Source: Ridgeia piscesae
Lineage: Eukaryota; Annelida; Polychaeta; Sabellida; Siboglinidae
Direction: 5' to 3'
DNA length: 64,000 nucleotides
Assembly (NCBI GenBank): GCA_025642075.2
Contig: JAODUO010000428.1
Location: 16,001-80,000, forward strand
Shown: positions 1-64,000 of the stretch, one piece after another
Position numbering within the stretch: position 1 is the first letter of the stretch
Layout: each line of letters begins with the position of its first letter
Program-made: the position numbers and the translations under genes
Notes under the pieces: generated by a model
Told to the model about the DNA's origin: nothing
The model's database searches: none
Seen by the model: the letters and a program-made list of their open reading frames with translations, nothing else

Positions 1-80
1 GTCGCTCCTGCACCAGTTTCACAGACTTTCCTTCTGAGATTCCACTTGGACAGATTATTGAAAGACCTGTAGCATGTTGG

Positions 81-1002
81 TCAGACCACAGCAGACACGG
101 TGGACAGACCACAGCAGACACGGTGGACAGACCACAGCAGACACGGTGGACAGACCACAGCAGACACGGTGGACAGACCACAGCAGACACGGTGGACAGA
201 TCACAGCAGACACGGTGGACAGACCACAGCAGACACGGTGGACAGACCACAGCAGACACGGTGGACAGACCACAGCAGACACGGTGGACAGACCACAGCA
301 GACACGGTGGACAGACCACAGCAGACACGGTGGACAGACCACAGCAGACACGGTGGACAGACCACAGCAGACACGGTGGACAGACCACAGCAGACACGGT
401 GGACAGACCACAGCAGACACGGTGGACAGACCACAGCAGACACGGTGGAACAGACCACAGCAGACACGGTGGACAGACCACAGCAGACACGGTGGACAGA
501 CCACAGCAGACACGGTGGACAGACCACAGCAGACACGGTGGACAGACCACAGCAGACACGGTGGACAGACCACAGCAGACACGGTGGACAGACCACAGCA
601 GACACGGTGGACAGACCACAGCAGACACGGTGGACAGACCACAGCAGACACGGTGGACAGACCACAGCAGACACGGTGGACAGACCACAGCAGACACGGT
701 GGACAGACCACAGCAGACACGGTGGACAGACCACAGCAGACACGGTGGACAGACCACAGCAGACACGGTGGACAGACCACAGCAGACACGGTGGACAGAC
801 CACAGCAGACACGGTGGACAGACCACAGCAGACACGGTGGACAGACCACAGCAGACACGGTGGACAGACCACAGCAGACACGGTGGACAGACCACAGCAG
901 ACACGGTGGACAGACCACAGCAGACACGGTGGACAGACCACAGCAGACACGGTGGACAGACCACAGCAGACACGGTGGACAGACCACAGCAGACACGGTG
1001 GT
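81..1002. repeat. 23-bp minisatellite, about 40 copies
   Basis: The unit acagaccacagcagacacgg+tgg is repeated almost without change; one unit near 449 has an extra A and one near 200 has a C-to-T change. Because 23 is not a multiple of three and the unit has no stops in several frames, it produces long spurious open frames on both strands. It lies in the intron or flank upstream of the first recognised furin exon. Confidence 0.97.
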
Positions 1003-3224
1003 CTGTCTACGGAATGTGCTTTCTTCCACTGACGTGATCGTTATGTTTGTTTTTACGATTGTGGCATTTTGGGGTCATAGTAGTTCATTTTTCATGTCGG
1101 CTTAAAGTGGGTTGTGTGTAGTCTTCCAGCAGGGGCAGTGGTCACAGGGGAGTGGTGAGATTCACATTCAAAAACTGGTCGAGGTTGAGGTAAAAGAAGG
1201 AATAGTGTAAGGTATGTGGAAGGGTGCAGAATAACCTGTTCTGGATGTTGTTCCCAGGTACGCTGTTAAACAGTACCCTGGAGATACAACCTCACTTCAC
1301 TGATATATCTGGGTTTCTGGGTCTACCATTGGTGGCTGCCTTCACCTGGGTACTGGGTCCAACCTCTCTGTTAGAGACACGACCTGCCTCTGAATATAAT
1401 CTGTACTGGAGTTATCTTATATCAAGCTCTGCTTTCTTACCCGTTACTGTATTTCTTATAACTTTGGTTCAGCAGTATAGTAATCATCTAAATTGTGACT
1501 AATGTTTGATTGATGTATATTTTACAGTAATGCTTTGATGTCAGATTAGGTTAATAGGTTACTTATTTCACCTTTCACCAACATTTTAACTGAAGCCCTA
1601 AATTGAATGTCAAGGTCAGATAGTCAGCTGTGGTACTTGTTTACGAAGAGGGTTTATAGGTTCTCTGACATAGCTCAATGTGGTCTATCAAGGGTCCTCT
1701 GTCATAGCTCAATGTGGTCTGTCATGGGTCTTCTGTCACAGCTCAATGTGGTCTGTCATGGGTCTTCTGTCACAGCTCAATGTGGTCTGTCATAGGTCCT
1801 CTGTCATAGCTCAATATAGTTTGTTATGTGTCCTCTGTCATAACTCAATGTAGTTTCTGATGGATCATCTGTCATGACTCATTAGGTGTACATTATGTGG
1901 CTAGGTGTGGATTATATGGCTATAATTTACTTGATTATTATACTATTTAAAGTTGTTTATTATATTCAGTTGGCTTTGTTGACATTTTCCTCAAACACTG
2001 TTACTACGGAGATAGCACTGTAACCTCAAATATAATGAAGTAAACAGTTTAGATGATCTTTACTAAGTCACAGATGTATAATTTCTGCAGACCTGAGTAA
2101 CTTAACTCTTCCGTTATCGTGAATAAAACGGTAAGCAGTGCGTAGGCCTTTTGAGAATCTCAATCCAGATGTTTCGGATGTGGCAGAAATTGCCACCAAT
2201 AACTGTCATGATTGAGGCAAAGTTGCCACCATGTGTTCGCGTGTACACGTGTTTTTCTAACTAAGCACACTTGTGGGCAGCACGTGTGTGATGGCTGGCA
2301 GTGTTGATGTCCACGTGTCTAGATGTCAGGCTACAATAAGACAATGTGCCTCACACTGAAGCAGCCCTTTGACAACAACAACAACAACAACGTCCTCACA
2401 TAAAGGAAGCCTGAAACAGTTGTTGCGTAGATGTGGTGGGTCTGTAGAAGAAGTTGTAGTGATACATTCCGCCTGGGCTGTTCTATTTATACCCGTGCGT
2501 GTGCTGACGTTAGATCTGGTTGTTTTTGCAGCAGGCGATGGATGTGAGGCAGTGCGTGATCTTTTTACTGTTTACACATCATTTCTGACATTTGATCTGA
2601 CATCAAAGCCGTGGCACGGACTCGGTGTTGGTTGTGACACGAGTGTCAGGCGACGAATGTGGTAGGCTGTCAGCACGGCCTCCATTGAGGTCTGTCAGCA
2701 AGCGTCAGCAAGTGGCCGCCCTCCAATGCTATGCCAGCGGCTCAAATTCAAATCTTGCAGTAGTCATGGAGAAGTATCACGCAATAGACAAAGTGGCTTT
2801 GGTCAGTGTTGGCCTTGCTCAGGGATGACCACAGCTGGCCACAGTCCACTGGTCTTTATCACTATGAGTCCTTGCCTCCTGCTTCTCACTGTCCACTCAG
2901 TGACCCAAGCACATGTCCACTTACCAGGTCATCTCAGTATGGTCAGCACTGCCTCACCAGAGGTCAATCTGGGTGTGTCCACTCAGTGGTGTGGATCATC
3001 TTAAGAGGTTGTCCTCCATGAATACGTCCCACTGGAACTGGACCAGTTGATTAGACAACATTGACTTGGGGGGAAACTGGAGCCATTTTAACCAGATTAT
3101 TTTAATTAACTTATTTATGTAAATCTATTTTATCCAAATTTATTACTTGCTTGGTTGTTTATTTTAGTCTATTGTTGCTGCATGTGTCAGTGATGGAAAG
3201 GACCCCCATATCCTGGAACTTCTA

Positions 3225-3227
<3 letters not shown>
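1003..3227. other. Unique sequence with a small 34-bp repeat
   Basis: Mostly unique, AT-rich intronic or intergenic sequence. A degenerate 34-bp repeat (core gctcaatgtggtctgtcatg) occupies about 1660-1870 in six or so copies. I see no supported exon. Short open frames near 1224-1502 and 2369-3021 show no recognisable protein. Confidence 0.5.
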
Positions 3228-3282
<55 letters not shown>

Positions 3283-3292
3283 TATAATATAC
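3228..3292. repeat. (TA)n microsatellite
   Basis: About 65 bp of alternating TA with two small interruptions near its end. Confidence 0.97.
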
Positions 3293-4009
3293 AGAAGATG
3301 GCATGTTATGCTCTATTGGACAGATCTTGTCTTTATGGATAGACTTCATGAAATTCGCAAATTTGAAGATTAGACAAAACTGCTATGTACAACAAGTTGG
3401 TGACAGGGTATATGACATTGTAGTTATGTACAGCTTTGTTGAAACCAAATTGTAGCTGGGACAAATTGTCTAGAACTGGCATTTGGCATTAGTTTGAATG
3501 GAGGGCAACAAGTTATCATATAAATAAATAATACTAAGTTTGTTTCTCTATGGCAGCCATAGTGGCTGAAAAGTACAATAAGAACTTTGTTACAGATAAA
3601 ACAATTCATTAAAGTATATTAGTAAAATTATATAATATGAAATTATAACTGATTAGAATGTCTGGTAAAATTGTAAAACAATAAAATAAAGTAGGATAAT
3701 AATTTGACTATAATCTGAATATATAAAATGTGACTAATTAAAATTGAAGAAGAACTATAAAAGATTTAGTAAATGTAGATTAGTTAAAATATAGATGGAA
3801 TACATGTACAACCTGAATAAGTGAAATTATAACTAATTAAAATGTCTAAATTGTGTAAAATAGAATAAATAGCTAAAAGGAAGATTCACAGTCAGTTGCA
3901 AGTAATATTCGTGTGTGACGAGGAATGTCCAGTTACTGGCAATTACAGAGTTCGTGTGGGACCAATGAGTTCTTAAAACATCCAGCAGTGCATGGAGGGC
4001 CACGGTGTG
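3293..4009. other. AT-rich unique sequence
   Basis: Very AT-rich sequence with repeated attaaaat-like words (3600-3870). No exon, RNA gene or clear mobile element is seen. Confidence 0.5.
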
Positions 4010-4108
4010 GAGGAAGGGAAGGGAAGGGAAGGGAAGGGAAGGGAAGGGAAGGGAAGGGAAGGGAAGGGAAGGGAAGGGAAGGGAAGGGAAGGGAAGGGAA
4101 GGGAAGGG
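4010..4108. repeat. (GGGAA)n purine microsatellite
   Basis: About 19 perfect copies of gggaa give a 95-bp purine-only strand, able in principle to form triplex or G-rich structures. Confidence 0.97.
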
Positions 4109-5063
4109 AGACTGACCCCACCCACCATGTCTAACCTGTTCCCTAACCACTGTCTAGGGATCCAGCAACATTCTACACCAGAAATAGGTGGTCCTTTCCC
4201 TGGAGGCTCTGCTTCCCAGGAGCATAACTGGCGTGGCACTGCACTGCAGCCACAGCTGTTCCAGTTTGGAGTGGTCCTCTCGTTTCCGGTCAACGTGGGA
4301 GAAAACAGGCTTCAGTCCCAGCTCATTTCCCATGGCTGGGGGCAAAGGCTGTAGGAGCAGGCAGAGATTGGATGTAAAAATGACAAAAGATACTCCCTGA
4401 TACTCTTGATTTAGTAAGTATTAGTCTAGGCAGGTTTAACGGTTGTGTGACTTTGACTTCCCATTTCCAATGGTAGCAGTTTCCTTCATTTCCTTGTGGT
4501 ATACAGCTGTTCACAGCATGACTTGTAAAGTTACATGAAAGGGGCACTACCGTGAAGACAGGGTGGTTTGTTGTTACCAGTTGATTGTCAACAAAGTCAT
4601 CTCGTATTTGAGGATGTTAGTTTTCATAGTTGACACTCTACCACTAATAAGAAACACTCCCATTCTCATGTTAAAATACTCTAAATTTATGGAAATAAAT
4701 TTTTATCATTCTACCTGCAGACCTGGTAATGAAATTGAACTTGATGTTTTTTCTTTGGTCTGTCGCGTAGTGTGGGGCTAAACAGAAATTAGGTCAGATT
4801 GCTAAAAACAAGTTTGGTCTGTTGTTTAGCGTGGCTAAACAGAAGTTAGGTCTGTCAAGATTTTAATATTTGTACAAAAATGCACACAGATTTCAAGCTC
4901 ACAAAACTATGTCTTGGGGTGTTTGTGTTTGTGGCGTGAACAAATTAATAATCTGAGTTTGTGTGTGTACAGTACTGAACATACAATTTGAGTATGTATT
5001 TGTATGTGTGTACATATACATACAATTTGAGTTTGTGTATATGTGTGTACATACAATTTGAAT
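4109..5063. other. Unique sequence
   Basis: No supported gene. Short words such as acatacaatttgagt recur near 4975-5060 and again at 5225, bracketing the GT repeat. Confidence 0.4.
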
Positions 5064-5065
5064 TT

Positions 5066-5125
<60 letters not shown>

Positions 5126-5224
5126 AGTGCTGTGCGTCAGTGCTGTGCGTCAGTGCTGTGATGTGTGTGTGTGTGTGGTGTGTGGTTGGTGTATGTGTGT
5201 GTGTGTGTGGTGTGTGTGTGTGTA
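5064..5224. repeat. (GT)n microsatellite, interrupted
   Basis: About 60 bp of pure GT, then three copies of cagtgctgtg and further GT-rich sequence. Confidence 0.95.
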
Positions 5225-5975
5225 CACATACAATTTGAGTTAGATTAGTAAAATTGCCAAACATTTTGTTGTTCAAAACTCACTGTGGCTGTAAACAAAT
5301 AAACAGACCTGAGCGGGTAACCACCAGGAGCAAGTGAGGAACGGTTGTTATTCCTGATCATTATGCATGATCAACAATAAGATTCTCATTCTTGAAATAG
5401 ACAAATAATTATTAGTTAAAATTATATTAGATCACAGACGAATGGTTATGTACCCAGCAAAAACAGACACTGATTACTTGTGTTAAATTGGATCCGATTG
5501 ACTGTGTACTCTTGTTACATGCAATCGATCATTGTTGTTGCATCTTATTTAGATTACATACGCCTGGTTGGGTTGACCTGACTGATGGCTGCTTTGTGTT
5601 TTGTAGATGTTTCATGCTCAGTAATAAGGAAATGTCAGGAAGGAGGAAGTGTAACTTTTTAACCATGTGTTGAATTAGTCACAACTTCCTGTTCAGTGTC
5701 GACTAGATGTGTTCAAAGTTGTATTTCATGGACGGTTTAATTCAGTGATTACAATGACGCTGGGAACTGACACTGTTGTCATTAACAGATTGTATAGATC
5801 AGTGAAATATAGTAATAATAATATTACAAAAACAACTTACTATACCTGGAGTAATATTCTCCATGTTTTGTAAATATTTGTAGGAGACCGGCAAGTTGAA
5901 GTGTTTGTTTTGAAGCACTCGCGTTTTATTCATTACTATTAATTATAAAATGATGGCGGTAAAACAAATCTGTAA
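5225..5975. other. Unique sequence
   Basis: Nothing recognisable. AT-rich with short open frames only. Confidence 0.4.
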
Positions 5976-6105
5976 AGGGGACACCTGATTAGAGGAGACA
6001 TCTGACTACAGGGGACACCTGATTACAGGAGACACCTGACTACAGGAGACACCTGACTACAGGAGACACCTGATTACAGGGGACACCTGATTATAGGGGA
6101 TAGGT
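5976..6105. repeat. 17-bp tandem repeat, about 7 copies
   Basis: The unit is aggagacacctgactac with variants ggggacacctgattac. Confidence 0.85.
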
Positions 6106-6165
6106 CTCTGAGGTGTGTTCTAGGGAGAATGGAGTCTGAGCCAGGACAATTGTGGGTCCTGTGTG

Positions 6166-6716
6166 GGTCCTCTAGACAGTGGCAGTCCTCTAGACAGTGG
6201 CAGTCCTCTAGACAGTGCCAGTCCTCTAGACAGTGGCAGTCCTATCGACGGTGGTAGTTCTGTAGACAGTGGCAGTCCTCTAGACAGTGGCAGTCCTCTA
6301 GACAGTGGCAGTCCTATCGACAGTGGCAGTCCTCTAGACAGTGGCAGTCCTCTAGACAGTGGCAGTCCTCTAGACAGTGGCAGTCCTATCGACGGTGGTA
6401 GTTCTGTAGACAGTGGCAGTCCTCTAGACAGTGGCAGTCCTCTAGACAGTGGCAGTCCTCTAGACAGTGGCAGTCCTATCGACGGTGGTAGTTCTGTAGA
6501 CGGTGGTAGTTCTGTAGACGGTGGTAGTTCTGTAGACGGTGCCAGTCCTCTAGATGGTGGCAGTCCTATAGACAGTGACAGTCCTATAGACGGTGGTAGT
6601 TCTGTAGACGGTGCCAGTCCTCTAGATGGTGGCAGTCCTCTAGACAATGGCAGTCCTCTAGACAGTGGTAGTTCTGTAGACGGTGCCAGTCCTCTAGAAA
6701 GTGGCAGTCCTGCCAC
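6166..6716. repeat. 18-bp minisatellite, about 30 copies
   Basis: The unit cctctagacagtggcagt, with variants cctatcgacggtggtagt, is repeated with full preservation of the 18-bp length. Being a multiple of three it leaves open frames on both strands (SPLDSG on plus, GLPLSR on minus). No splice sites or start context suggest it is translated. Confidence 0.95.
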
Positions 6717-7262
6717 TTCTCTTGGTGACCGTGCAGGCTGCCTGCTTGGTCTATGACATCTTCAATAATATTCTACTACTACTGTGTAGCAATGATGCTG
6801 TGATGTTATGTACTAATATGTAGTGATAAATACTGATAATAATATAATATATTTATTCAGGAAGGCCGTGTTAAACATGTGACACTGACTCACTGTTCAG
6901 CTGTCATGCTGTGATGTTATGTTTCAGGTTTATGGTGAAGACACTTAAATGATAATGTTTCATTTGAGTGCACTGCCAGACATGTACAATTGAAGAAGTA
7001 AATACGTGTTACAGAATCTTTCTGCTGTGTCTGTAGGCGATAAACATGAGCTGTGTGTTCCTGACGTCTATCATTTGGAATCATGCAAAGATTTAGTTAC
7101 AAAGAAACCACACCGGCGTTACATGTTACATGTTACATGACAACATACTTGTGGCATGACATTATCAGCGTGCACACTTAAGCCTAACGGCTCTGAAGAA
7201 ATGCAAATCCAACCCGTTCACCGACATATCATGTTAACCCTCTCCTTGCCGTCATGTTGCAG
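6717..7262. other. Unique intron sequence before exon 1
   Basis: Unique sequence leading to the acceptor ccgtcatgttgcag of the first recognised exon. No further exon is seen. Confidence 0.6.
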
Positions 7263-7361
7263 GTGAGATGGCTGGAGCAGCAGGTAGTGAAACGAAGGGT
7301 TAAGAGGGACAGTCGATCGCGGATGTTCTCCGACCCCATGTGGCCACGCATGTGGTATCTG
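7263..7361 (+). CDS. furin: Furin-like exon 1 of window: end of prodomain and autocleavage site
   Basis: The exon encodes 33 residues starting VRWLEQQVVKRRVKRD, matching the furin VQWLEQQVAKRRTKRD segment. RVKR|D is the expected site where the prodomain is cut off during activation in the endoplasmic reticulum. After it comes a stretch ending FSDPMWPRMWYL, the conserved start of the mature enzyme. It is flanked by acceptor ttgcag and donor gtgagt and has phase 0 at both ends. The next exon in the protein lies 28 kb downstream. The preceding prodomain exon, expected to carry a GDYYHF-like motif, was not found in 1-7262, so the gene starts outside the window or in an exon I could not recognise. 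Confidence 0.93.
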
Positions 7362-8614
7362 GTGAGTGATTGCACTTTTCCCACAATGCACCACATTTGT
7401 TCCCATAAAGCACCACATTTGTAGTGTGGTTTCATCAGTAGCTGTGTCAAAACCCCAAAGCATATGTTCAACATACGTTCTTCCAGGACCAATCTGCCAG
7501 GACCAATCATCCAAGACCAATCCTGCAGGACCAATTGTCCAGGACCAATCCTCCAGGACCAGTCATTACATGATTTTACTCCTCGCCCATGAATAGGTTT
7601 TTTGATAATGAAGACTACGGTATACTGTATTAGTGAGTGAACTGATTTATTTATAAAAATGGTAGGTGGGGTACAAACCGTTTAGAATCAGCTAATGTTG
7701 GTTATTTCTGTATTTGGCATTGAATATTGAATGTTGTTTTTGTGTCATTTGGTGCATATTGGTCACTGAGCACACATTTGACTGTGTTTGATAGAAAGCG
7801 TACATGTGATGTCATGGCTAATATTATGTGCTAGTATTATGTGCTAGTTTTATCTGCTAGTATTATCTGCTAGTATTATATGCCTGTATTATCTGCTAGT
7901 ATTACCTTTTACCAGTGTTTCTCCACTAAATGTTCTGTTTCCTGGTTAAGGGGTCATTCGTGGCAGTTAACAACGTATAAAGCATGCATGAGACGTTCGG
8001 GGTCAGAATAAAACTTTGAGAAAATGTCAATCTCTCGGTGGCATATATTATGGAAACGTCTGCTGCCACCTGGTGTCTCTGACTGATGTTTTTTGTCATG
8101 TACTGATGTAGCACTGTTTAGTGAAAGATTAATTAACTACTGTTATTTACTAGCTGTCATCTTGGAAAGTAACCGTTTGGTGTGGCAAGTTCAGAAAGAC
8201 AAAAAACAAATTTGGTAGAGTAGCTCTTAATAGTTTAATGACTATGACACATATTACATGAATTTTTCGTTCGCGATAATCGTCTTTTAAAACACTATTT
8301 AAGGGAGGCGAGGGGTCTAAGACTTAAAAGTGAGTGCTCACTGTACTAATGGCAATATTTTGGCACTTGTGAACCACCCCTATGTACGCTGGTTGTGCTC
8401 CAAAAAGTTAATGGCCTGTGGAGGAGGAGGACCTGTTTATGTACTGGGAGAGGAGGCAGTGTGGACTGTGGACTCAACTGTGTGACAGAGTGGACATAGT
8501 GTTTGTGTTGACTGTCACTTCCTGGTCTGTGTGTTGACAGCTGGTCAGATTTCCTTTGGCAGTGAACACTCCCAGTGTCATCTGTAGATGTATTTTTACA
8601 GTTTAAGTAATCCG
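7362..8614. other. Start of the 28-kb intron
   Basis: It holds two small repeats: a 13-bp unit ccaggaccaatcc (7485-7562, six copies) and a 13-bp unit ctagtattatctg (7818-7905, about six copies). A CTCF-like motif on the minus strand (CTGCCACCTGGTGT, 8063-8076, 13 of 14 positions) is also present. The rest is unique. Confidence 0.6.
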
Positions 8615-11600
8615 CAGTCTCTTTCCCTCATTCCCTCTCTGTCCTGCCACAGTCACTTCTGTGATGTCTCCATCAGTCTCTTTCCCTCATTCCCCCTCTG
8701 TCCTGCCACAGTCACTTCTGTGATGTCTCCATCAGTCTCTTTCCCTCATTCCCTCTCTGTCCTGCCACAGTCACTTCTGTGATGTCTCCATCAGTCTCTT
8801 TCCCTCATTCCCTCTCTGTCCTGCCACAGTCACTTCTGTGATGTCTCCATCAGTCTCTTTCCCTCATTCCCTCTCTGTCCTGCCACAGTCACTTCTGTGA
8901 TGTCTCCATCAGTCTCTTTCCCTCATTCCCTCTCTGTCCTGCCACAGTCACTTCTGTGATGTCTCCATCAGTCTCTTTCCCTCATTCCCTCTCTGTCCTG
9001 CCACAGTCACTTCTGTGATGTCTCCATCGATCTCTTTCCCTCATTCCCTCTCTGTCCTGCCACAGTCACTTCTGTGATGTCTCCATCAGTCTCTTTCCCT
9101 CATTCCCCCTCTGTCCTGCCACAGTCACTTCTGTGATGTCTCCATCAGTCTCTTTCCCTCATTCCCCCTCTGTCCTGCCACAGTCACTTCTGTGATGTCT
9201 CCATCAGTCTCTTTCCCTCATTCCCCCTCTGTCCTGCCACAGTCACTTCTGTGATGTCTCCATCGATCTCTTTCCCTCATTCCCTCTCTGTCCTGCCACA
9301 GTCACTTCTGTGATGGCTCCATCAGTCTCTTTCCCTCATTCCCCCTCTGTCCTGCCACAGTCACTTCTGTGATGTCTCCATCAGTCTCTTTCCCTCATTC
9401 CCCCTCTGTCCTGCCACAGTCACTTCTGTGATGTCTCCATCGATCTCTTTCCCTCATTCCCTCTCTGTCCTGCCACAGTCACTTCTGTGATGTCTCCATC
9501 GGTCTCTTTCCCTCATTCCCCCTCTGTCCTGCCACAGTCACTTCTGTGATGTCTCCATCGGTCTCTTTCCCTCATTCCCCCTCTGTCCTGCCACAGTCAC
9601 TTCTGTGATGTCTCCATCAGTCTCTTTCCCTCATTCCCTCTCTGTCCTGCCACAGTCACTTCTGTGATGTCTCCATCAGTCTCTTTCCCTCATTCCCTCT
9701 CTGTCCTGCCACAGTCACTTCTGTGATGTCTCCATCAGTCTCTTTCCCTCATTCCCCCTCTGTCCTGCCACAGTCACTTCTGTGATGTCTCCATCGGTCT
9801 CTTTCCCTCATTCCCCCTCTGTCCTGCCACAGTCACTTCTGTGATGTCTCCATCAGTCTCTTTCCCTCATTCCCCCTCTGTCCTGCCACAGTCACTTCTG
9901 TGATGTCTCCATCGGTCTCTTTCCCTCATTCCCTCTCTGTCCTGCCACAGTCACTTCTGTGATGTCTCCATCAGTCTCTTTCCCTCATTCCCTCTCTGTC
10001 CTGCCACAGTCACTTCTGTGATGTCTCCATCAGTCTCTTTCCCTCATTCCCCCTCTGTCCTGCCACAGTCACTTCTGTGATGTCTCCATCAGTCTCTTTC
10101 CCTCATTCCCTCTCTGTCCTGCCACAGTCACTTCTGTGATGTCTCCATCGGTCTCTTTCCCTCATTCCCTCTCTGTCCTGCCACAGTCACTTCTGTGATG
10201 TCTCCATCGGTCTCTTTCCCTCATTCCCTCTCTGCCCTGCCACAGTCACTTCTGTGATGTCTCCATCAGTCTCTTTCCCTCATTCCCCCTCTGTCCTGCC
10301 ACAGTCACTTCTGTGATGTCTCCATCAGTCTCTTTCCCTCATTCCCTCTCTGTCCTGCCACAGTCACTTCTGTGATGTCTCCATCAGTCTCTTTCCCTCA
10401 TTCCCCTCTCTGTCCTGCCACAGTCACTTCTGTGATGTCTCCATCGGTCTCTTTCCCTCATTCCCTCTCTGTCCTGCCACAGTCACTTCTGTGATGTCTC
10501 CATCAGTCTCTTTCCCTCATTCCCTCTCTGTCCTGCCACAGTCACTTCTGTGATGTCTCCATCAGTCTCTTTCCCTCATTCCCTCTCTGTCCTGCCACAG
10601 TCACTTCTGTGATGTCTCCATCGGTCTCTTTCCCTCATTCCCTCTCTGTCCTGCCACAGTCACTACTGCAATGTCTCTATCAGTCTCTTTCCCTCATTCC
10701 CCCTCTGTCCTGCCACAGTCACTTCTGTGATGTCTCCATCAGTCTCTTTCCCTCATTCCCTCTCTGTCCTGCCACAGTCACTTCTGTGATGTCTCCATCG
10801 GTCTCTTTCCCTCATTCCCCCTCTGTCCTGCCACAGTCACTACTGCAATGTCTCTATCAGTCTCTTTCCCTCATTCCCCCTCTGTCCTGCCACAGTCACT
10901 TCTGTGATGTCTCCATCAGTCTCTTTCCCTCATTCCCCCTCTGTCCTGCCACAGTCACTTCTGTGATGTCTCCATCGGTCTCTTTCCCTCATTCCCTCTC
11001 TGTCCTGCCACAGTCACTACTGCAATGTCTCTATCAGTCTCTTTCCCTCATTCCCCCTCTGTCCTGCCACAGTCACTTCTGTGATGTCTCCATCAGTCTC
11101 TTTCCCTCATTCCCTCTCTGTCCTGCCACAGTCACTTCTGTGATGTCTCCATCGGTCTCTTTCCCTCATTCCCTCTCTGTCCTGCCACAGTCACTACTGC
11201 AATGTCTCTATCAGTCTCTTTCCCTCATTCCCTCTCTGTCCTGCCACAGTCACTTCTGTGATGTCTCCATCGGTCTCTTTCCCTCATTCCCTCTCTGTCC
11301 TGCCACAGTCACTTCTGTGATGTCTCCATCAGTCTCTTTCCCTCATTCCCTCTCTGTCCTGCCACAGTCACTTCTGTGATGTCTCCATCAGTCTCTTTCC
11401 CTCATTCCCCTCTGTCCTGCCACAGTCACTTCTGTGATGTCTCCATCAGGGCTCTTTCCCTCATTCCCTCTCTGTCCTGCCACAGTCACTTCTGTGATGT
11501 CTCCATCAGTCTCTTTCCCTCATTCCCCCTCTGTCCTGCCACAGTCACTTCTGTGATGTCTCCATCAGTCTCTTTCCCTCATTCCCTCTCTGTCCTGCCA

Positions 11601-14140
11601 CAGTCACTTCTGTGATGTCTCCATCAGTCTCTTTCCCTCATTCCCCCTCTGTCCTGCCACAGTCACTTCTGTGATGTCTCCATCAGTCTCTTTCCCTCAT
11701 TCCCACTCTGTCCTGCCACAGTCACTTCTGTGATGTCTCCATCAGTCTCTTTCCCTCATTCCCTCTCTGTCCTGCCACAGTCACTTCTGTGATGTCTCCA
11801 TCGGTCTCTTTCCCTCATTCCCTCTCTGTCCTGCCACAGTCACTTCTGTGATGTCTCCATCGGTCTCTTTCCCTCATTCCCTCTCTGTCCTGCCACAGTC
11901 ACTTCTGTGATGTCTCCATCGGTCTCTTTCCCTCATTCCCTCTCTGTCCTGCCACAGTCACTTCTGTGATGTCTCCATCAGTCTCTTTCCCTCATTCCCC
12001 CTCTGTCCTGCCACAGTCACTTCTGTGATGTCTCCATCGGTCTCTTTCCCTCATTCCCTCTCTGTCCTGCCACAGTCACTTCTGTGATGTCTCCATCAGT
12101 CTCTTTTCCCTCATTCCCCCTCTGTCCTGCCACAGTCACTTCTGTGATGTCTCCATCGGTCTCTTTCCCTCATTCCCTCTCTGTCCTGCCACAGTCACTT
12201 CTGTGATGTCTCCATCAGTCTCTTTCCCTCATTCCCCCTCTGTCCTGCCACAGTCACTTCTGTGATGTCTCCATCGGTCTCTTTCCCTCATTCCCTCTCT
12301 GTCCTGCCACAGTCACTTCTGTGATGTCTCCATCAGTCTCTTTCCCTCATTCCCTCTCTGTCCTGCCACAGTCACTTCTGTGATGTCTCTATCAGTCTCT
12401 TTCCCTCATTCCCTCTCTGTCCTGCCACAGTCACTTCTGTGATGTCTCCATCGGTCTCTTTCCCTCATTCCCTCTCTGTCCTGCCACAGTCACTTCTGTG
12501 ATGTCTCCATCGGTCTCTTTCCCTCATTCCCTCTCTGTCCTGCCACAGTCACTTCTGTGATGTCTCTATCAGTCTCTTTCCCTCATTCCCCCTCTGTCCT
12601 GCCACAGTCACTTCTGTGATGTCTCCATCAGTCTCTTTCCCTCATTCCCCCTCTGTCCTGCCACAGTCACTTCTGTGATGTCTCCATCGATCTCTTTCCC
12701 TCATTCCCTCTCTGTCCTGCCACAGTCACTTCTGTGATGTCTCCATCAGTCTCTTTCCCTCATTCCCCCTCTGTCCTGCCACAGTCACTTCTGTGATGTC
12801 TCCATCAGTCTCTTTCCCTCATTCCCCCTCTGTCCTGCCACAGTCACTTCTGTGATGTCTCCATCAGTCTCTTTCCCTCATTCCCTCTCTGTCCTGCCAC
12901 AGCCACTACTGTGATGTCTCCATCAGTCTCTTTCCCTCATTCCCCCTCTGTCCTGCCACAGTCACTTCTGTGATGTCTCCATCGGTCTCTTTCCCTCATT
13001 CCCTCTCTGCCCTGCCACAGTCACTTCTGTGATGTCTCCATCGGTCTCTTTCCCTCATTCCCTCTCTGTCCTGCCACAGTCACTTCTGTGATGTCTCCAT
13101 CGGTCTCTTTCCCTCATTCCCTCTCTGCCCTGCCACAGTCACTTCTGTGATGGCTCCATCAGTCTCTTTCCCTCATTCCCTCTCTGCCCTGCCACAGTCA
13201 CTTCTGTGATGTCTCCATCAGTCTCTTTCCCTCATTCCCTCTCTGCCCTGCCACAGTCACTTCTGTGATGTCTCCATCAGTCTCTTTCCCTCATTCCCTC
13301 TCTGCCCTGCCACAGTCACTTCTGTGATGTCTCCATCAGTCTCTTTCCCTCATTCCCTCTCTGCCCTGCCACAGTCACTTCTGTGATGTCTCCATCAGTC
13401 TCTTTCCCTCATTCCCTCTCTGCCCTGCCACAGTCACTTCTGTGATGTCTCCATCAGTCTCTTTCCCTCATTCCCTCTCTGCCCTGCCACAGTCACTTCT
13501 GTGATGTCTCCATCAGTCTCTTTCCCTCATTCCCTCTCTGCCCTGCCCAGTCACTTACTGTGATGTCTCCATCAGTCTCTTTCCCTCATTCCCTCTCTGC
13601 CCTGCCACAGTCACTTCTGTGATGTCTCCATCAGTCTCTTTCCCTCATTCCCTCTCTGCCCTGCCACAGTCACTTCTGTGATGTCTCCATCAGTCTCTTT
13701 CCCTCATTCCCTCTCTGCCCTGCCACAGTCACTTCTGTGATGTCTCCATCGGTCTCTTTCCCTCATTCCCTCTCTGCCCTGCCACAGTCACTTCTGTGAT
13801 GTCTCCATCAGTCTCTTTCCCTCATTCCCTCTCTGCCCTGCCACAGTCACTTCTGTGATGTCTCCATCAGTCTCTTTCCCTCATTCCCCCTCTGTCCTGC
13901 CACAGTCACTTCTGTGATGTCTCCATCAGTCTCTTTCCCTCATTCCCTCTCTGCCCTGCCACAGTCACTTCTGTGATGTCTCCATCAGTCTCTTTCCCTC
14001 ATTCCCTCTCTGTCCTTCCCAGTCACTTACTGCGATGTCTCTATCAGTCTCTTTCCCTCATTCCCCCTCTGTCCTTCCCAGTCACTTACTGCGATGTCTC
14101 TATCAGTCTCTTTCCCTCATTCCCTCTCTGTCCTGCCCCA
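8615..14140. repeat. 59-bp minisatellite, about 94 copies
   Basis: This is the largest array in the window. The unit is a pyrimidine tract (tctctttccctcattccctc), then ctgtcctgccacag, then tcacttctgtgatgtctccatcag. Variants are clustered: gccctgcc units dominate 13,000-13,980, and the cactactgcaatg variant recurs exactly every 177 bp at 10661, 10838, 11015 and 11192. Each unit looks like a strong 3' splice acceptor. It is intronic. Open frames across it are products of the repeat. Confidence 0.98.
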
Positions 14141-14199
14141 TTGGCTGCTGGGATGCAGTGATTGAGTGGTCAAGTGTGAGAACGCATCAGGAGCAAAAC

Positions 14200-14600
14200 T
14201 AGATTAGCCTGTGTCGTTTTCGGTTTGAGTAGCGCTCTCAGTGGACATTATCCACCGTCCATCCAGACTCTGAGATAACGGCGGTGTGTTCGGTGGATCA
14301 GTGATTCCGTATTCATCCCTATCACTTCCCCGATCTGCCACTAGAGCACTCGTCGCCGTGGCGCTGGCGTTGGGGCTTGTCTCGTCCGCGCATTAATCAA
14401 AGCGCTGGAATGAATCATTTCACTTGCGATACACCAGCGAAACCCTGGTGGACTACACTGCGATGTTCCGACAGTCAACTTATGCAGCATGGACGATGCA
14501 TAATTCATTACAGTAATGGCAATTGCATTAATTCGCAGTCGGATGCACATCAACGTAGAAAACTGGCCAGATGGCATTTGTGCCTTAAAGGCATCTTAGC
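14200..14600. promoter_or_regulatory. Candidate conserved noncoding element in the 28-kb intron
   Basis: This 400-bp island after the 59-bp array differs sharply in composition. It is CpG-rich near 14270-14400, then AT-rich with clustered TAAT/ATTA homeodomain-type cores between about 14495 and 14535, plus an octamer-like atgcataat. It has no convincing coding frame. Such islands in large introns of animal genes are often enhancers; this is inference from composition. Confidence 0.25.
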
Positions 14601-15180
14601 AGCAGCATCTAATTGGTGTTTGTCGAACCAGTAGTGTCCTCACTGCTCCTGATGTATGATGTGTTGTTAATTCATAAATGTTACCTCTGTAAGAACGTCC
14701 CTTGCACAATACACTTCATGGGTGTTAAAGATTAATCAAAAAATGTTGGTTGCATTATGTTTTATGTGAGCATGCATTATGGTAGGGTTGTAACAAGGCG
14801 CATATTACCCCTCTTAAAATTGCTATATTTGCAACCTTTGAAGTGTGTGAGATGTCATGTACAATTTGGCCGTTCCGGAATTCTCCTTTAAAATGTCTCA
14901 CAAAAGTACTGGATCACCCTAACAGTGGGATCATCCTGGCAGTGGGATTATCTGAACAGTGGGGGATAATCTACTGGGATTATTAAAACCTTCCTGATGA
15001 CTCAACCCTATGGTAGTGGTAGTTGTTGCACTGAGGACGTCATGTCTGTGACACGTTTTTGATTAAAAACTACGAAATGTGGTCATTTCTTTCATGGATC
15101 CTTGTCTACGCACCTAGGTGCAACATTCATGCACAGTTGCACATGCAGCCTCAAGGGTGCACAAACTCGCGCACGCAAGC
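14601..15180. other. Unique intron sequence
   Basis: Nothing recognisable apart from a few short direct repeats of cagtgggat near 14930-14960. Confidence 0.4.
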
Positions 15181-15255
15181 ATGCACACACACACACAGAC
15201 ACACACAGACACACACACACACACATGCGCACGCACGCACACAGCACCACGCACG

Positions 15256-15336
<81 letters not shown>

Positions 15337-15364
15337 CCACACACAGCCACACACAGCCACACAC
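15181..15364. repeat. (CA)n microsatellite
   Basis: Interrupted CA repeat ending in three cacacagcca units. It abuts the next array directly. Confidence 0.95.
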
Positions 15365-17490
15365 CAAGTAGTCTGTGTCACTGTGTCACCAGTTGTACAT
15401 AACCAAGTAGTCTGTGTCACTGTGTCACCAGTTGTACACAACCAAGTAGTCTTTGTCACTGTGTCACCAGTTGTACACAACCAAGTAGTATGTGTCACCG
15501 TGTCACCAGTTGTACACAACCATGTAGTCTGTGTCACTGTGTCACCAGTTGTACACAACCAAGTAGTATGTGTCACTCTGTCACCAGTTGTACACAACCA
15601 AGTAGTCTGTGTCACTGTGTCACCAGTTGTACACAACCAAGCAAGTAGTCGGTGTCACTGTGTCACCAGTTGTACACAACCAAGTAGTCTGTGTCACTGT
15701 GTCACCAGTTGTACACAACCAAGCAAGTAGTCTGTGTCACTGGTGTCACCAGTTGTACACAACCAAGTAGTCTGTGTCACTCTGTCACCAGTTGTACACA
15801 ACCAAGTAGTCTGTGTCACTCTGTCACCAGTTGTACACAACCAAGCAAGTAGTCGGTGTCACTGTGTCACCAGTTGTACACAACCAAGTAGTCTGTGTCA
15901 CTCTGTCACCAGTTGTACACAACCAAGCAAGTAGTCAGTGTCACTCTGTCACCAGTTGTACACAACCAAGTAGTCTGTCACTCTGTCACCAGTTGTACAC
16001 AACCAAGTAGTCTGTGTCACTCTGTCACCAGTTGTACACAACCAAGTAGTCTGTCACTCTGTCACCAGTTGTACACAACCAAGTAGTCTGTGTCACTCTG
16101 TCACCAGTTGTACACAACCAAGCAAGTAGTCGGTGTCACTCTGTCACCAGTTGTACACAACCAAGTAGTCTGTCACTCTGTCACCAGTTGTACACAACCA
16201 AGCAAGTAGTCGGTGTCACTCTGTCACCAGTTGTACACAACCAAGTAGTCTGTGTCACTCTGTCACCAGTTGTACACAACCAAGCAAGTAGTCTGTGTCA
16301 CTCTGTCACCAGTTGTACACAACCAAGTAGTCTGTCACTCTGTCACCAGTTGTACACAACCAAGTAGTCTGTGTCACTCTGTCACCAGTTGTACACAACC
16401 AAGTAGTCTGTCACTCTGTCACCAGTTGTACACAACCAAGTAGTCTGTCACTCTGTCACCAGTTGTACACAACCAAGCAAGTAGTCGGTGTCACTCTGTC
16501 ACCAGTTGTACACAACCAAGTAGTCTGTGTCACTCTGTCACCAGTTGTACACAACCAAGCAAGTAGTCTGTGTCACTCTGTCACCAGTTGTACACAACCA
16601 AGCAAGTAGTCTGTGTCACTCTGTCACCAGTTGTACACAACCAAGCAAGTAGTCTGTGTCACTCTGTCACCAGTTGTACACAACCAAGCAAGTAGTCTGT
16701 GTCACTCTGTCACCAGTTGTACACAACCAAGTAGTCTGTGTCACTCTGTCACCAGTTGTACACAACCAAGCAAGTAGTCGTGTCACTCTGTCACCAGTTG
16801 TACACAACCAAGTAGTCTGTCACTCTGTCACCAGTTGTACACAACCAAGTAGTCTGTGTCACTCTGTCACCAGTTGTACACAACCAAGCAATTTTAAAAG
16901 TTCTGTGTCACTCTGTCACCAGTTGTACACAACCAAGCAAGTAGTCTGTGTCACTCTGTCACCAGTTGTACACAACCAAGTAGTCTGTCACTCTGTCACC
17001 AGTTGTACACAACCAAGTAGTCTGTGTCACTCTGTCACCAGTTGTACACAACCAAGTAGTCTGTCACTCTGTCACCAGTTGTACACAACCAAGTAGTCTG
17101 TGTCACTCTGTCACCAGTTGTACACAACCAAGCAAGTAGTCTGTGTCACTCTGTCACCAGTTGTACACAACCAAGCAAGTAGTCTGTGTCACTCTGTCAC
17201 CAGTTGTACACAACCAAGCAAGTAGTCTGTGTCACTCTGTCACCAGTTGTACACAACCAAGTAGTCTGTGTCACTCTGTCACCAGTTGTACACAACCAAG
17301 CAAGTAGTCTGTGTCACTCTGTCACCAGTTGTACACAACCAAGCAAGTAGTCTGTGTCACTCTGTCACCAGTTGTACACAACCAAGCAAGAAGTCTGTGT
17401 CACTCTGTCACCAGTTGTACACAACCAAGCAAGAAGTCTGTGTCACTCTGTAGCCAGTTGTACACAACCAAGTAGTCTGTCACCAGTTGT
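15365..17490. repeat. 39-bp minisatellite with length variants, about 53 copies
   Basis: The core is tcaccagttgtacacaacca and agtagtctgtgtcactctg. Two indels vary independently: an extra gcaa after ccaa (+4) and loss of gt in ctgtgtcac (-2). Units therefore are 37, 39, 41 or 43 bp, giving a barcode-like order. Near 16890 one unit has an inserted attttaaaagtt. Confidence 0.97.
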
Positions 17491-17900
17491 TGATGTGCCA
17501 TCAAAGATAACAAGGGGTAGATAACTAGATACCCCTGTTATTGGCAATTGCCCCCTGGGGTGGGGAAGGTGGCAGCCGGCCTGATAAGGCCCTGGAATGT
17601 GAGTTGTCCTGTGGATCAGAGTAAACAGTATTCTAGGCCAGAGACCACACCTGTGGACCTGTGTGGTGGAGGGTCACAGGGTGTAAGGACCATAGACCAT
17701 TCCGTAAGAAGTACAGACCGGTCAGTGGGGTGACAGTTTCACCCACAGGTGGACAGGGCAGGATGGGCATTGTCCTGTTAGGTGGTATCATTGGTCATTT
17801 TCTATAGTCAGGTTATTATAACAACCACACCAGGCCTGCCCTGTGTGAGTTTGTTAACTCGGACTGTTGGTTGCAGTTTCTGTAGACAGGGTGATGTCAA
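17491..17900. other. Unique intron sequence
   Basis: Unique sequence rich in short cacaggt/gaccat words. No exon seen. Confidence 0.4.
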
Positions 17901-17979
17901 TAGGGTAGGGTAGGGTAGGGTAGGGTAGGGTAGGGTAGGGTAGGGTAGGGTAGGGTAGGGTAGGGTAGGGTAGGGTAGG
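17901..17979. repeat. (TAGGG)n, about 16 copies
   Basis: Perfect pentamer repeat. It resembles telomeric TTAGGG but lacks one T throughout, and could fold into G-quadruplexes. Confidence 0.97.
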
Positions 17980-18750
17980 CATTAGGATTAACCAAGTCTG
18001 TTCAACCAGATTGTTGTGAATGTCAGTGTGACCTTGCACCATCAGACTGGGGTGACGTTTACTGTTAGGTGACAGTGTGACATGGTGACAATGCTAGTTA
18101 GTCACGTCTGTACCTGGTCCATTGAAGGGCAGGGTGACACCAATCACCCTGTTCTATACTGTAGACCCAAATTCATCTGTCCTGTTCACCCTGCCTTCTC
18201 AAGCCAAGTTGTCCTCTTCTCTCACCCTGCCTGTCTACAGGGGGTGGGGTGGGTCTAGTTCTGTCTACAGCTGACAGTAATTAGATTAGTTAGATACATT
18301 GTAGATTAACTTAGCTACAACCAGGGGCCCTGTGTTCGACAAGGACACCAATTAACCAGTTGTCAAGCAACAAGGACACCTTTCTAGCTGCCCAACAACG
18401 GGGACAGTGATCTATTTGCCCAGCAATGGGGGCAGAGAATGAAATGAACACGTTACCCATCAATATGAGAATGATCCACTTGTCTATTAATGTAAAACAT
18501 ATGCTGACCCGGCAATGATCCAGTTGCCCAAACAGGACAATAATCTGGTTGGCTGATGATGAGGACTGTGATATGGTTATCCAAAGAGGACTTGATTCAG
18601 TTGCTAAACTATGATTGTCGTGTCAGTTGCTAAACAAGGAGAGTGATCCTACTGCCCAACTTTGAAGATGACTGTCAGTTTGGTTCAGACCAACAAGTCA
18701 CCATTCTGTTTGATTTCTGCTGATCAATTTACAAGAGAGAATTGTAGTGG
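17980..18750. other. Unique intron sequence with degenerate short repeats
   Basis: Loose repeats of words such as cagttgccca/caaggaca between 18330 and 18660 suggest an old, decayed array. No exon seen. Confidence 0.4.
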
Positions 18751-19268
18751 CTGTCCCCACCAGCTGATAGTATTTGTGGCCTGTCCCCACCAGCTGATAG
18801 TATTTGTGGCCTGTCCCCACCAGCTGATAGTATTTGTGGCCTGTCCCCACCAGCTGATAGTATTTGTGGCCTGTCCCCACCAGCTCTGATAGTACTTGTG
18901 GCCTATCCCCACCAGCTGATAGTACTTGTGGTCTGTCCCCACCAGCTGATAGTACTTGTGGCCTGTCCCCACCAGCTGATAGTATTTGTTGCCTGTCCCC
19001 ACCAGCTGATAGTATTTGTGGCCTGTCCCCACCAGCTCTGATAGTACTTGTGGTCTATCCCCACCAGCTGATAGTACTTGTGGTCTGTCCCCACCAGCTG
19101 ATAGTACTTGTGGCCTGTCCTCACCAGCTGATAGTATTTGTGGCCTGTCCCCACCAGCTGATAGTACTTGTAGCCTGTCCCCACCAGCTGATAGTATTTG
19201 TGGCCTGTCCCCACCAGCTGATAGTATTTGTGGCCTGTCCCCACCAACTGTAATACTTGTAGCCTGTC
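18751..19268. repeat. 30-bp minisatellite, about 17 copies
   Basis: The unit is ctgtccccaccagctgatag followed by tatttgtggc; a few units have an extra ct. It gives 10-residue spurious peptide repeats. Confidence 0.95.
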
Positions 19269-19353
19269 CCCAGTCAGCTCCTGGCAAAACATGTCACAGA
19301 ATTAAGAACACATTGCGTGTCCATTAGCTGGGATGTTTTTGTGAGACAAACTT

Positions 19354-19578
19354 GCTGTCAACTGTGAGGTCCACCTACTGTCAACCGTGAGGTCCAACCG
19401 CTGTCAACTGTGAGGTCCACCCACTGTCAACTGTGAGGTCCACCCACTGTCAACTGTGAGGTCCACCCACTGTCAACTGTGAGGTCCACCCACTGTCAAC
19501 TGTGAGGTCCACCCGCTGTCAACTGTGAGGTCCACCCGCTGTCAACTGTGAGGTCCACCCACTGTCAACCGTGACGTC
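19354..19578. repeat. 23-bp minisatellite, about 10 copies
   Basis: The unit is ctgtcaactgtgaggtccac followed by cca, with cca/ccg variation. Confidence 0.93.
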
Positions 19579-20762
19579 TAATTGTGAAATGTTTATGGAG
19601 TCACCCACGAAGGCCTGCTCTGTCAGCCGTCATGTTACAAAGTGGTGTCTAGTTGGAATGTTAACTGTTAATCAAGTTTACAAACGTTAAATGTGTCTGA
19701 TGACCTGAAGTAGACTACAAACACACATGTGACATCATTTACACTCACTTCTAAGGCATAACTGACAACATCTATGGTTTTGGAACATCTTTTTTCTCCT
19801 TCTTTTTTACTCGTCCACCCATATTACTACCACAACAGTTTTGACCCGTCCAGATGACCGGTGGCCGGCCCTGCATAAAGCTGTGCTCTGCTGTGTGTTG
19901 TTTACCATAGTCTGTATGTGCCATGTGTTGATGGAGGGGGGTGGTTGTCCCCATATGGTGGGGAATGTTTGCCCAGTGACTTTCCCTGCCTCAGCTGGTT
20001 TTTCCGCCTGAGTCAATGTGACTTTATTGCACTGGGTAAAACATTTGACCAAATGCCGAGTTTTCTGCGTGCAACGAAAAATTGATGATTGTATTGACAC
20101 AAACCAGGAAGTGTGTAACTTAAAAAGAATTAAGATCACTGTTAAGGATTAAAATTGATTTTTAAAGTGCAAAATCAAGTTTAAGAGTGTTAACAACGTT
20201 AGTGAAATGGTCCCCAGGTCTACTTTGTCTAGCCGGGAGTCTGAGACCTGCCCTGGGCGAGTACTGGAGGGAATATGGGGGCAATGTGTTGGGAGGGCTG
20301 ACGGCAGACTCACTGGCTACATGGGATCCTGCTGGGAGATGTCTGTGTCGGTGGCGATGTCAGTGGCGATGTCTGTGTCAGTGGTCTCAGCCGTGGCAGT
20401 GTCGGTGTCAGTGTGTGTTGTATAATCAGCATTGACCAACCGCCCACTATAATTGGTTGACTTTTAAAAATAATCATGACTTTTGTCACGCCAACTAACC
20501 AACTAACCGTGATCAATTGCTAATGTGATTGACCTCGCTGATTACTTTCAATGATTACATTAAAATTTATGAGGTTTCGCTCTTTAATTTTACAATACTC
20601 CCACGGCAGGTGGGACGCTGACAGATGGGAAACTACTCAGTCTAGGACTTGGCTGCCGGCTGTTGTACTAAACTACAGGTTACATAGCATTTAGAGCCTC
20701 TAACAAGTACAGGTGCTACTCGGGATCTTGACTAAGAGGACTGGTTCGAATCCTGTGCTGTG
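19579..20762. other. Unique intron sequence with a tRNA-type B box
   Basis: Mostly unique. GGTTCGAATCC at 20743-20753 matches an RNA polymerase III B box, but no A box or complete cloverleaf can be built upstream. It may be a SINE trace. A short gtctgtgtcggtggcgatgt repeat lies near 20340-20415. Confidence 0.4.
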
Positions 20763-22830
20763 ATGGGCAGTTATAGCCTCCAAGTACAGGGGGTACTTGG
20801 AACAGATGAGGGCAGTTAGAGCCTCCAAGTACAGGGGGTACTTGGAACAGATGAGGGCAGTTATAGCCTCCAAGTACAGGGGGTACTTGGAGCAGATGAG
20901 GGCAGTTATAGCCTCCAAGTACAGGGGGTACTTGGAACAGTTGAGGGCAGTTAGAGCCTCCAAGTACAGGGTGTACTTGGAACAGATGAGGGCAGTTAGA
21001 GCCTCCAAGTACAGGGGGTACTTGGAACAGATGAGGGCAGTTATAGCCTCCAAGTACAGGGGGTACTTGGAGCAGATGAGGGCAGTTAGAGCCTCCAAGT
21101 ACAGGGGGTACTTGGAACAGTTGAGGGCAGTTATAGCCTCCAAGTACAGGGGGTACTTGGAACAGATGAGGGCAGTTAGAGCCTCCAAGTACAGGGGGTA
21201 CTTGGAACAGTTGAGGGCAGTTAGAGCCTCCAAGTACAGGGGGTACTTGGAACAGTTGAGGGCAGTTATAGCCTCCAAGTACAGGGGGTACTTGGAACAG
21301 TTGAGGGCAGTTATAGCCTCCAAGTACAGGGGGTACTTGGAACAGTTGAGGGCAGTTAGAGCCCCCAAGTACAGGGGGTACTTGGAACAGTTGAGGGCAG
21401 TTAGAGCCTCCAAGTACAGGGGGTACTTGGAACAGTTGAGGGCAGTTATAGCCTCCAAGTACAGGGGGTACTTGGAACAGTTGAGGGCAGTTATAGCCTC
21501 CAAGTACAGGGGGTACTTGGAACAGTTGAGGGCAGTTAGAGCCTCCAAGTACAGGGGGTACTTGGAACAGATGAGGGCAGTTAGAGCCTCCAAGTACAGG
21601 GGGTACTTGGAACAGATTTAGGGCAGTTAGAGCCTCCAAGTACAGGGGGTACTTGGAACAGTTGAGGGCAGTTATAGCCTCCAAGTACAGGGGGTACTTG
21701 GAACAGTTGAGGGCAGTTAGAGCCTCCAAGTACAGGGGGTACTTGGAACAGTTGAGGGCAGTTAGAGCCTCCAAGTACAGGGGGTACTTGGAACAGATGA
21801 GGGCAGTTAGAGCCTCCAAGTACAGGGGGTACTTGGAACAGATGAGGGCAGTTAGAGCCTCCAAGTACAGGGGGTACTTGGAACAGATGAGGGCAGTTAG
21901 AGCCTCCAAGTACAGGGGGTACTTGGAACAGATGAGGGCAGTTAGAGCCTCCAAGTACAGGGGGTACTTGGAACAGATGAGGGCAGTTAGAGCCTCCAAG
22001 TACAGGGGGTACTTGGAACAGATGAGGGCAGTTAGAGCCTCCAAGTACAGGGGGTACTTGGAACAGATGAGGGCAGTTAGAGCCTCCAAGTACAGGGGGT
22101 ACTTGGAGCAGATGAGGGCAGTTAGAGCCTCCAAGTACAGGGGGTACTTGGAGCAGATGAGGGCAGTTAGAGCCTCCAAGTACAGGGGGTACTTGGAACA
22201 GATGAGGGCAGTTAGAGCCTCCAAGTACAGGGGGTACTTGGAACAGATGAGGGCAGTTAGAGCCTCCAAGTACAGGGGGTACTTGGAGCAGATGAGGGCA
22301 GTTAGAGCCCCAAGTACAGGGGGTACTTGGAACAGATGAGGGCAGTTAGAGCCTCCAAGTACAGGGGGTACTTGGAACAGATGAGGGCAGTTATAGCCTC
22401 CAAGTACAGGGGGTACTTGGAACAGATGAGGGCAGTTAGAGCCTCCAAGTACAGGGGGTACTTGGAACAGATGAGGGCAGTTAGAGCCTCCAAGTACAGG
22501 GGGTACTTGGAGCAGATGGGGAGGAGCTAGGGGTTTCAGAGGGGGGAACTCCAAGTACAGGGGGTACTTGGAGCAGATGAGGGCAGTTAGAGCCCCCAAG
22601 TACAGGGGGTACTTGGAGCAGATGAGGGCAGTTAGAGCCTCCAAGTACAGGGGGTACTTGGAGCAGATGAGGGCAGTTAGAGCCTCCAAGTACAGGGGGT
22701 ACTTGGAACAGATGAGGGCAGTTAGAGCCTCCAAGTACAGGGGGTACTTGGAACAGATGAGGCCAGTTAGAGCCTCCACGTACAGGTGCTACTTGGAGCA
22801 GATGAGGGCAGTTAGAGCATCCAAGTACAT
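20763..22830. repeat. 45-bp minisatellite with internal hairpin, about 46 copies
   Basis: The unit is ttagagcctccaagtacagg, gggtacttggaacagatgag and ggcag. It contains CCAAGTAC-agggg-GTACTTGG, a perfect 8-bp stem with a 5-base loop. Common variants are aca-gatg/gttg and tta-gag/tag. A degenerate unit interrupts it near 22,520-22,555. Since 45 is divisible by three, both strands carry very long spurious frames, up to 687 codons. Confidence 0.98.
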
Positions 22831-22910
22831 TTTCCCCATTCATGTACACATTTTAGCTCTGTGCTGTAGCATTACTGGATTTACGTGAAAGTGTAAATTT
22901 ATAATTAGCC

Positions 22911-23000
22911 CCAGTAGGTGGCAGTGTTTTGCCCTTGTGGTGGTGATTGGTGAAACTGTATTTCCACTCACACTGGATGGCTAACAGTGCCACCTACTGG
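22911..23000. promoter_or_regulatory. Pair of CTCF-like motifs in opposite orientation
   Basis: CCAGTAGGTGGCAG (22911-22924, plus) and GTGCCACCTACTGG (22987-23000, minus) both fit the CTCF core CCASYAGRKGGCRS at all 14 positions. Together they make an imperfect inverted repeat with about 60 bp between arms. A third, weaker copy is GTGCCCTCTATTGG at 23130-23143. They lie just after the 45-bp array. Confidence 0.4.
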
Positions 23001-23480
23001 GATGTTTATGATGAACGGCTGATGTTGGTATTTACTCGCTCGTAGTTTGAAGCAAACGTAAACTGGCTGGTCTTCTGCGTATGTTTCCTGTGTTAGTCTC
23101 GGTTGTGGTTGTATCGACTGACTACAGTGGTGCCCTCTATTGGTTTGCTATATTTGAGCAGTTCCGTTGACTCGATACATGTGTTGCTGTTCGGACAGCT
23201 TGACTTGTCACATGAATCGATGCGAAAAAAATTTCTGCGATTACACAGATATCGCACATTGCAATATTTCTATTTCAACCGGGAATTGCTAGACTAAGAT
23301 TTGATAAATAATGGTGGCTACTGTGGCCGTTGTCATGGGAATGGGTGGAATTAGACGTATTGATCCTCGCTAAAGGTGTACTTACAGGTCATGTGGCTAC
23401 ATTGCTACTTTTGTAGCAGAAGATAATGTCAGCTGGAGTGACACTCGACACAGCGGTCCCTAGATACTGTGACACTACAC
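23001..23480. other. Unique intron sequence
   Basis: Unique. A short open frame at 23103-23297 has no recognisable protein. Confidence 0.4.
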
Positions 23481-23775
23481 AAGGGGTCAGACCACATTAA
23501 GTCATTGCACAGGGGTCAGACCACATTAAGTCATTGCACAGGGGTCAGACCACATTTAAGTCATTGCACAGGGGTCAGACCACATTAAGTCATTGCACAG
23601 GGGTCAGACCACATTAAGTCATTGCACAGGGGTCAGACCACATTAAGTCATTGCACAGGGGTCAGACCACATTAGTCATTGCACAGGGGTCAGACCACAT
23701 TAAGTCATTGCACAGGGGTCAGACCACATTAAGTCATTGCACAGGGGTCAGACCACATTAAGTCATTGCACAAGG
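23481..23775. repeat. 29-bp minisatellite, about 10 copies
   Basis: The unit is ggggtcagaccacattaagt followed by cattgcaca, nearly perfect. Confidence 0.95.
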
Positions 23776-24274
23776 GGGAGGGAGAGGGAGAAGGGTTGTT
23801 ATGATAAATGTCCAAGCATTTCACTCAGTCCATTGGGTTGGTGAAAACTAAACTCAAAGGTCTTGCATTTTATTAATCAGTATTTTATATTTTCCTCAAT
23901 TATTAAATTTAAGAACGTTGTGTCAATTAGTTAACGTGTAATTTTGTTTTTCTTCTGGGAAATGTAACTAGGGGTGGAGGGGGTTTGTTTGTTCTTGTGC
24001 TTTGAATGTGTCCAGTCATTTATCACCTGGTCCAGTAGACCCAGGGTTTGCTCTCTGCTGCTCCACCATAGCCAATGACCTGGCTCTAGGACACTTCAGG
24101 GTTGACTGACTTCAGGGGTTGACTGACTTCAGGGGTTGACTGACTTCAGGGGTTGACTCAAAAGTAGCTGCTGGTAACAGACCGCAGTGAAACGTTACTT
24201 TCACTTTGATGAGTTTCTTCCTTCCTGTATCTTCTCACACTTCCTCGGTTCTATCTCTAACGTCTCGTGTTTGA
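23776..24274. other. Unique intron sequence with a short 17-bp repeat
   Basis: Contains four copies of ttcaggggttgactgac (about 24096-24160). The rest is unique. Confidence 0.5.
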
Positions 24275-26480
24275 CATGGTCTGTTTTGTGTCATCTGACA
24301 TAGTCTGTTTTGTGTCATCTGACATAGTCTGTTTTGTGTCATCTGACATGGTCTGTTTTGTGTCATCTGACATAGTCTGTTTTGTGTCATCTGACATAGT
24401 CTTTGTATTGAAAGTGTTTTGTATCATCTGACATAGTCTGTTTTGTGTCATCTGACATAGTCTGTTTTGTATCATCTGACATAGTCTGTTTTGTGTCATC
24501 TGACATAGTCTGTTTTGTGTCATCTGACATAGTCTGTTTTGTATCATCTGACATAGTCTGTTTTGTGTCATCTGACATAGTCTGTTTTGTGTCATCTGAC
24601 ATAGTCTGTTTTGTGTCATCTGACATGTCTGTTTTGTGTCATGACATAGTCTTTTTGTGTCATCTGACATAGTCTGTTTTGTGTCATCTGACATAGTCTG
24701 TTTTGTGTCACTGACATAGTCTGTTTTGTGTCATCTGACATAGTCTGTTTTGTGTCATCTGACATAGTCTGTTTTGTGTCATCTGACATAGTCTGTTTTG
24801 TGTCATCTGACATAGTCTGTTTTGTGTCATCTGACATGTCTGTTTTGTGTCATCTGACATAGTCTGTTTTGTGTCATCTGACATAGTCTGTTTTGTGTCA
24901 TCTGACATAGTCTGTTTTGTGTCATCTGACATAGTCTGTTTTGTGTCATCTGACATAGTCTGTTTTGTGTCATCTGACATGGTCTGTTTTGTGTCACCTG
25001 ACATAGTCTGTTTTGTGTCATCTGACATAGTCTGTTTTGTGTCATCTGACATAGTCTGTTTTGTGTCATCTGACATAGTCTGTTTTGTGTCATCTGACAT
25101 GGTCTGTTTTGTGTCACTGACATAGTCTGTTTTGTGTCATCTGACATAGTCTGTTTTGTGTCATCTGACATAGTCTGTTTTGTGTCATCTGACATGGTCT
25201 GTTTTGTGTCATCTGACATAGTCTGTTTTGTGTCATCTGACATAGTCTGTTTTGTGTCATCTGACATAGTCTGTTTTGTGTCATCTGACATGTCTGTTTT
25301 GTGTCATCTGACATAGTCTGTTTTGTGTCATCTGACATAGTCTGTTTTGTGTCATCTGACATAGTCTGTTTTGTGTCATCTGACATAGGGCTGTTTTGTG
25401 TCATCTGACATAGTCTGTTTTGTGTCATCTGACATAGTCTGTTTTGTGTCATCTGACATAGTCTGTTTTGTGTCATCTGACATAGTCTGTTTTGTGTCAT
25501 CTGACATAGTCTGTTTTGTGTCATCTGACATAGTCTGTTTTGTGTCATCTGACATAGTCTGTTTTGTGTCATCTGACATAGTCTGTTTTGTGTCATCTGA
25601 CATGGTCTGTTTTGTGTCATCTGACATAGTCTGTTTTGTGTCATCCTGACATAGTCTGTTTTGTGTCATCTGACAGTCTGTTTTTTCAGACATGTCTGTT
25701 TTGTGTCATCTGACATAGTCTGTTTTGTGTCATCTGACATGGTCTGTTTTGTGTCATCTGACATAGTCTGTTTTGTGTCATCTGACATAGTCTGTTTTGT
25801 GTCATCTGACATAGTCTGTTTTGTGTCATCTGACATAGTCTGTTTTGTGTCATCTGACATAGTCTGTTTTGTGTCATCTGACATAGTCTGTTTTGTGTCA
25901 TCTGACATGGTCTGTTTTGTGTCATCCGACATAGTCTGTTTTGTGTCATCCGACATAGTCTGTTTTGTGTCATCTGACATAGTCTGTTTTGTGTCATCTG
26001 ACATAGTCTGTTTTGTGTCATCTGACATAGTCTGTTTTGTGTCAGTCTTTGATCGATGGTCTGTTTTGTGTCATCCGACATAGTCTGTTTTGTGTCATCT
26101 GACATAGTCTGTTTTGTGTCATCTGACATGGTCTGTTTTGTGTCATCCGACATGGTCTGTTTTGTGTCATCCGACATAGTCTGTTTTGTGTCATCTGACA
26201 TAGTCTGTTTTGTGTCATCTGACATAGTCTGTTTTGTGTCATCTGACATAGTCTGTTTTGTGTCATCTGACATGGTCTGTTTCGTGTCATCCGACATAGT
26301 CTGTTTTGTGTCATCTGACATAGTCTGTTTTGTGTCATCTGACATAGTCTGTTTTGTGTCTTCTGACATGGTCTGTTTTGTGTCTTCTGACATGGTCTGT
26401 TTTGTGTCATCCGACATGGTCTGTTTCGTGTCATCCGACATGGTCTCTGTTTCATGACATCTGACATGGTCTGTTTCATC
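24275..26480. repeat. 24-bp minisatellite, about 91 copies
   Basis: The unit is tagtctgttttgtgtcatct followed by gaca, with scattered variants catgg, catccgaca (clustered after 25,920) and a few indels. Antisense frames read MSDDTKQT repeats; these are artefacts of the unit length. Confidence 0.98.
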
Positions 26481-26847
26481 TGGTTGAGAAGCACATATTC
26501 AGTAGTGTCATGTGTGACTGCAGTGTCAGTGTCTGTGTCAGATGTTGATGGTGATGTTGCGTAGTAGAGACCACAACGAGTGCAGTGACTCAGTGAGTCC
26601 AGTCCACTCATCACTGATGACCGTGTTTTCACATTTGATGTAATCAAATTCGTAGAAACACATCTGCAGCAGGCACATGTTAATGGAGTTGATATTTCTA
26701 CAACCTAACCAGTTGCTTAACAAACACTTTCATCTACACAACCTGTATGTCAGCTTTCACCATCTACAGCGGCAAGGAATTGTACAGGTTCAAACAGCTT
26801 GTTCTTGTTAACTTAAGCCGGTGCGGCATTTTTCAGTTGCTGCATCA
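26481..26847. other. Unique intron sequence
   Basis: Nothing recognisable. Confidence 0.4.
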
Positions 26848-27190
26848 AGTCGGTTGGAGTAAGCCCCAGTTGATGTGAAAGCACCATCTTACGTCTGTTG
26901 GAGTAAGTTCCGGTTGTGAAAGCACCATCTTAAGTCTGTTGGAGTAAGTTCCGGTTGTGAAAGCACCATCTTAAGTCTGTTGGAGTAAGTTCCGGTTGTG
27001 AAAGCACCATCCTAAGTCTGTTGGAGTAAGTTCCGGTTGTGAGAGCACTATCTTACGTCTGTTGGAGTAAGTCCCGGTTGTGAAAGCACCATCTTAAGTC
27101 TGTTGGAGTAAGTTCCGGTTGTGAAAGCACCATCCTAAGTCTGTTGGAGTAAGTCCCGGTTGTGAAAGCACCATCTTAAGTCTGTTGGAG
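26848..27190. repeat. 41-bp minisatellite, about 8 copies
   Basis: The unit is gttggagtaagttccggttg, tgaaagcaccatcttaagtc and t. It includes gagtaagt, which looks like a 5' splice site. Confidence 0.95.
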
Positions 27191-27382
27191 TAGGTCATGG
27201 TGCTCAGATCAGTGGAGTGGAATAGGTTAACGAATTAGCCTTATTAAGAAATGTAGGCGTTTATTTAAATCACTGAAAGGATTTACATTGGTCATTAGAT
27301 CTGTGTCAGTTGTTTGCATATTTACAATATGTATAACTAATAATTTACTTGCGTCTTATCATTAAGAACTGTTATATTAATT

Positions 27383-27386
<4 letters not shown>

Positions 27387-27434
<48 letters not shown>

Positions 27435-27435
27435 G

Positions 27436-27477
<42 letters not shown>

Positions 27478-27525
27478 AGTAACTGTTAAAAAATTTTAAT
27501 TCAGACTAAGACTGTTCTTAATAAT

Positions 27526-27580
<55 letters not shown>

Positions 27581-27592
27581 TTATAATTATGA
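27387..27592. repeat. (AT)n microsatellites
   Basis: Three AT tracts at about 27387-27433, 27438-27472 and 27528-27592 separated by unique AT-rich sequence. Confidence 0.95.
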
Positions 27593-29375
27593 AACATATC
27601 TACATGTATCTTCTTCTCCCAACTATTGCCTGGTCCGTCACAGGGTGTTAGAAGTCTGGTATTCATTGACATATCTTGATTTTGTAAAAATACAATTAAA
27701 AAATCCTCTAATATGCTGTGTTTCAAAACCTCACACGTAGTAATCAAAGCAAGAGTTCACTGAGCTGTGCCAGTGACACTCCCTGGACCCACCCCCACCC
27801 CACCCCCACCCCAGCTGGCTGTCATCCTTCAGCCTGCACCAGTGGCTGTCATATTCAAAGTCTCACCTTAGAAGTGAACTAAACTTGTCCATCAATCAGC
27901 CCAAGTCTATCATTAACTCCAATTTGTATTCATTTGGTCCCTAGTTGGGGTTGTCAGAGGGGTTGATGGATGGGGCAACTCCCGTCTGGCACCAGCCCTG
28001 TCTCTCCCTATCTTTCTTGAAGGGTGGGGAACAGCCATGGACACTACACTGGGTTCAGCTTTCTGATTTTCATTTGAAATCATCCATGAATTGAATCCAA
28101 GTTATAATTGATCTGACCTGTCTTTATTTCTCTGACCACATGTAGTCTTGTGTCATTCGGTCAGCTGTATCACGTAAGAGAAATTCTCCCGAGGTACCAG
28201 TGGTCAGTCTTTGTCATCAGTCCCAGTTAGTTTGTCACTCAGATTGACACTTGTGACAGTCATCAGAACACGTAAATATGTACATCATTAAAAGATTAAC
28301 ATTTCTAACAGATCCACTGTAAAATCAAATTTGATACAGCAGCCGTATTTCTAACAAAATAACTAAATCTGTACCAAATATGGAAAGTCTCTCCCTTTCA
28401 AAGAGAGACCCGGTGTCAATCAAGAGAGACTGGACTACAGGATGGTCTCTCTAGAGAGGCTCTGCTGCTGGTCCAAGTCCAGTTATTTATAGATAACATA
28501 CAACTGACTCTAGGTTCAAGTCCAGTTATTCATAGATAACATAGATCCGACTCTTGTTGTAAATATGTGACTGTTACTTTTAAACCTGTCCAACTGTGTG
28601 GTTTCACTTGTCACGCCTGCTGCCAGTGACAGCCTGGGAGGACTGCTCTGGTGAGACGGTCCCTGTCAGGAGCCGGAAGCACATTTAGTTTCCACTGAAT
28701 CATCCAGTGGTTTTGGAGCGTTTATTGGGGTCAATTAAGGTAGAGTTGGGAGCAGGTGAAGTCGTCCTTCCCTCTCCCTTCCCTTCCCTGCTGATCCCAA
28801 CATAACCTGTGGTATTTACTAAGGCAGTCAGCCAGGGATGATTGGGGAGATTTATGGCTCTCCCACCCAAGGCCTCCCACTACAACTGGGCAGTGGTTCT
28901 GGGAGCCAGGGAAAGCGGCCAGGCTCCCTGGAGGAAGTATGACCCGTCTCACCAGGGCTGCCCACATAGATGGGGTCAGACCACCATTTCACTTCCTGGT
29001 TTATGTGCTATATACCTAGGTGAAGTTGAGGTGGATCCAAAATCGAGGTTTTGTGCACGCTGAAGGTTTATTTTGAGAAAGGTGAAAGGGCTCAGTTGTA
29101 GCTGTGGATACTTCGCCTGTCACCTGCACCTTGAGAGTCTCACTGCTGCCTGGCAGTGTGTGTGTGTTTACTGTGATATATTGATGTATTGATATATTGA
29201 TGTGTTGCTGCTGTCACGCAGTGCCTTTCTCTTTCGGTAGATGTCACATTAAAATTGATATCGTGAATTAATCCGACCAATCTTGAGTACCTTTGGTAGG
29301 TCAACCAGGAAAAAAATCAGTTGCTAGATTAGACCAGCTGCATCAGATAACTGATGGTTACATTGCAGTCATGTA
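27593..29375. other. Unique intron sequence
   Basis: About 1.8 kb without arrays or recognisable exons. A pair of near-identical ccagttatt(t/c)atagataac segments occurs near 28,480-28,540. Confidence 0.4.
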
Positions 29376-29460
29376 ATGATGGTGATGGTGATGGTGATGG
29401 TGATGGTGATGGTGATGGTGATGGTGATGGTGATGGTGATGGTGATGGTGATGGTGATGA
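29376..29460. repeat. (GATGGT)n microsatellite
   Basis: About 14 copies of a hexamer, coding spuriously for poly-His antisense. Confidence 0.97.
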
Positions 29461-29639
29461 CGACGATGCATGACTTTCACACACCAGTTGTGAGACCACA
29501 TCTTTTCAACCCTGATGTATTTCTCAATTCCTCTTACAACCTCATTTCCTCCTACACCTCTTCGCTTCTCACATACTCCTACGCCTCCCACTTCCTCCTA
29601 CGCTTCTCACATACTTTAATTTAACTGTAGCACTCAGCT

Positions 29640-30478
29640 AGAGCTTGTAGCATCCCGTTGGAGCCTGAAGCACTCTGCTAGAGCCTGTAGCACCCTGTTA
29701 GAGCCTGTAGCACCCTGTTAGAGCCTACAGCACCCTGTTAGAGCCTGTAGCACCCTGTTAGAGCCTGTAGCACCCTGTTAGACCCTGTAGCACCCTGTTA
29801 GAGCCTACAACACCCTGTTAGAGCCTGTAGCACTCTGTTAGAGCCTGGAGCACTCTGTTAGAGCCTGTAGCATCCCGTTACAACCTGGAGCACTCTGTTA
29901 GAGCCTGTAGCACACTGTTAGAGCCTGTAGCACTCTGTTACAGCATGAAGCACTCTGTTAGAGCATGTAGCACTCTGTTAGAGCCTGTAGCACCCTGTAC
30001 CACACTGTTAGAGCCTGTAGCACCCTGTTAGAGCCTGTAGCATCCCGTTACAGCCTGGAGCACTCTGCTAGAGCTTGTAGTACTCTGTTAGAGCCTGTAG
30101 CATCCCGTTACAGCCTGGAGCACTCTGCTAGAGCTTGTAGCACTCTGTTAGAGCCTGTAGCACCCTGTTAGAGCCTGTAGCATCCCGTTACAGCCTGGAG
30201 CACTCTGTTAGAGCATGTAGCACACTGTTAGAGCCTGTAGCACTCTGTTACAACCTGAAGCACTCTGTTAGAGCATGTAGCACTCTGTTAGAGCCTGTAG
30301 CACCCTGTTAGAGCCTGTAGCATCCCGTTACAGCCTGGAGCACTCTGCTAGAGCTTGTAGTACTCTGTTAGAGCCTGTAGCACTCTGTTAGAGCCTGTAG
30401 CACCCTGTTAGAGCCAGTAGCACTATGCTAGAGCCTGTAGCACCATGGTAGAACCTCTAGCACTGTGCTAGAGTCTGT
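29640..30478. repeat. 20-bp minisatellite, about 42 copies
   Basis: The unit is tagagcctgtagcaccctgt with many single-base variants (cact, catcc, cagcctgg). Longer blocks of several units recur in the same order, pointing to larger-scale duplications within the array. Confidence 0.95.
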
Positions 30479-30769
30479 AGGGGCTGTAGACAGAGCCAGC
30501 TGTCCACCTGGTGGTGGAGGCACAGTGTTTAACAGCCAGCCCAGACGCCCAGCTGGATGATTGGATGGCTGGCCCCTCACCATCTCACACCTGGCACTAC
30601 TGGAGAGCAATCAGCTGTATTCAGCTAAGTCCAATTACTTGCCCAGGCTATGCAGTGACCCACTGGTCATTGGTCAGTATGGAAGTGCATGGTCAAAGAC
30701 TTGGAGATTATTTCAGTAACACTGGACATTACGGCATATTAGTGGAATGATCTTTATTACATACAAATG

Positions 30770-31240
30770 TGTGGGAGGGGGTAGTCATGATGTCTACTGT
30801 CTACAAGGGGAGGGGGTAGTCATGATATCTACTGTCTACAAGGGGAGGGGGTAGTCATGATGTCTACAAGGGGAGGGGGTAGTCATGATGTCTACTGTCT
30901 ACAAGGGGAGGGGGTAGTCATGATGTCTACTGTCTACAAGGGGAGGGGGTAGTCATGATGTCTACTGTCTACAAGGGGAGGGGGTAGTCATGATGTCTAC
31001 AAGGGGAGGGGGTAGTCATGATGTCTACTGTCTACAAGGGGAGGGGGTAGTCATGATGTCTACTGTCTACAAGGGGAGGGGGTAGTCATGATGTCTACAA
31101 GGGGAGGGGGTAGTCATGATGTCTACAAGGGGAGGGGGTAGTCATGATGTCTACAAGGGGAGGGGGTAGTCATGATGTATTCTGTCTACAAGGGGGAGGG
31201 GGTAGTCATGATGTCTACTGTCTACAAGGGGAGGGGATAG
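30770..31240. repeat. 28/35-bp G-rich minisatellite, about 15 copies
   Basis: Units of ggggagggggtagtcatgat followed by gtctactgtctacaa, or without the 7-bp tactgtc, are mixed in the array. Confidence 0.95.
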
Positions 31241-32539
31241 TGACATCTGTGGCATATGTGGAGGGGTTTGACTGTCTTTACGGTTGTTCTGAGAATCAGA
31301 GCACAATTTTGTCATTAAGTCTATTTGTCATTAAATCTATTTGTCGTTAAGTCTCACATTTGTCAACATGTCAACGCCTTGTAGACAGGTGACACCACCG
31401 TTGACTGCATGGCGCCATTCTTCACCAGCCCTCCCAGTCTGCCCTCCACCCCACCAGTCTGCCCTCCACCTCTTACTGGGCAACTGGTCTGCCCCACCCT
31501 CCCTGTTCCACAGGGCGAAGGTTTTTATCCCCACTTGTCTCACTGATACCTAGAAGTTGGTGTATGTGAGTGGTTTAAGACATGATCTCAGATAAAACAG
31601 GGTAGGGTTGCGCAGGGTGATAAGGGGTAAGAGGCGAACATGTTTTGACACTAAAGTGTGCCTGCTGCTGGGACGGAGGGGAGGATTCATTTTGAGAAAT
31701 GAGACGGGAAGATAACTGAAACATTGGCTGTTTGACTTTAGTTGGAAGGGTAGAGAGGATGTGTGTGGGGAAGGATGGGGGCTGTTGTCAAGGCCACTGT
31801 GGTTTGCCATAAGGAAAGAGAGAAATAAAACACTTGGAGAAGCCACGGGTTGACATTCAGTGATGTTGGCGTTGCTGTTACTTGTCATCTGTGAAGTTGA
31901 GAGTCCAGTATTGGTCACAGTGGTGACAACACCTGAACAAGGTGAACTTCTCGCCTTATTGTTGTGTAAACATATTTCTTGTCAACGGCACTACCATTGC
32001 CATGGCACAAACATACGATTCATGAAAAACTAATTTGTCACATCAGTAGTTTTAGCGGCAAGACACAGGATGTGATTTTGAACTGGTCATGTAGATGCTT
32101 CCAAGAATCCTGATTGGTTTGTGATGTGGGTCCCACCAGTGACTGTCCCTTTGTGACTGTCATTGCGAGCTGCCGTCTTGTCATGTCACATTGTTGGCAG
32201 TTGTCACAAACAGTTTCAAGATCATTGTAGAAAGATGTATTTTGTAACACAAGTGGCTCAGTGTTGTAGGTTGACAAGAGTCACAAGACACACATTAACA
32301 TGATCAGGCTGAATCCACATCTGAAGCAAATAAATTAAACAAAGCTGACAGATAGTTACCATGTCACAATAACCCTTTAAATTAAGCCGATGGATAGCCA
32401 AAATGTTAGCATGTACTGCTGTACAGGCGTTTGTTGCCTGGCAACCTTTCACGAAATAGCACTAACCCCCACCAGCTGATGCAATATACCATTTGTGCAG
32501 CAAACACTGTATTGTGTATATAGAAGTTGGGTTTGTGCA
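31241..32539. other. Unique intron sequence
   Basis: About 1.3 kb of unique sequence. No exon seen; one X-box palindrome at 32433. Confidence 0.4.
32433..32445. promoter_or_regulatory. RFX X-box-like palindrome
   Basis: GTTGCCTGGCAAC has perfect GTTGCC/GGCAAC arms with a 1-bp centre. It lies about 100 bp before the 34-bp array in the 28-kb intron. Confidence 0.3.
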
Positions 32540-35500
32540 TCCGAACCGAGTAAACAGGCGTGGTTGTTGTGTTTTAGAACCGAGTAAACAGATGTGGTTG
32601 TTGTGTTTTAGAACCGAGTAAACAGATGTGGTTGTTGTGTTTTAGAACCGAGTAAACAGATGTGGTTGTTGTGTTGTAGAACCGAGTAAACAGATGTGGT
32701 TGTTGTGTTTTAGAACCGAGTAAACAGATGTGGTTGTTGTGTTTTAGAACCGAGTAAACAGATGTGGTTGTTGTGTTTTAGAACCGAGTAAACAGATGTG
32801 GTTGTTGTGTTTTAGAACTGAGTAAACAGATGTGGTTGTTGTGTTTTAGAACTGAGTAAACAGACGTGGTTGTTGTGTTTTAGAACCGAGTAAACAGACG
32901 TGGTTGTTGTGTTTTAGAACCAAGTAAACAGATGTGGTTGTTGTGTTTTAGAACCAAGTAAACAGATGTGGTTGTTGTGTTTTAGACCTGAGTAAACAGG
33001 CTTGGTTGTTGTGTTGTAGAACCAAGTAAACAGATGTGGTTGTTGTGTTTTAGACCTGAGTAAACAGACGTGGTTGTTGTGTTGTAGAACCGAGTAAACA
33101 GATGTGGTTGTGTTTTAGAACCAAGTAAACAGATGTGGTTGTTGTGTTTTAGAACCGAGTAAACAGACGTGGTTGTTGTGTTTTAGAACCGAGTAAACAG
33201 ACGTGGTTGTTGTGTTGTAGAACCAAGTAAACAGACGTGGTTGTTGTGTTTTAGAACCGAGTAAATAGATGTGGTTGTTGTGTTGTAGAACCGTGTAAAC
33301 AGATGTGATTGTTGTGTTTTAGAACTGTGTAAACAGACGTGGTTGTTGTGTTTTAGAACCGTGTAGGCAGATGTGGTTGTTGTGTTTTAGAAGTGTGTAA
33401 ACAGACATGGTTGTTGTATTTTAGAACTGAGTAAACAAATGTGGTTGTTGTGTTTTAAAACTGAGTAAACAGATGTGGTTGTTGTGTCTTAGAACTGAGT
33501 AAACAGATGTGGTTGTTGTGTCTTAGAACTGAGTAAACAGATGTGGTTGTTGTGTCTTAGAACTGAGTAAACAGATGTGGTTGTTGTGTTTTAGAACTGA
33601 GTAAACAGAGGTGGTTGTTGTGTTTTAGAACTGAGTAAACAGAGGTGGTTGTTGTGTTTTAGAACTGAGTAAACAGATGTTGTTGTGTTTTAGACCTGAG
33701 TAAACAGACGTGGTTGTTGTGTTTTAGAACTGAGTAAACAGATGTGGTTGTTGTGTTTTAGAACTGAGTAAACAGATGTGGTTGTTGTGTTTTAGAACTG
33801 AGTAAACAGACGTGGTTGTTGTGTTTTAGAACTGAGTAAACAGAGGTGGTTGTTGTGTTTTAGAACTGAGTAAACAGATGTTGTTGTGTTTTAGAACCGA
33901 GTAAACAGATGTGGTTGTTGTGTTTTAGAACTGAGTAAACAGATGTGGTTGTTGTGTTTTAGAACTGAGTAAACAGATGTGGTTGTTGTGTTTTAGAACT
34001 GAGTAAACAGATGTGGTTGTTGTGTTTTAGAACTGAGTAAACAGATGTGGTTGTTGTGTTTTAGAACTGAGTAAACAGAGGTGGTTGTTGTGTTTTAGAA
34101 CTGAGTAAACAGAGGTGGTTGTTGTGTTTTAGAACTGAGTAAACAGAGGTGGTTGTTGTGTTTTAGAACTGAGTAAACAGATGTGGTTGTTGTGTTTTAG
34201 AACTGAGTAAACAGATGTGGTTGTTGTGTTTTAGAACTGAGTAAACAGATGTGGTTGTTGTGTTTTAGAACTGAGTAAACAGAGGTGGTTGTTGTGTTTT
34301 AGAACTGAGTAAACAGAGGTGGTTGTTGTGTTTTAGAACTGAGTAAACAGATGTGGTTGTTGTGTTTTAGAACTGAGTAAACAGAGGTGGTTGTTGTGTT
34401 TTAGAACTGAGTAAACAGAGGTGGTTGTTGTGTTTTAGAACTGAGTAAACAGATGTGGTTGTGTTTTAGACCTGAGTAAACAGACGTGGTTGTTGTGTTT
34501 TAGAACTGAGTAAACAGAGGTGGTTGTTGTGTTTTAGAACTGAGTAAACAGAGGTGGTTGTTGTGTTTTAGAACTGAGTAAACAGAGGGTGGTTGTTGTG
34601 TTTTAGAACTGAGTAAACAGATGTGGTTGTTGTGTTTTAGAACTGAGTAAACAGAGTGGTTGTTGTGTTTTAGAACTGAGTAAACAGAGGGTTGTTGTGT
34701 TTTAGAACTGAGTAAACAGATGTGGTTGTTGTGTTTTAGAACTGAGTAAACAGAGGTGGTTGTTGTGTTTTAGAACTGAGTAAACAGAGGTGGTTGTTGT
34801 GTTTTAGAACTGAGTAAACAGACGTGGTTGTTGTGTTTTAGAACTGAGTAAACAGATGTGGTTGTTGTGTTTTAGAACTGAGTAAACAGATGTGGTTGTT
34901 GTGTTTTAGAACTGAGTAAACAGATGTGGTTGTTGTGTTTTAGAACTGAGTAAACAGAGGTGGTTGTTGTGTTTTAGAACTGAGTAAACAGATGTGGTTG
35001 TTGTGTTTTAGAACTGAGTAAACAGATGTGGTTGTTGTGTTTTAGAACTGAGTAAACAGATGTGGTTGTTGTGTTTTAGAACTGAGTAAACAGAGGTGGT
35101 TGTTGTGTTTTAGAACTGAGTAAACAGAGTGGTTGTGTTTTAGAAAACAGATGTGGTTGTTGTGTTTTAGAACTGAGTAAACAGATGTGGTTGTTGTGTT
35201 TTAGAACTGAGTAAACAGATGTGGTTGTTGTGTTTTAGAACTGAGTAAACAGATGTGGTTGTTGTGTTTTAGAACTGAGTAAACAGAGGTGGTTGTTGTG
35301 TTTTAGAACTGAGTAAACAGATGTGGTTGTTGTGTTTTAGAACTGAGTAAACAGATGTGGTTGTTGTGTTTTAGAACTGAGTAAACAGAGGTGGTTGTTG
35401 TGTTTTAGAACTGAGTAAACAGAGGTGGTTGTTGTGTTTTAGAACTGAGTAAACAGAGGTGGTTGTTGTGTTTTAGAACTGAGTAAACAGAGGTGGTTGT

Positions 35501-35578
35501 TGTGTTTTAGAACTGAGTAAACAGACGTGGTTGTTGTGTTTTAGAACTGAGTAAACAGACGTGGTTGTTGTGTTTTAG
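32540..35578. repeat. 34-bp minisatellite ending at the exon 2 acceptor, about 89 copies
   Basis: The unit is gtgttttagaactgagtaaa followed by cagatgtggttgtt. Each copy contains gttttag|AAC(C/T)G. The last copy is the true exon 2 acceptor, where AACCG continues into CGGCC. Left-hand copies keep AACCG like the exon; later copies mostly have AACTG. This is tandem amplification of the splice junction itself. Confidence 0.98.
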
Positions 35579-35707
35579 AACCGCGGCCACAGCCTCGACA
35601 TGAATGTCATCCCAGTGTGGAAGAAAGGTTACACAGGAAAGGGCATTGTTGTTACGATTCTCGATGACGGCATAGAGAAAAACCACCCAGATCTCAAGAG
35701 AAATTAT
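35579..35707 (+). CDS. furin: Furin-like exon 2: catalytic Asp
   Basis: The exon encodes 43 residues beginning [10 protein letters not shown] and containing [20 protein letters not shown], the subtilisin-family Asp motif. The catalytic Asp codon is at 35663-35665, and the second Asp of LDD is a substrate-binding residue in furin. Phase is 0 at both ends, acceptor gtgttttag, donor gtgagt. The acceptor is the final unit of a 3-kb 34-bp minisatellite whose units carry the same acceptor and the first five exon bases. A decayed copy of this exon's 3' end lies downstream near 36,380-36,530. Confidence 0.97.
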
Positions 35708-35804
35708 GTGAGTGTTGACCAACTGTGTGTTCCTGCTGACTTGTCCACTTCCTGTCCTCTCTTGCACAGCTGTACACCCTGTGACCCACTACCCTACTGT
35801 CAGA

Positions 35805-37290
35805 TAGATGGTAGTTTTGTGACATTAGGTAGACAGTAGTTTTGTGACATCAGGTAGACGGTAGTTTTGTGACATCAGGTTGACAGTAGTTTTGTGACAT
35901 CAGGTTGACGGTAGTTTTGTGACATCAGGTAGACAGTAGTTTTGTGACATCAGGTAGACGGTAGTTTTGTGACATCAGGTTGACGGTAGTTTTGTGACAT
36001 CAGGTAGACGGTAGTTTTGTGACATCAGGTTGACGGTAGTTTTGTGACATCAGGTTAACGGTAGTTTTGTGACATCAGGTTAACGGTAGTTTTGTGACAT
36101 CAGGTAGACGGTAGTTTTGTGACATCAGGTAGACAGTAGTTTTGTGACATCAGGTAGACGGTAGTTTTGTGACATCAGGTTGACGGTAGTTTTGTGACAT
36201 CAGGTAGACGTAGTTTTGTGACATCAGGTTGACGGTAGTTTTGTGACATCAGGTAGACAGTAGTTTTGTGACATCAGGTAGACGGTAGTTTTGTGACATC
36301 AGGTAGACAGTAGTTTTGTGACATCAGGTTGACAGTAGTTTTGTGACATCAGGTAGACGGTAGTTTTGTGACATCAGGTTAGGAGGGAAAAAACCCAGAT
36401 CTATTGAGAAATCAGGTTTAGGGGTTTTTACCAAACGGTGTTCCTGCAGACTGTCCCGGTTCGGTGTTTTTGCACAGCTGACAGCTTTGTGACATCAGGT
36501 AAACCTATTTTTGTCAGATAGACGGTAGTTTTGTGACATCAGGTAGACAGGGAGTTTTGTGACATCAGGTAGACGGTAGTTTTGTGACATCAGGTAGACT
36601 GTAGTTTTGTGACATCAGGTTGACAGTAGTTTTGTGACATCAGGTAGACAGGTAGTTTTGTGACATCAGGTTGACGGTAGTTTTGTGACATCAGGTAACG
36701 GTAGTTTTGTGACATCAGTTGGTAGTTTTGTGACATCAGGTTACGTAGTTTTTGACATCAGGTGACGTAGTTTTGTGACATCAGGTTACAGTAGTTTTGT
36801 GACATCAGGTTGACAGTAGTTTTGTGACATAGGTGACAGTAGTTTTGTGACATCAGGTAGCGTAGTTTTGTGACATCAGGTAGCCTGTAGTTTTGTGACA
36901 TCAGGTTGACAGTAGTTTTGTGACATCAGGTAGACAGTAGTTTTGTGACATCAGGTTGACAGTAGTTTTGTGACATCAGGTAGACGGTAGTTTTGTGACA
37001 TCAGGTAGACGGTAGTTTTGTGACATCAGGTTGACAGGTAGTTTTGTGACATCAGGTAGACAGTAGTTTTGTGACATCAGGTAGACAGTAGTTTTGTGAC
37101 ATCAGGTAGACAGTAGTTTTGTGACATCAGGTTGACGGTAGTTTTGTGACATCAGGTTGACAGGTAGTTTTGTGACATCAGGTAGACAGTAGTTTTGTGA
37201 CATCAGATAGACGGCAGTTTTGTGACATCAGATTGACAGTAGTTTTGTGACATCAGATAGACGGCAGTTTTGTGACATCAAGTAGAAAGT
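35805..37290. repeat. 25-bp minisatellite in intron 2, about 55 copies
   Basis: The unit is gtagttttgtgacatcaggt followed by agacg. It starts about 100 bp after exon 2. It is interrupted at about 36,378-36,530 by a decayed copy of the exon 2/intron 2 junction, after which many units show small deletions. Confidence 0.97.
36378..36530 (+). pseudogene. Decayed duplicate of the exon 2 3' end and donor region
   Basis: Words gaaaaaacccagatct, gagaaat, ggtgttcctgc, gactgtcc, ttgcacagctg and tgtcagatagacggtagttt appear in the same order as in 35,680-35,825 (gaaaaaccacccagatct, gagaaat, gtgttcctgc, gacttgtcc, ttgcacagctg, tgtcagatagatggtagttt). Many indels separate them. It is either a degraded segmental duplication or an assembly artefact from a noisy read. 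Confidence 0.75.
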
Positions 37291-37374
37291 ACATTTAGTG
37301 ACATCAATTAAGAATTTCAATATATTTATTTTCATTTTACCACAGCAAGTCTGGTGCAGGTTTTTATTTTAATT

Positions 37375-38150
37375 AGTTCCTTGAAATCAGAGTCACCATG
37401 CACTAAGCACTACTTGTAGGTGCCTTGAACTCAGAGTCACTATGCACTAAGCACTACTTGTAGGTGCCTTGAAGTCAGAGTCACCATGCACTAAGCACTA
37501 CTTGTATGGTGCCTTGAAGTCAGAGTCACCATGCACTAAGCACTACTTGTTGGTGCCTTGAAGTCAGAGTCACCATGCACTAAGCACTACTTGTTGGTGC
37601 CTTGAAGTCAGTCACCATGCACTAAGCACTACTTGTTGGTGCCTTGAAGTCAGAGTCACCATGCACTAAGCACTACTTGTTGGTGCCTTGAAGTCAGAGT
37701 CACCATGCACTAAACACTACTTGTTGGTGCCTTGAAGTCAGTCACCATGCACTAAGCACTACTTGTTGTGTGCTTGAAGTCAAAGTCACCATGCACTAAG
37801 CACTACTTGTTGGTGCCTTGAAGTCAGAGTCACCATGCACTAAGCACTACTTGTTGGTGCCTTGAAGTCACCATGCACTAAGCACTACTTGTTGGTGCCT
37901 TGAAGTCAGAGTCACCATGCACTAAGCACTACTTGTAGGTGCCTTGAACTCAGAGTCACCATGCACTAAGCACTACTTGTAGGTGCCTTGAAGTCAGAGT
38001 CACCATGCACTAAGCACTACTTGTTGGTGCCTTGAAGTCAGAGTCACCATGCACTAAGCACTACTTGTAGGTGCCTTGAAGTCAGAGTCACTATGCACTA
38101 AGCACTACTTGTAGGTGCCTTGAAGTCAAGAGTCACTATGCACTAAACAC
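37375..38150. repeat. 44-bp minisatellite in intron 2, about 17 copies
   Basis: The unit is cagagtcaccatgcactaag, cactacttgttggtgccttg and aagt. It ends about 20 bp before exon 3. Confidence 0.95.
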
Positions 38151-38169
38151 TGTAATTGTTGATCCTCAG

Positions 38170-38246
38170 GATCCTCAGGCAAGCTACGACATCAACAATG
38201 ATGATCCTGATCCTCAGCCTCGATATGATTTCAGCAACGAAAACAG
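38170..38246 (+). CDS. furin: Furin-like exon 3: DPDP/NENR segment
   Basis: The exon is 77 bp and encodes DPQASYDINNDDPDPQPRYD followed by FSNEN and two bases of Arg, matching furin DPGASFDVNDQDPDPQPRY. The acidic stretch belongs to the calcium- and substrate-binding surface of the catalytic domain. Start phase is 0 and end phase is 2. The acceptor is a direct duplication, gatcctcag followed by gatcctcag, so a second in-frame AG lies 9 nt downstream. Use of the first gives the family-typical DPQASYD. Donor is gtattt. Confidence 0.93.
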
Positions 38247-38542
38247 GTATTTTCACGCACACATTAACGTTCTGGTGGAATCTCACATTGGGCCCTTCAT
38301 TGGGCCCCTGCCTTAGACTCTGTCACTTACTTTATAGTAAATGTATCCAAGGCTTTTACATAGAAAGATAACTGATTGAAAGGTGTAATTTATGTTCATA
38401 TAATTTCAGTTTATTATAAAAACTTATATGCGTACGTTGCTGTTATTAAACCACAAGGTTAAGTTGAGATCGTGTTTAAAGTGTGTAACCGTTTAAGCTG
38501 ACTTTGGTAGTTTGATTAGTTTACGATAAGTTCCGTTTTCAG

Positions 38543-38631
38543 ACATGGTACGCGTTGTGCTGGAGAGGTGGCAGCACAAGCTGACAACCATATCTGCGGA
38601 GTCGGCATAGCATACGACGCAAGTATAGGAG
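38543..38631 (+). CDS. furin: Furin-like exon 4: catalytic His
   Basis: The exon is 89 bp and completes Arg, then encodes [20 protein letters not shown] and [10 protein letters not shown]. The catalytic His of HGTRC is at 38544-38546. The Cys of HGTRC and the Cys of NHICGV are conserved in furin-like convertases. Start phase is 2 and end phase is 1, both matching the neighbours. The acceptor is tccgttttcag and the donor gtacgt. The intron before it is only 296 bp and is one of the few free of tandem repeats. Confidence 0.96.
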
Positions 38632-38638
38632 GTACGTG

Positions 38639-38652
38639 GTGCCCTCTACTGG
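38639..38652 (-). promoter_or_regulatory. CTCF-like motif just after exon 4
   Basis: GTGCCCTCTACTGG on the plus strand is the reverse complement of CCAGTAGAGGGCAC, a full match to CCASYAGRKGGCRS. It starts 8 bp after the exon 4 boundary, overlapping the region just beyond the donor. Confidence 0.35.
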
Positions 38653-39274
38653 GAACTGAGTTTTTAGTAAATTATTTATGATTTGAAAATACAGGCAGGT
38701 ACACACCTGTGTGATTCTGTCACCTCAATGGAGCCTGTCCCTTGTCAGCGTTGTCATGACGCACTGAGACGACTCTGTTGATGCAAGTAAGGAATCAGAC
38801 AAGTAACTACAAGTCACATTAACTGAATCAGGAAGCAATTTATGTGCAATAAATTCTATGTACCTCAAAAATAGATTGACCCAGTCAATAGCTGGTGTCA
38901 GTTGGTGTCAGAAGTACGGACAGTTTAGGACACGGAGACAATTCAAAAGCCATAAAACACAGACTGCAGGAGTCGTCATGTCATCTTTATGTCTGTCGCT
39001 GTCCTTGGATATACTGCCGTAACAATGTTGTTAGCACTGATAATGTGTGACATATAATGTCAAATGACTGACATGAAGTATCTCCACACAGATGTCTCAG
39101 TTAACCTATGGTAAGGTGGCACCAGTAATGGCAATTAGCTCGGATACAAGACATTCACACTGAATTTCCTGTTCGAAACTGAGAAACTGACACAATGTTC
39201 AGCGACACCAGCTCATAAACAACTTGAAACAAATCACACGTCAACTGGTCAGTTTTGTCAGCACTGCAGGTTAC
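38653..39274. other. Unique part of intron 4
   Basis: Unique sequence, no exon. Confidence 0.5.
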
Positions 39275-40190
39275 GTTTACATTGTGACTTTGAAATGATA
39301 GTTGTGCATGTCATCTACATTGTGACTTTGAAATGGTAGTTGTTCATGTCATCTACATTGTGACTTTGAAATGATAGTTGTGCATGTCATCTACATTGTG
39401 ACTTTGAAATGGTAGTTGTTCATGTCATCTACATTGTGACTTTGAAATGATAGTTGTGCATGTCATCTACATTGTGACTTTGAAATGGTAGTTTTTCATG
39501 TCATCTACATTGTGACTTTGAAATGGTAGTTGTGTATGTGATCTACATTGTGACTTTGAAATGGTAGTTGTTCATGTCATCTACATTGTGACTTTGAAAT
39601 GATAGTTGTGCATGTCATCTACATTGTGACTTTGAAATGGTAGTTTTTCATGTCATCTACATTGTGACTTTGAAATGGTAGTTGTTCATGTCATTTACAT
39701 TGTGACCTTGAAATGGTAGTTGTTCATGTCATCTACAATGTAACTTTGAAATGGTAGTTGTGTGTGTCATTTACATTGTGACTTTGAAATGATAGTTGTG
39801 CATGTCATCTACATTGTAACTTTGAAATGGTAGTTGTTCATGTCATCTACATTGTGACTTTGAAATGGTAGTTGTGCATGTCATCTACATTGTGACTTTG
39901 AAATGGTAGTTGTTCATGTCATCTACATTGTGACTTTGAAATGATAGTTGTGCATGTCATCTACATTGTGACTTTGAAATGGTAGTTTTTCATGTCATCT
40001 ACATTGTGACTTTGAAATGGTAGTTGTTCATGTCATTTACATTGTGACTTTGAAATGGTAGTTGTTCATGTCATCTACAATGTGACTTTGAAATGGTAGT
40101 TGTTCGTGTCATCTACATTGTAACTTTGAAATGATAGTTGTGCATGTCATCTCCATTGTGACTTTGAAATGATAGTTGTGCGTGTGTCCA
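39275..40190. repeat. 38-bp minisatellite in intron 4, about 24 copies
   Basis: The unit is tgtgactttgaaatggtagt followed by tgttcatgtcatctacat. Two subtypes (ggtagttgttc, gatagttgtgc) alternate in 76-bp pairs in part of the array. It runs up to the exon 5 acceptor, whose upstream gatagttgtgc belongs to the last unit. Confidence 0.96.
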
Positions 40191-40194
40191 CCAG

Positions 40195-40367
40195 GTGTTC
40201 GCATGTTAGACGGGGATGTGACGGATGCCGTCGAAGCGCATTCACTCAGCCTACACCCACAGCACATAGACATATACAGCGCCTCCTGGGGGCCAGATGA
40301 TGACGGCAGGACTGTCGATGGGCCAGCCACGATGGCGAAAAAGGCGTTCTATGACGGGGTCGCAAAG
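40195..40367 (+). CDS. furin: Furin-like exon 5: VRMLDG and SASWGP segment
   Basis: The exon is 173 bp and encodes [20 protein letters not shown] followed by [19 protein letters not shown]. These are among the most conserved blocks in the family and form part of the substrate-binding cleft. The residues SLSLHPQHI resemble furin/PCSK4 more than PC2. Start phase is 1 and end phase 0. The acceptor tccaccag directly follows a 38-bp minisatellite, and the donor is gtagca. No stops or frameshifts are present. Confidence 0.96.
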
Positions 40368-40764
40368 GTAGCACAAATAACTAACAGCTGCTCGTTAACT
40401 ATTAAATCAAATATATTTTATTCATTCCAAATGCGAAATTAAAATGTAATGTTGAATAATTTACGTGTATGTATCACAATAATATATCACAGTTGTTGCA
40501 GAATGTTTACTGTGGTGCTGATACCGAAGAATTACCCATCCAGTGGTGCCACCTATTGAATAAAATTGGCATAAACTATACTCGCTATACTCACTAGGTG
40601 GCACTCTTACGCACGCACGCACGCACTCATACACACACACACACACACGTACAAACACATGCACACACATGCACATACACACACGTACACACACATACAC
40701 ACACGTACACACACGTTCACAAATACACAAACACAAAATGTTATCTTTGACATGTTTATTTAGT
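40368..40764. other. Intron 5 left part with CA-rich tract
   Basis: Unique sequence followed by interrupted CA repeat (about 40612-40735). Two CTCF-like motifs are present: 40546-40559 (minus, weak) and TCACTAGGTGGCAC at 40591-40604. Confidence 0.5.
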
Positions 40765-41396
40765 GACAGGTGTGCAATGAACTGTAGATGACATGTTTGT
40801 GCTGACAGGGGCATGGTGGACTATTGATGACGTGTTTATGCTGACAGGGATGCGGTGGACTATTGATAATGTGTTTGTGCTAGCTTGGGCACGGTGGACT
40901 GTTGATGACGTGTTTGTGCTGACACGTGCGCCGTTGACTGTTGGTGACGTGTTTGTGCTGACAGGGTCGCAATGGACTGTTGATAACGTGTTTGTGCTGA
41001 CAAGGTCGCAGTGGACTGTTGATGACGACGTGTTTGTGCTGACAGGGTCGCAGTGGACTGTTGGTGACGTGTTTGTGCTGACAGGGTCGCAGTGGACTGT
41101 TGATGACGTGTTTATGCTGACAGGGTTGCGGTGGACAGTTGATGACGTGTTTGTGCTGACAGGGGCACAGTTGACTGTTGATGACGTGTTTGTGCTGACA
41201 GGAACACGGTGGACTGTTGATGATTTGTTTGTGCTGACAGGGTCGGGTTGGACTGTTGATGACTTGTTTGTGCTGACAGGAATGCAGTGCACTGTTGGTG
41301 ACATGTTTGTGCTGACATGGTCACAGTGGACTGTTGATGACATGTTTGTGCTGACATGGTCACAGTGGACTGTTGATGACATCTTTGTGCTGACAG
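40765..41396. repeat. 39-bp minisatellite ending at the exon 6 acceptor, about 16 copies
   Basis: The unit is gtgtttgtgctgacagggtc followed by gcagtggactgttgatgac. It contains gctgacag|ggtcgcagtgga, a copy of the true junction gctgacag|GGTCGCGGTGGA. The last unit runs into exon 6. Confidence 0.97.
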
Positions 41397-41609
41397 GGTC
41401 GCGGTGGATTGGGGTCAATCTTCGTGTGGGCGTCAGGCAACGGTGGTCGCGATGGTGACAACTGCAACTGTGACGGTTACACCAACAGCATCTACACCCT
41501 GTCCATCAGCAGCGCGACGGAGGACGGTCACGTGCCGTGGTACTCGGAGGCGTGCTCGTCCACCCTCGCGACCACCTACAGCAGCGGGGCCAGCGGCGAG
41601 AAACAAGTG
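41397..41609 (+). CDS. furin: Furin-like exon 6: oxyanion-hole Asn
   Basis: The exon is 213 bp, 71 codons, phase 0 at both ends. It starts [17 protein letters not shown], with the oxyanion Asn codon at 41439-41441, and continues through [16 protein letters not shown] and [19 protein letters not shown]. Cysteines of CNC and EAC are conserved in furin. The acceptor gtgctgacag is the end of a 39-bp minisatellite whose units contain the acceptor and about 15 bases resembling the start of this exon. The donor is gtcagt, and a second minisatellite begins at once after it. Confidence 0.97.
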
Positions 41610-41611
41610 GT

Positions 41612-41912
41612 CAGTGGGGGGATCTCTCAAACGTGTAGCACATAGGGGGCGTCTCAGACGTGTAGCTCACAGGGGGCATATGTAACATGGTGCTCACAGG
41701 GGGCATCTGTGATATGGTGTTCACAGAGGGAATTTCCAATGTGTAGCTCACAGGGGGCATCCATAATATGGTACTCACAGGGGGCATCTATAACATGATG
41801 GGAGTGTTTCAAACGTGTAGCCCACAGGGGGCATCTCAAACGTGTAGCTCACAGGGGGCATCTCAAACGTGTAGCTCACAGGGGGCATCTATAACATGTA
41901 ACCCACAGGGAC
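41612..41912. repeat. 27-bp minisatellite beginning at the exon 6 donor, about 11 copies
   Basis: The unit is cgtgtagctcacagggggca followed by tctcaaa. The first unit follows the donor within a few bases. Confidence 0.9.
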
Positions 41913-42223
41913 ATTTAAAACTTCAGTAGAATTTAGGAAAATGTTGCTCGAGTCAAAGGCAGTTATTTTATCACAAAACCTACACAACTGGGACTTTCTC
42001 AATGTACATTTGCTCTTGAAGTAACTGATGTGAAATCACAGGAATCAGTTATAGTTTTATAGTTAAGATTTGTATTCAAAATAAAAAGCGAGAAACAAGA
42101 CTTGAAATGTTATGTGTCACATATAAGTTGTTTCGTGTTGTGAACAGTGATGCCTTCAAGCTGGAGCGTTTATTTTGTCGGATGATCAAAGAAACTGACA
42201 ATGACTGTTATTGGGTGTTTCAG
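41913..42223. other. Unique part of intron 6
   Basis: AT-rich unique sequence with a TAAT-type run, ending in the acceptor gtgtttcag. Confidence 0.5.
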
Positions 42224-42324
42224 ATCACGACGGATTTGCGGAAATCATGCACAGACACACACACCGGCACCTCCGCCAGTGCCCCAATGGCTGCTGGGAT
42301 ATGTGCTCTCACGTTACAGGCAAA
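42224..42324 (+). CDS. furin: Furin-like exon 7: catalytic Ser
   Basis: The exon is 101 bp and encodes ITTDLRKSCTDTHTGTSASA followed by PMAAGICALTLQA. The nucleophile is the Ser of GTSASAP, codon 42272-42274. The Cys of KSC pairs in furin with the EAC cysteine encoded by the preceding exon. Start phase 0, end phase 2. The acceptor is gtgtttcag. The donor gtgagttcgg is also the first part of a 40-bp repeat unit that fills the next 230 bp. Confidence 0.97.
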
Positions 42325-42326
42325 GT

Positions 42327-42553
42327 GAGTTCGGGCTGTTGTTTGATGGCAGGTGGCGTCATGTTTGAGTTCGGGCTGTTGTTTGATGCCAGGTGGTGTC
42401 ATGTTTGAGTTCAGGCTGTTGTTTGATACCAGATGGTGTCATGTTTGAGTTCGGGCTGTTGTTTGATGCCAGGTGGTGTCATGTTTGAGTTCGGGCTGTT
42501 GTTTGATGCCAGATGGTGTCATGTTTGAGTTCGGGCTGTTGTTTGATACCAGG
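42327..42553. repeat. 40-bp minisatellite beginning at the exon 7 donor, 5-6 copies
   Basis: The unit is gagttcgggctgttgtttga followed by tgccaggtggtgtcatgttt. Its first copy starts inside the donor gtgagttcgg, so later copies carry a tgagttcgg donor remnant. Confidence 0.93.
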
Positions 42554-42704
42554 TTACAGTGACTTATTTACCTAAGTTTATTTTAGTCCTGAATATATAT
42601 CGTGACATTTCTAGATGTTCTTTCTTAAAGGGTGAACAATGTATACAGACTCGCAGTTTGGGAAGTGGATTCTTGTTTGCTTTTAATAATTGACACGTTG
42701 CATA

Positions 42705-43328
42705 CGTGTGTGTCAGTCAGTTGGTTGACTGTATTTGTGTTGGTGACATGATGTATGTGTCAGAGTTGGTGACATGATGTGTGTGTCAGAGTTGGTGACA
42801 TGATGTGTGTGTCAGAGTTGGTGACATGATGTGTGTGTCAGAGTTGGTGACATGAAGTGTGTGTCAGAGTTGGTGACATGATGTGTGTGTCAGAGTTGGT
42901 GACATGATGTGTGTCAGAGTTGGTGACATGAAGTGTGTGTCAGAGTTGGTGACATGATGTGTGTCAGAGTTGGTGACATGAAGTGTGTCAGAGTTGGTGA
43001 CATGATGTGTGTCAGAGTTGGTGACATTAAGTGTGTGTCAGACTTGGTGACATGGAGTGTGTGTCAGAGTTGGTGACATTAAGTGTGTGACAGACTTGGT
43101 GACATGGAGTGTGTGTCAGAGTTGGTGACATGAAGTGTGTGTCAGACTTGGTGACATGGAGTGTGTGTCAGAGTTGGTGACATGAAGTGTGTGTCAGACT
43201 TGGTGACATGGAGTGTGTGTCAGAGTTGGTGACATGGAGTGTGTGTCAGAGTTGGTGACATGAAGTGTATGTCAGAGTTGGTGACATGAAGTGTGTGTCA
43301 GAGTTGGTGACATGAAGTGTGTGCTTCC
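42705..43328. repeat. 26-bp minisatellite ending at the exon 8 acceptor, about 24 copies
   Basis: The unit is gtgtgtcagagttggtgaca followed by tgaagt, with 24-bp variants lacking gt. The final gtgtgtg merges into the acceptor gtgcttccag. Confidence 0.95.
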
Positions 43329-43330
43329 AG

Positions 43331-43434
43331 TCCCCGACTCACATGGCGAGACATGCAGCACATCGTTGTCATGACGGCACGACCCGAAGGTCTCAAAAGC
43401 ACTGATTGGATAACCAATGGGGTCGGTCGAAAAG
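43331..43434 (+). CDS. furin: Furin-like exon 8: LTWRDMQH segment
   Basis: The exon is 104 bp and encodes, after completing Asn, PRLTWRDMQHIVVMTARPEG and then TDWITNGVGRK. This matches furin NLTWRDMQHLVV and NDWATNGVGRK, the C-terminal helices of the catalytic domain. Start phase 2, end phase 1. The acceptor gtgcttccag immediately follows a 26-bp minisatellite. The donor is gtcagt. Confidence 0.95.
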
Positions 43435-44000
43435 GTCAGTCACTCACTAAGCTGTTTATTCAGTTCAATAAAGTTAGAAATTCCAGGCACAATGCTAAAT
43501 GAAAGTACACAACAATATGAAATCATACATGTTTTATGTGTGCAAGGATACAAGTAATTCTTCAACTACTTAATGCTGATTGTGCAGTTAATTATGTTAG
43601 TTTGTGAGTGATTTTTCTCATCTGCAGTCTCTGTGTCTGACCAGTCACTGACCAGTCACTGACCAGTCACTGAACTATCACAGTTGTGGTGTGGGTTTAT
43701 GCAGTAAAAGGACAATGAACAATTATTTAGTTAAATGGTTGTTTGTATAGTCAATTTAATTTTTTTGCTAAATGCAAGTCTTGTGAAACATGTTAGTTTT
43801 TATATAGATTTTATGTGGTTTTAGTAAAATATATAGTTTGTAAACAATTTACTTAGAAGCAAATTACTTGTGAGTAGAGATTTATCACGTTACTTTCACT
43901 TAAAAAGTGTGTGCACTGTTAATGGATTTAATCTGTCCTTGAGCCGCCATCAACCCGTTGTCATGGCAACGTTGACGTGGTATGACTGGTGTACTTGCAG
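43435..44000. other. Intron 8, unique
   Basis: AT-rich unique intron with a short gaccagtcact repeat (43637-43672) and an X-box near its end. Confidence 0.6.
43957..43970. promoter_or_regulatory. RFX X-box-like site upstream of exon 9
   Basis: GTTGTCATGGCAAC matches the X-box consensus with a single departure from a perfect palindrome. It is intronic, 30 bp before the exon 9 acceptor. Confidence 0.3.
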
Positions 44001-44118
44001 TAAGCCACTCCTTCGGCTATGGTGTCATGGATGCCGCGGCGATGGTCGACATGGCGAAAAACTGGACCAACGTGCCTACACAACACCGCTGTCTCATTCA
44101 CTACAAGGGCGCCGCCAA
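44001..44118 (+). CDS. furin: Furin-like exon 9: catalytic domain end, P domain start
   Basis: The exon is 118 bp and encodes VSHSFGYGVMDAAAMVDMAK followed by NWTNVPTQHRCLIHYKGAA. It corresponds to furin VSHSYGYGLLDAGAMVALAQNW. Start phase 1, end phase 2. The acceptor is gtacttgcag and the donor gtgagt. A near-perfect RFX X-box palindrome sits about 30 bp upstream. A 3-kb 74-bp array follows about 110 bp downstream. Confidence 0.94.
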
Positions 44119-44227
44119 GTGAGTGGTACTGGTACTACACGGTATCCATTCTCAGTGGGCTCCTGTGTGTGTTTGGTCGCTGCGTGTGTAGTTAGTTTAC
44201 ATCCAGTGCTTACTCCAGCAAGAAAGA

Positions 44228-47200
44228 CAACATCAGGCAGTTGGTGTTGTTGTCACGGTGAAGACAAACGTCTTTTCTGTGGCCACACCAACTTTATGGA
44301 ACTCTCCCTATCAGTTGGTGTTGTTGTCACGGTGAAGACAAACACCTTCTCTGTAGCCGCACCAACTTTATGGAACTCTCCCTATCAGTTGGTGTTGTTG
44401 TCACGGTGAAGACAAACACCTTCTCTGTAGCCGCACCAACTTTATGGAACTCTCCCTATCAGTTGGTGTTGTCACGGTGAAGACAAACACCTTCTCTGTA
44501 GCCGCACCAACTTTATGGAACTCTCCCTATCAGTTGGTGTTGTTGTCACGGTGAAGACAAACGCCTTCTCTGTAGCCGCACCAACTTTATGGAACTCTCC
44601 CTATCAGTTGGTGTTGTTGTCACGGTGAAGACAAACGCCTTCTCTGTGGCCGCACCAACTTTATGGAACTCTCCCTATCAGTTGGTGTTGTTGTCACGGT
44701 GAAGACAAACACCTTCTCTGTAGCCGCACCAACTTTATGGAACTCTCCCTATCAGTTGGTGTTGTTGTCACGGTGAAGACAAACGCCTTCTCTGTGGCCG
44801 CACCAACTTTATGGAACTCTCCCTATCAGTTGGTGTTGTTGTCACGGTGAAGACAAACGCCTTCTCTGTAGCCGCACCAACTTTATGGAACTCTCCCTAT
44901 CAGTTGGTGTTGTTGTCACGGTGAAGACAAACACCTTCTCTGTAGCCGCACCAACTTTATGGAACTCTCCCTATCAGTTGGTGTTGTTGTCACGGTGAAG
45001 ACAAACACCTTCTCTGTGGCCGCACCAACTTTATGGAACTCTCCCTATCAGTTGGTGTTGTTGTCACGGTGAAGACAAACGCCTTCTCTGTGGCCGCACC
45101 AACTTTATGGAACTCTCCCTATCAGTTGGTGTTGTTGTCACGGTGAAGACAAACGCCTTCTCTGTGGCCGCACCAACTTTATGGAACTCTCCCTATCAGT
45201 TGGTGTTGTTGTCACGGTGAAGACAAACGCCTTCTCTGTGGCCGCACCAACTTTATGGAACTCTCCCTATCAGTTGGTGTTGTTGTCACGGTGAAGACAA
45301 ACGCCTTCTCTGTGGCCGCACCAACTTTATGGAACTCTCCCTATCAGTTGGTGTTGTTGTCACGGTGAAGACAAACGCCTTCTCTGTGGCCGCACCAACT
45401 TTATGGAACTCTCCCTATCAGTTGGTGTTGTTGTCACGGTGAAGACAAACACCTTCTCTGTGGCCGCACCAACTTTATGGAACTCTCCCTATCAGTTGGT
45501 GTTGTTGTCACGGTGAAGACAAACGCCTTCTCTGTGGCCGCACCAACTTTATGGAACTCTCCCTATCAGTTGGTGTTGTCACGGTGAAGACAAACACCTT
45601 CTCTGTAGCCGCACCAACTTTATGGAACTCTCCCTATCAGTTGGTGTTGTTGTCACGGTGAAGACAAACACCTTCTCTGTAGCCGCACCAACTTTATGGA
45701 ACTCTCCCTATCAGTTGGTGTTGTCACGGTGAAGACAAACACCTTCTCTGTAGCCGCACCAACTTTATGGAACTCTCCCTATCAGTTGGTGTTGTTGTCA
45801 CGGTGAAGACAAACGCCTTCTCTGTGGCCGCACCAACTTTATGGAACTCTCCCTATCAGTTGGTGTTGTTGTCACGGTGAAGACAAACACCTTCTCTGTA
45901 GCCGCACCAACTTTATGGAACTCTCCCTATCAGTTGGTGTTGTTGTCACGGTGAAGACAAACACCTTCTCTGTGGCCGCACCAACTTTATGGAACTCTCC
46001 CTATCAGTTGGTGTTGTTGTCACGGTGAAGACAAACGCCTTCTCTGTGGCCGCACCAACTTTATGGAACTCTCCCTATCAGTTGGTGTTGTTGTCACGGT
46101 GAAGACAAACACCTTCTCTGTAGCCGCACCAACTTTATGGAACTCTCCCTATCAGTTGGTGTTGTTGTCACGGTGAAGACAAACGCCTTCTCTGTGGCCG
46201 CACCAACTTTATGGAACTCTCCCTATCAGTTGGTGTTGTTGTCACGGTGAAGACAAACGCCTTCTCTGTGCCGCACCAACTTTATGGAACTCTCCCTATC
46301 AGTTGGTGTTGTTGTCACGGTGAAGACAAACGCCTTCTCTGTGGCCGCACCAACTTTATGGAACTCTCCCTATCAGTTGGTGTTGTTGTCACGGTGAAGA
46401 CAAACACCTTCTCTGTAGCCGCACCAACTTTATGGAACTCTCCCTATCAGTTGGTGTTGTTGTCACGGTGAAGACAAACGCCTTCTCTGTGGCCGCACCA
46501 ACTTTATGGAACTCTCCCTATCAGTTGGTGTTGTTGTCACGGTGAAGACAAACGCCTTCTCTGTGGCCGCACCAACTTTATGGAACTCTCCCTATCAGTT
46601 GGTGTTGTTGTCACGGTGAAGACAAACGCCTTCTCTGTGGCCGCACCAACTTTATGGAACTCTCCCTATCAGTTGGTGTTGTTGTCACGGTGAAGACAAA
46701 CACCTTCTCTGTGGCCGCACCAACTTTATGGAACTCTCCCTATCAGTTGGTGTTGTTGTCACGGTGAAGACAAACGCCTTCTCTGTGGCCGCACCAACTT
46801 TATGGAACTCTCCCTATCAGTTGGTGTTGTTGTCACGGTGAAGACAAACGCCTTCTCTGTGGCCGCACCAACTTTATGGAACTCTCCCTATCAGTTGGTG
46901 TTGTTGTCACGGTGAAGACAAACGCCTTCTCTGTGGCAGCACCAACTTTATGGAACTCTCCCTATCAGTTGGTGTTGTTGCACGGTGAAGACAAACACCT
47001 TCTCTGTGGCGCCCTTTGGAACTCTCCGTATCATTAGGGGTTGTCACTGACTGACAAACGCCATTTTTCTGTGGCAGTCAACTTATGGAACTCTCCCTAT
47101 CAGTTGGTGTTGTTTCCACGTGAAGACAAACGCCCTTCTGTGGCACACCAACTTTATGGAACTCTCCATATCAGTTGGTGTTGTCACGTGAAGACAAACC

Positions 47201-47250
47201 CTTCTTTTGTGGCCACCAACTTTATGGAACTCTCCTATCAGTTGTGTGTT
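44228..47250. repeat. 74-bp minisatellite in intron 9, about 40 copies
   Basis: The unit starts cagttggtgttgttgtcacg, passes through gacaaacgccttctctgtgg and ends caactttatggaactctccctat. AGTTGGTG and CACCAACT form 8-bp arms about 41 bp apart in every unit, with a nested TTGTC/GACAA. Copies are nearly identical until 46,970, after which the last units are heavily indel-damaged. Confidence 0.97.
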
Positions 47251-47334
47251 GCCACTTGGTGGACCCTATAGTCTTACTCTGTGGACCAACTTTATGACTG
47301 TCGTCCTTCAGTTGCTTGTGTCACCTGCAAGTAC

Positions 47335-50300
47335 AACCTTCTCTGTGGTACCCTTCAGTCAGCTCTGTGGTACCCTTCAGTCAGCTCTGTGGTACCCTTG
47401 CACGGTGAGCACGCCTAGTCTCTGTGGTACCTTCAGTCAGCTTGTGGTACCCTCCCATCAGCTCTGGGTCCCTTAGTCAGGTGGCAACGCCTTCTCGTGG
47501 TACCCTTCAGTCACTTTAGTGGAACTCCCCTCAGTCAGCTCTGTGGTCCCTTCAGTCAGCTCTGTGGTACCCTTCTCTGTGGCCCTCAGCCAACTCTTGG
47601 AATCCCCTCAGTCAGCTCTGTGGTGCCCTTCAGTCAGCTCTGTGGACCATTGTGTCTGTTCCCTTCAGTCAGCTCGTGTGACCCTAAGTCAGCTCAGATT
47701 CTCTGTGGTACCCTCAGTCAGCTAGTGGTACCCCTTCAGTCAGCTCTGTGGTACCCTTCAGTCAGCTCTGTGGTACCCTTCAGTCAGCTCTGTGGTACCC
47801 TTCAGTCAGCTCTGTGGTACCCTTCAGTCAGCTCTGTGGTACCCTTCAGTCAGCTCGTGGTACCCTCAGTCAGCTCGTGTTATTGTCACGTGGTACCCTT
47901 CAGTCAGCTCTGTGGTACCCTTCAGTCAGCTCTGTGGTACCCTCTCAGTCAGCTCTGTGGTACCCGTTCAGTCAGCTCTGTGGTACCCTCAGTCAGCTCT
48001 GTGGTACCCTTCAGTCAGTTGTGGTTTCCCTTCAGTCAGCTCAGTGTACCCTTCAGTCAGCTCGTGTACCCTTCAGTCAGCTCTCCCTAGTCAGTTGTGG
48101 TCCCTTCAGTCAGCAGTGGTACCCTCAGTCAGCTCTGTGGTACCCTCAGTCAGCTCTGTGGTAACCCTTCAGTCAGCTCTGTGGTACCCTTCAGTCACTC
48201 TGTGGTACCCTTCAGTCAGCTCTGTGGTACCCTCAGTCAGCTCTGTGGTACCCTCAGTCAGCCTGTGGTACTCTTCAGTCAGCTTGTGGTACCCTTCAGT
48301 CAGCCTGTGGTACCCTTCAGTCAGCTCTGTGGTACCCTCAGTCAGCTCTGTGGTACCCTTCAGTCAGCTCTGTGGTACCCTTCAGTCAGCTCTGTGGTAC
48401 CCTTCAGTCAGCTCTGTGGTACCCTTCAGTCAGCTCTGTGGTACCCTTCAGTCAGCTCTGTGGTACCCTTCAGTCAGCTCTGTGGTACCCTTCAGTCAGC
48501 TCTGTGGTACCCTTCAGTCAGCTCTGTGGTACCCTTCAGTCAGCTCTGTGGTACCCTTCAGTCAGCTCTGTGGTACCCTCAGTCAGCTCTGTGGTACCCT
48601 TCAGTCAGCTCTGTGGTAAGTCATTTTACCCTTCAGTCAGCTCTGTGGTACCCTTCAGTCAGCCTGTGGTACCCTTCAGTCAGCCCTGTGGTACCCTTCA
48701 GTCAGCCTGTGGTACCCTTCATCTGTGCAGCTCTGTGGTACCCTTCAGTCAGCTCTGTGGTACCCTTCAGTCAGCTCTGTGGTACCCTTCAGTCAGCTCT
48801 GTGGTACCCTTCAGTCAGCTCTGTGGTACCCTTCAGTCAGCTCTGTGGTACCCTTCAGTCAGCTCTGTGGTACCCTTCAGTCAGCTCTGTGGTACCCTTC
48901 AGTCAGCTCTGTGGTACCCTTCAGTCAGCTCTGTGGTACCCTTCAGTCAGCTCTGTGGTACCCTTCAGTCAGCTCTGTGGTACCCTTCAGTCAGCTCTGT
49001 GGTACCCTTCAGTCAGCTCTGTGGTACCCTTCAGTCAGCTCTGTGGTACCCTTCAGTCAGCTCTGTGGTACCCTTCAGTCAGCTCTGTGGTACCCTTCAG
49101 TCAGCTCTGTGGTACCCCTTCAGTCAGCTCTGTGGTACCCTTCAGTCAGCCTGTGGTACCCTTCAGTCAGCTCTGTGTACCTTCAGTCAGCTCGTGGTAC
49201 CCTTCAGTCAGCCTGTGGTACCCTTCAGTCAGCTCTGTGGTACCCTTCAGTCAGCTCTGTGGTACCCTTCAGTCAGCTCTGTGGTACCCTTCAAGGAGTC
49301 AGCTCTGTGGTACCCTTCAGTCAGCTCTGTGGTACCCTTCAGTCAGCTCAGTGGTACCCTTCAGTCAGCTCAGTGGTACCCTTCAGTCAGCTCTGTGGTA
49401 CCCTTCAGTCAGCTCTGTGGTACCCTTCAGTCAGCTCTGTGGTACCCTTCAGTCAGCCGTGGTACCCTTCAGTCAGCTCTGTGGTACCCTCAGTCAGCTC
49501 TGTGGTACCCTTCAGTCAGCTCTGTGGTACCCTTCAGTCAGCTCGTGGTACCCTCTCAGTGGTACCCTTCAGTCAGCTCTGTGGTACCCTTCAGTCAGCT
49601 CTGTGGTACCCTTCAGTCAGCTCTGTGGTACCCTTCAGTCAGCTCTGTGGTACCCCTCAGTCAGCTCTGTGGTACCCTTCAGTCAGCTCTGTGGTACCCT
49701 TCAGTCAGCTCGTGGTACCCTTCAGCTCGTGGTAGCCCTGTGCTCTTACCCTCAGTCAGCTCAGTATCCTCAGTCAGCGGCGTTACCCTTCAGTCAGCTC
49801 AGTGGTACCCTTCAGTCAGCTCTGTGGTACCCTTCAGTCAGCTCTGTGGTACCCTTCAGTCAGCTCTGTGGTACCCTTCAGTCAGCTCTGTGGTACCCCT
49901 TCAGTCAGCTCTGTGGTACCCTTCAGTCTTAGACTCTAGCTGTGGTACCCTTCAGTCAGCTCTGTGGTACCTCATCACCTGTGGTATTCAGTCAGCCTGT
50001 GTACCCTTCAGTCAGTCTGTGGTACCCTTCAGTCAGCTCTGTGGTACCCTTCAGTCAGCTCTGTGGTACCCTTCAGTCAGCTCTGTGGTACCCTTCAGTC
50101 AGCTCCTGTGGTACCCTTCAGTCAGCCCTGTGGTACCCTTCAGTCAGCTCTGTGGTACCCTTCAGTCAGCTCTGTGGTACCCTTCAGTCAGCTCTGTGGT
50201 ACCCTTCAGTCAGCTCTGTGGTACCCTTCAGTCAGCTCTGTGGTACCCTTCAGTCAGCTCTGTGGTACCCTTCAGTCAGCTCTGTGGTACCCTTCAGTCA

Positions 50301-50547
50301 GCTCTGTGGTACCCTTCAGTCAGCCCTGTGGTACCCTTCAGTCAGCTCTGTGGTACCCTTCAGTCAGCTCTGTGGTACCCTTCAGTCAGCTCTGTGGTAC
50401 CCTTCAGTCAGCTCTGTGGTACCCTTCAGTCAGCTCTGTGGTACCCTTCAGTCAGCCCTGTGGTACCCTTCAGTCAGCTCTGTGGTACCCTTCAGTCAGC
50501 CTGTGGTACCCTTCAGTCAGCTCCTGTGGTACCCTTCAGTCAGCTCC
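47335..50547. repeat. 22-bp minisatellite in intron 9, about 145 copies
   Basis: The unit is ggtacccttcagtcagctct followed by gt. Every intact unit has a GGTACC palindrome. Copy quality is poor at 47,335-48,300 and 49,720-50,030, where single-base losses are frequent, and near perfect elsewhere. Three-frame rotation gives very long spurious open frames. Confidence 0.97.
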
Positions 50548-50654
50548 CACTAGTTGGGCGCCACTGAGCTTGATCTTCGAGGATATTGGCACATAAGAAG
50601 TTATTATTATTATTATTACAATTTGCCTTCATAAATGAAAAATTTCTTTTACAG

Positions 50655-50819
50655 AAATATTCCTCCGAACCACCGTGCACGTGTTGCCTTGACAACGGAC
50701 GGTTGCCGTGGTAACAGCAACCATGTGCTCTTCCTCGAGCATGTGCAAGCCATCATATCGCTGACAGGATCACGACGGGGCGAATTACAAATATTCCTTG
50801 TATCACCCCAAGGAACTAG
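50655..50819 (+). CDS. furin: Furin-like exon 10: P domain with RRGEL
   Basis: The exon is 165 bp and encodes a beta-sandwich part of the P (homo-B) domain needed for folding and calcium/pH dependence. Visible blocks are VALTTDGCRGNSNHVLFLEH and SRRGELQIFLVSPQGT. Furin and PACE4 have RRGDL at the second place, so Asp is replaced by Glu here. Start phase 2, end phase 2. The acceptor is ttttacag and the donor gtaagt. A 3.2-kb 22-bp array ends about 105 bp upstream. Two X-box-like motifs lie within the coding sequence at 50683-50696 and 50702-50715. Confidence 0.94.
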
Positions 50820-51549
50820 GTAAGTACGACAGCGCGTGGGTTTATGACAACTCATGACAGTAGCTATAAGGAGACACTCGTCCCATTCCATGGTGAGTCA
50901 AAGTGAAGTAAGTAAAGTCAATGTAGACGTTGACTTTTCCAGAGGCGGCCATTATAATGGTTCCTTCATTTCCTATCAAATTTTAATAGATCTGTTATCC
51001 ACAAATTCACAGCATATTTAACCTCCACTGGTGGATATGTCCTCGAAAATTTGTGAAATTCTGATACTTCAGAGTCCCACTTTTAAACCTGACACCCGTT
51101 CATTCCTATTTCGTTCATCTCACATTTGCCTGTGTATTTTGGAAGAGACACTAAAAACCGTTCTATCTGGTGTCTATGCCAGGGGAAGTAAAAGATCCCA
51201 CACAGGGGGTAAATGTGTAACCTGTAGTGGACTCAGTAATTCTAGAGAAGGGAAACTCTAAAAACTACGTTCAACAGTACTGTAGCCACAAACATGTGGC
51301 TAACATCAGAGTGATGAGTTGACCATTAGAAGTAGCAGATAAAATGTGACCCAGCACAGCAAAATCAGGAATAAGTAGGAAAATCACTTTTTGAGTTAAA
51401 GGTACCATGTGAAAGGTAAATTTATGGGCTTTCCAATGGTACCAAACACAAATGTCTAGCTGTATTGGTCGCCAAGTTATTGTTTTATAAAGAGAAGGTG
51501 TACCAAGTCATTTTCTGAAAACCGATTCTGAGAAAAACAGCTTTAAAGT
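50820..51549. other. Left part of intron 10, unique
   Basis: Unique sequence, no recognisable exon on the plus strand. Confidence 0.5.
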
Positions 51550-52091
51550 TTAATGAAGTATTTTAATACATTTGCAACATGAAGACAGCTCACAGGAATG
51601 TGAAATTTGGCACAGTTGTAGACCACACCAATGTGCACAGTGTGGTGAAATTTCACCTTTGCAGCTCTTATAGTTCCAGAGATATCCCTTTTGAACATTC
51701 TGCACCAAATCGAAAATCGACAGTAAAATGTTTACAGAATCTAGCCATGTGTTCTGTCTGTTTCTGACACAGCACGACACAGTCACTGCTTCTTTTGTCA
51801 TTTTTTGATGTGCCAATGGCAGCAGCCACTTCACGTGATGGGAAGACTGTTGCAGCAGTGGACTGGTGCGGCTTCGGATGTGTCGGCTTTGCTCTGGACA
51901 GTTGATGTCCGCAGACTTCATTGATCTTGTAAAACAAACACTATTGGTGGATGTTGAGGCATGGGGGTGATAGTTCTGTAGGTAGAGCAGCAGGAGGGTA
52001 GACTCCTCGCCTGTGCTGCAAATCGAACCGCTGTTTGTCATCGGATGGCTGCTTCCTGGCGAACACGCCAGTGGGTTCTTCAGACGTAAAC
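51550..52091 (-). other. Possible second exon or open frame of a minus-strand unit
   Basis: The minus strand has a consensus acceptor (tttgtatcag) at 52092 followed by an open frame to 51550. A second frame, starting FTSEEPTGVFARKQPSDDKQ, is interrupted by one TAG. A matching donor (gagg|gtaagt, near 52690) could link it in phase to the relic upstream. I recognise no family. It may be an exon of a nested non-coding or decayed gene. Confidence 0.2.
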
Positions 52092-52732
52092 CTGATACAA
52101 AACAAACATAATGGTTTTAACTTCCCATATACAAAACATTTAATCCTGCAAAAGTTTATGTAATGACTGTCAATTATTTCAAACTGGAGATATGGACAGT
52201 TGATCTTTAAATCAGATGACATATACATAGTGAGCCTAGCAGCTAGGTAAATAAGCAGGCTAACAGCATAATTGACGAATACCTTGGATCATTTTAGTCA
52301 GCTCTGAATATTATAAACCTTCCATCCCATTCGTTAACTGCTCTAAATCAGTAAATCAAAATGTTTTCTTTCTTACCTGTTACAAAATATTACTCCCCTC
52401 CCCTAATAATAAAAAATATTCTACCTAACAAATGTGATCATTAATTTCATGAAGATCTACGATAATAACAAGCAGGTATAAATAAGTTAAAAACATAATT
52501 CTAAATGAATTATGGTACTAGTATATTACCGTACTAGTACATTACCAGTGACATTGATACTCTCACACTCACAGCAAAGCCACGGGTTTATGGGAGTCAT
52601 GGCATGTCATTGTTAGAGAGCTCAATGTGACAATGAGTGAGGCTGAGCCTGCCACCACAGCAAAACAGTCAATAGAGCTAGTATAACTTACCCTCAGTCT
52701 GGCTGTCATCTCCTTTGCATTCGTTCAGGCTG

Positions 52733-53137
52733 TCAAACATTTTTGCCAATCCATGAATTGTTGACAGCAGGGTCTAGCATAAAACACCTGCAACCGCAGA
52801 TGAATCTACGAACGTGTTCAAGTTCTTGGTATAAATCTACGAGTACATTTTCAGCAGCGTTGGCGTTGCGATCCATGATCAAAGCTGTCAATGTCAGCTG
52901 TCACTTGGTATTAGTCTTCCTCGCCACGTTTGCACTCAGCGCCAAAACGACACTCCCTGATTCACTGTTGTTGTCTGACACGTACGAATCCAGTAATCTC
53001 TCCATCCGATACGCACCCAATAGTTGTGTCAAAGATTCGTTGTCAAACACTCCGGGCAGATTTTACCATCGCGGCCATCGCTGAGCGCTAGGCCTAGGTC
53101 GATCGATGTCTATGTCACGCTGCTGTGCAACATCCAT
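52733..53137 (-). pseudogene. Decayed minus-strand coding relic in intron 10
   Basis: One minus-strand frame runs from an ATG at 53137 to a TGA at 52733 with only two internal stops (TAA, TGA). It reads like protein: FDNESLTQLLGAYRMERLLD and, after the second stop, MDRNANAAENVLVDLYQELE. The string RNANAAENV resembles the RuvC-III signature RDxNAAxNI of TnpB/Fanzor nucleases, with the catalytic Asp replaced by Asn, but the expected zinc-binding Cys pairs are not in frame. A promoter-like CpG-rich stretch lies just upstream on the same strand. It could be a transposon relic, a pseudogene or chance. No function is claimed. Confidence 0.3.
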
Positions 53138-53279
53138 ACTGTTGTTGAGCCTATCACTGCACAGGTTAAAACCTATGTAACTAACAACTAAAACTACGGC
53201 ACTGACAACTTAATAATTAATTAGAATTCGCAGATTTTATGCAAAAACGATGTCCGGTGCACCCGATGTCGAAGCAAAA

Positions 53280-53570
53280 CAAACATGGATTCGCGTGGGT
53301 TTAAAGGTCAGCCGCCAATCAGCGGGGCGCATTATATCACGTGATTTCGCCAACGTGCTCTTGTTTATGTTTTAGCCCCGTTTTCAAGCATTTTAATTGG
53401 CTTTATACTGACATGTGACAAATTTCGCGCGTGGAGATACATCCCATAATAGTTCAACTTCAAAACGATACCAATATGGCGGGGGTAGGCAGGATGTACG
53501 GCGGACACGATGCATCTGAATGAAGCACATTTTTCGTTCTTCGTGCTCACTGAGATCGACATAGCTGTTC
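53280..53570. promoter_or_regulatory. CpG-rich promoter-like stretch inside intron 10
   Basis: Unlike its surroundings this stretch is rich in CpG and carries promoter-type sites. There is a CCAAT box in gccaatcagcggggcg near 53315, a palindromic TCACGTGA E-box near 53337, and ccaatatggcgggg near 53470, which combines CCAAT with a YY1-like ATGGCGG. The orientation is unclear. A minus-strand relic starts about 150 bp to its left. Seen as motif clustering only; promoter activity is inference. Confidence 0.35.
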
Positions 53571-53928
53571 CAAATATCTCTTTTTAGCAAAGTTATAACT
53601 CGTTTTATGATGTTACAACAGCATATTAGTAATCTACGATAACTACATTAACTAAATTCACCTATATCTGAAAATCGACCTTTCCATCCAAAAATACCCA
53701 TTCGCGCACTTTGAAGCTGATTTGCCAGGTTCGGCAATCCCGACTTATTCCTGATTTTGGTGTGTCGGGTCACAAATATGTAATTTGATTTGATGAAACG
53801 GGAGAATTAGACTAGACAAACTGTAGTGAGACGACAGTGCCTGGGCCAGCAGTTCTTTCAAAGCCACAGTGTGTGTCTCACATAAACAAGTTGTTAATTT
53901 ACATCAGTTGAATGTAATATTGTCACAG

Positions 53929-54065
53929 GTCGTCACTCCTGGCACGACGGTCGCGAGACTCGTCATCAGAGGGCTTCAACAACTGGGCCTTCATGACAAC
54001 ACACAACTGGGGGGAGTTGTCAGTCGGCACCTGGAACCTTGAGATTGTCACGGCCGCGACCTCGT
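53929..54065 (+). CDS. furin: Furin-like exon 11: P domain core
   Basis: The exon is 137 bp. It completes Arg, then encodes SSLLARRSRDSSSEGFNNWA, FMTTHNWGE and GTWNLEIVTAATS. This matches furin STLLAARPHDYSADGFNDWAFMTTHSWDE and the GEWVLEI strand. Start phase 2 and end phase 1. The acceptor is gtcacag and the donor gtgagt. The final strand of the P domain is supplied by either of two downstream exons that both accept phase 1. Confidence 0.95.
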
Positions 54066-55189
54066 GTGAGTTCACACTTCATATGTGTTCTTGTTGAATA
54101 TACAAGCCTGATACTGGATCAGTAACTCCGTCTGTTCTGTAGCCGGGTGATATCTACTTACTTATCTTGAAATATTAACAGCGCATTATTCTGTGCGTAA
54201 TTAGAGTCACATGTGAGAGTTTTAGCAACTGTTTTGTCCGTTTTCCACAAAAACATTCCCTTTGAGAGTATGGTGACAGTTTAGCATTACACTGGTAGTG
54301 TTCCATGCACACAGTGGTTGTAGTTGAAGTTTAATTTAAATTGTTCTTGCGTACTGCCATGCCCCCAAGTATTCAGATTATCCCAAATTTGCCTGTGTGA
54401 TTGTCACATATTCTAAGGTAGTTGTGGAGATTACCCCTTAGTTTGACACTGGGGACTTGTGTTGTCTTCCTTGTGGTGGTGACGTCCAGGAGAGTGTGGT
54501 TCACCCAACAGCAGTAGTTTGTTGACATTTCCCAGCTCAGTCAACACAGAGTGCACAAAATGTCCGGCCTTTACAAAATGTCAGCTTGTTACGTCCATGT
54601 TCACCACCAGTGGCAGCACTAGTACTGTCACCGCAGTAACCACCGACACCACTTCAGTGACACTGCCACCTGGTGTCACAGCTGTTCCGGTGCAAATGCT
54701 TTTGTCAATGAGGCGAGAATCTCTGGGAAATAGTGTCCCCTGCTAAGTCGAAGGGTATTTTAATGTCAGACAAAGGATGCTGTAGACATATGTTATGTTG
54801 CTCACACACAGTTGCCCTGAGTCAGGGGTCCTTCACCTTATTTGGCGGCGACCCAGATTCTGGACGTGGAACTTACTTGATAACCCAGTCCTCAGAGAGA
54901 TAACTAATAGTACATAATAGACTTAATGTTGACAGTATAAATAAGCAAAACATGAACAAGTGAAACTGACCTGAGAATGTTGATCAAATCAGCTGAGCTT
55001 GCCAAGCACGGGCTGCAATCTCCACCACTGGTCACTGCATCATGTCAACAACACCAGTTGTACTGGACACTCTTGGACACTCACTATGACTCAAAGTAGA
55101 GGACAACAGCCATTGCATAAGTCGACCACTGGGGGAGGAGACAGGGACAGGGGTATAGACCTATGCCCTACCCTACTCCAGCAGTCAAA
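54066..55189. other. Intron 11 left part
   Basis: Unique sequence. A Thr-rich open frame at 54519-54746 follows a cag but does not fit the P domain or exon 11 phase convincingly. A CTCF-like motif lies at 54663-54676 (minus). Confidence 0.4.
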
Positions 55190-55545
55190 CAACCACATGC
55201 ATAGCCACTTACACAACTACTTACCCATAACCACAACCACTTCCACAGTGCTGCCACGACAACATGCACAACCACTTCAACAACCACAACCATTTCCACA
55301 ACCATTTCCACAACCACAACCACACTCACAAGACCTTACACAGCTACTTACCCATAACCACAACCACTTCCACAGTGCTGCCACGACAACATCGACAACC
55401 ACTTCAACAACCACAGTCACAACCATTTCCAAAACCACACTCACAAGACCTTACACAGCTACTTACCCATAACCATAGCTACACCCACAACCACTCCCAC
55501 GTCCACTTTTACAACCACATTCACAACCACTTCCACATCCACACG
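55190..55545. repeat. Degenerate ACCACA-rich repeat
   Basis: Irregular repetition of caaccacttccacaac-type words, with a larger duplication of acttacccataaccacaacc blocks about 130 bp apart. Probably intronic. Confidence 0.8.
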
Positions 55546-55594
55546 CCACGCTGTGCTGGAGAGTGCCAACCAATACTTGTGTTGTCCGTTGCAG

Positions 55595-55909
55595 TTGTCC
55601 CCCACACCAGACTCCAGTCGTGGCGTCTAGTTCTACTTGGCACAGACCACCACCCCTACCACCCCACCACCACTAGCACCACCACTAGCACCACCACCGC
55701 CCGCGCCACCAGCCCCCCGGCACCCCCCGCCTCCCGCCGCGGTGGGCGTGGTGGTGGCAGCGTCAGCGGTGGCGCAAAATCGCTCTTCGATCTAAAAAGG
55801 TTGCCTAGCAACGTTGTTGTAATGGGGCCATGTCCGCGGCCCGCGGGGGCCACTCAACTGGCCCACCGGACGCGACCCCCTCCACCCCGACCTCCACCGC
55901 GACCTCCAG
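55595..55909 (+). CDS. furin: Alternative furin-like exon 12a: P-domain last strand plus Thr/Pro-rich region
   Basis: After acceptor gtccgttgcag the frame continues from exon 11 as FVPHTRLQSWRLVLLGTDHH. It fits the last P-domain strand (PACE4 has KLKEWSLILYGTAEHPYH). It is followed by a Thr-rich run, Arg/Gly-rich residues, then SLFDLKRLPSN and a Pro/Arg-rich end. High GC ends abruptly near 55909, where cag|gcaaga could be a GC-AG donor with phase 1. If no splice occurs there, the frame stays open to a stop at about 56142 through low-complexity, probably non-coding sequence. Its phases would be 1-1, so it could also be inserted before exon 12b in frame. The strand match and phase support the exon; its 3' end is uncertain. 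Confidence 0.62.
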
Positions 55910-56096
55910 GCAAGAACAGTCTTTCTACTCCCCCATCTCACTTTCTGTTGTTCTTTCTTCTGTTGTTCTTGCCTGAGTCATCTCATTTGTGCCCCCCCCT
56001 CCACCCAACAGTGTGCCAGCTTCCATTTCTTTTGCTCAATATCGCTTACCATAATGATATTTATGACCTACCTAAAAATGTTTACAAAATTTTTTT

Positions 56097-56100
<4 letters not shown>

Positions 56101-56141
<41 letters not shown>
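56101..56141. repeat. (TA)n microsatellite
   Basis: About 20 TA units in the sequence after exon 12a. Confidence 0.95.
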
Positions 56142-56144
<3 letters not shown>

Positions 56145-57531
56145 TTTATAGAATAGTTTGTTGAATATTTGGTTGAGGTTATATCTGCAATGCTACAATT
56201 TTAAAGGAAATAATAAAGATAAACTAATCAAGCATGGAATATAATTAAATTATTCAGTACACAGTACAGTACATCACTTGAACAGTGTGTGGGAAGATAA
56301 GTTATTCTCACAGCAGCCTGTAATGGAACGTAGTTATCTGCCTAAAGTGTAAATGCTAGCAGTGTAAATATATTCAGTGACAAAATTGACAAATATTTCA
56401 GAAGTGTGGGTTAGTATAGACACAATAAACACTGGCCAGCCACAGGTGTGTGTGTCCTACTCTCACAGTCTTCTTAAATTGTGTTATATCTTCCAGTATG
56501 TAGTAAAGAAAGTCACTCAACTGCGGTTTTTCCAGTGAGATCACTGAAGCGTGAAAAAGTCTGATAATGGGCATCGAACTAGAAGTTGTCAGTTAAGACC
56601 TGTTGGAGGGAGGGTAACACCCCTTCCCAGATGTCAAACCCTTCCCCCACCCCTCTGTGCATGCATGGCCGCATTGCGTTCGTTGCTAGGCAGCTTTGTA
56701 TCGATACGTTCTTGTTTGCGACAACGTTCGGTTGAAGACCCTCCAAACTCGGACAGTCACGATGTACATGAGTTGTGATAATTTTGTTTATTTGTTTGTC
56801 TCGTATTTTATTTTTCAGTGCTATGTTTCTTTCTCTCTTCAGCTGGTGCTATTGTCGTCATGATCAAATGTATCGTACAAAATGTGTTCTCAAGTTGTTA
56901 GTTACTTTAAGTTCCGTTTAATTGTAATGTCGGTAATTCAACGTGTTTATGTATTATGGCTGAATTGAAAAGGTTTTGATGAACAGCCTGATGCCATTCT
57001 CATTCTGCTGTGTCATGGTGACCTTGAACCCTGCATGAGTTCATCACTCTTGACACATTTGATTAGTCACTCTTATTTGGCTTAGTTGATCAGTGGAGCC
57101 CGATAGATTAAGAATGCAATTAAACTGAAGGCAAACTGTACAACAATTTTGTTTGAAAATAGAGCAAATTTCAAGAGAATTAATAAATGCCATTGATGTT
57201 TCATGTACCATTTTTATGAGCGATGCTGTATCAACTTTATTGTTTAATCTTGAGGGTTCATATTCAGTAAATACCTGCTTGTAAATTAGATACTGGGTGC
57301 TAGGCCGTGTAATACCTGGTTCGGTTGTCAGTATCATTTAACTAATGAAAGTGCATTAAATTTAACTGCCACCAAGTAGTATCAGTTACAAGATGTTAAG
57401 TAAACATTTGCATTATTGTAACAATGACATTGTTCATCAAGACCACCATAGCTACTGTGGAGGCAGCGGCAGTGACTGTGGTCATGTGACTGTGGTCATG
57501 TGACTGACATGTGACTGACCTGTGTTTGCAG
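56142..57531. other. Sequence between alternative exons 12a and 12b
   Basis: Mostly unique. A CpG-richer patch at 56,640-56,770 contains a short open frame but fails the splice-phase test with exon 12a. No exon is called. Confidence 0.45.
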
Positions 57532-57857
57532 CAACTCTCAAGACCTGGTCACTGATGATGTACGGGACGGCCTCGGACCCTCACAACGGCTACCACTTGA
57601 CGAAGCAAAAGAAATACCAAGGTATGCCCACTAACTGTGCGTCGTCAATGACAACGACCCACACCAGGGGTAGTGGTGTGAGTGCCACGAGTCCGCGGTC
57701 CACGGCAACCGCAGCCACGTTCGGCGGGCTCATGCTCATGTCAACGGTCGACATGACAGGCTCACACCTCATGTGGCTGCTTGTAATCAGTGCCTCCACG
57801 GTGCTCCTACAGTGTCTCTGCTGCGGTGACATCAGCATGTTTCCCATAGCAACGTGA
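57532..57857 (+). CDS. furin: Furin-like exon 12b: P-domain last strand, Ser/Thr stalk, transmembrane end, stop
   Basis: After acceptor gtgtttgcag the exon continues in phase 1 as S-TLKTWSLMMYGTASDPHNGY, matching furin TLTKFTLVLYGTA. It then reads through a Ser/Thr-rich stretch of about 40 residues, a likely O-glycosylated stalk. A 19-residue hydrophobic segment LMWLLVISASTVLLQCLCC follows, then a 10-residue tail GDISMFPIAT and TGA. This is the layout of a type I membrane convertase with a very short cytosolic tail and no Cys-rich region. A possible internal donor (gtatgc at 57622) could shorten the exon, but codon use stays coding-like to the stop. Confidence 0.82.
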
Positions 57858-58734
57858 CACTAGGTGGCGCTCCGGCTCCCGTAGATATTTCGCCACATTC
57901 CAGTCAGTTGTACACAAACTGTTGCCACAAGGTGTGCGGGGGGCCAGCCTCTTGTGTCAGTTGTCACCACCAGGGGTAGATGGAGCCACTGTATCCACAC
58001 AACCTCGGTCTGAAATTGAGCAGGTGGCTGTAGTTATTACCAGTGAAAAACAGTTAAAATATCTGTTTTTATTTCGCAGTTTTTCTTGGAAATATTCTAG
58101 TGGTCTTATTCCCCACAGCATAACCAGATGTATTTTAAAACGTTACACACTTCTCAGGCTTTTATTAATTGAATGAAACGCATTCTCATTTCCTTTGTCA
58201 ATATCGTAAGTGCTCCATCACGCCCCCTGGTTCGTGTTCTGATAACAACTGGTTGCAGATTCGTTGGTTGAGCGTTGCGATGCACGCTTGGGTGGCATAG
58301 CTGCTGCGCACTTAATATATAATGCGTGGTGATTGGGTGAATTAACACGCTGCTATTTAAACAAGTAGCTACACTTGCCTATTTAATCTGGCCTTGCTCA
58401 GGGCAGAGTTTCTCTTGTTGCATAGAAATTGTTGCTTTGTTTCACTTTCTCATTCGCTGTTCTTAATAACTTGTGAAATTCAGGACAGGCTGAAATTATT
58501 GTTACATCAGCGAATGCATGTTGTAACAGTGTTACTCTACGAGACCCTGAGTGACCGGTGACTAAACGATTTTAGAACAAAGTTGACCAAATATTATCTT
58601 TCCGTCTGTTGCAACTGTTTGGTTGAGTTGACGTCAAAGGTCGTTTCTGTTTCAGTTCATGTCATATAAACACCCTGCAAGAACGTTTCCATATTTGTTG
58701 AGCAGTCTTAAACCAGGCAATGCCTAGGTGTGAT
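57858..58734. other. 3' flank or UTR of the furin-like gene
   Basis: A CTCF-like ACACTAGGTGGCGC overlaps the stop codon (57857-57870). No certain polyadenylation signal can be chosen; AATAAA occurs only further on (for example 60478 and 61278). Confidence 0.4.
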
Positions 58735-59090
58735 TGATGGTCAGTCTTAACCAAAGCAATGCCTGGATAGGATTGGTGGTCAGTCTTAACCAAGGCAATG
58801 CCTGGATGTGATTGATGGTCAGTCTTAACCAAGGCAATGTCTTGATGTGATTGGTGGTCAGTCTTAACAAAGGCAATGCCTGGATAGGATTGATGGTCAG
58901 TCTTAACCAAAGCAATGCCTGGATAGGATTGATCGTCAGTCTTAACCAAGGCAATGCCTGGGTGTGATTGGTGGTCAGTCTTAACCAAGGCAATGCCTGG
59001 ATGTGATTGATGGTCAGTCTTAACCAAGGCAATGCCTGGGTGTGAGTGGTGGTCAGTCTTAACCAAGGCAGTGCCTGGGTATGTCTGTTG
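58735..59090. repeat. 39-bp minisatellite, about 9 copies
   Basis: The unit is ggtcagtcttaaccaaggca followed by atgcctggatgtgattgat. Variants include gataggattg. Antisense frames are spurious. Confidence 0.95.
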
Positions 59091-59437
59091 GTTAGTCTAA
59101 AACAGCGTTAGTGTGTCACAATTATATGTAGTGTTTGGCATGTTTAATTTATTCTTTATTGTTATAATATAGCTCGTTAACAATGCAGTCTTACAAAGTA
59201 ATTGCAACAACCTGACACAGAACATTAACATAAAGGCACAGAGAGTGAAGTGAACATGTCATAGCTGTGACAGGTCACGGAATACTGTGTGATCCACTCA
59301 TTTGAAGCAGTTATTAATTATCAAAGTCAGTCATGTAAGTGCAGCATTTTATTAATTAGAGGATCCGTAACAGTCTCTACCTCGCCTGAAAGGAAGAGAG
59401 CATTCAGTAGAGGAAGCACCTTGAGTCAGCCCACCAC

Positions 59438-59752
59438 ACCCATCCCCTCTCCCTCCCCCTCCCCCTCCCCTCCCCCTCCCCCTCCCCCTCCCCCTCCCCC
59501 TCCCCCCCCCCCCCCACCCCCTCCCCCTCCCTCCCCCCCCCCCTCCCTCCCCTCCCCCTCCCCTCCCCCTCCCCTCCCCCTCCCCTCCCCCTCCCCTCTC
59601 CCTCTCCCTCTCCCTCTCCCTCTCCCTCTCCCTCCCTCCCTCTCCCTCTCTCCCTCCCCTCCCTCTCCTCTCCCTCCCCTCCCCCTCCCCTCTCCCTCTC
59701 CCCTCCCTCCCCTCTCTCCCTCTCCTCTCCCTCTCCTTCACCCCTCTCCCTC
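59438..59752. repeat. Pure pyrimidine tract of CCCCT/CTCCCT units
   Basis: About 315 bp that is almost only C and T on the plus strand, with changing short periods and several mirror-symmetric stretches. Confidence 0.96.
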
Positions 59753-59960
59753 TCAGTCGTGTACATATGTAGAGAAACTATTTAAACTGTGTTGTTGCTA
59801 ATATATTGATATAATAGTATTGTTCGGCAGTTCCCGAGAAGTCAGTGTAATTGCATCTAGCAAAACGATAACTCGCAAACTATGACATAAGCTACCTAAC
59901 CCTTTGTGTTTTAGCCCAATTTAATTCCATTGAGTCAATGTGACAGCTCCTCCTAGCTAT

Positions 59961-60310
<350 letters not shown>

Positions 60311-62614
60311 CTTCAAGTTCAGTGATTACAAAATCTAAAATAAATCTGACAACTATAATTACCAGTATGATTACCCAGTAGCTGTCATACAAATTATGTT
60401 TCAACCCTAGTGGCTGACTTTAGCTACCCACAGGGCTGTACTGTAAAATTATGCGTAATTTGTTGAAATCGACACTAAATAAACAACTAGTTTTTATGTT
60501 TTTATTTTTGTGAAGCTCGCCATAAACACCGCAGCCAAAAGCTACGAGACTTCCTCGTCAATGTGTACACTACCTGTGTGTGTTCATTTGTGCCACACTG
60601 ATACAACACAGGCAGTAGGTTACACTTACAGCGAGCTGTCTTAAAGCAGGTTGCTGTGTGTCCACGTGGCTTCACAGACATGTATTTATGATGTTTTTAT
60701 CGGTTAAAAAACTTTATTTGCAAACTCTTGCTCAAACAGTAACCTTTGTATGTTTTTGAAGAGGTCGACCGAATACTCATGTGTTAGTCTCGTTTCCAAA
60801 GCAGCTACAACAAGTATTAAGTTGGTGAAAAAGTTAATTACACTGTATAATATAGTATGTATTGCGTAGGTGTATGTAATTTAATTTAAACTGAAACGTG
60901 TGGTTTATTTACAAAATACGCCCAAAGCGAGAAGTGCAGGTTTCAGTTTTCAGTGCAACTGCTTTAAAACCAGTAAGTAATAATGATTAGTATTCGTTTG
61001 CAAAGATGTGTTTATCATTATTGTACAATCCAGTAATCAGCGTTTTATGACATATCAGGTTTCAGTTGTCACGGCAGAGTTGTTGCTGTGAGTCGGTGTC
61101 TGAGTATTATTTACTGTTTCTTACCAGTTGCTATGACAACCATTTAAAACACATCGTTTCCTGTGTTCCATACATAATTGCATAACATATATATTCCCAC
61201 ACACCTAGTCGGGTTTTTTTTATCTAACAACTGCTATATTTATTTTACTTCACGCTACAGTGCAGGGATGTTTACAAAATAAAATCTGCCAATTTGTTCA
61301 ACATGAACCCATATGGGTCATTGTATGTGTTACATTTTGGACGGGGTGCAATTTGATTTTATCAGCGTTGGCAGTACTGCCGGATATAGCCACCAGATGG
61401 CGATACCTCAAATGCCGACTCCATGACAAGTAGCTGTAGGTGTTTTGTCAACGATTAGAAATGAATGCGTATTTCTAGATGTAGCGGTTGTATAAATTGT
61501 GTTTGATCTTAAATTAGTAATATGCCCTGGTATTAATTTCTGTTCGCGTAGAGTTTATTCGTCTTACTGTGTATGTAGTGTAGTACCTTTTACAGTTATG
61601 TTCAAAATGATCCCATACATCAGCTTGTTGAGAAAACGTTGCTCCGAGTATATCCGCAGAGGGTCTATATGTAAACTCGTGATGGAGCGACGATGTATGT
61701 ATTTGTGATAACTATGAGGATATTATTTAGCACTTGTATTACCCAGGTTTGTAGGACGTTTTGTACATATGTAGGTCAGATGTGTTGCCGACGGCAACGG
61801 TGAAAGAAGCCACCAAGATTAGTGTTATACACACACATACACGCGTTGTTTTATACTTGTGTTTTGTATAATGTGTCGGTTTGACTGTTTGTCTGAATGT
61901 TACTAGGAATGGCGTACCGTGCTGACCTGTCACCTTTGTCAGGAAAAACAGACAATTTGAAGGGATATGGCAATTTGTTAATTTTAAGGTATTTCACAGA
62001 AAAGCAACTTTCGGCTTACTGGATCAGTGGACAGTATAGCCAGTTGGTGGGGCAAATGCTTTCAGACCCATTATAGCATTAGTTGGTAATTTATTCGATT
62101 GTTGAGGTTAATTATTAAACTGCTGAGGTTAAGAAACAGTGGATGTTGGAATGTCTAGGTTAAGGCAACCATTCAGCGAAACTTGTTTTTCTTCAAATTA
62201 TTTAGCCAGTAAATGTATATACAAATCTCACACGCAGAGGTGGATTTTTGTCGGGTAATCCATTGGGCAAAATGTCTTTAAACATTGACCTGCGGTACTA
62301 ATGTAGCAAACATATGCTGTTTAGCAATATTCTGAAATTGGGATTAACATGTTTTTTACCATGAAACGGCTAAATTTGTTTTGCAAAATATTTGCCAAAT
62401 TGCTTTCCTGAAGTTCAGAAGTCTTGTTGCAGCTAAAATGCGTCCAGTTCTAAGCACTCGTTTGAAACTGTGCTTTTGGTGTAAAATAAACGACATTCAG
62501 CAAATAGAACTACCTCATGTTGCAGGGTACTTGGGTCGTTTGGATAAAAGCATTGGACAGACTGGGTATCATCTGTGAATTGTGTAAACGCAGCATTGGT
62601 TTCATATTCTGAAA
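60311..62614. other. Unique intergenic or 3' flank sequence
   Basis: About 2.3 kb of AT-rich unique sequence with two X-boxes (61127, 61784) and one CTCF-like motif (61390-61403). No recognisable gene. Confidence 0.45.
61784..61798. promoter_or_regulatory. Perfect RFX X-box-like palindrome
   Basis: GTTGCCGACGGCAAC has perfect six-base arms with a 3-bp spacer, as in X-boxes bound by RFX factors. Related sites occur at 61127-61140 (GTTGCTATGACAAC), 55800-55812, 50702-50715, 50683-50696, 43957-43970 and 32433-32445. Confidence 0.35.
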
Positions 62615-62940
62615 TACTGGTGGTGGTGATAGGCTATCACTGATAGAGGTGGTGATAGGCTATCACTGATACAGGTGGTGATAGGCTATCACTGATAGTG
62701 GTGGTGATAGGCTATCGCTGATAGTGGTGGTGATAGGCTATCACTGATAGAGGTGGTGATAGGCTATCACTGATAGAGGTGGTGATAGGCTATCACTGAT
62801 AGAGGTGGTGATAGGCTATCACTGATAGAGGTGGTGATAGGCTATCACTGATAGTGGTGGTGATAGGCTATCCCTGATAGAGGTGGTGATAGTCTATCAC
62901 TGTTAGTGGCGGTGATAGGCTATCACTTCCAGCAGAGGTG
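62615..62940. repeat. 26-bp minisatellite, about 12 copies
   Basis: The unit is gaggtggtgataggctatca followed by ctgata. CTATC-act-GATAG is an inverted repeat within each unit and overlaps a second one, GATAG-g-CTATC. Confidence 0.95.
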
Positions 62941-63827
62941 ATAGGCTAATGCCAGTGAAGTGGCCATTAACTGCCCGGTCAGTGTTGGATGACCGATAGA
63001 ACTTGCCAAGTGTGTGACAGAACTTGTCTGGTGCAGCAACAGTAAACAGTTATACGCCCAGTAGACCTGACAACTGCTGCTTGAGTGGACCTTGTCCAGT
63101 AGAAATAGGCAATTACAGGTTAACTGCTGGACACACTCAAATGCCACCACACATGTCTGGTAGAAACCATTGTAGAACACACGCCCACACCACTACACTT
63201 TAACTCACTGTTTGTCACTTAAACATGTCGTTCAGCTCTGCTGTCACACGGCAGTCTTCAGTGCACACTTCTGCCTGTGTGTGCTGACAATTTACGCTGT
63301 CAACTTCTGTCTGCGTCGCTGCGAAATGTTTTCTTTCCGAGCCACATTCCAGTGAAAGTGACACAGACAAGCCCTTGCATATAACCAGTGTCGGCAACTA
63401 CTCGACGCGTTGTTGCTGCTAGATAGGTTGCACAGACGCGACCGATCCGATGTATACTACTACCATTACTGTGTTTGTCTTGATTAAACTATTTATGTAG
63501 AAAACAACCTGTGTGTGTCGGCGTCGTGTCTCAGCTCCTCTCACTGCTTGTCTTCCTCCTTATCCACCTGCGTTTCATTTCCTCTGTTGCTTCTGTTCTG
63601 GGTGCATCTGTTTCCTATCATGTCCTTCTTGTATGCCAAATCTTCTTTTCTAAGTTCATCTCTTTTGTTCTTGTTGGTTCCAACTACGACATGCATTGGA
63701 AGAGTTCAGCCCCCCAACACACCCAGTCAACAGTCGTATTTTGTCCCGCCTTCTGTTTCTCTTAAGTTTCTTCCTGCCTCCGTCCTTTCCATTTACCGGC
63801 AACGAGCCACTTTCTGTGCCAGCCGTC
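62941..63827. other. Unique sequence before the possible second gene
   Basis: Unique, pyrimidine-rich after 63,530. It could contain a promoter or 5' UTR for the exon at 63828, but no specific element is clear. Confidence 0.4.
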
Positions 63828-63880
63828 ATGGCTGCCGTGCATATCAACAAGAACAAAGGAGAAGGCCGTGTCAGTCATTG
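63828..63880 (+). CDS. Possible first coding exon of a downstream gene (partial)
   Basis: An ATG in a good context (gccgtcATGGctg) opens 17 codons reading MAAVHINKNKGEGRVSHW up to a consensus donor, cattg|gtgagt. The codon bias is GC-rich at third positions and unlike the surrounding pyrimidine-rich sequence. I do not recognise the protein. The frame is also open upstream, so the true start could differ. The rest of the gene would lie outside the window. Confidence 0.3.
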
Positions 63881-64000
63881 GTGAGTGTCTTCATTGCTCT
63901 GTGCCTGATTCCTCTTTTGCATGTTGCTGCATTTTGTTCCTTCTGCCACTTCCAAGTTACCTTTTTTCTGGAAAATTTGCATGTTTCTGGAAGCTGCTAC

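Follow-up and report, generated by a model that had tools for sequence, protein, structure and literature searches.

Ninety tandem units carrying candidate 3' splice sites before the catalytic-Asp exon of a furin gene in Ridgeia piscesae: a probable mirage-type minisatellite

Furin Gene and Exon 2 Junction

A furin (proprotein convertase) gene of the deep-sea vent tubeworm Ridgeia piscesae contains a minisatellite of 90 units of 34 bp, and the last of these units is, as predicted from translation and homology, the 3' splice site of the exon that codes for the catalytic Asp. With a probability of about 0.7, the array is of the mirage type, i.e., a near-neutral tandem expansion of a 34-nt acceptor module that would be tolerated as the exon selects the copy adjacent to it. 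The window analysed is the whole stretch of 64,000 bp, and all coordinates are positions in this window. The exons of the gene and the array are as follows:

7263..7361, + strand, exon 1 (window label), ends with MWYL, phase 0, donor GTGAGT, followed by an intron of 28.2 kb
32543..35581, + strand, 34-bp minisatellite of 90 units, candidate 3' splice site modules (Tandem Repeats Finder and unit split)
35545..35578, + strand, last array unit, predicted genuine acceptor of exon 2, AG at 35577-35578
35579..35707, + strand, exon 2 (window label), 129 nt, phase 0/0, contains ILDDGIE, donor GTGAGT at 35708
38170..38246, + strand, exon 3
38543..38631, + strand, exon 4
40195..40367, + strand, exon 5
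41397..41609, + strand, exon 6
42224..42324, + strand, exon 7
43331..43434, + strand, exon 8
44001..44118, + strand, exon 9
50655..50819, + strand, exon 10
53929..54065, + strand, exon 11 (P domain)

The translation of exon 2 matches furin chains in PDB, and the Pfam families PF00082 (subtilase S8) and PF01483 (P domain) were above cut-off in P0001. The 11 exons were picked by hand with GT-AG borders and with homology as guide. Together they form a single open frame with a product of 468 aa, the translation of which has the motifs DDG, HGTR, and GTSAS, which we take to be the catalytic Asp, His, and Ser motifs of furin. Over 91% of its length, this product is 100% identical to a Ridgeia piscesae (annelid family Siboglinidae) protein of 651 aa, which has the subtilase S8 and P domains. 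The database protein starts at a Met within exon 2, and its record therefore does not include the upstream exon. One more exon begins at 57532. No prodomain exons were found in the 64-kb window, so the designation "exon 2" in the first-pass annotation of this DNA can be kept as a window label only.

As the upstream exon ends at 7361, the array represents the 3' end of the 28.2-kb intron. The predicted joining of the acceptor at 35579 to this exon is supported by protein homology and by the open frame. Of 120 aligned homologs, 115 cover both sides of the joint WYL|NRG between exons 1 and 2; 113 of them lack an insertion at this place, and WYL|NR is read in 76.

Two further places in the gene could give rise to protein variants. 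The acceptor of exon 3 lies within a 9-bp tandem duplication, GATCCTCAG|GATCCTCAG (38161-38178), and with two AGs 9 nt apart, the residues DPQ could be added or dropped. For the same end of the P domain there are two candidate exons, at 55606-55695 and 57532-57623 (TRLQSWRLVLLGTDHHP and TLKTWSLMMYGTASDPHNGYH), which are perhaps alternative exons; the database protein has the second.

Structure of the 34-bp Array

Tandem Repeats Finder recognized 32543-35581 as a minisatellite with period 34, 90.1 copies, 94% matches, and a score of 5243. When the array was cut at the acceptor, 90 units were obtained, 80 of them exactly 34 bp long, with 28 distinct sequences, in good agreement with the array of 3 kb and about 89 units annotated previously. 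The typical unit consists of a possible branch region, a GU-rich tract, and mostly TTTTAG|AAC; the form TTTTAG|A fits the acceptor consensus TTTYAGR reported for earthworm metallothionein (PMC12783039). Unit 90 stops at 35578 and is directly followed by AACCGCGGCCACAGC, the start of the exon.

The 89 upstream copies are very similar to the genuine site, as the first-pass annotation had also proposed for a series of near-identical 3' splice sites directly before the exon. The AG is kept in 88 of them. Identity to the genuine site is found in 79, 75, 72, and 10 copies when the final 12, 15, 18, and 20 bases of the intron, respectively, are compared. If the comparison is extended to the first three exon bases, identity is found in 69 copies (-18..+3) or in 10 (-20..+3), and 15 copies share AACCG at +1..+5. 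Internal copies match the exon 2 junction over 30 nt (25 of the intron and 5 of the exon) with a score of 60, while 200 shuffles reached 20 at most.

The units are not evenly distributed along the array. Those starting with AACC, as the exon does, number 19 among units 1-30 and 1 among units 31-90, while for AACT the numbers are 7 and 56, respectively. The gradient from AACCG far from the exon to AACTG near it, noted already at first reading, is thus real. The difference between the two forms is a CpG transition, and the match with the exon suggests AACCG as the ancestral form. Mean pairwise identity of the units is 0.909 in units 1-30, 0.962 in 31-60, and 0.957 in 61-90, i.e., the array is divergent on one side only, and the higher identity would indicate a more recent expansion of the exon-proximal part. 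The consensus of the early copies and the exon start are alike in 10 of the first 14 bases, so a resemblance beyond AACCG is weak but possible.

The core of the unit, gttgttgtgttttag, has no occurrence outside the array on either strand of the window, with up to two mismatches allowed. A dispersed repeat was rejected as the source of the unit, the core being confined to the array within the window. GC skew in the direction of transcription is 0.57 and 0.67 in the two 1-kb steps of 33001-35000, the strongest positive values of the window, and might favour R-loops and repeat instability.

With exon 1 in phase 0, splicing to any of the 89 upstream copies would put a stop codon in frame ahead of the exon 2 donor. 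The stop is the second codon in 66 of the 89, and in 48 of the 50 nearest to the exon. This suggests from the reading frame that only the last copy can yield a working protein, and mis-spliced RNA would go to decay. A single C-to-T change that spread by homogenisation is probably the source of the stop behind most copies, and the stops are therefore not independent evidence of selection.

Origin and Effect of the Array

In the favoured reading, a 34-bp stretch comprising the intron end and at least the first five exon bases would have been duplicated in tandem, and ordinary array turnover would then have expanded the duplicate to 90 units. Each copy could be a 3' splice site module, in which a possible branch region, cTGAGTAAAC, located about 24-29 nt ahead of the AG, is followed by a GU-rich tract and TTTTAG. 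Since the local sequence cannot separate the genuine site from 72 of the 89 decoys, the deciding information is most likely located in the exon and its donor at 35708; the genuine site would most likely be picked through exon definition, as the sole copy abutting a real exon with this donor. Exon definition would fix the branch point in the last unit, and scanning for the first AG that is not bypassed would then stop at the last AG. Scanning is described as picking the first AG but skipping any that lie closer than about 12-15 nt to the branch point (PMC1431707), and under this rule the choice of branch point dictates which copy is spliced. Its position in the array is uncertain, because no full YTNAY motif is present in the last 45 intron bases, where TGA and TAA cores are located at -31 and -27. 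Splicing slips would be removed via the in-frame stops, which are present in the sequence, and presumably by transcript decay. Such an array may be tolerated as nearly neutral, and other splice sites of the gene have probably undergone a similar process. In accordance with a neutral array, the two AG columns are about as constant as most others, with 0 and 1 variant units among 80, and no sign of selection against decoy AGs was found in the 34-bp array, where the decoys are neither decayed nor specially conserved at AG. Neutral origin alone does not account for the concentration of arrays at splice sites. A concealment of the decoys by RNA structure was also considered and rejected, as the predicted fold of 35443-35610 is no better than that of shuffled sequences (z -0.71, equalled or surpassed by 45 of 200 shuffles).

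The array could also influence the output of the gene. It is doubtful that several copies are in use, with mis-splicing and nonsense-mediated decay lowering furin output and array length tuning expression. The 69 decoys identical over -18..+3, all leading to stops, speak for such use, but amphioxus mirages are reported not to disturb splicing, though cryptic use is allowed for (PMC3087553, PMC3902484). A role in which array length and GU-rich repeats titrate splicing factors and so set the rate of exon 2 skipping is improbable. Exon 2 has 129 nt and phase 0/0, and its skipping would drop 43 residues in frame, including the catalytic Asp, with dead furin as the predicted product. The 34-bp unit is GU-rich and may offer binding sites of CELF/TDP-43 type. 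A minisatellite of Caenorhabditis elegans is reported as over-represented near alternative splicing regions (PMC4039745), and human boundary repeats are reported to alter splicing (PMC2812944), but the columns of the tubeworm repeat are without special constraint.

An assembly artefact, with wrong copy number or placement of the array, is very improbable. The published Ridgeia assembly is described as made of Illumina reads with a contig N50 of 10.42 kb (PMC9921365), which would allow for such an error, but the 64 kb contain no N, the 28 unit types form an ordered gradient, and the frame at the junction is intact. Recursive splicing, with the repeats as ratchet sites that remove the 28-kb intron stepwise, can practically be set aside. 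The intron is very long and rich in acceptors, as such a process would have it, but AG followed directly by GT is the hallmark of ratchet sites, and GT follows the acceptor in none of the units, which are moreover only 34 bp long. On this ground, recursive splicing was rejected.

Comparison with Known Boundary Repeats

The mirage-type reading places the array among known objects, as the kind is already represented by amphioxus mirages and human boundary minisatellites. Mirages are described as minisatellite-like duplications of intron-exon boundaries in amphioxus genes for globin, Adh3, troponin C, and PGBD5 (PMC3087553). The tubeworm array resembles these (Adh3, globins BflGb6 and BflGb9, troponin C, and PGBD5) as a boundary-spanning tandem repeat with duplicated splice signals. 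Its copies span the boundary at 35579 over 30 nt and nearly all carry AG, and copies of a second array span that at 41397 over 40 nt. By its anatomy, the 34-bp array is classed as a probable mirage and probably works like one. Its 34-bp unit falls within the range of 10-72 bp given for Adh3 (PMC3087553, PMC3902484). It differs from the amphioxus cases in occurring in an annelid and in having 90 units, compared to 6 and 3 units of 150-160 bp in two BflGb6 haplotypes. Amphioxus mirages are reported at both 5' and 3' boundaries. In the tubeworm, arrays adjoin the donors 41610 and 42325, and their copies lack the complete donor junction. Mirages are said to leave splicing undisturbed, as Adh3 data and globin RT-PCR suggest, and somatic length change was reported at Adh3 (PMC3087553, PMC3902484). 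The copies could serve as cryptic sites and give aberrant transcripts, according to the amphioxus paper (PMC3087553).

Human minisatellites with units of about 30 bp and about 4 copies are reported at exon-intron boundaries of recently duplicated genes, where they can create novel introns and alternative splicing, with 27 intron modifications (PMC2812944). The tubeworm array is similar in unit length and location, but its 90 copies lie within an existing intron. The copy number is far above the globin and human cases compared. Tandem duplication that takes in splice signals is likewise involved in intron gain from AG/GT proto-splice sites, as in the potato RdRp case (PMC4974935) and the Rogers model. 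This model and the human tandem arrays of Zhuo 2007 (cited in PMC3087553) share with the tubeworm the tandem duplication of splice signals, but no new intron was seen in the tubeworm. In NAGNAG or tandem acceptors, AGs also compete at one intron end (PMC3250501), but with two sites 3 nt apart, while in the tubeworm the spacing is 34 nt, and there are 89 decoys. Intron 1 of earthworm metallothionein contains large minisatellite-class arrays in an annelid intron, but these are not described in the source portion cited as copies of a splice site (PMC12783039), as the tubeworm units are. Among the matches listed, drawn from open-licence literature, there was no annelid case of a mirage-type repeat. 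With this array, repeats of the mirage type are represented in an annelid, with 90 units and in the gene of a conserved protease, and the question of how one 3' splice site is chosen among dozens of locally identical ones becomes directly testable.

Arrays at Other Splice Sites

About half of the window (32,356 of 64,000 bp) is tandem repeat when arrays with a score of at least 100 and a period of at least 10 are counted. Besides the 34-bp array, the following arrays are near exons of the gene:

35800..37306, + strand, 25-bp array in intron 2, 92 bp past the donor (Tandem Repeats Finder)
37379..38151, + strand, 44-bp array, ends 18 bp short of the exon 3 acceptor (38170), junction copy not significant (p ~0.055)
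39278..40179, + strand, 38-bp array, ends 15 bp short of the exon 5 acceptor (40195), copies without full junction
40764..41408, + strand, 39-bp array, second true acceptor array, with the acceptor TGACAG and some 15 bp of exon 6 in its unit
41625..41910, + strand, 27-bp array, starts 15 bp inside donor 41610, copies without full donor junction
42326..42554, + strand, 40-bp array, starts at +2 of donor 42325, unit begins with TGAGTT, copies without complete donor junction
42739..43323, + strand, 26-bp array, ends 7 bp short of the exon 8 acceptor (43331), copies without full junction

Of 22 splice sites, 7 have the end of an array with a score of at least 100 no more than 20 bp away, where 1.63 are expected (p ~0.0007), and with a score of at least 50, the number is 8, where 1.8 are expected (p ~0.0005); these values come from one gene, in which the pattern was noticed in the same data, and from four distances tried. 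The other distances gave 3 of 22 sites at 5 bp (p 0.008-0.01), 4 of 22 at 10 bp (p 0.006-0.01), and 7-9 of 22 at 30 bp (p 0.0002-0.0015). For each threshold, 4000 permutations were computed, with each array kept within its intron. The start of exon 12 was taken there as 57528, which is 4 bp early, and the 20-bp result is unaffected by this.

Nine abutting junctions and six control junctions were compared with their arrays. Only two of the nine, 35579 and 41397, are spanned by array copies; at the remaining ones, the matched stretch is mostly the end of the array itself or lies off the junction. A complete junction is absent from five of the seven abutting arrays with a score of at least 100, and in the one before 38170 not even the likeness to the intron end is significant. 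Five of the six controls revealed no resemblance beyond shuffles, the exception being donor 40368, which resembles the array of its intron (p ~0.01).

Copies of the intron-5 array (40764..41408) align across the 41397 junction over 40 nt. After the first split, 11 of 16 splits start with CAG, the last being genuine, so CAG is present in 10 of the 15 upstream copies. It is absent in five, including the two nearest to the exon, which are too few to judge selection. Exon 5 resembles this array at its end, which reads GGGGTCGCAAAG and has GGTCGC in common with GGTCGCGG, the start of exon 6 (40350-41404). In 35708-37320, 52 CAGGT sites similar to decoy donors (CAG|GT) were counted; as the intron-2 array is rich in them, exon 2 is flanked by decoy acceptors on one side and decoy-donor-like sites on the other.

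The clustering of arrays within one gene suggests a link between splice junctions and the start points of minisatellites. It may be put forward, tentatively, that minisatellites in this genome arise preferentially at splice junctions, that many genes have long arrays of complete splice-site modules beside the site in use, and that the exon side alone decides splicing. If true, exon definition would be put to an extreme natural test by the furin array, and this in a phylum remote from amphioxus.

Two other long arrays are present in the window. The 59-bp array at 8615-14137 has 93.6 copies and a unit with the acceptor-like CCTCTCTGTCCTGCCACAG, far from any exon found; a similar event has perhaps left it behind. 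The ORF at 43837, which extends into the 74-bp array at 44238-47251, and that at 51553 had no match in Pfam. The translation of the 74-bp array includes FSVAAPTLWNSP, which seems to us reminiscent of the tail of a LINE reverse transcriptase.
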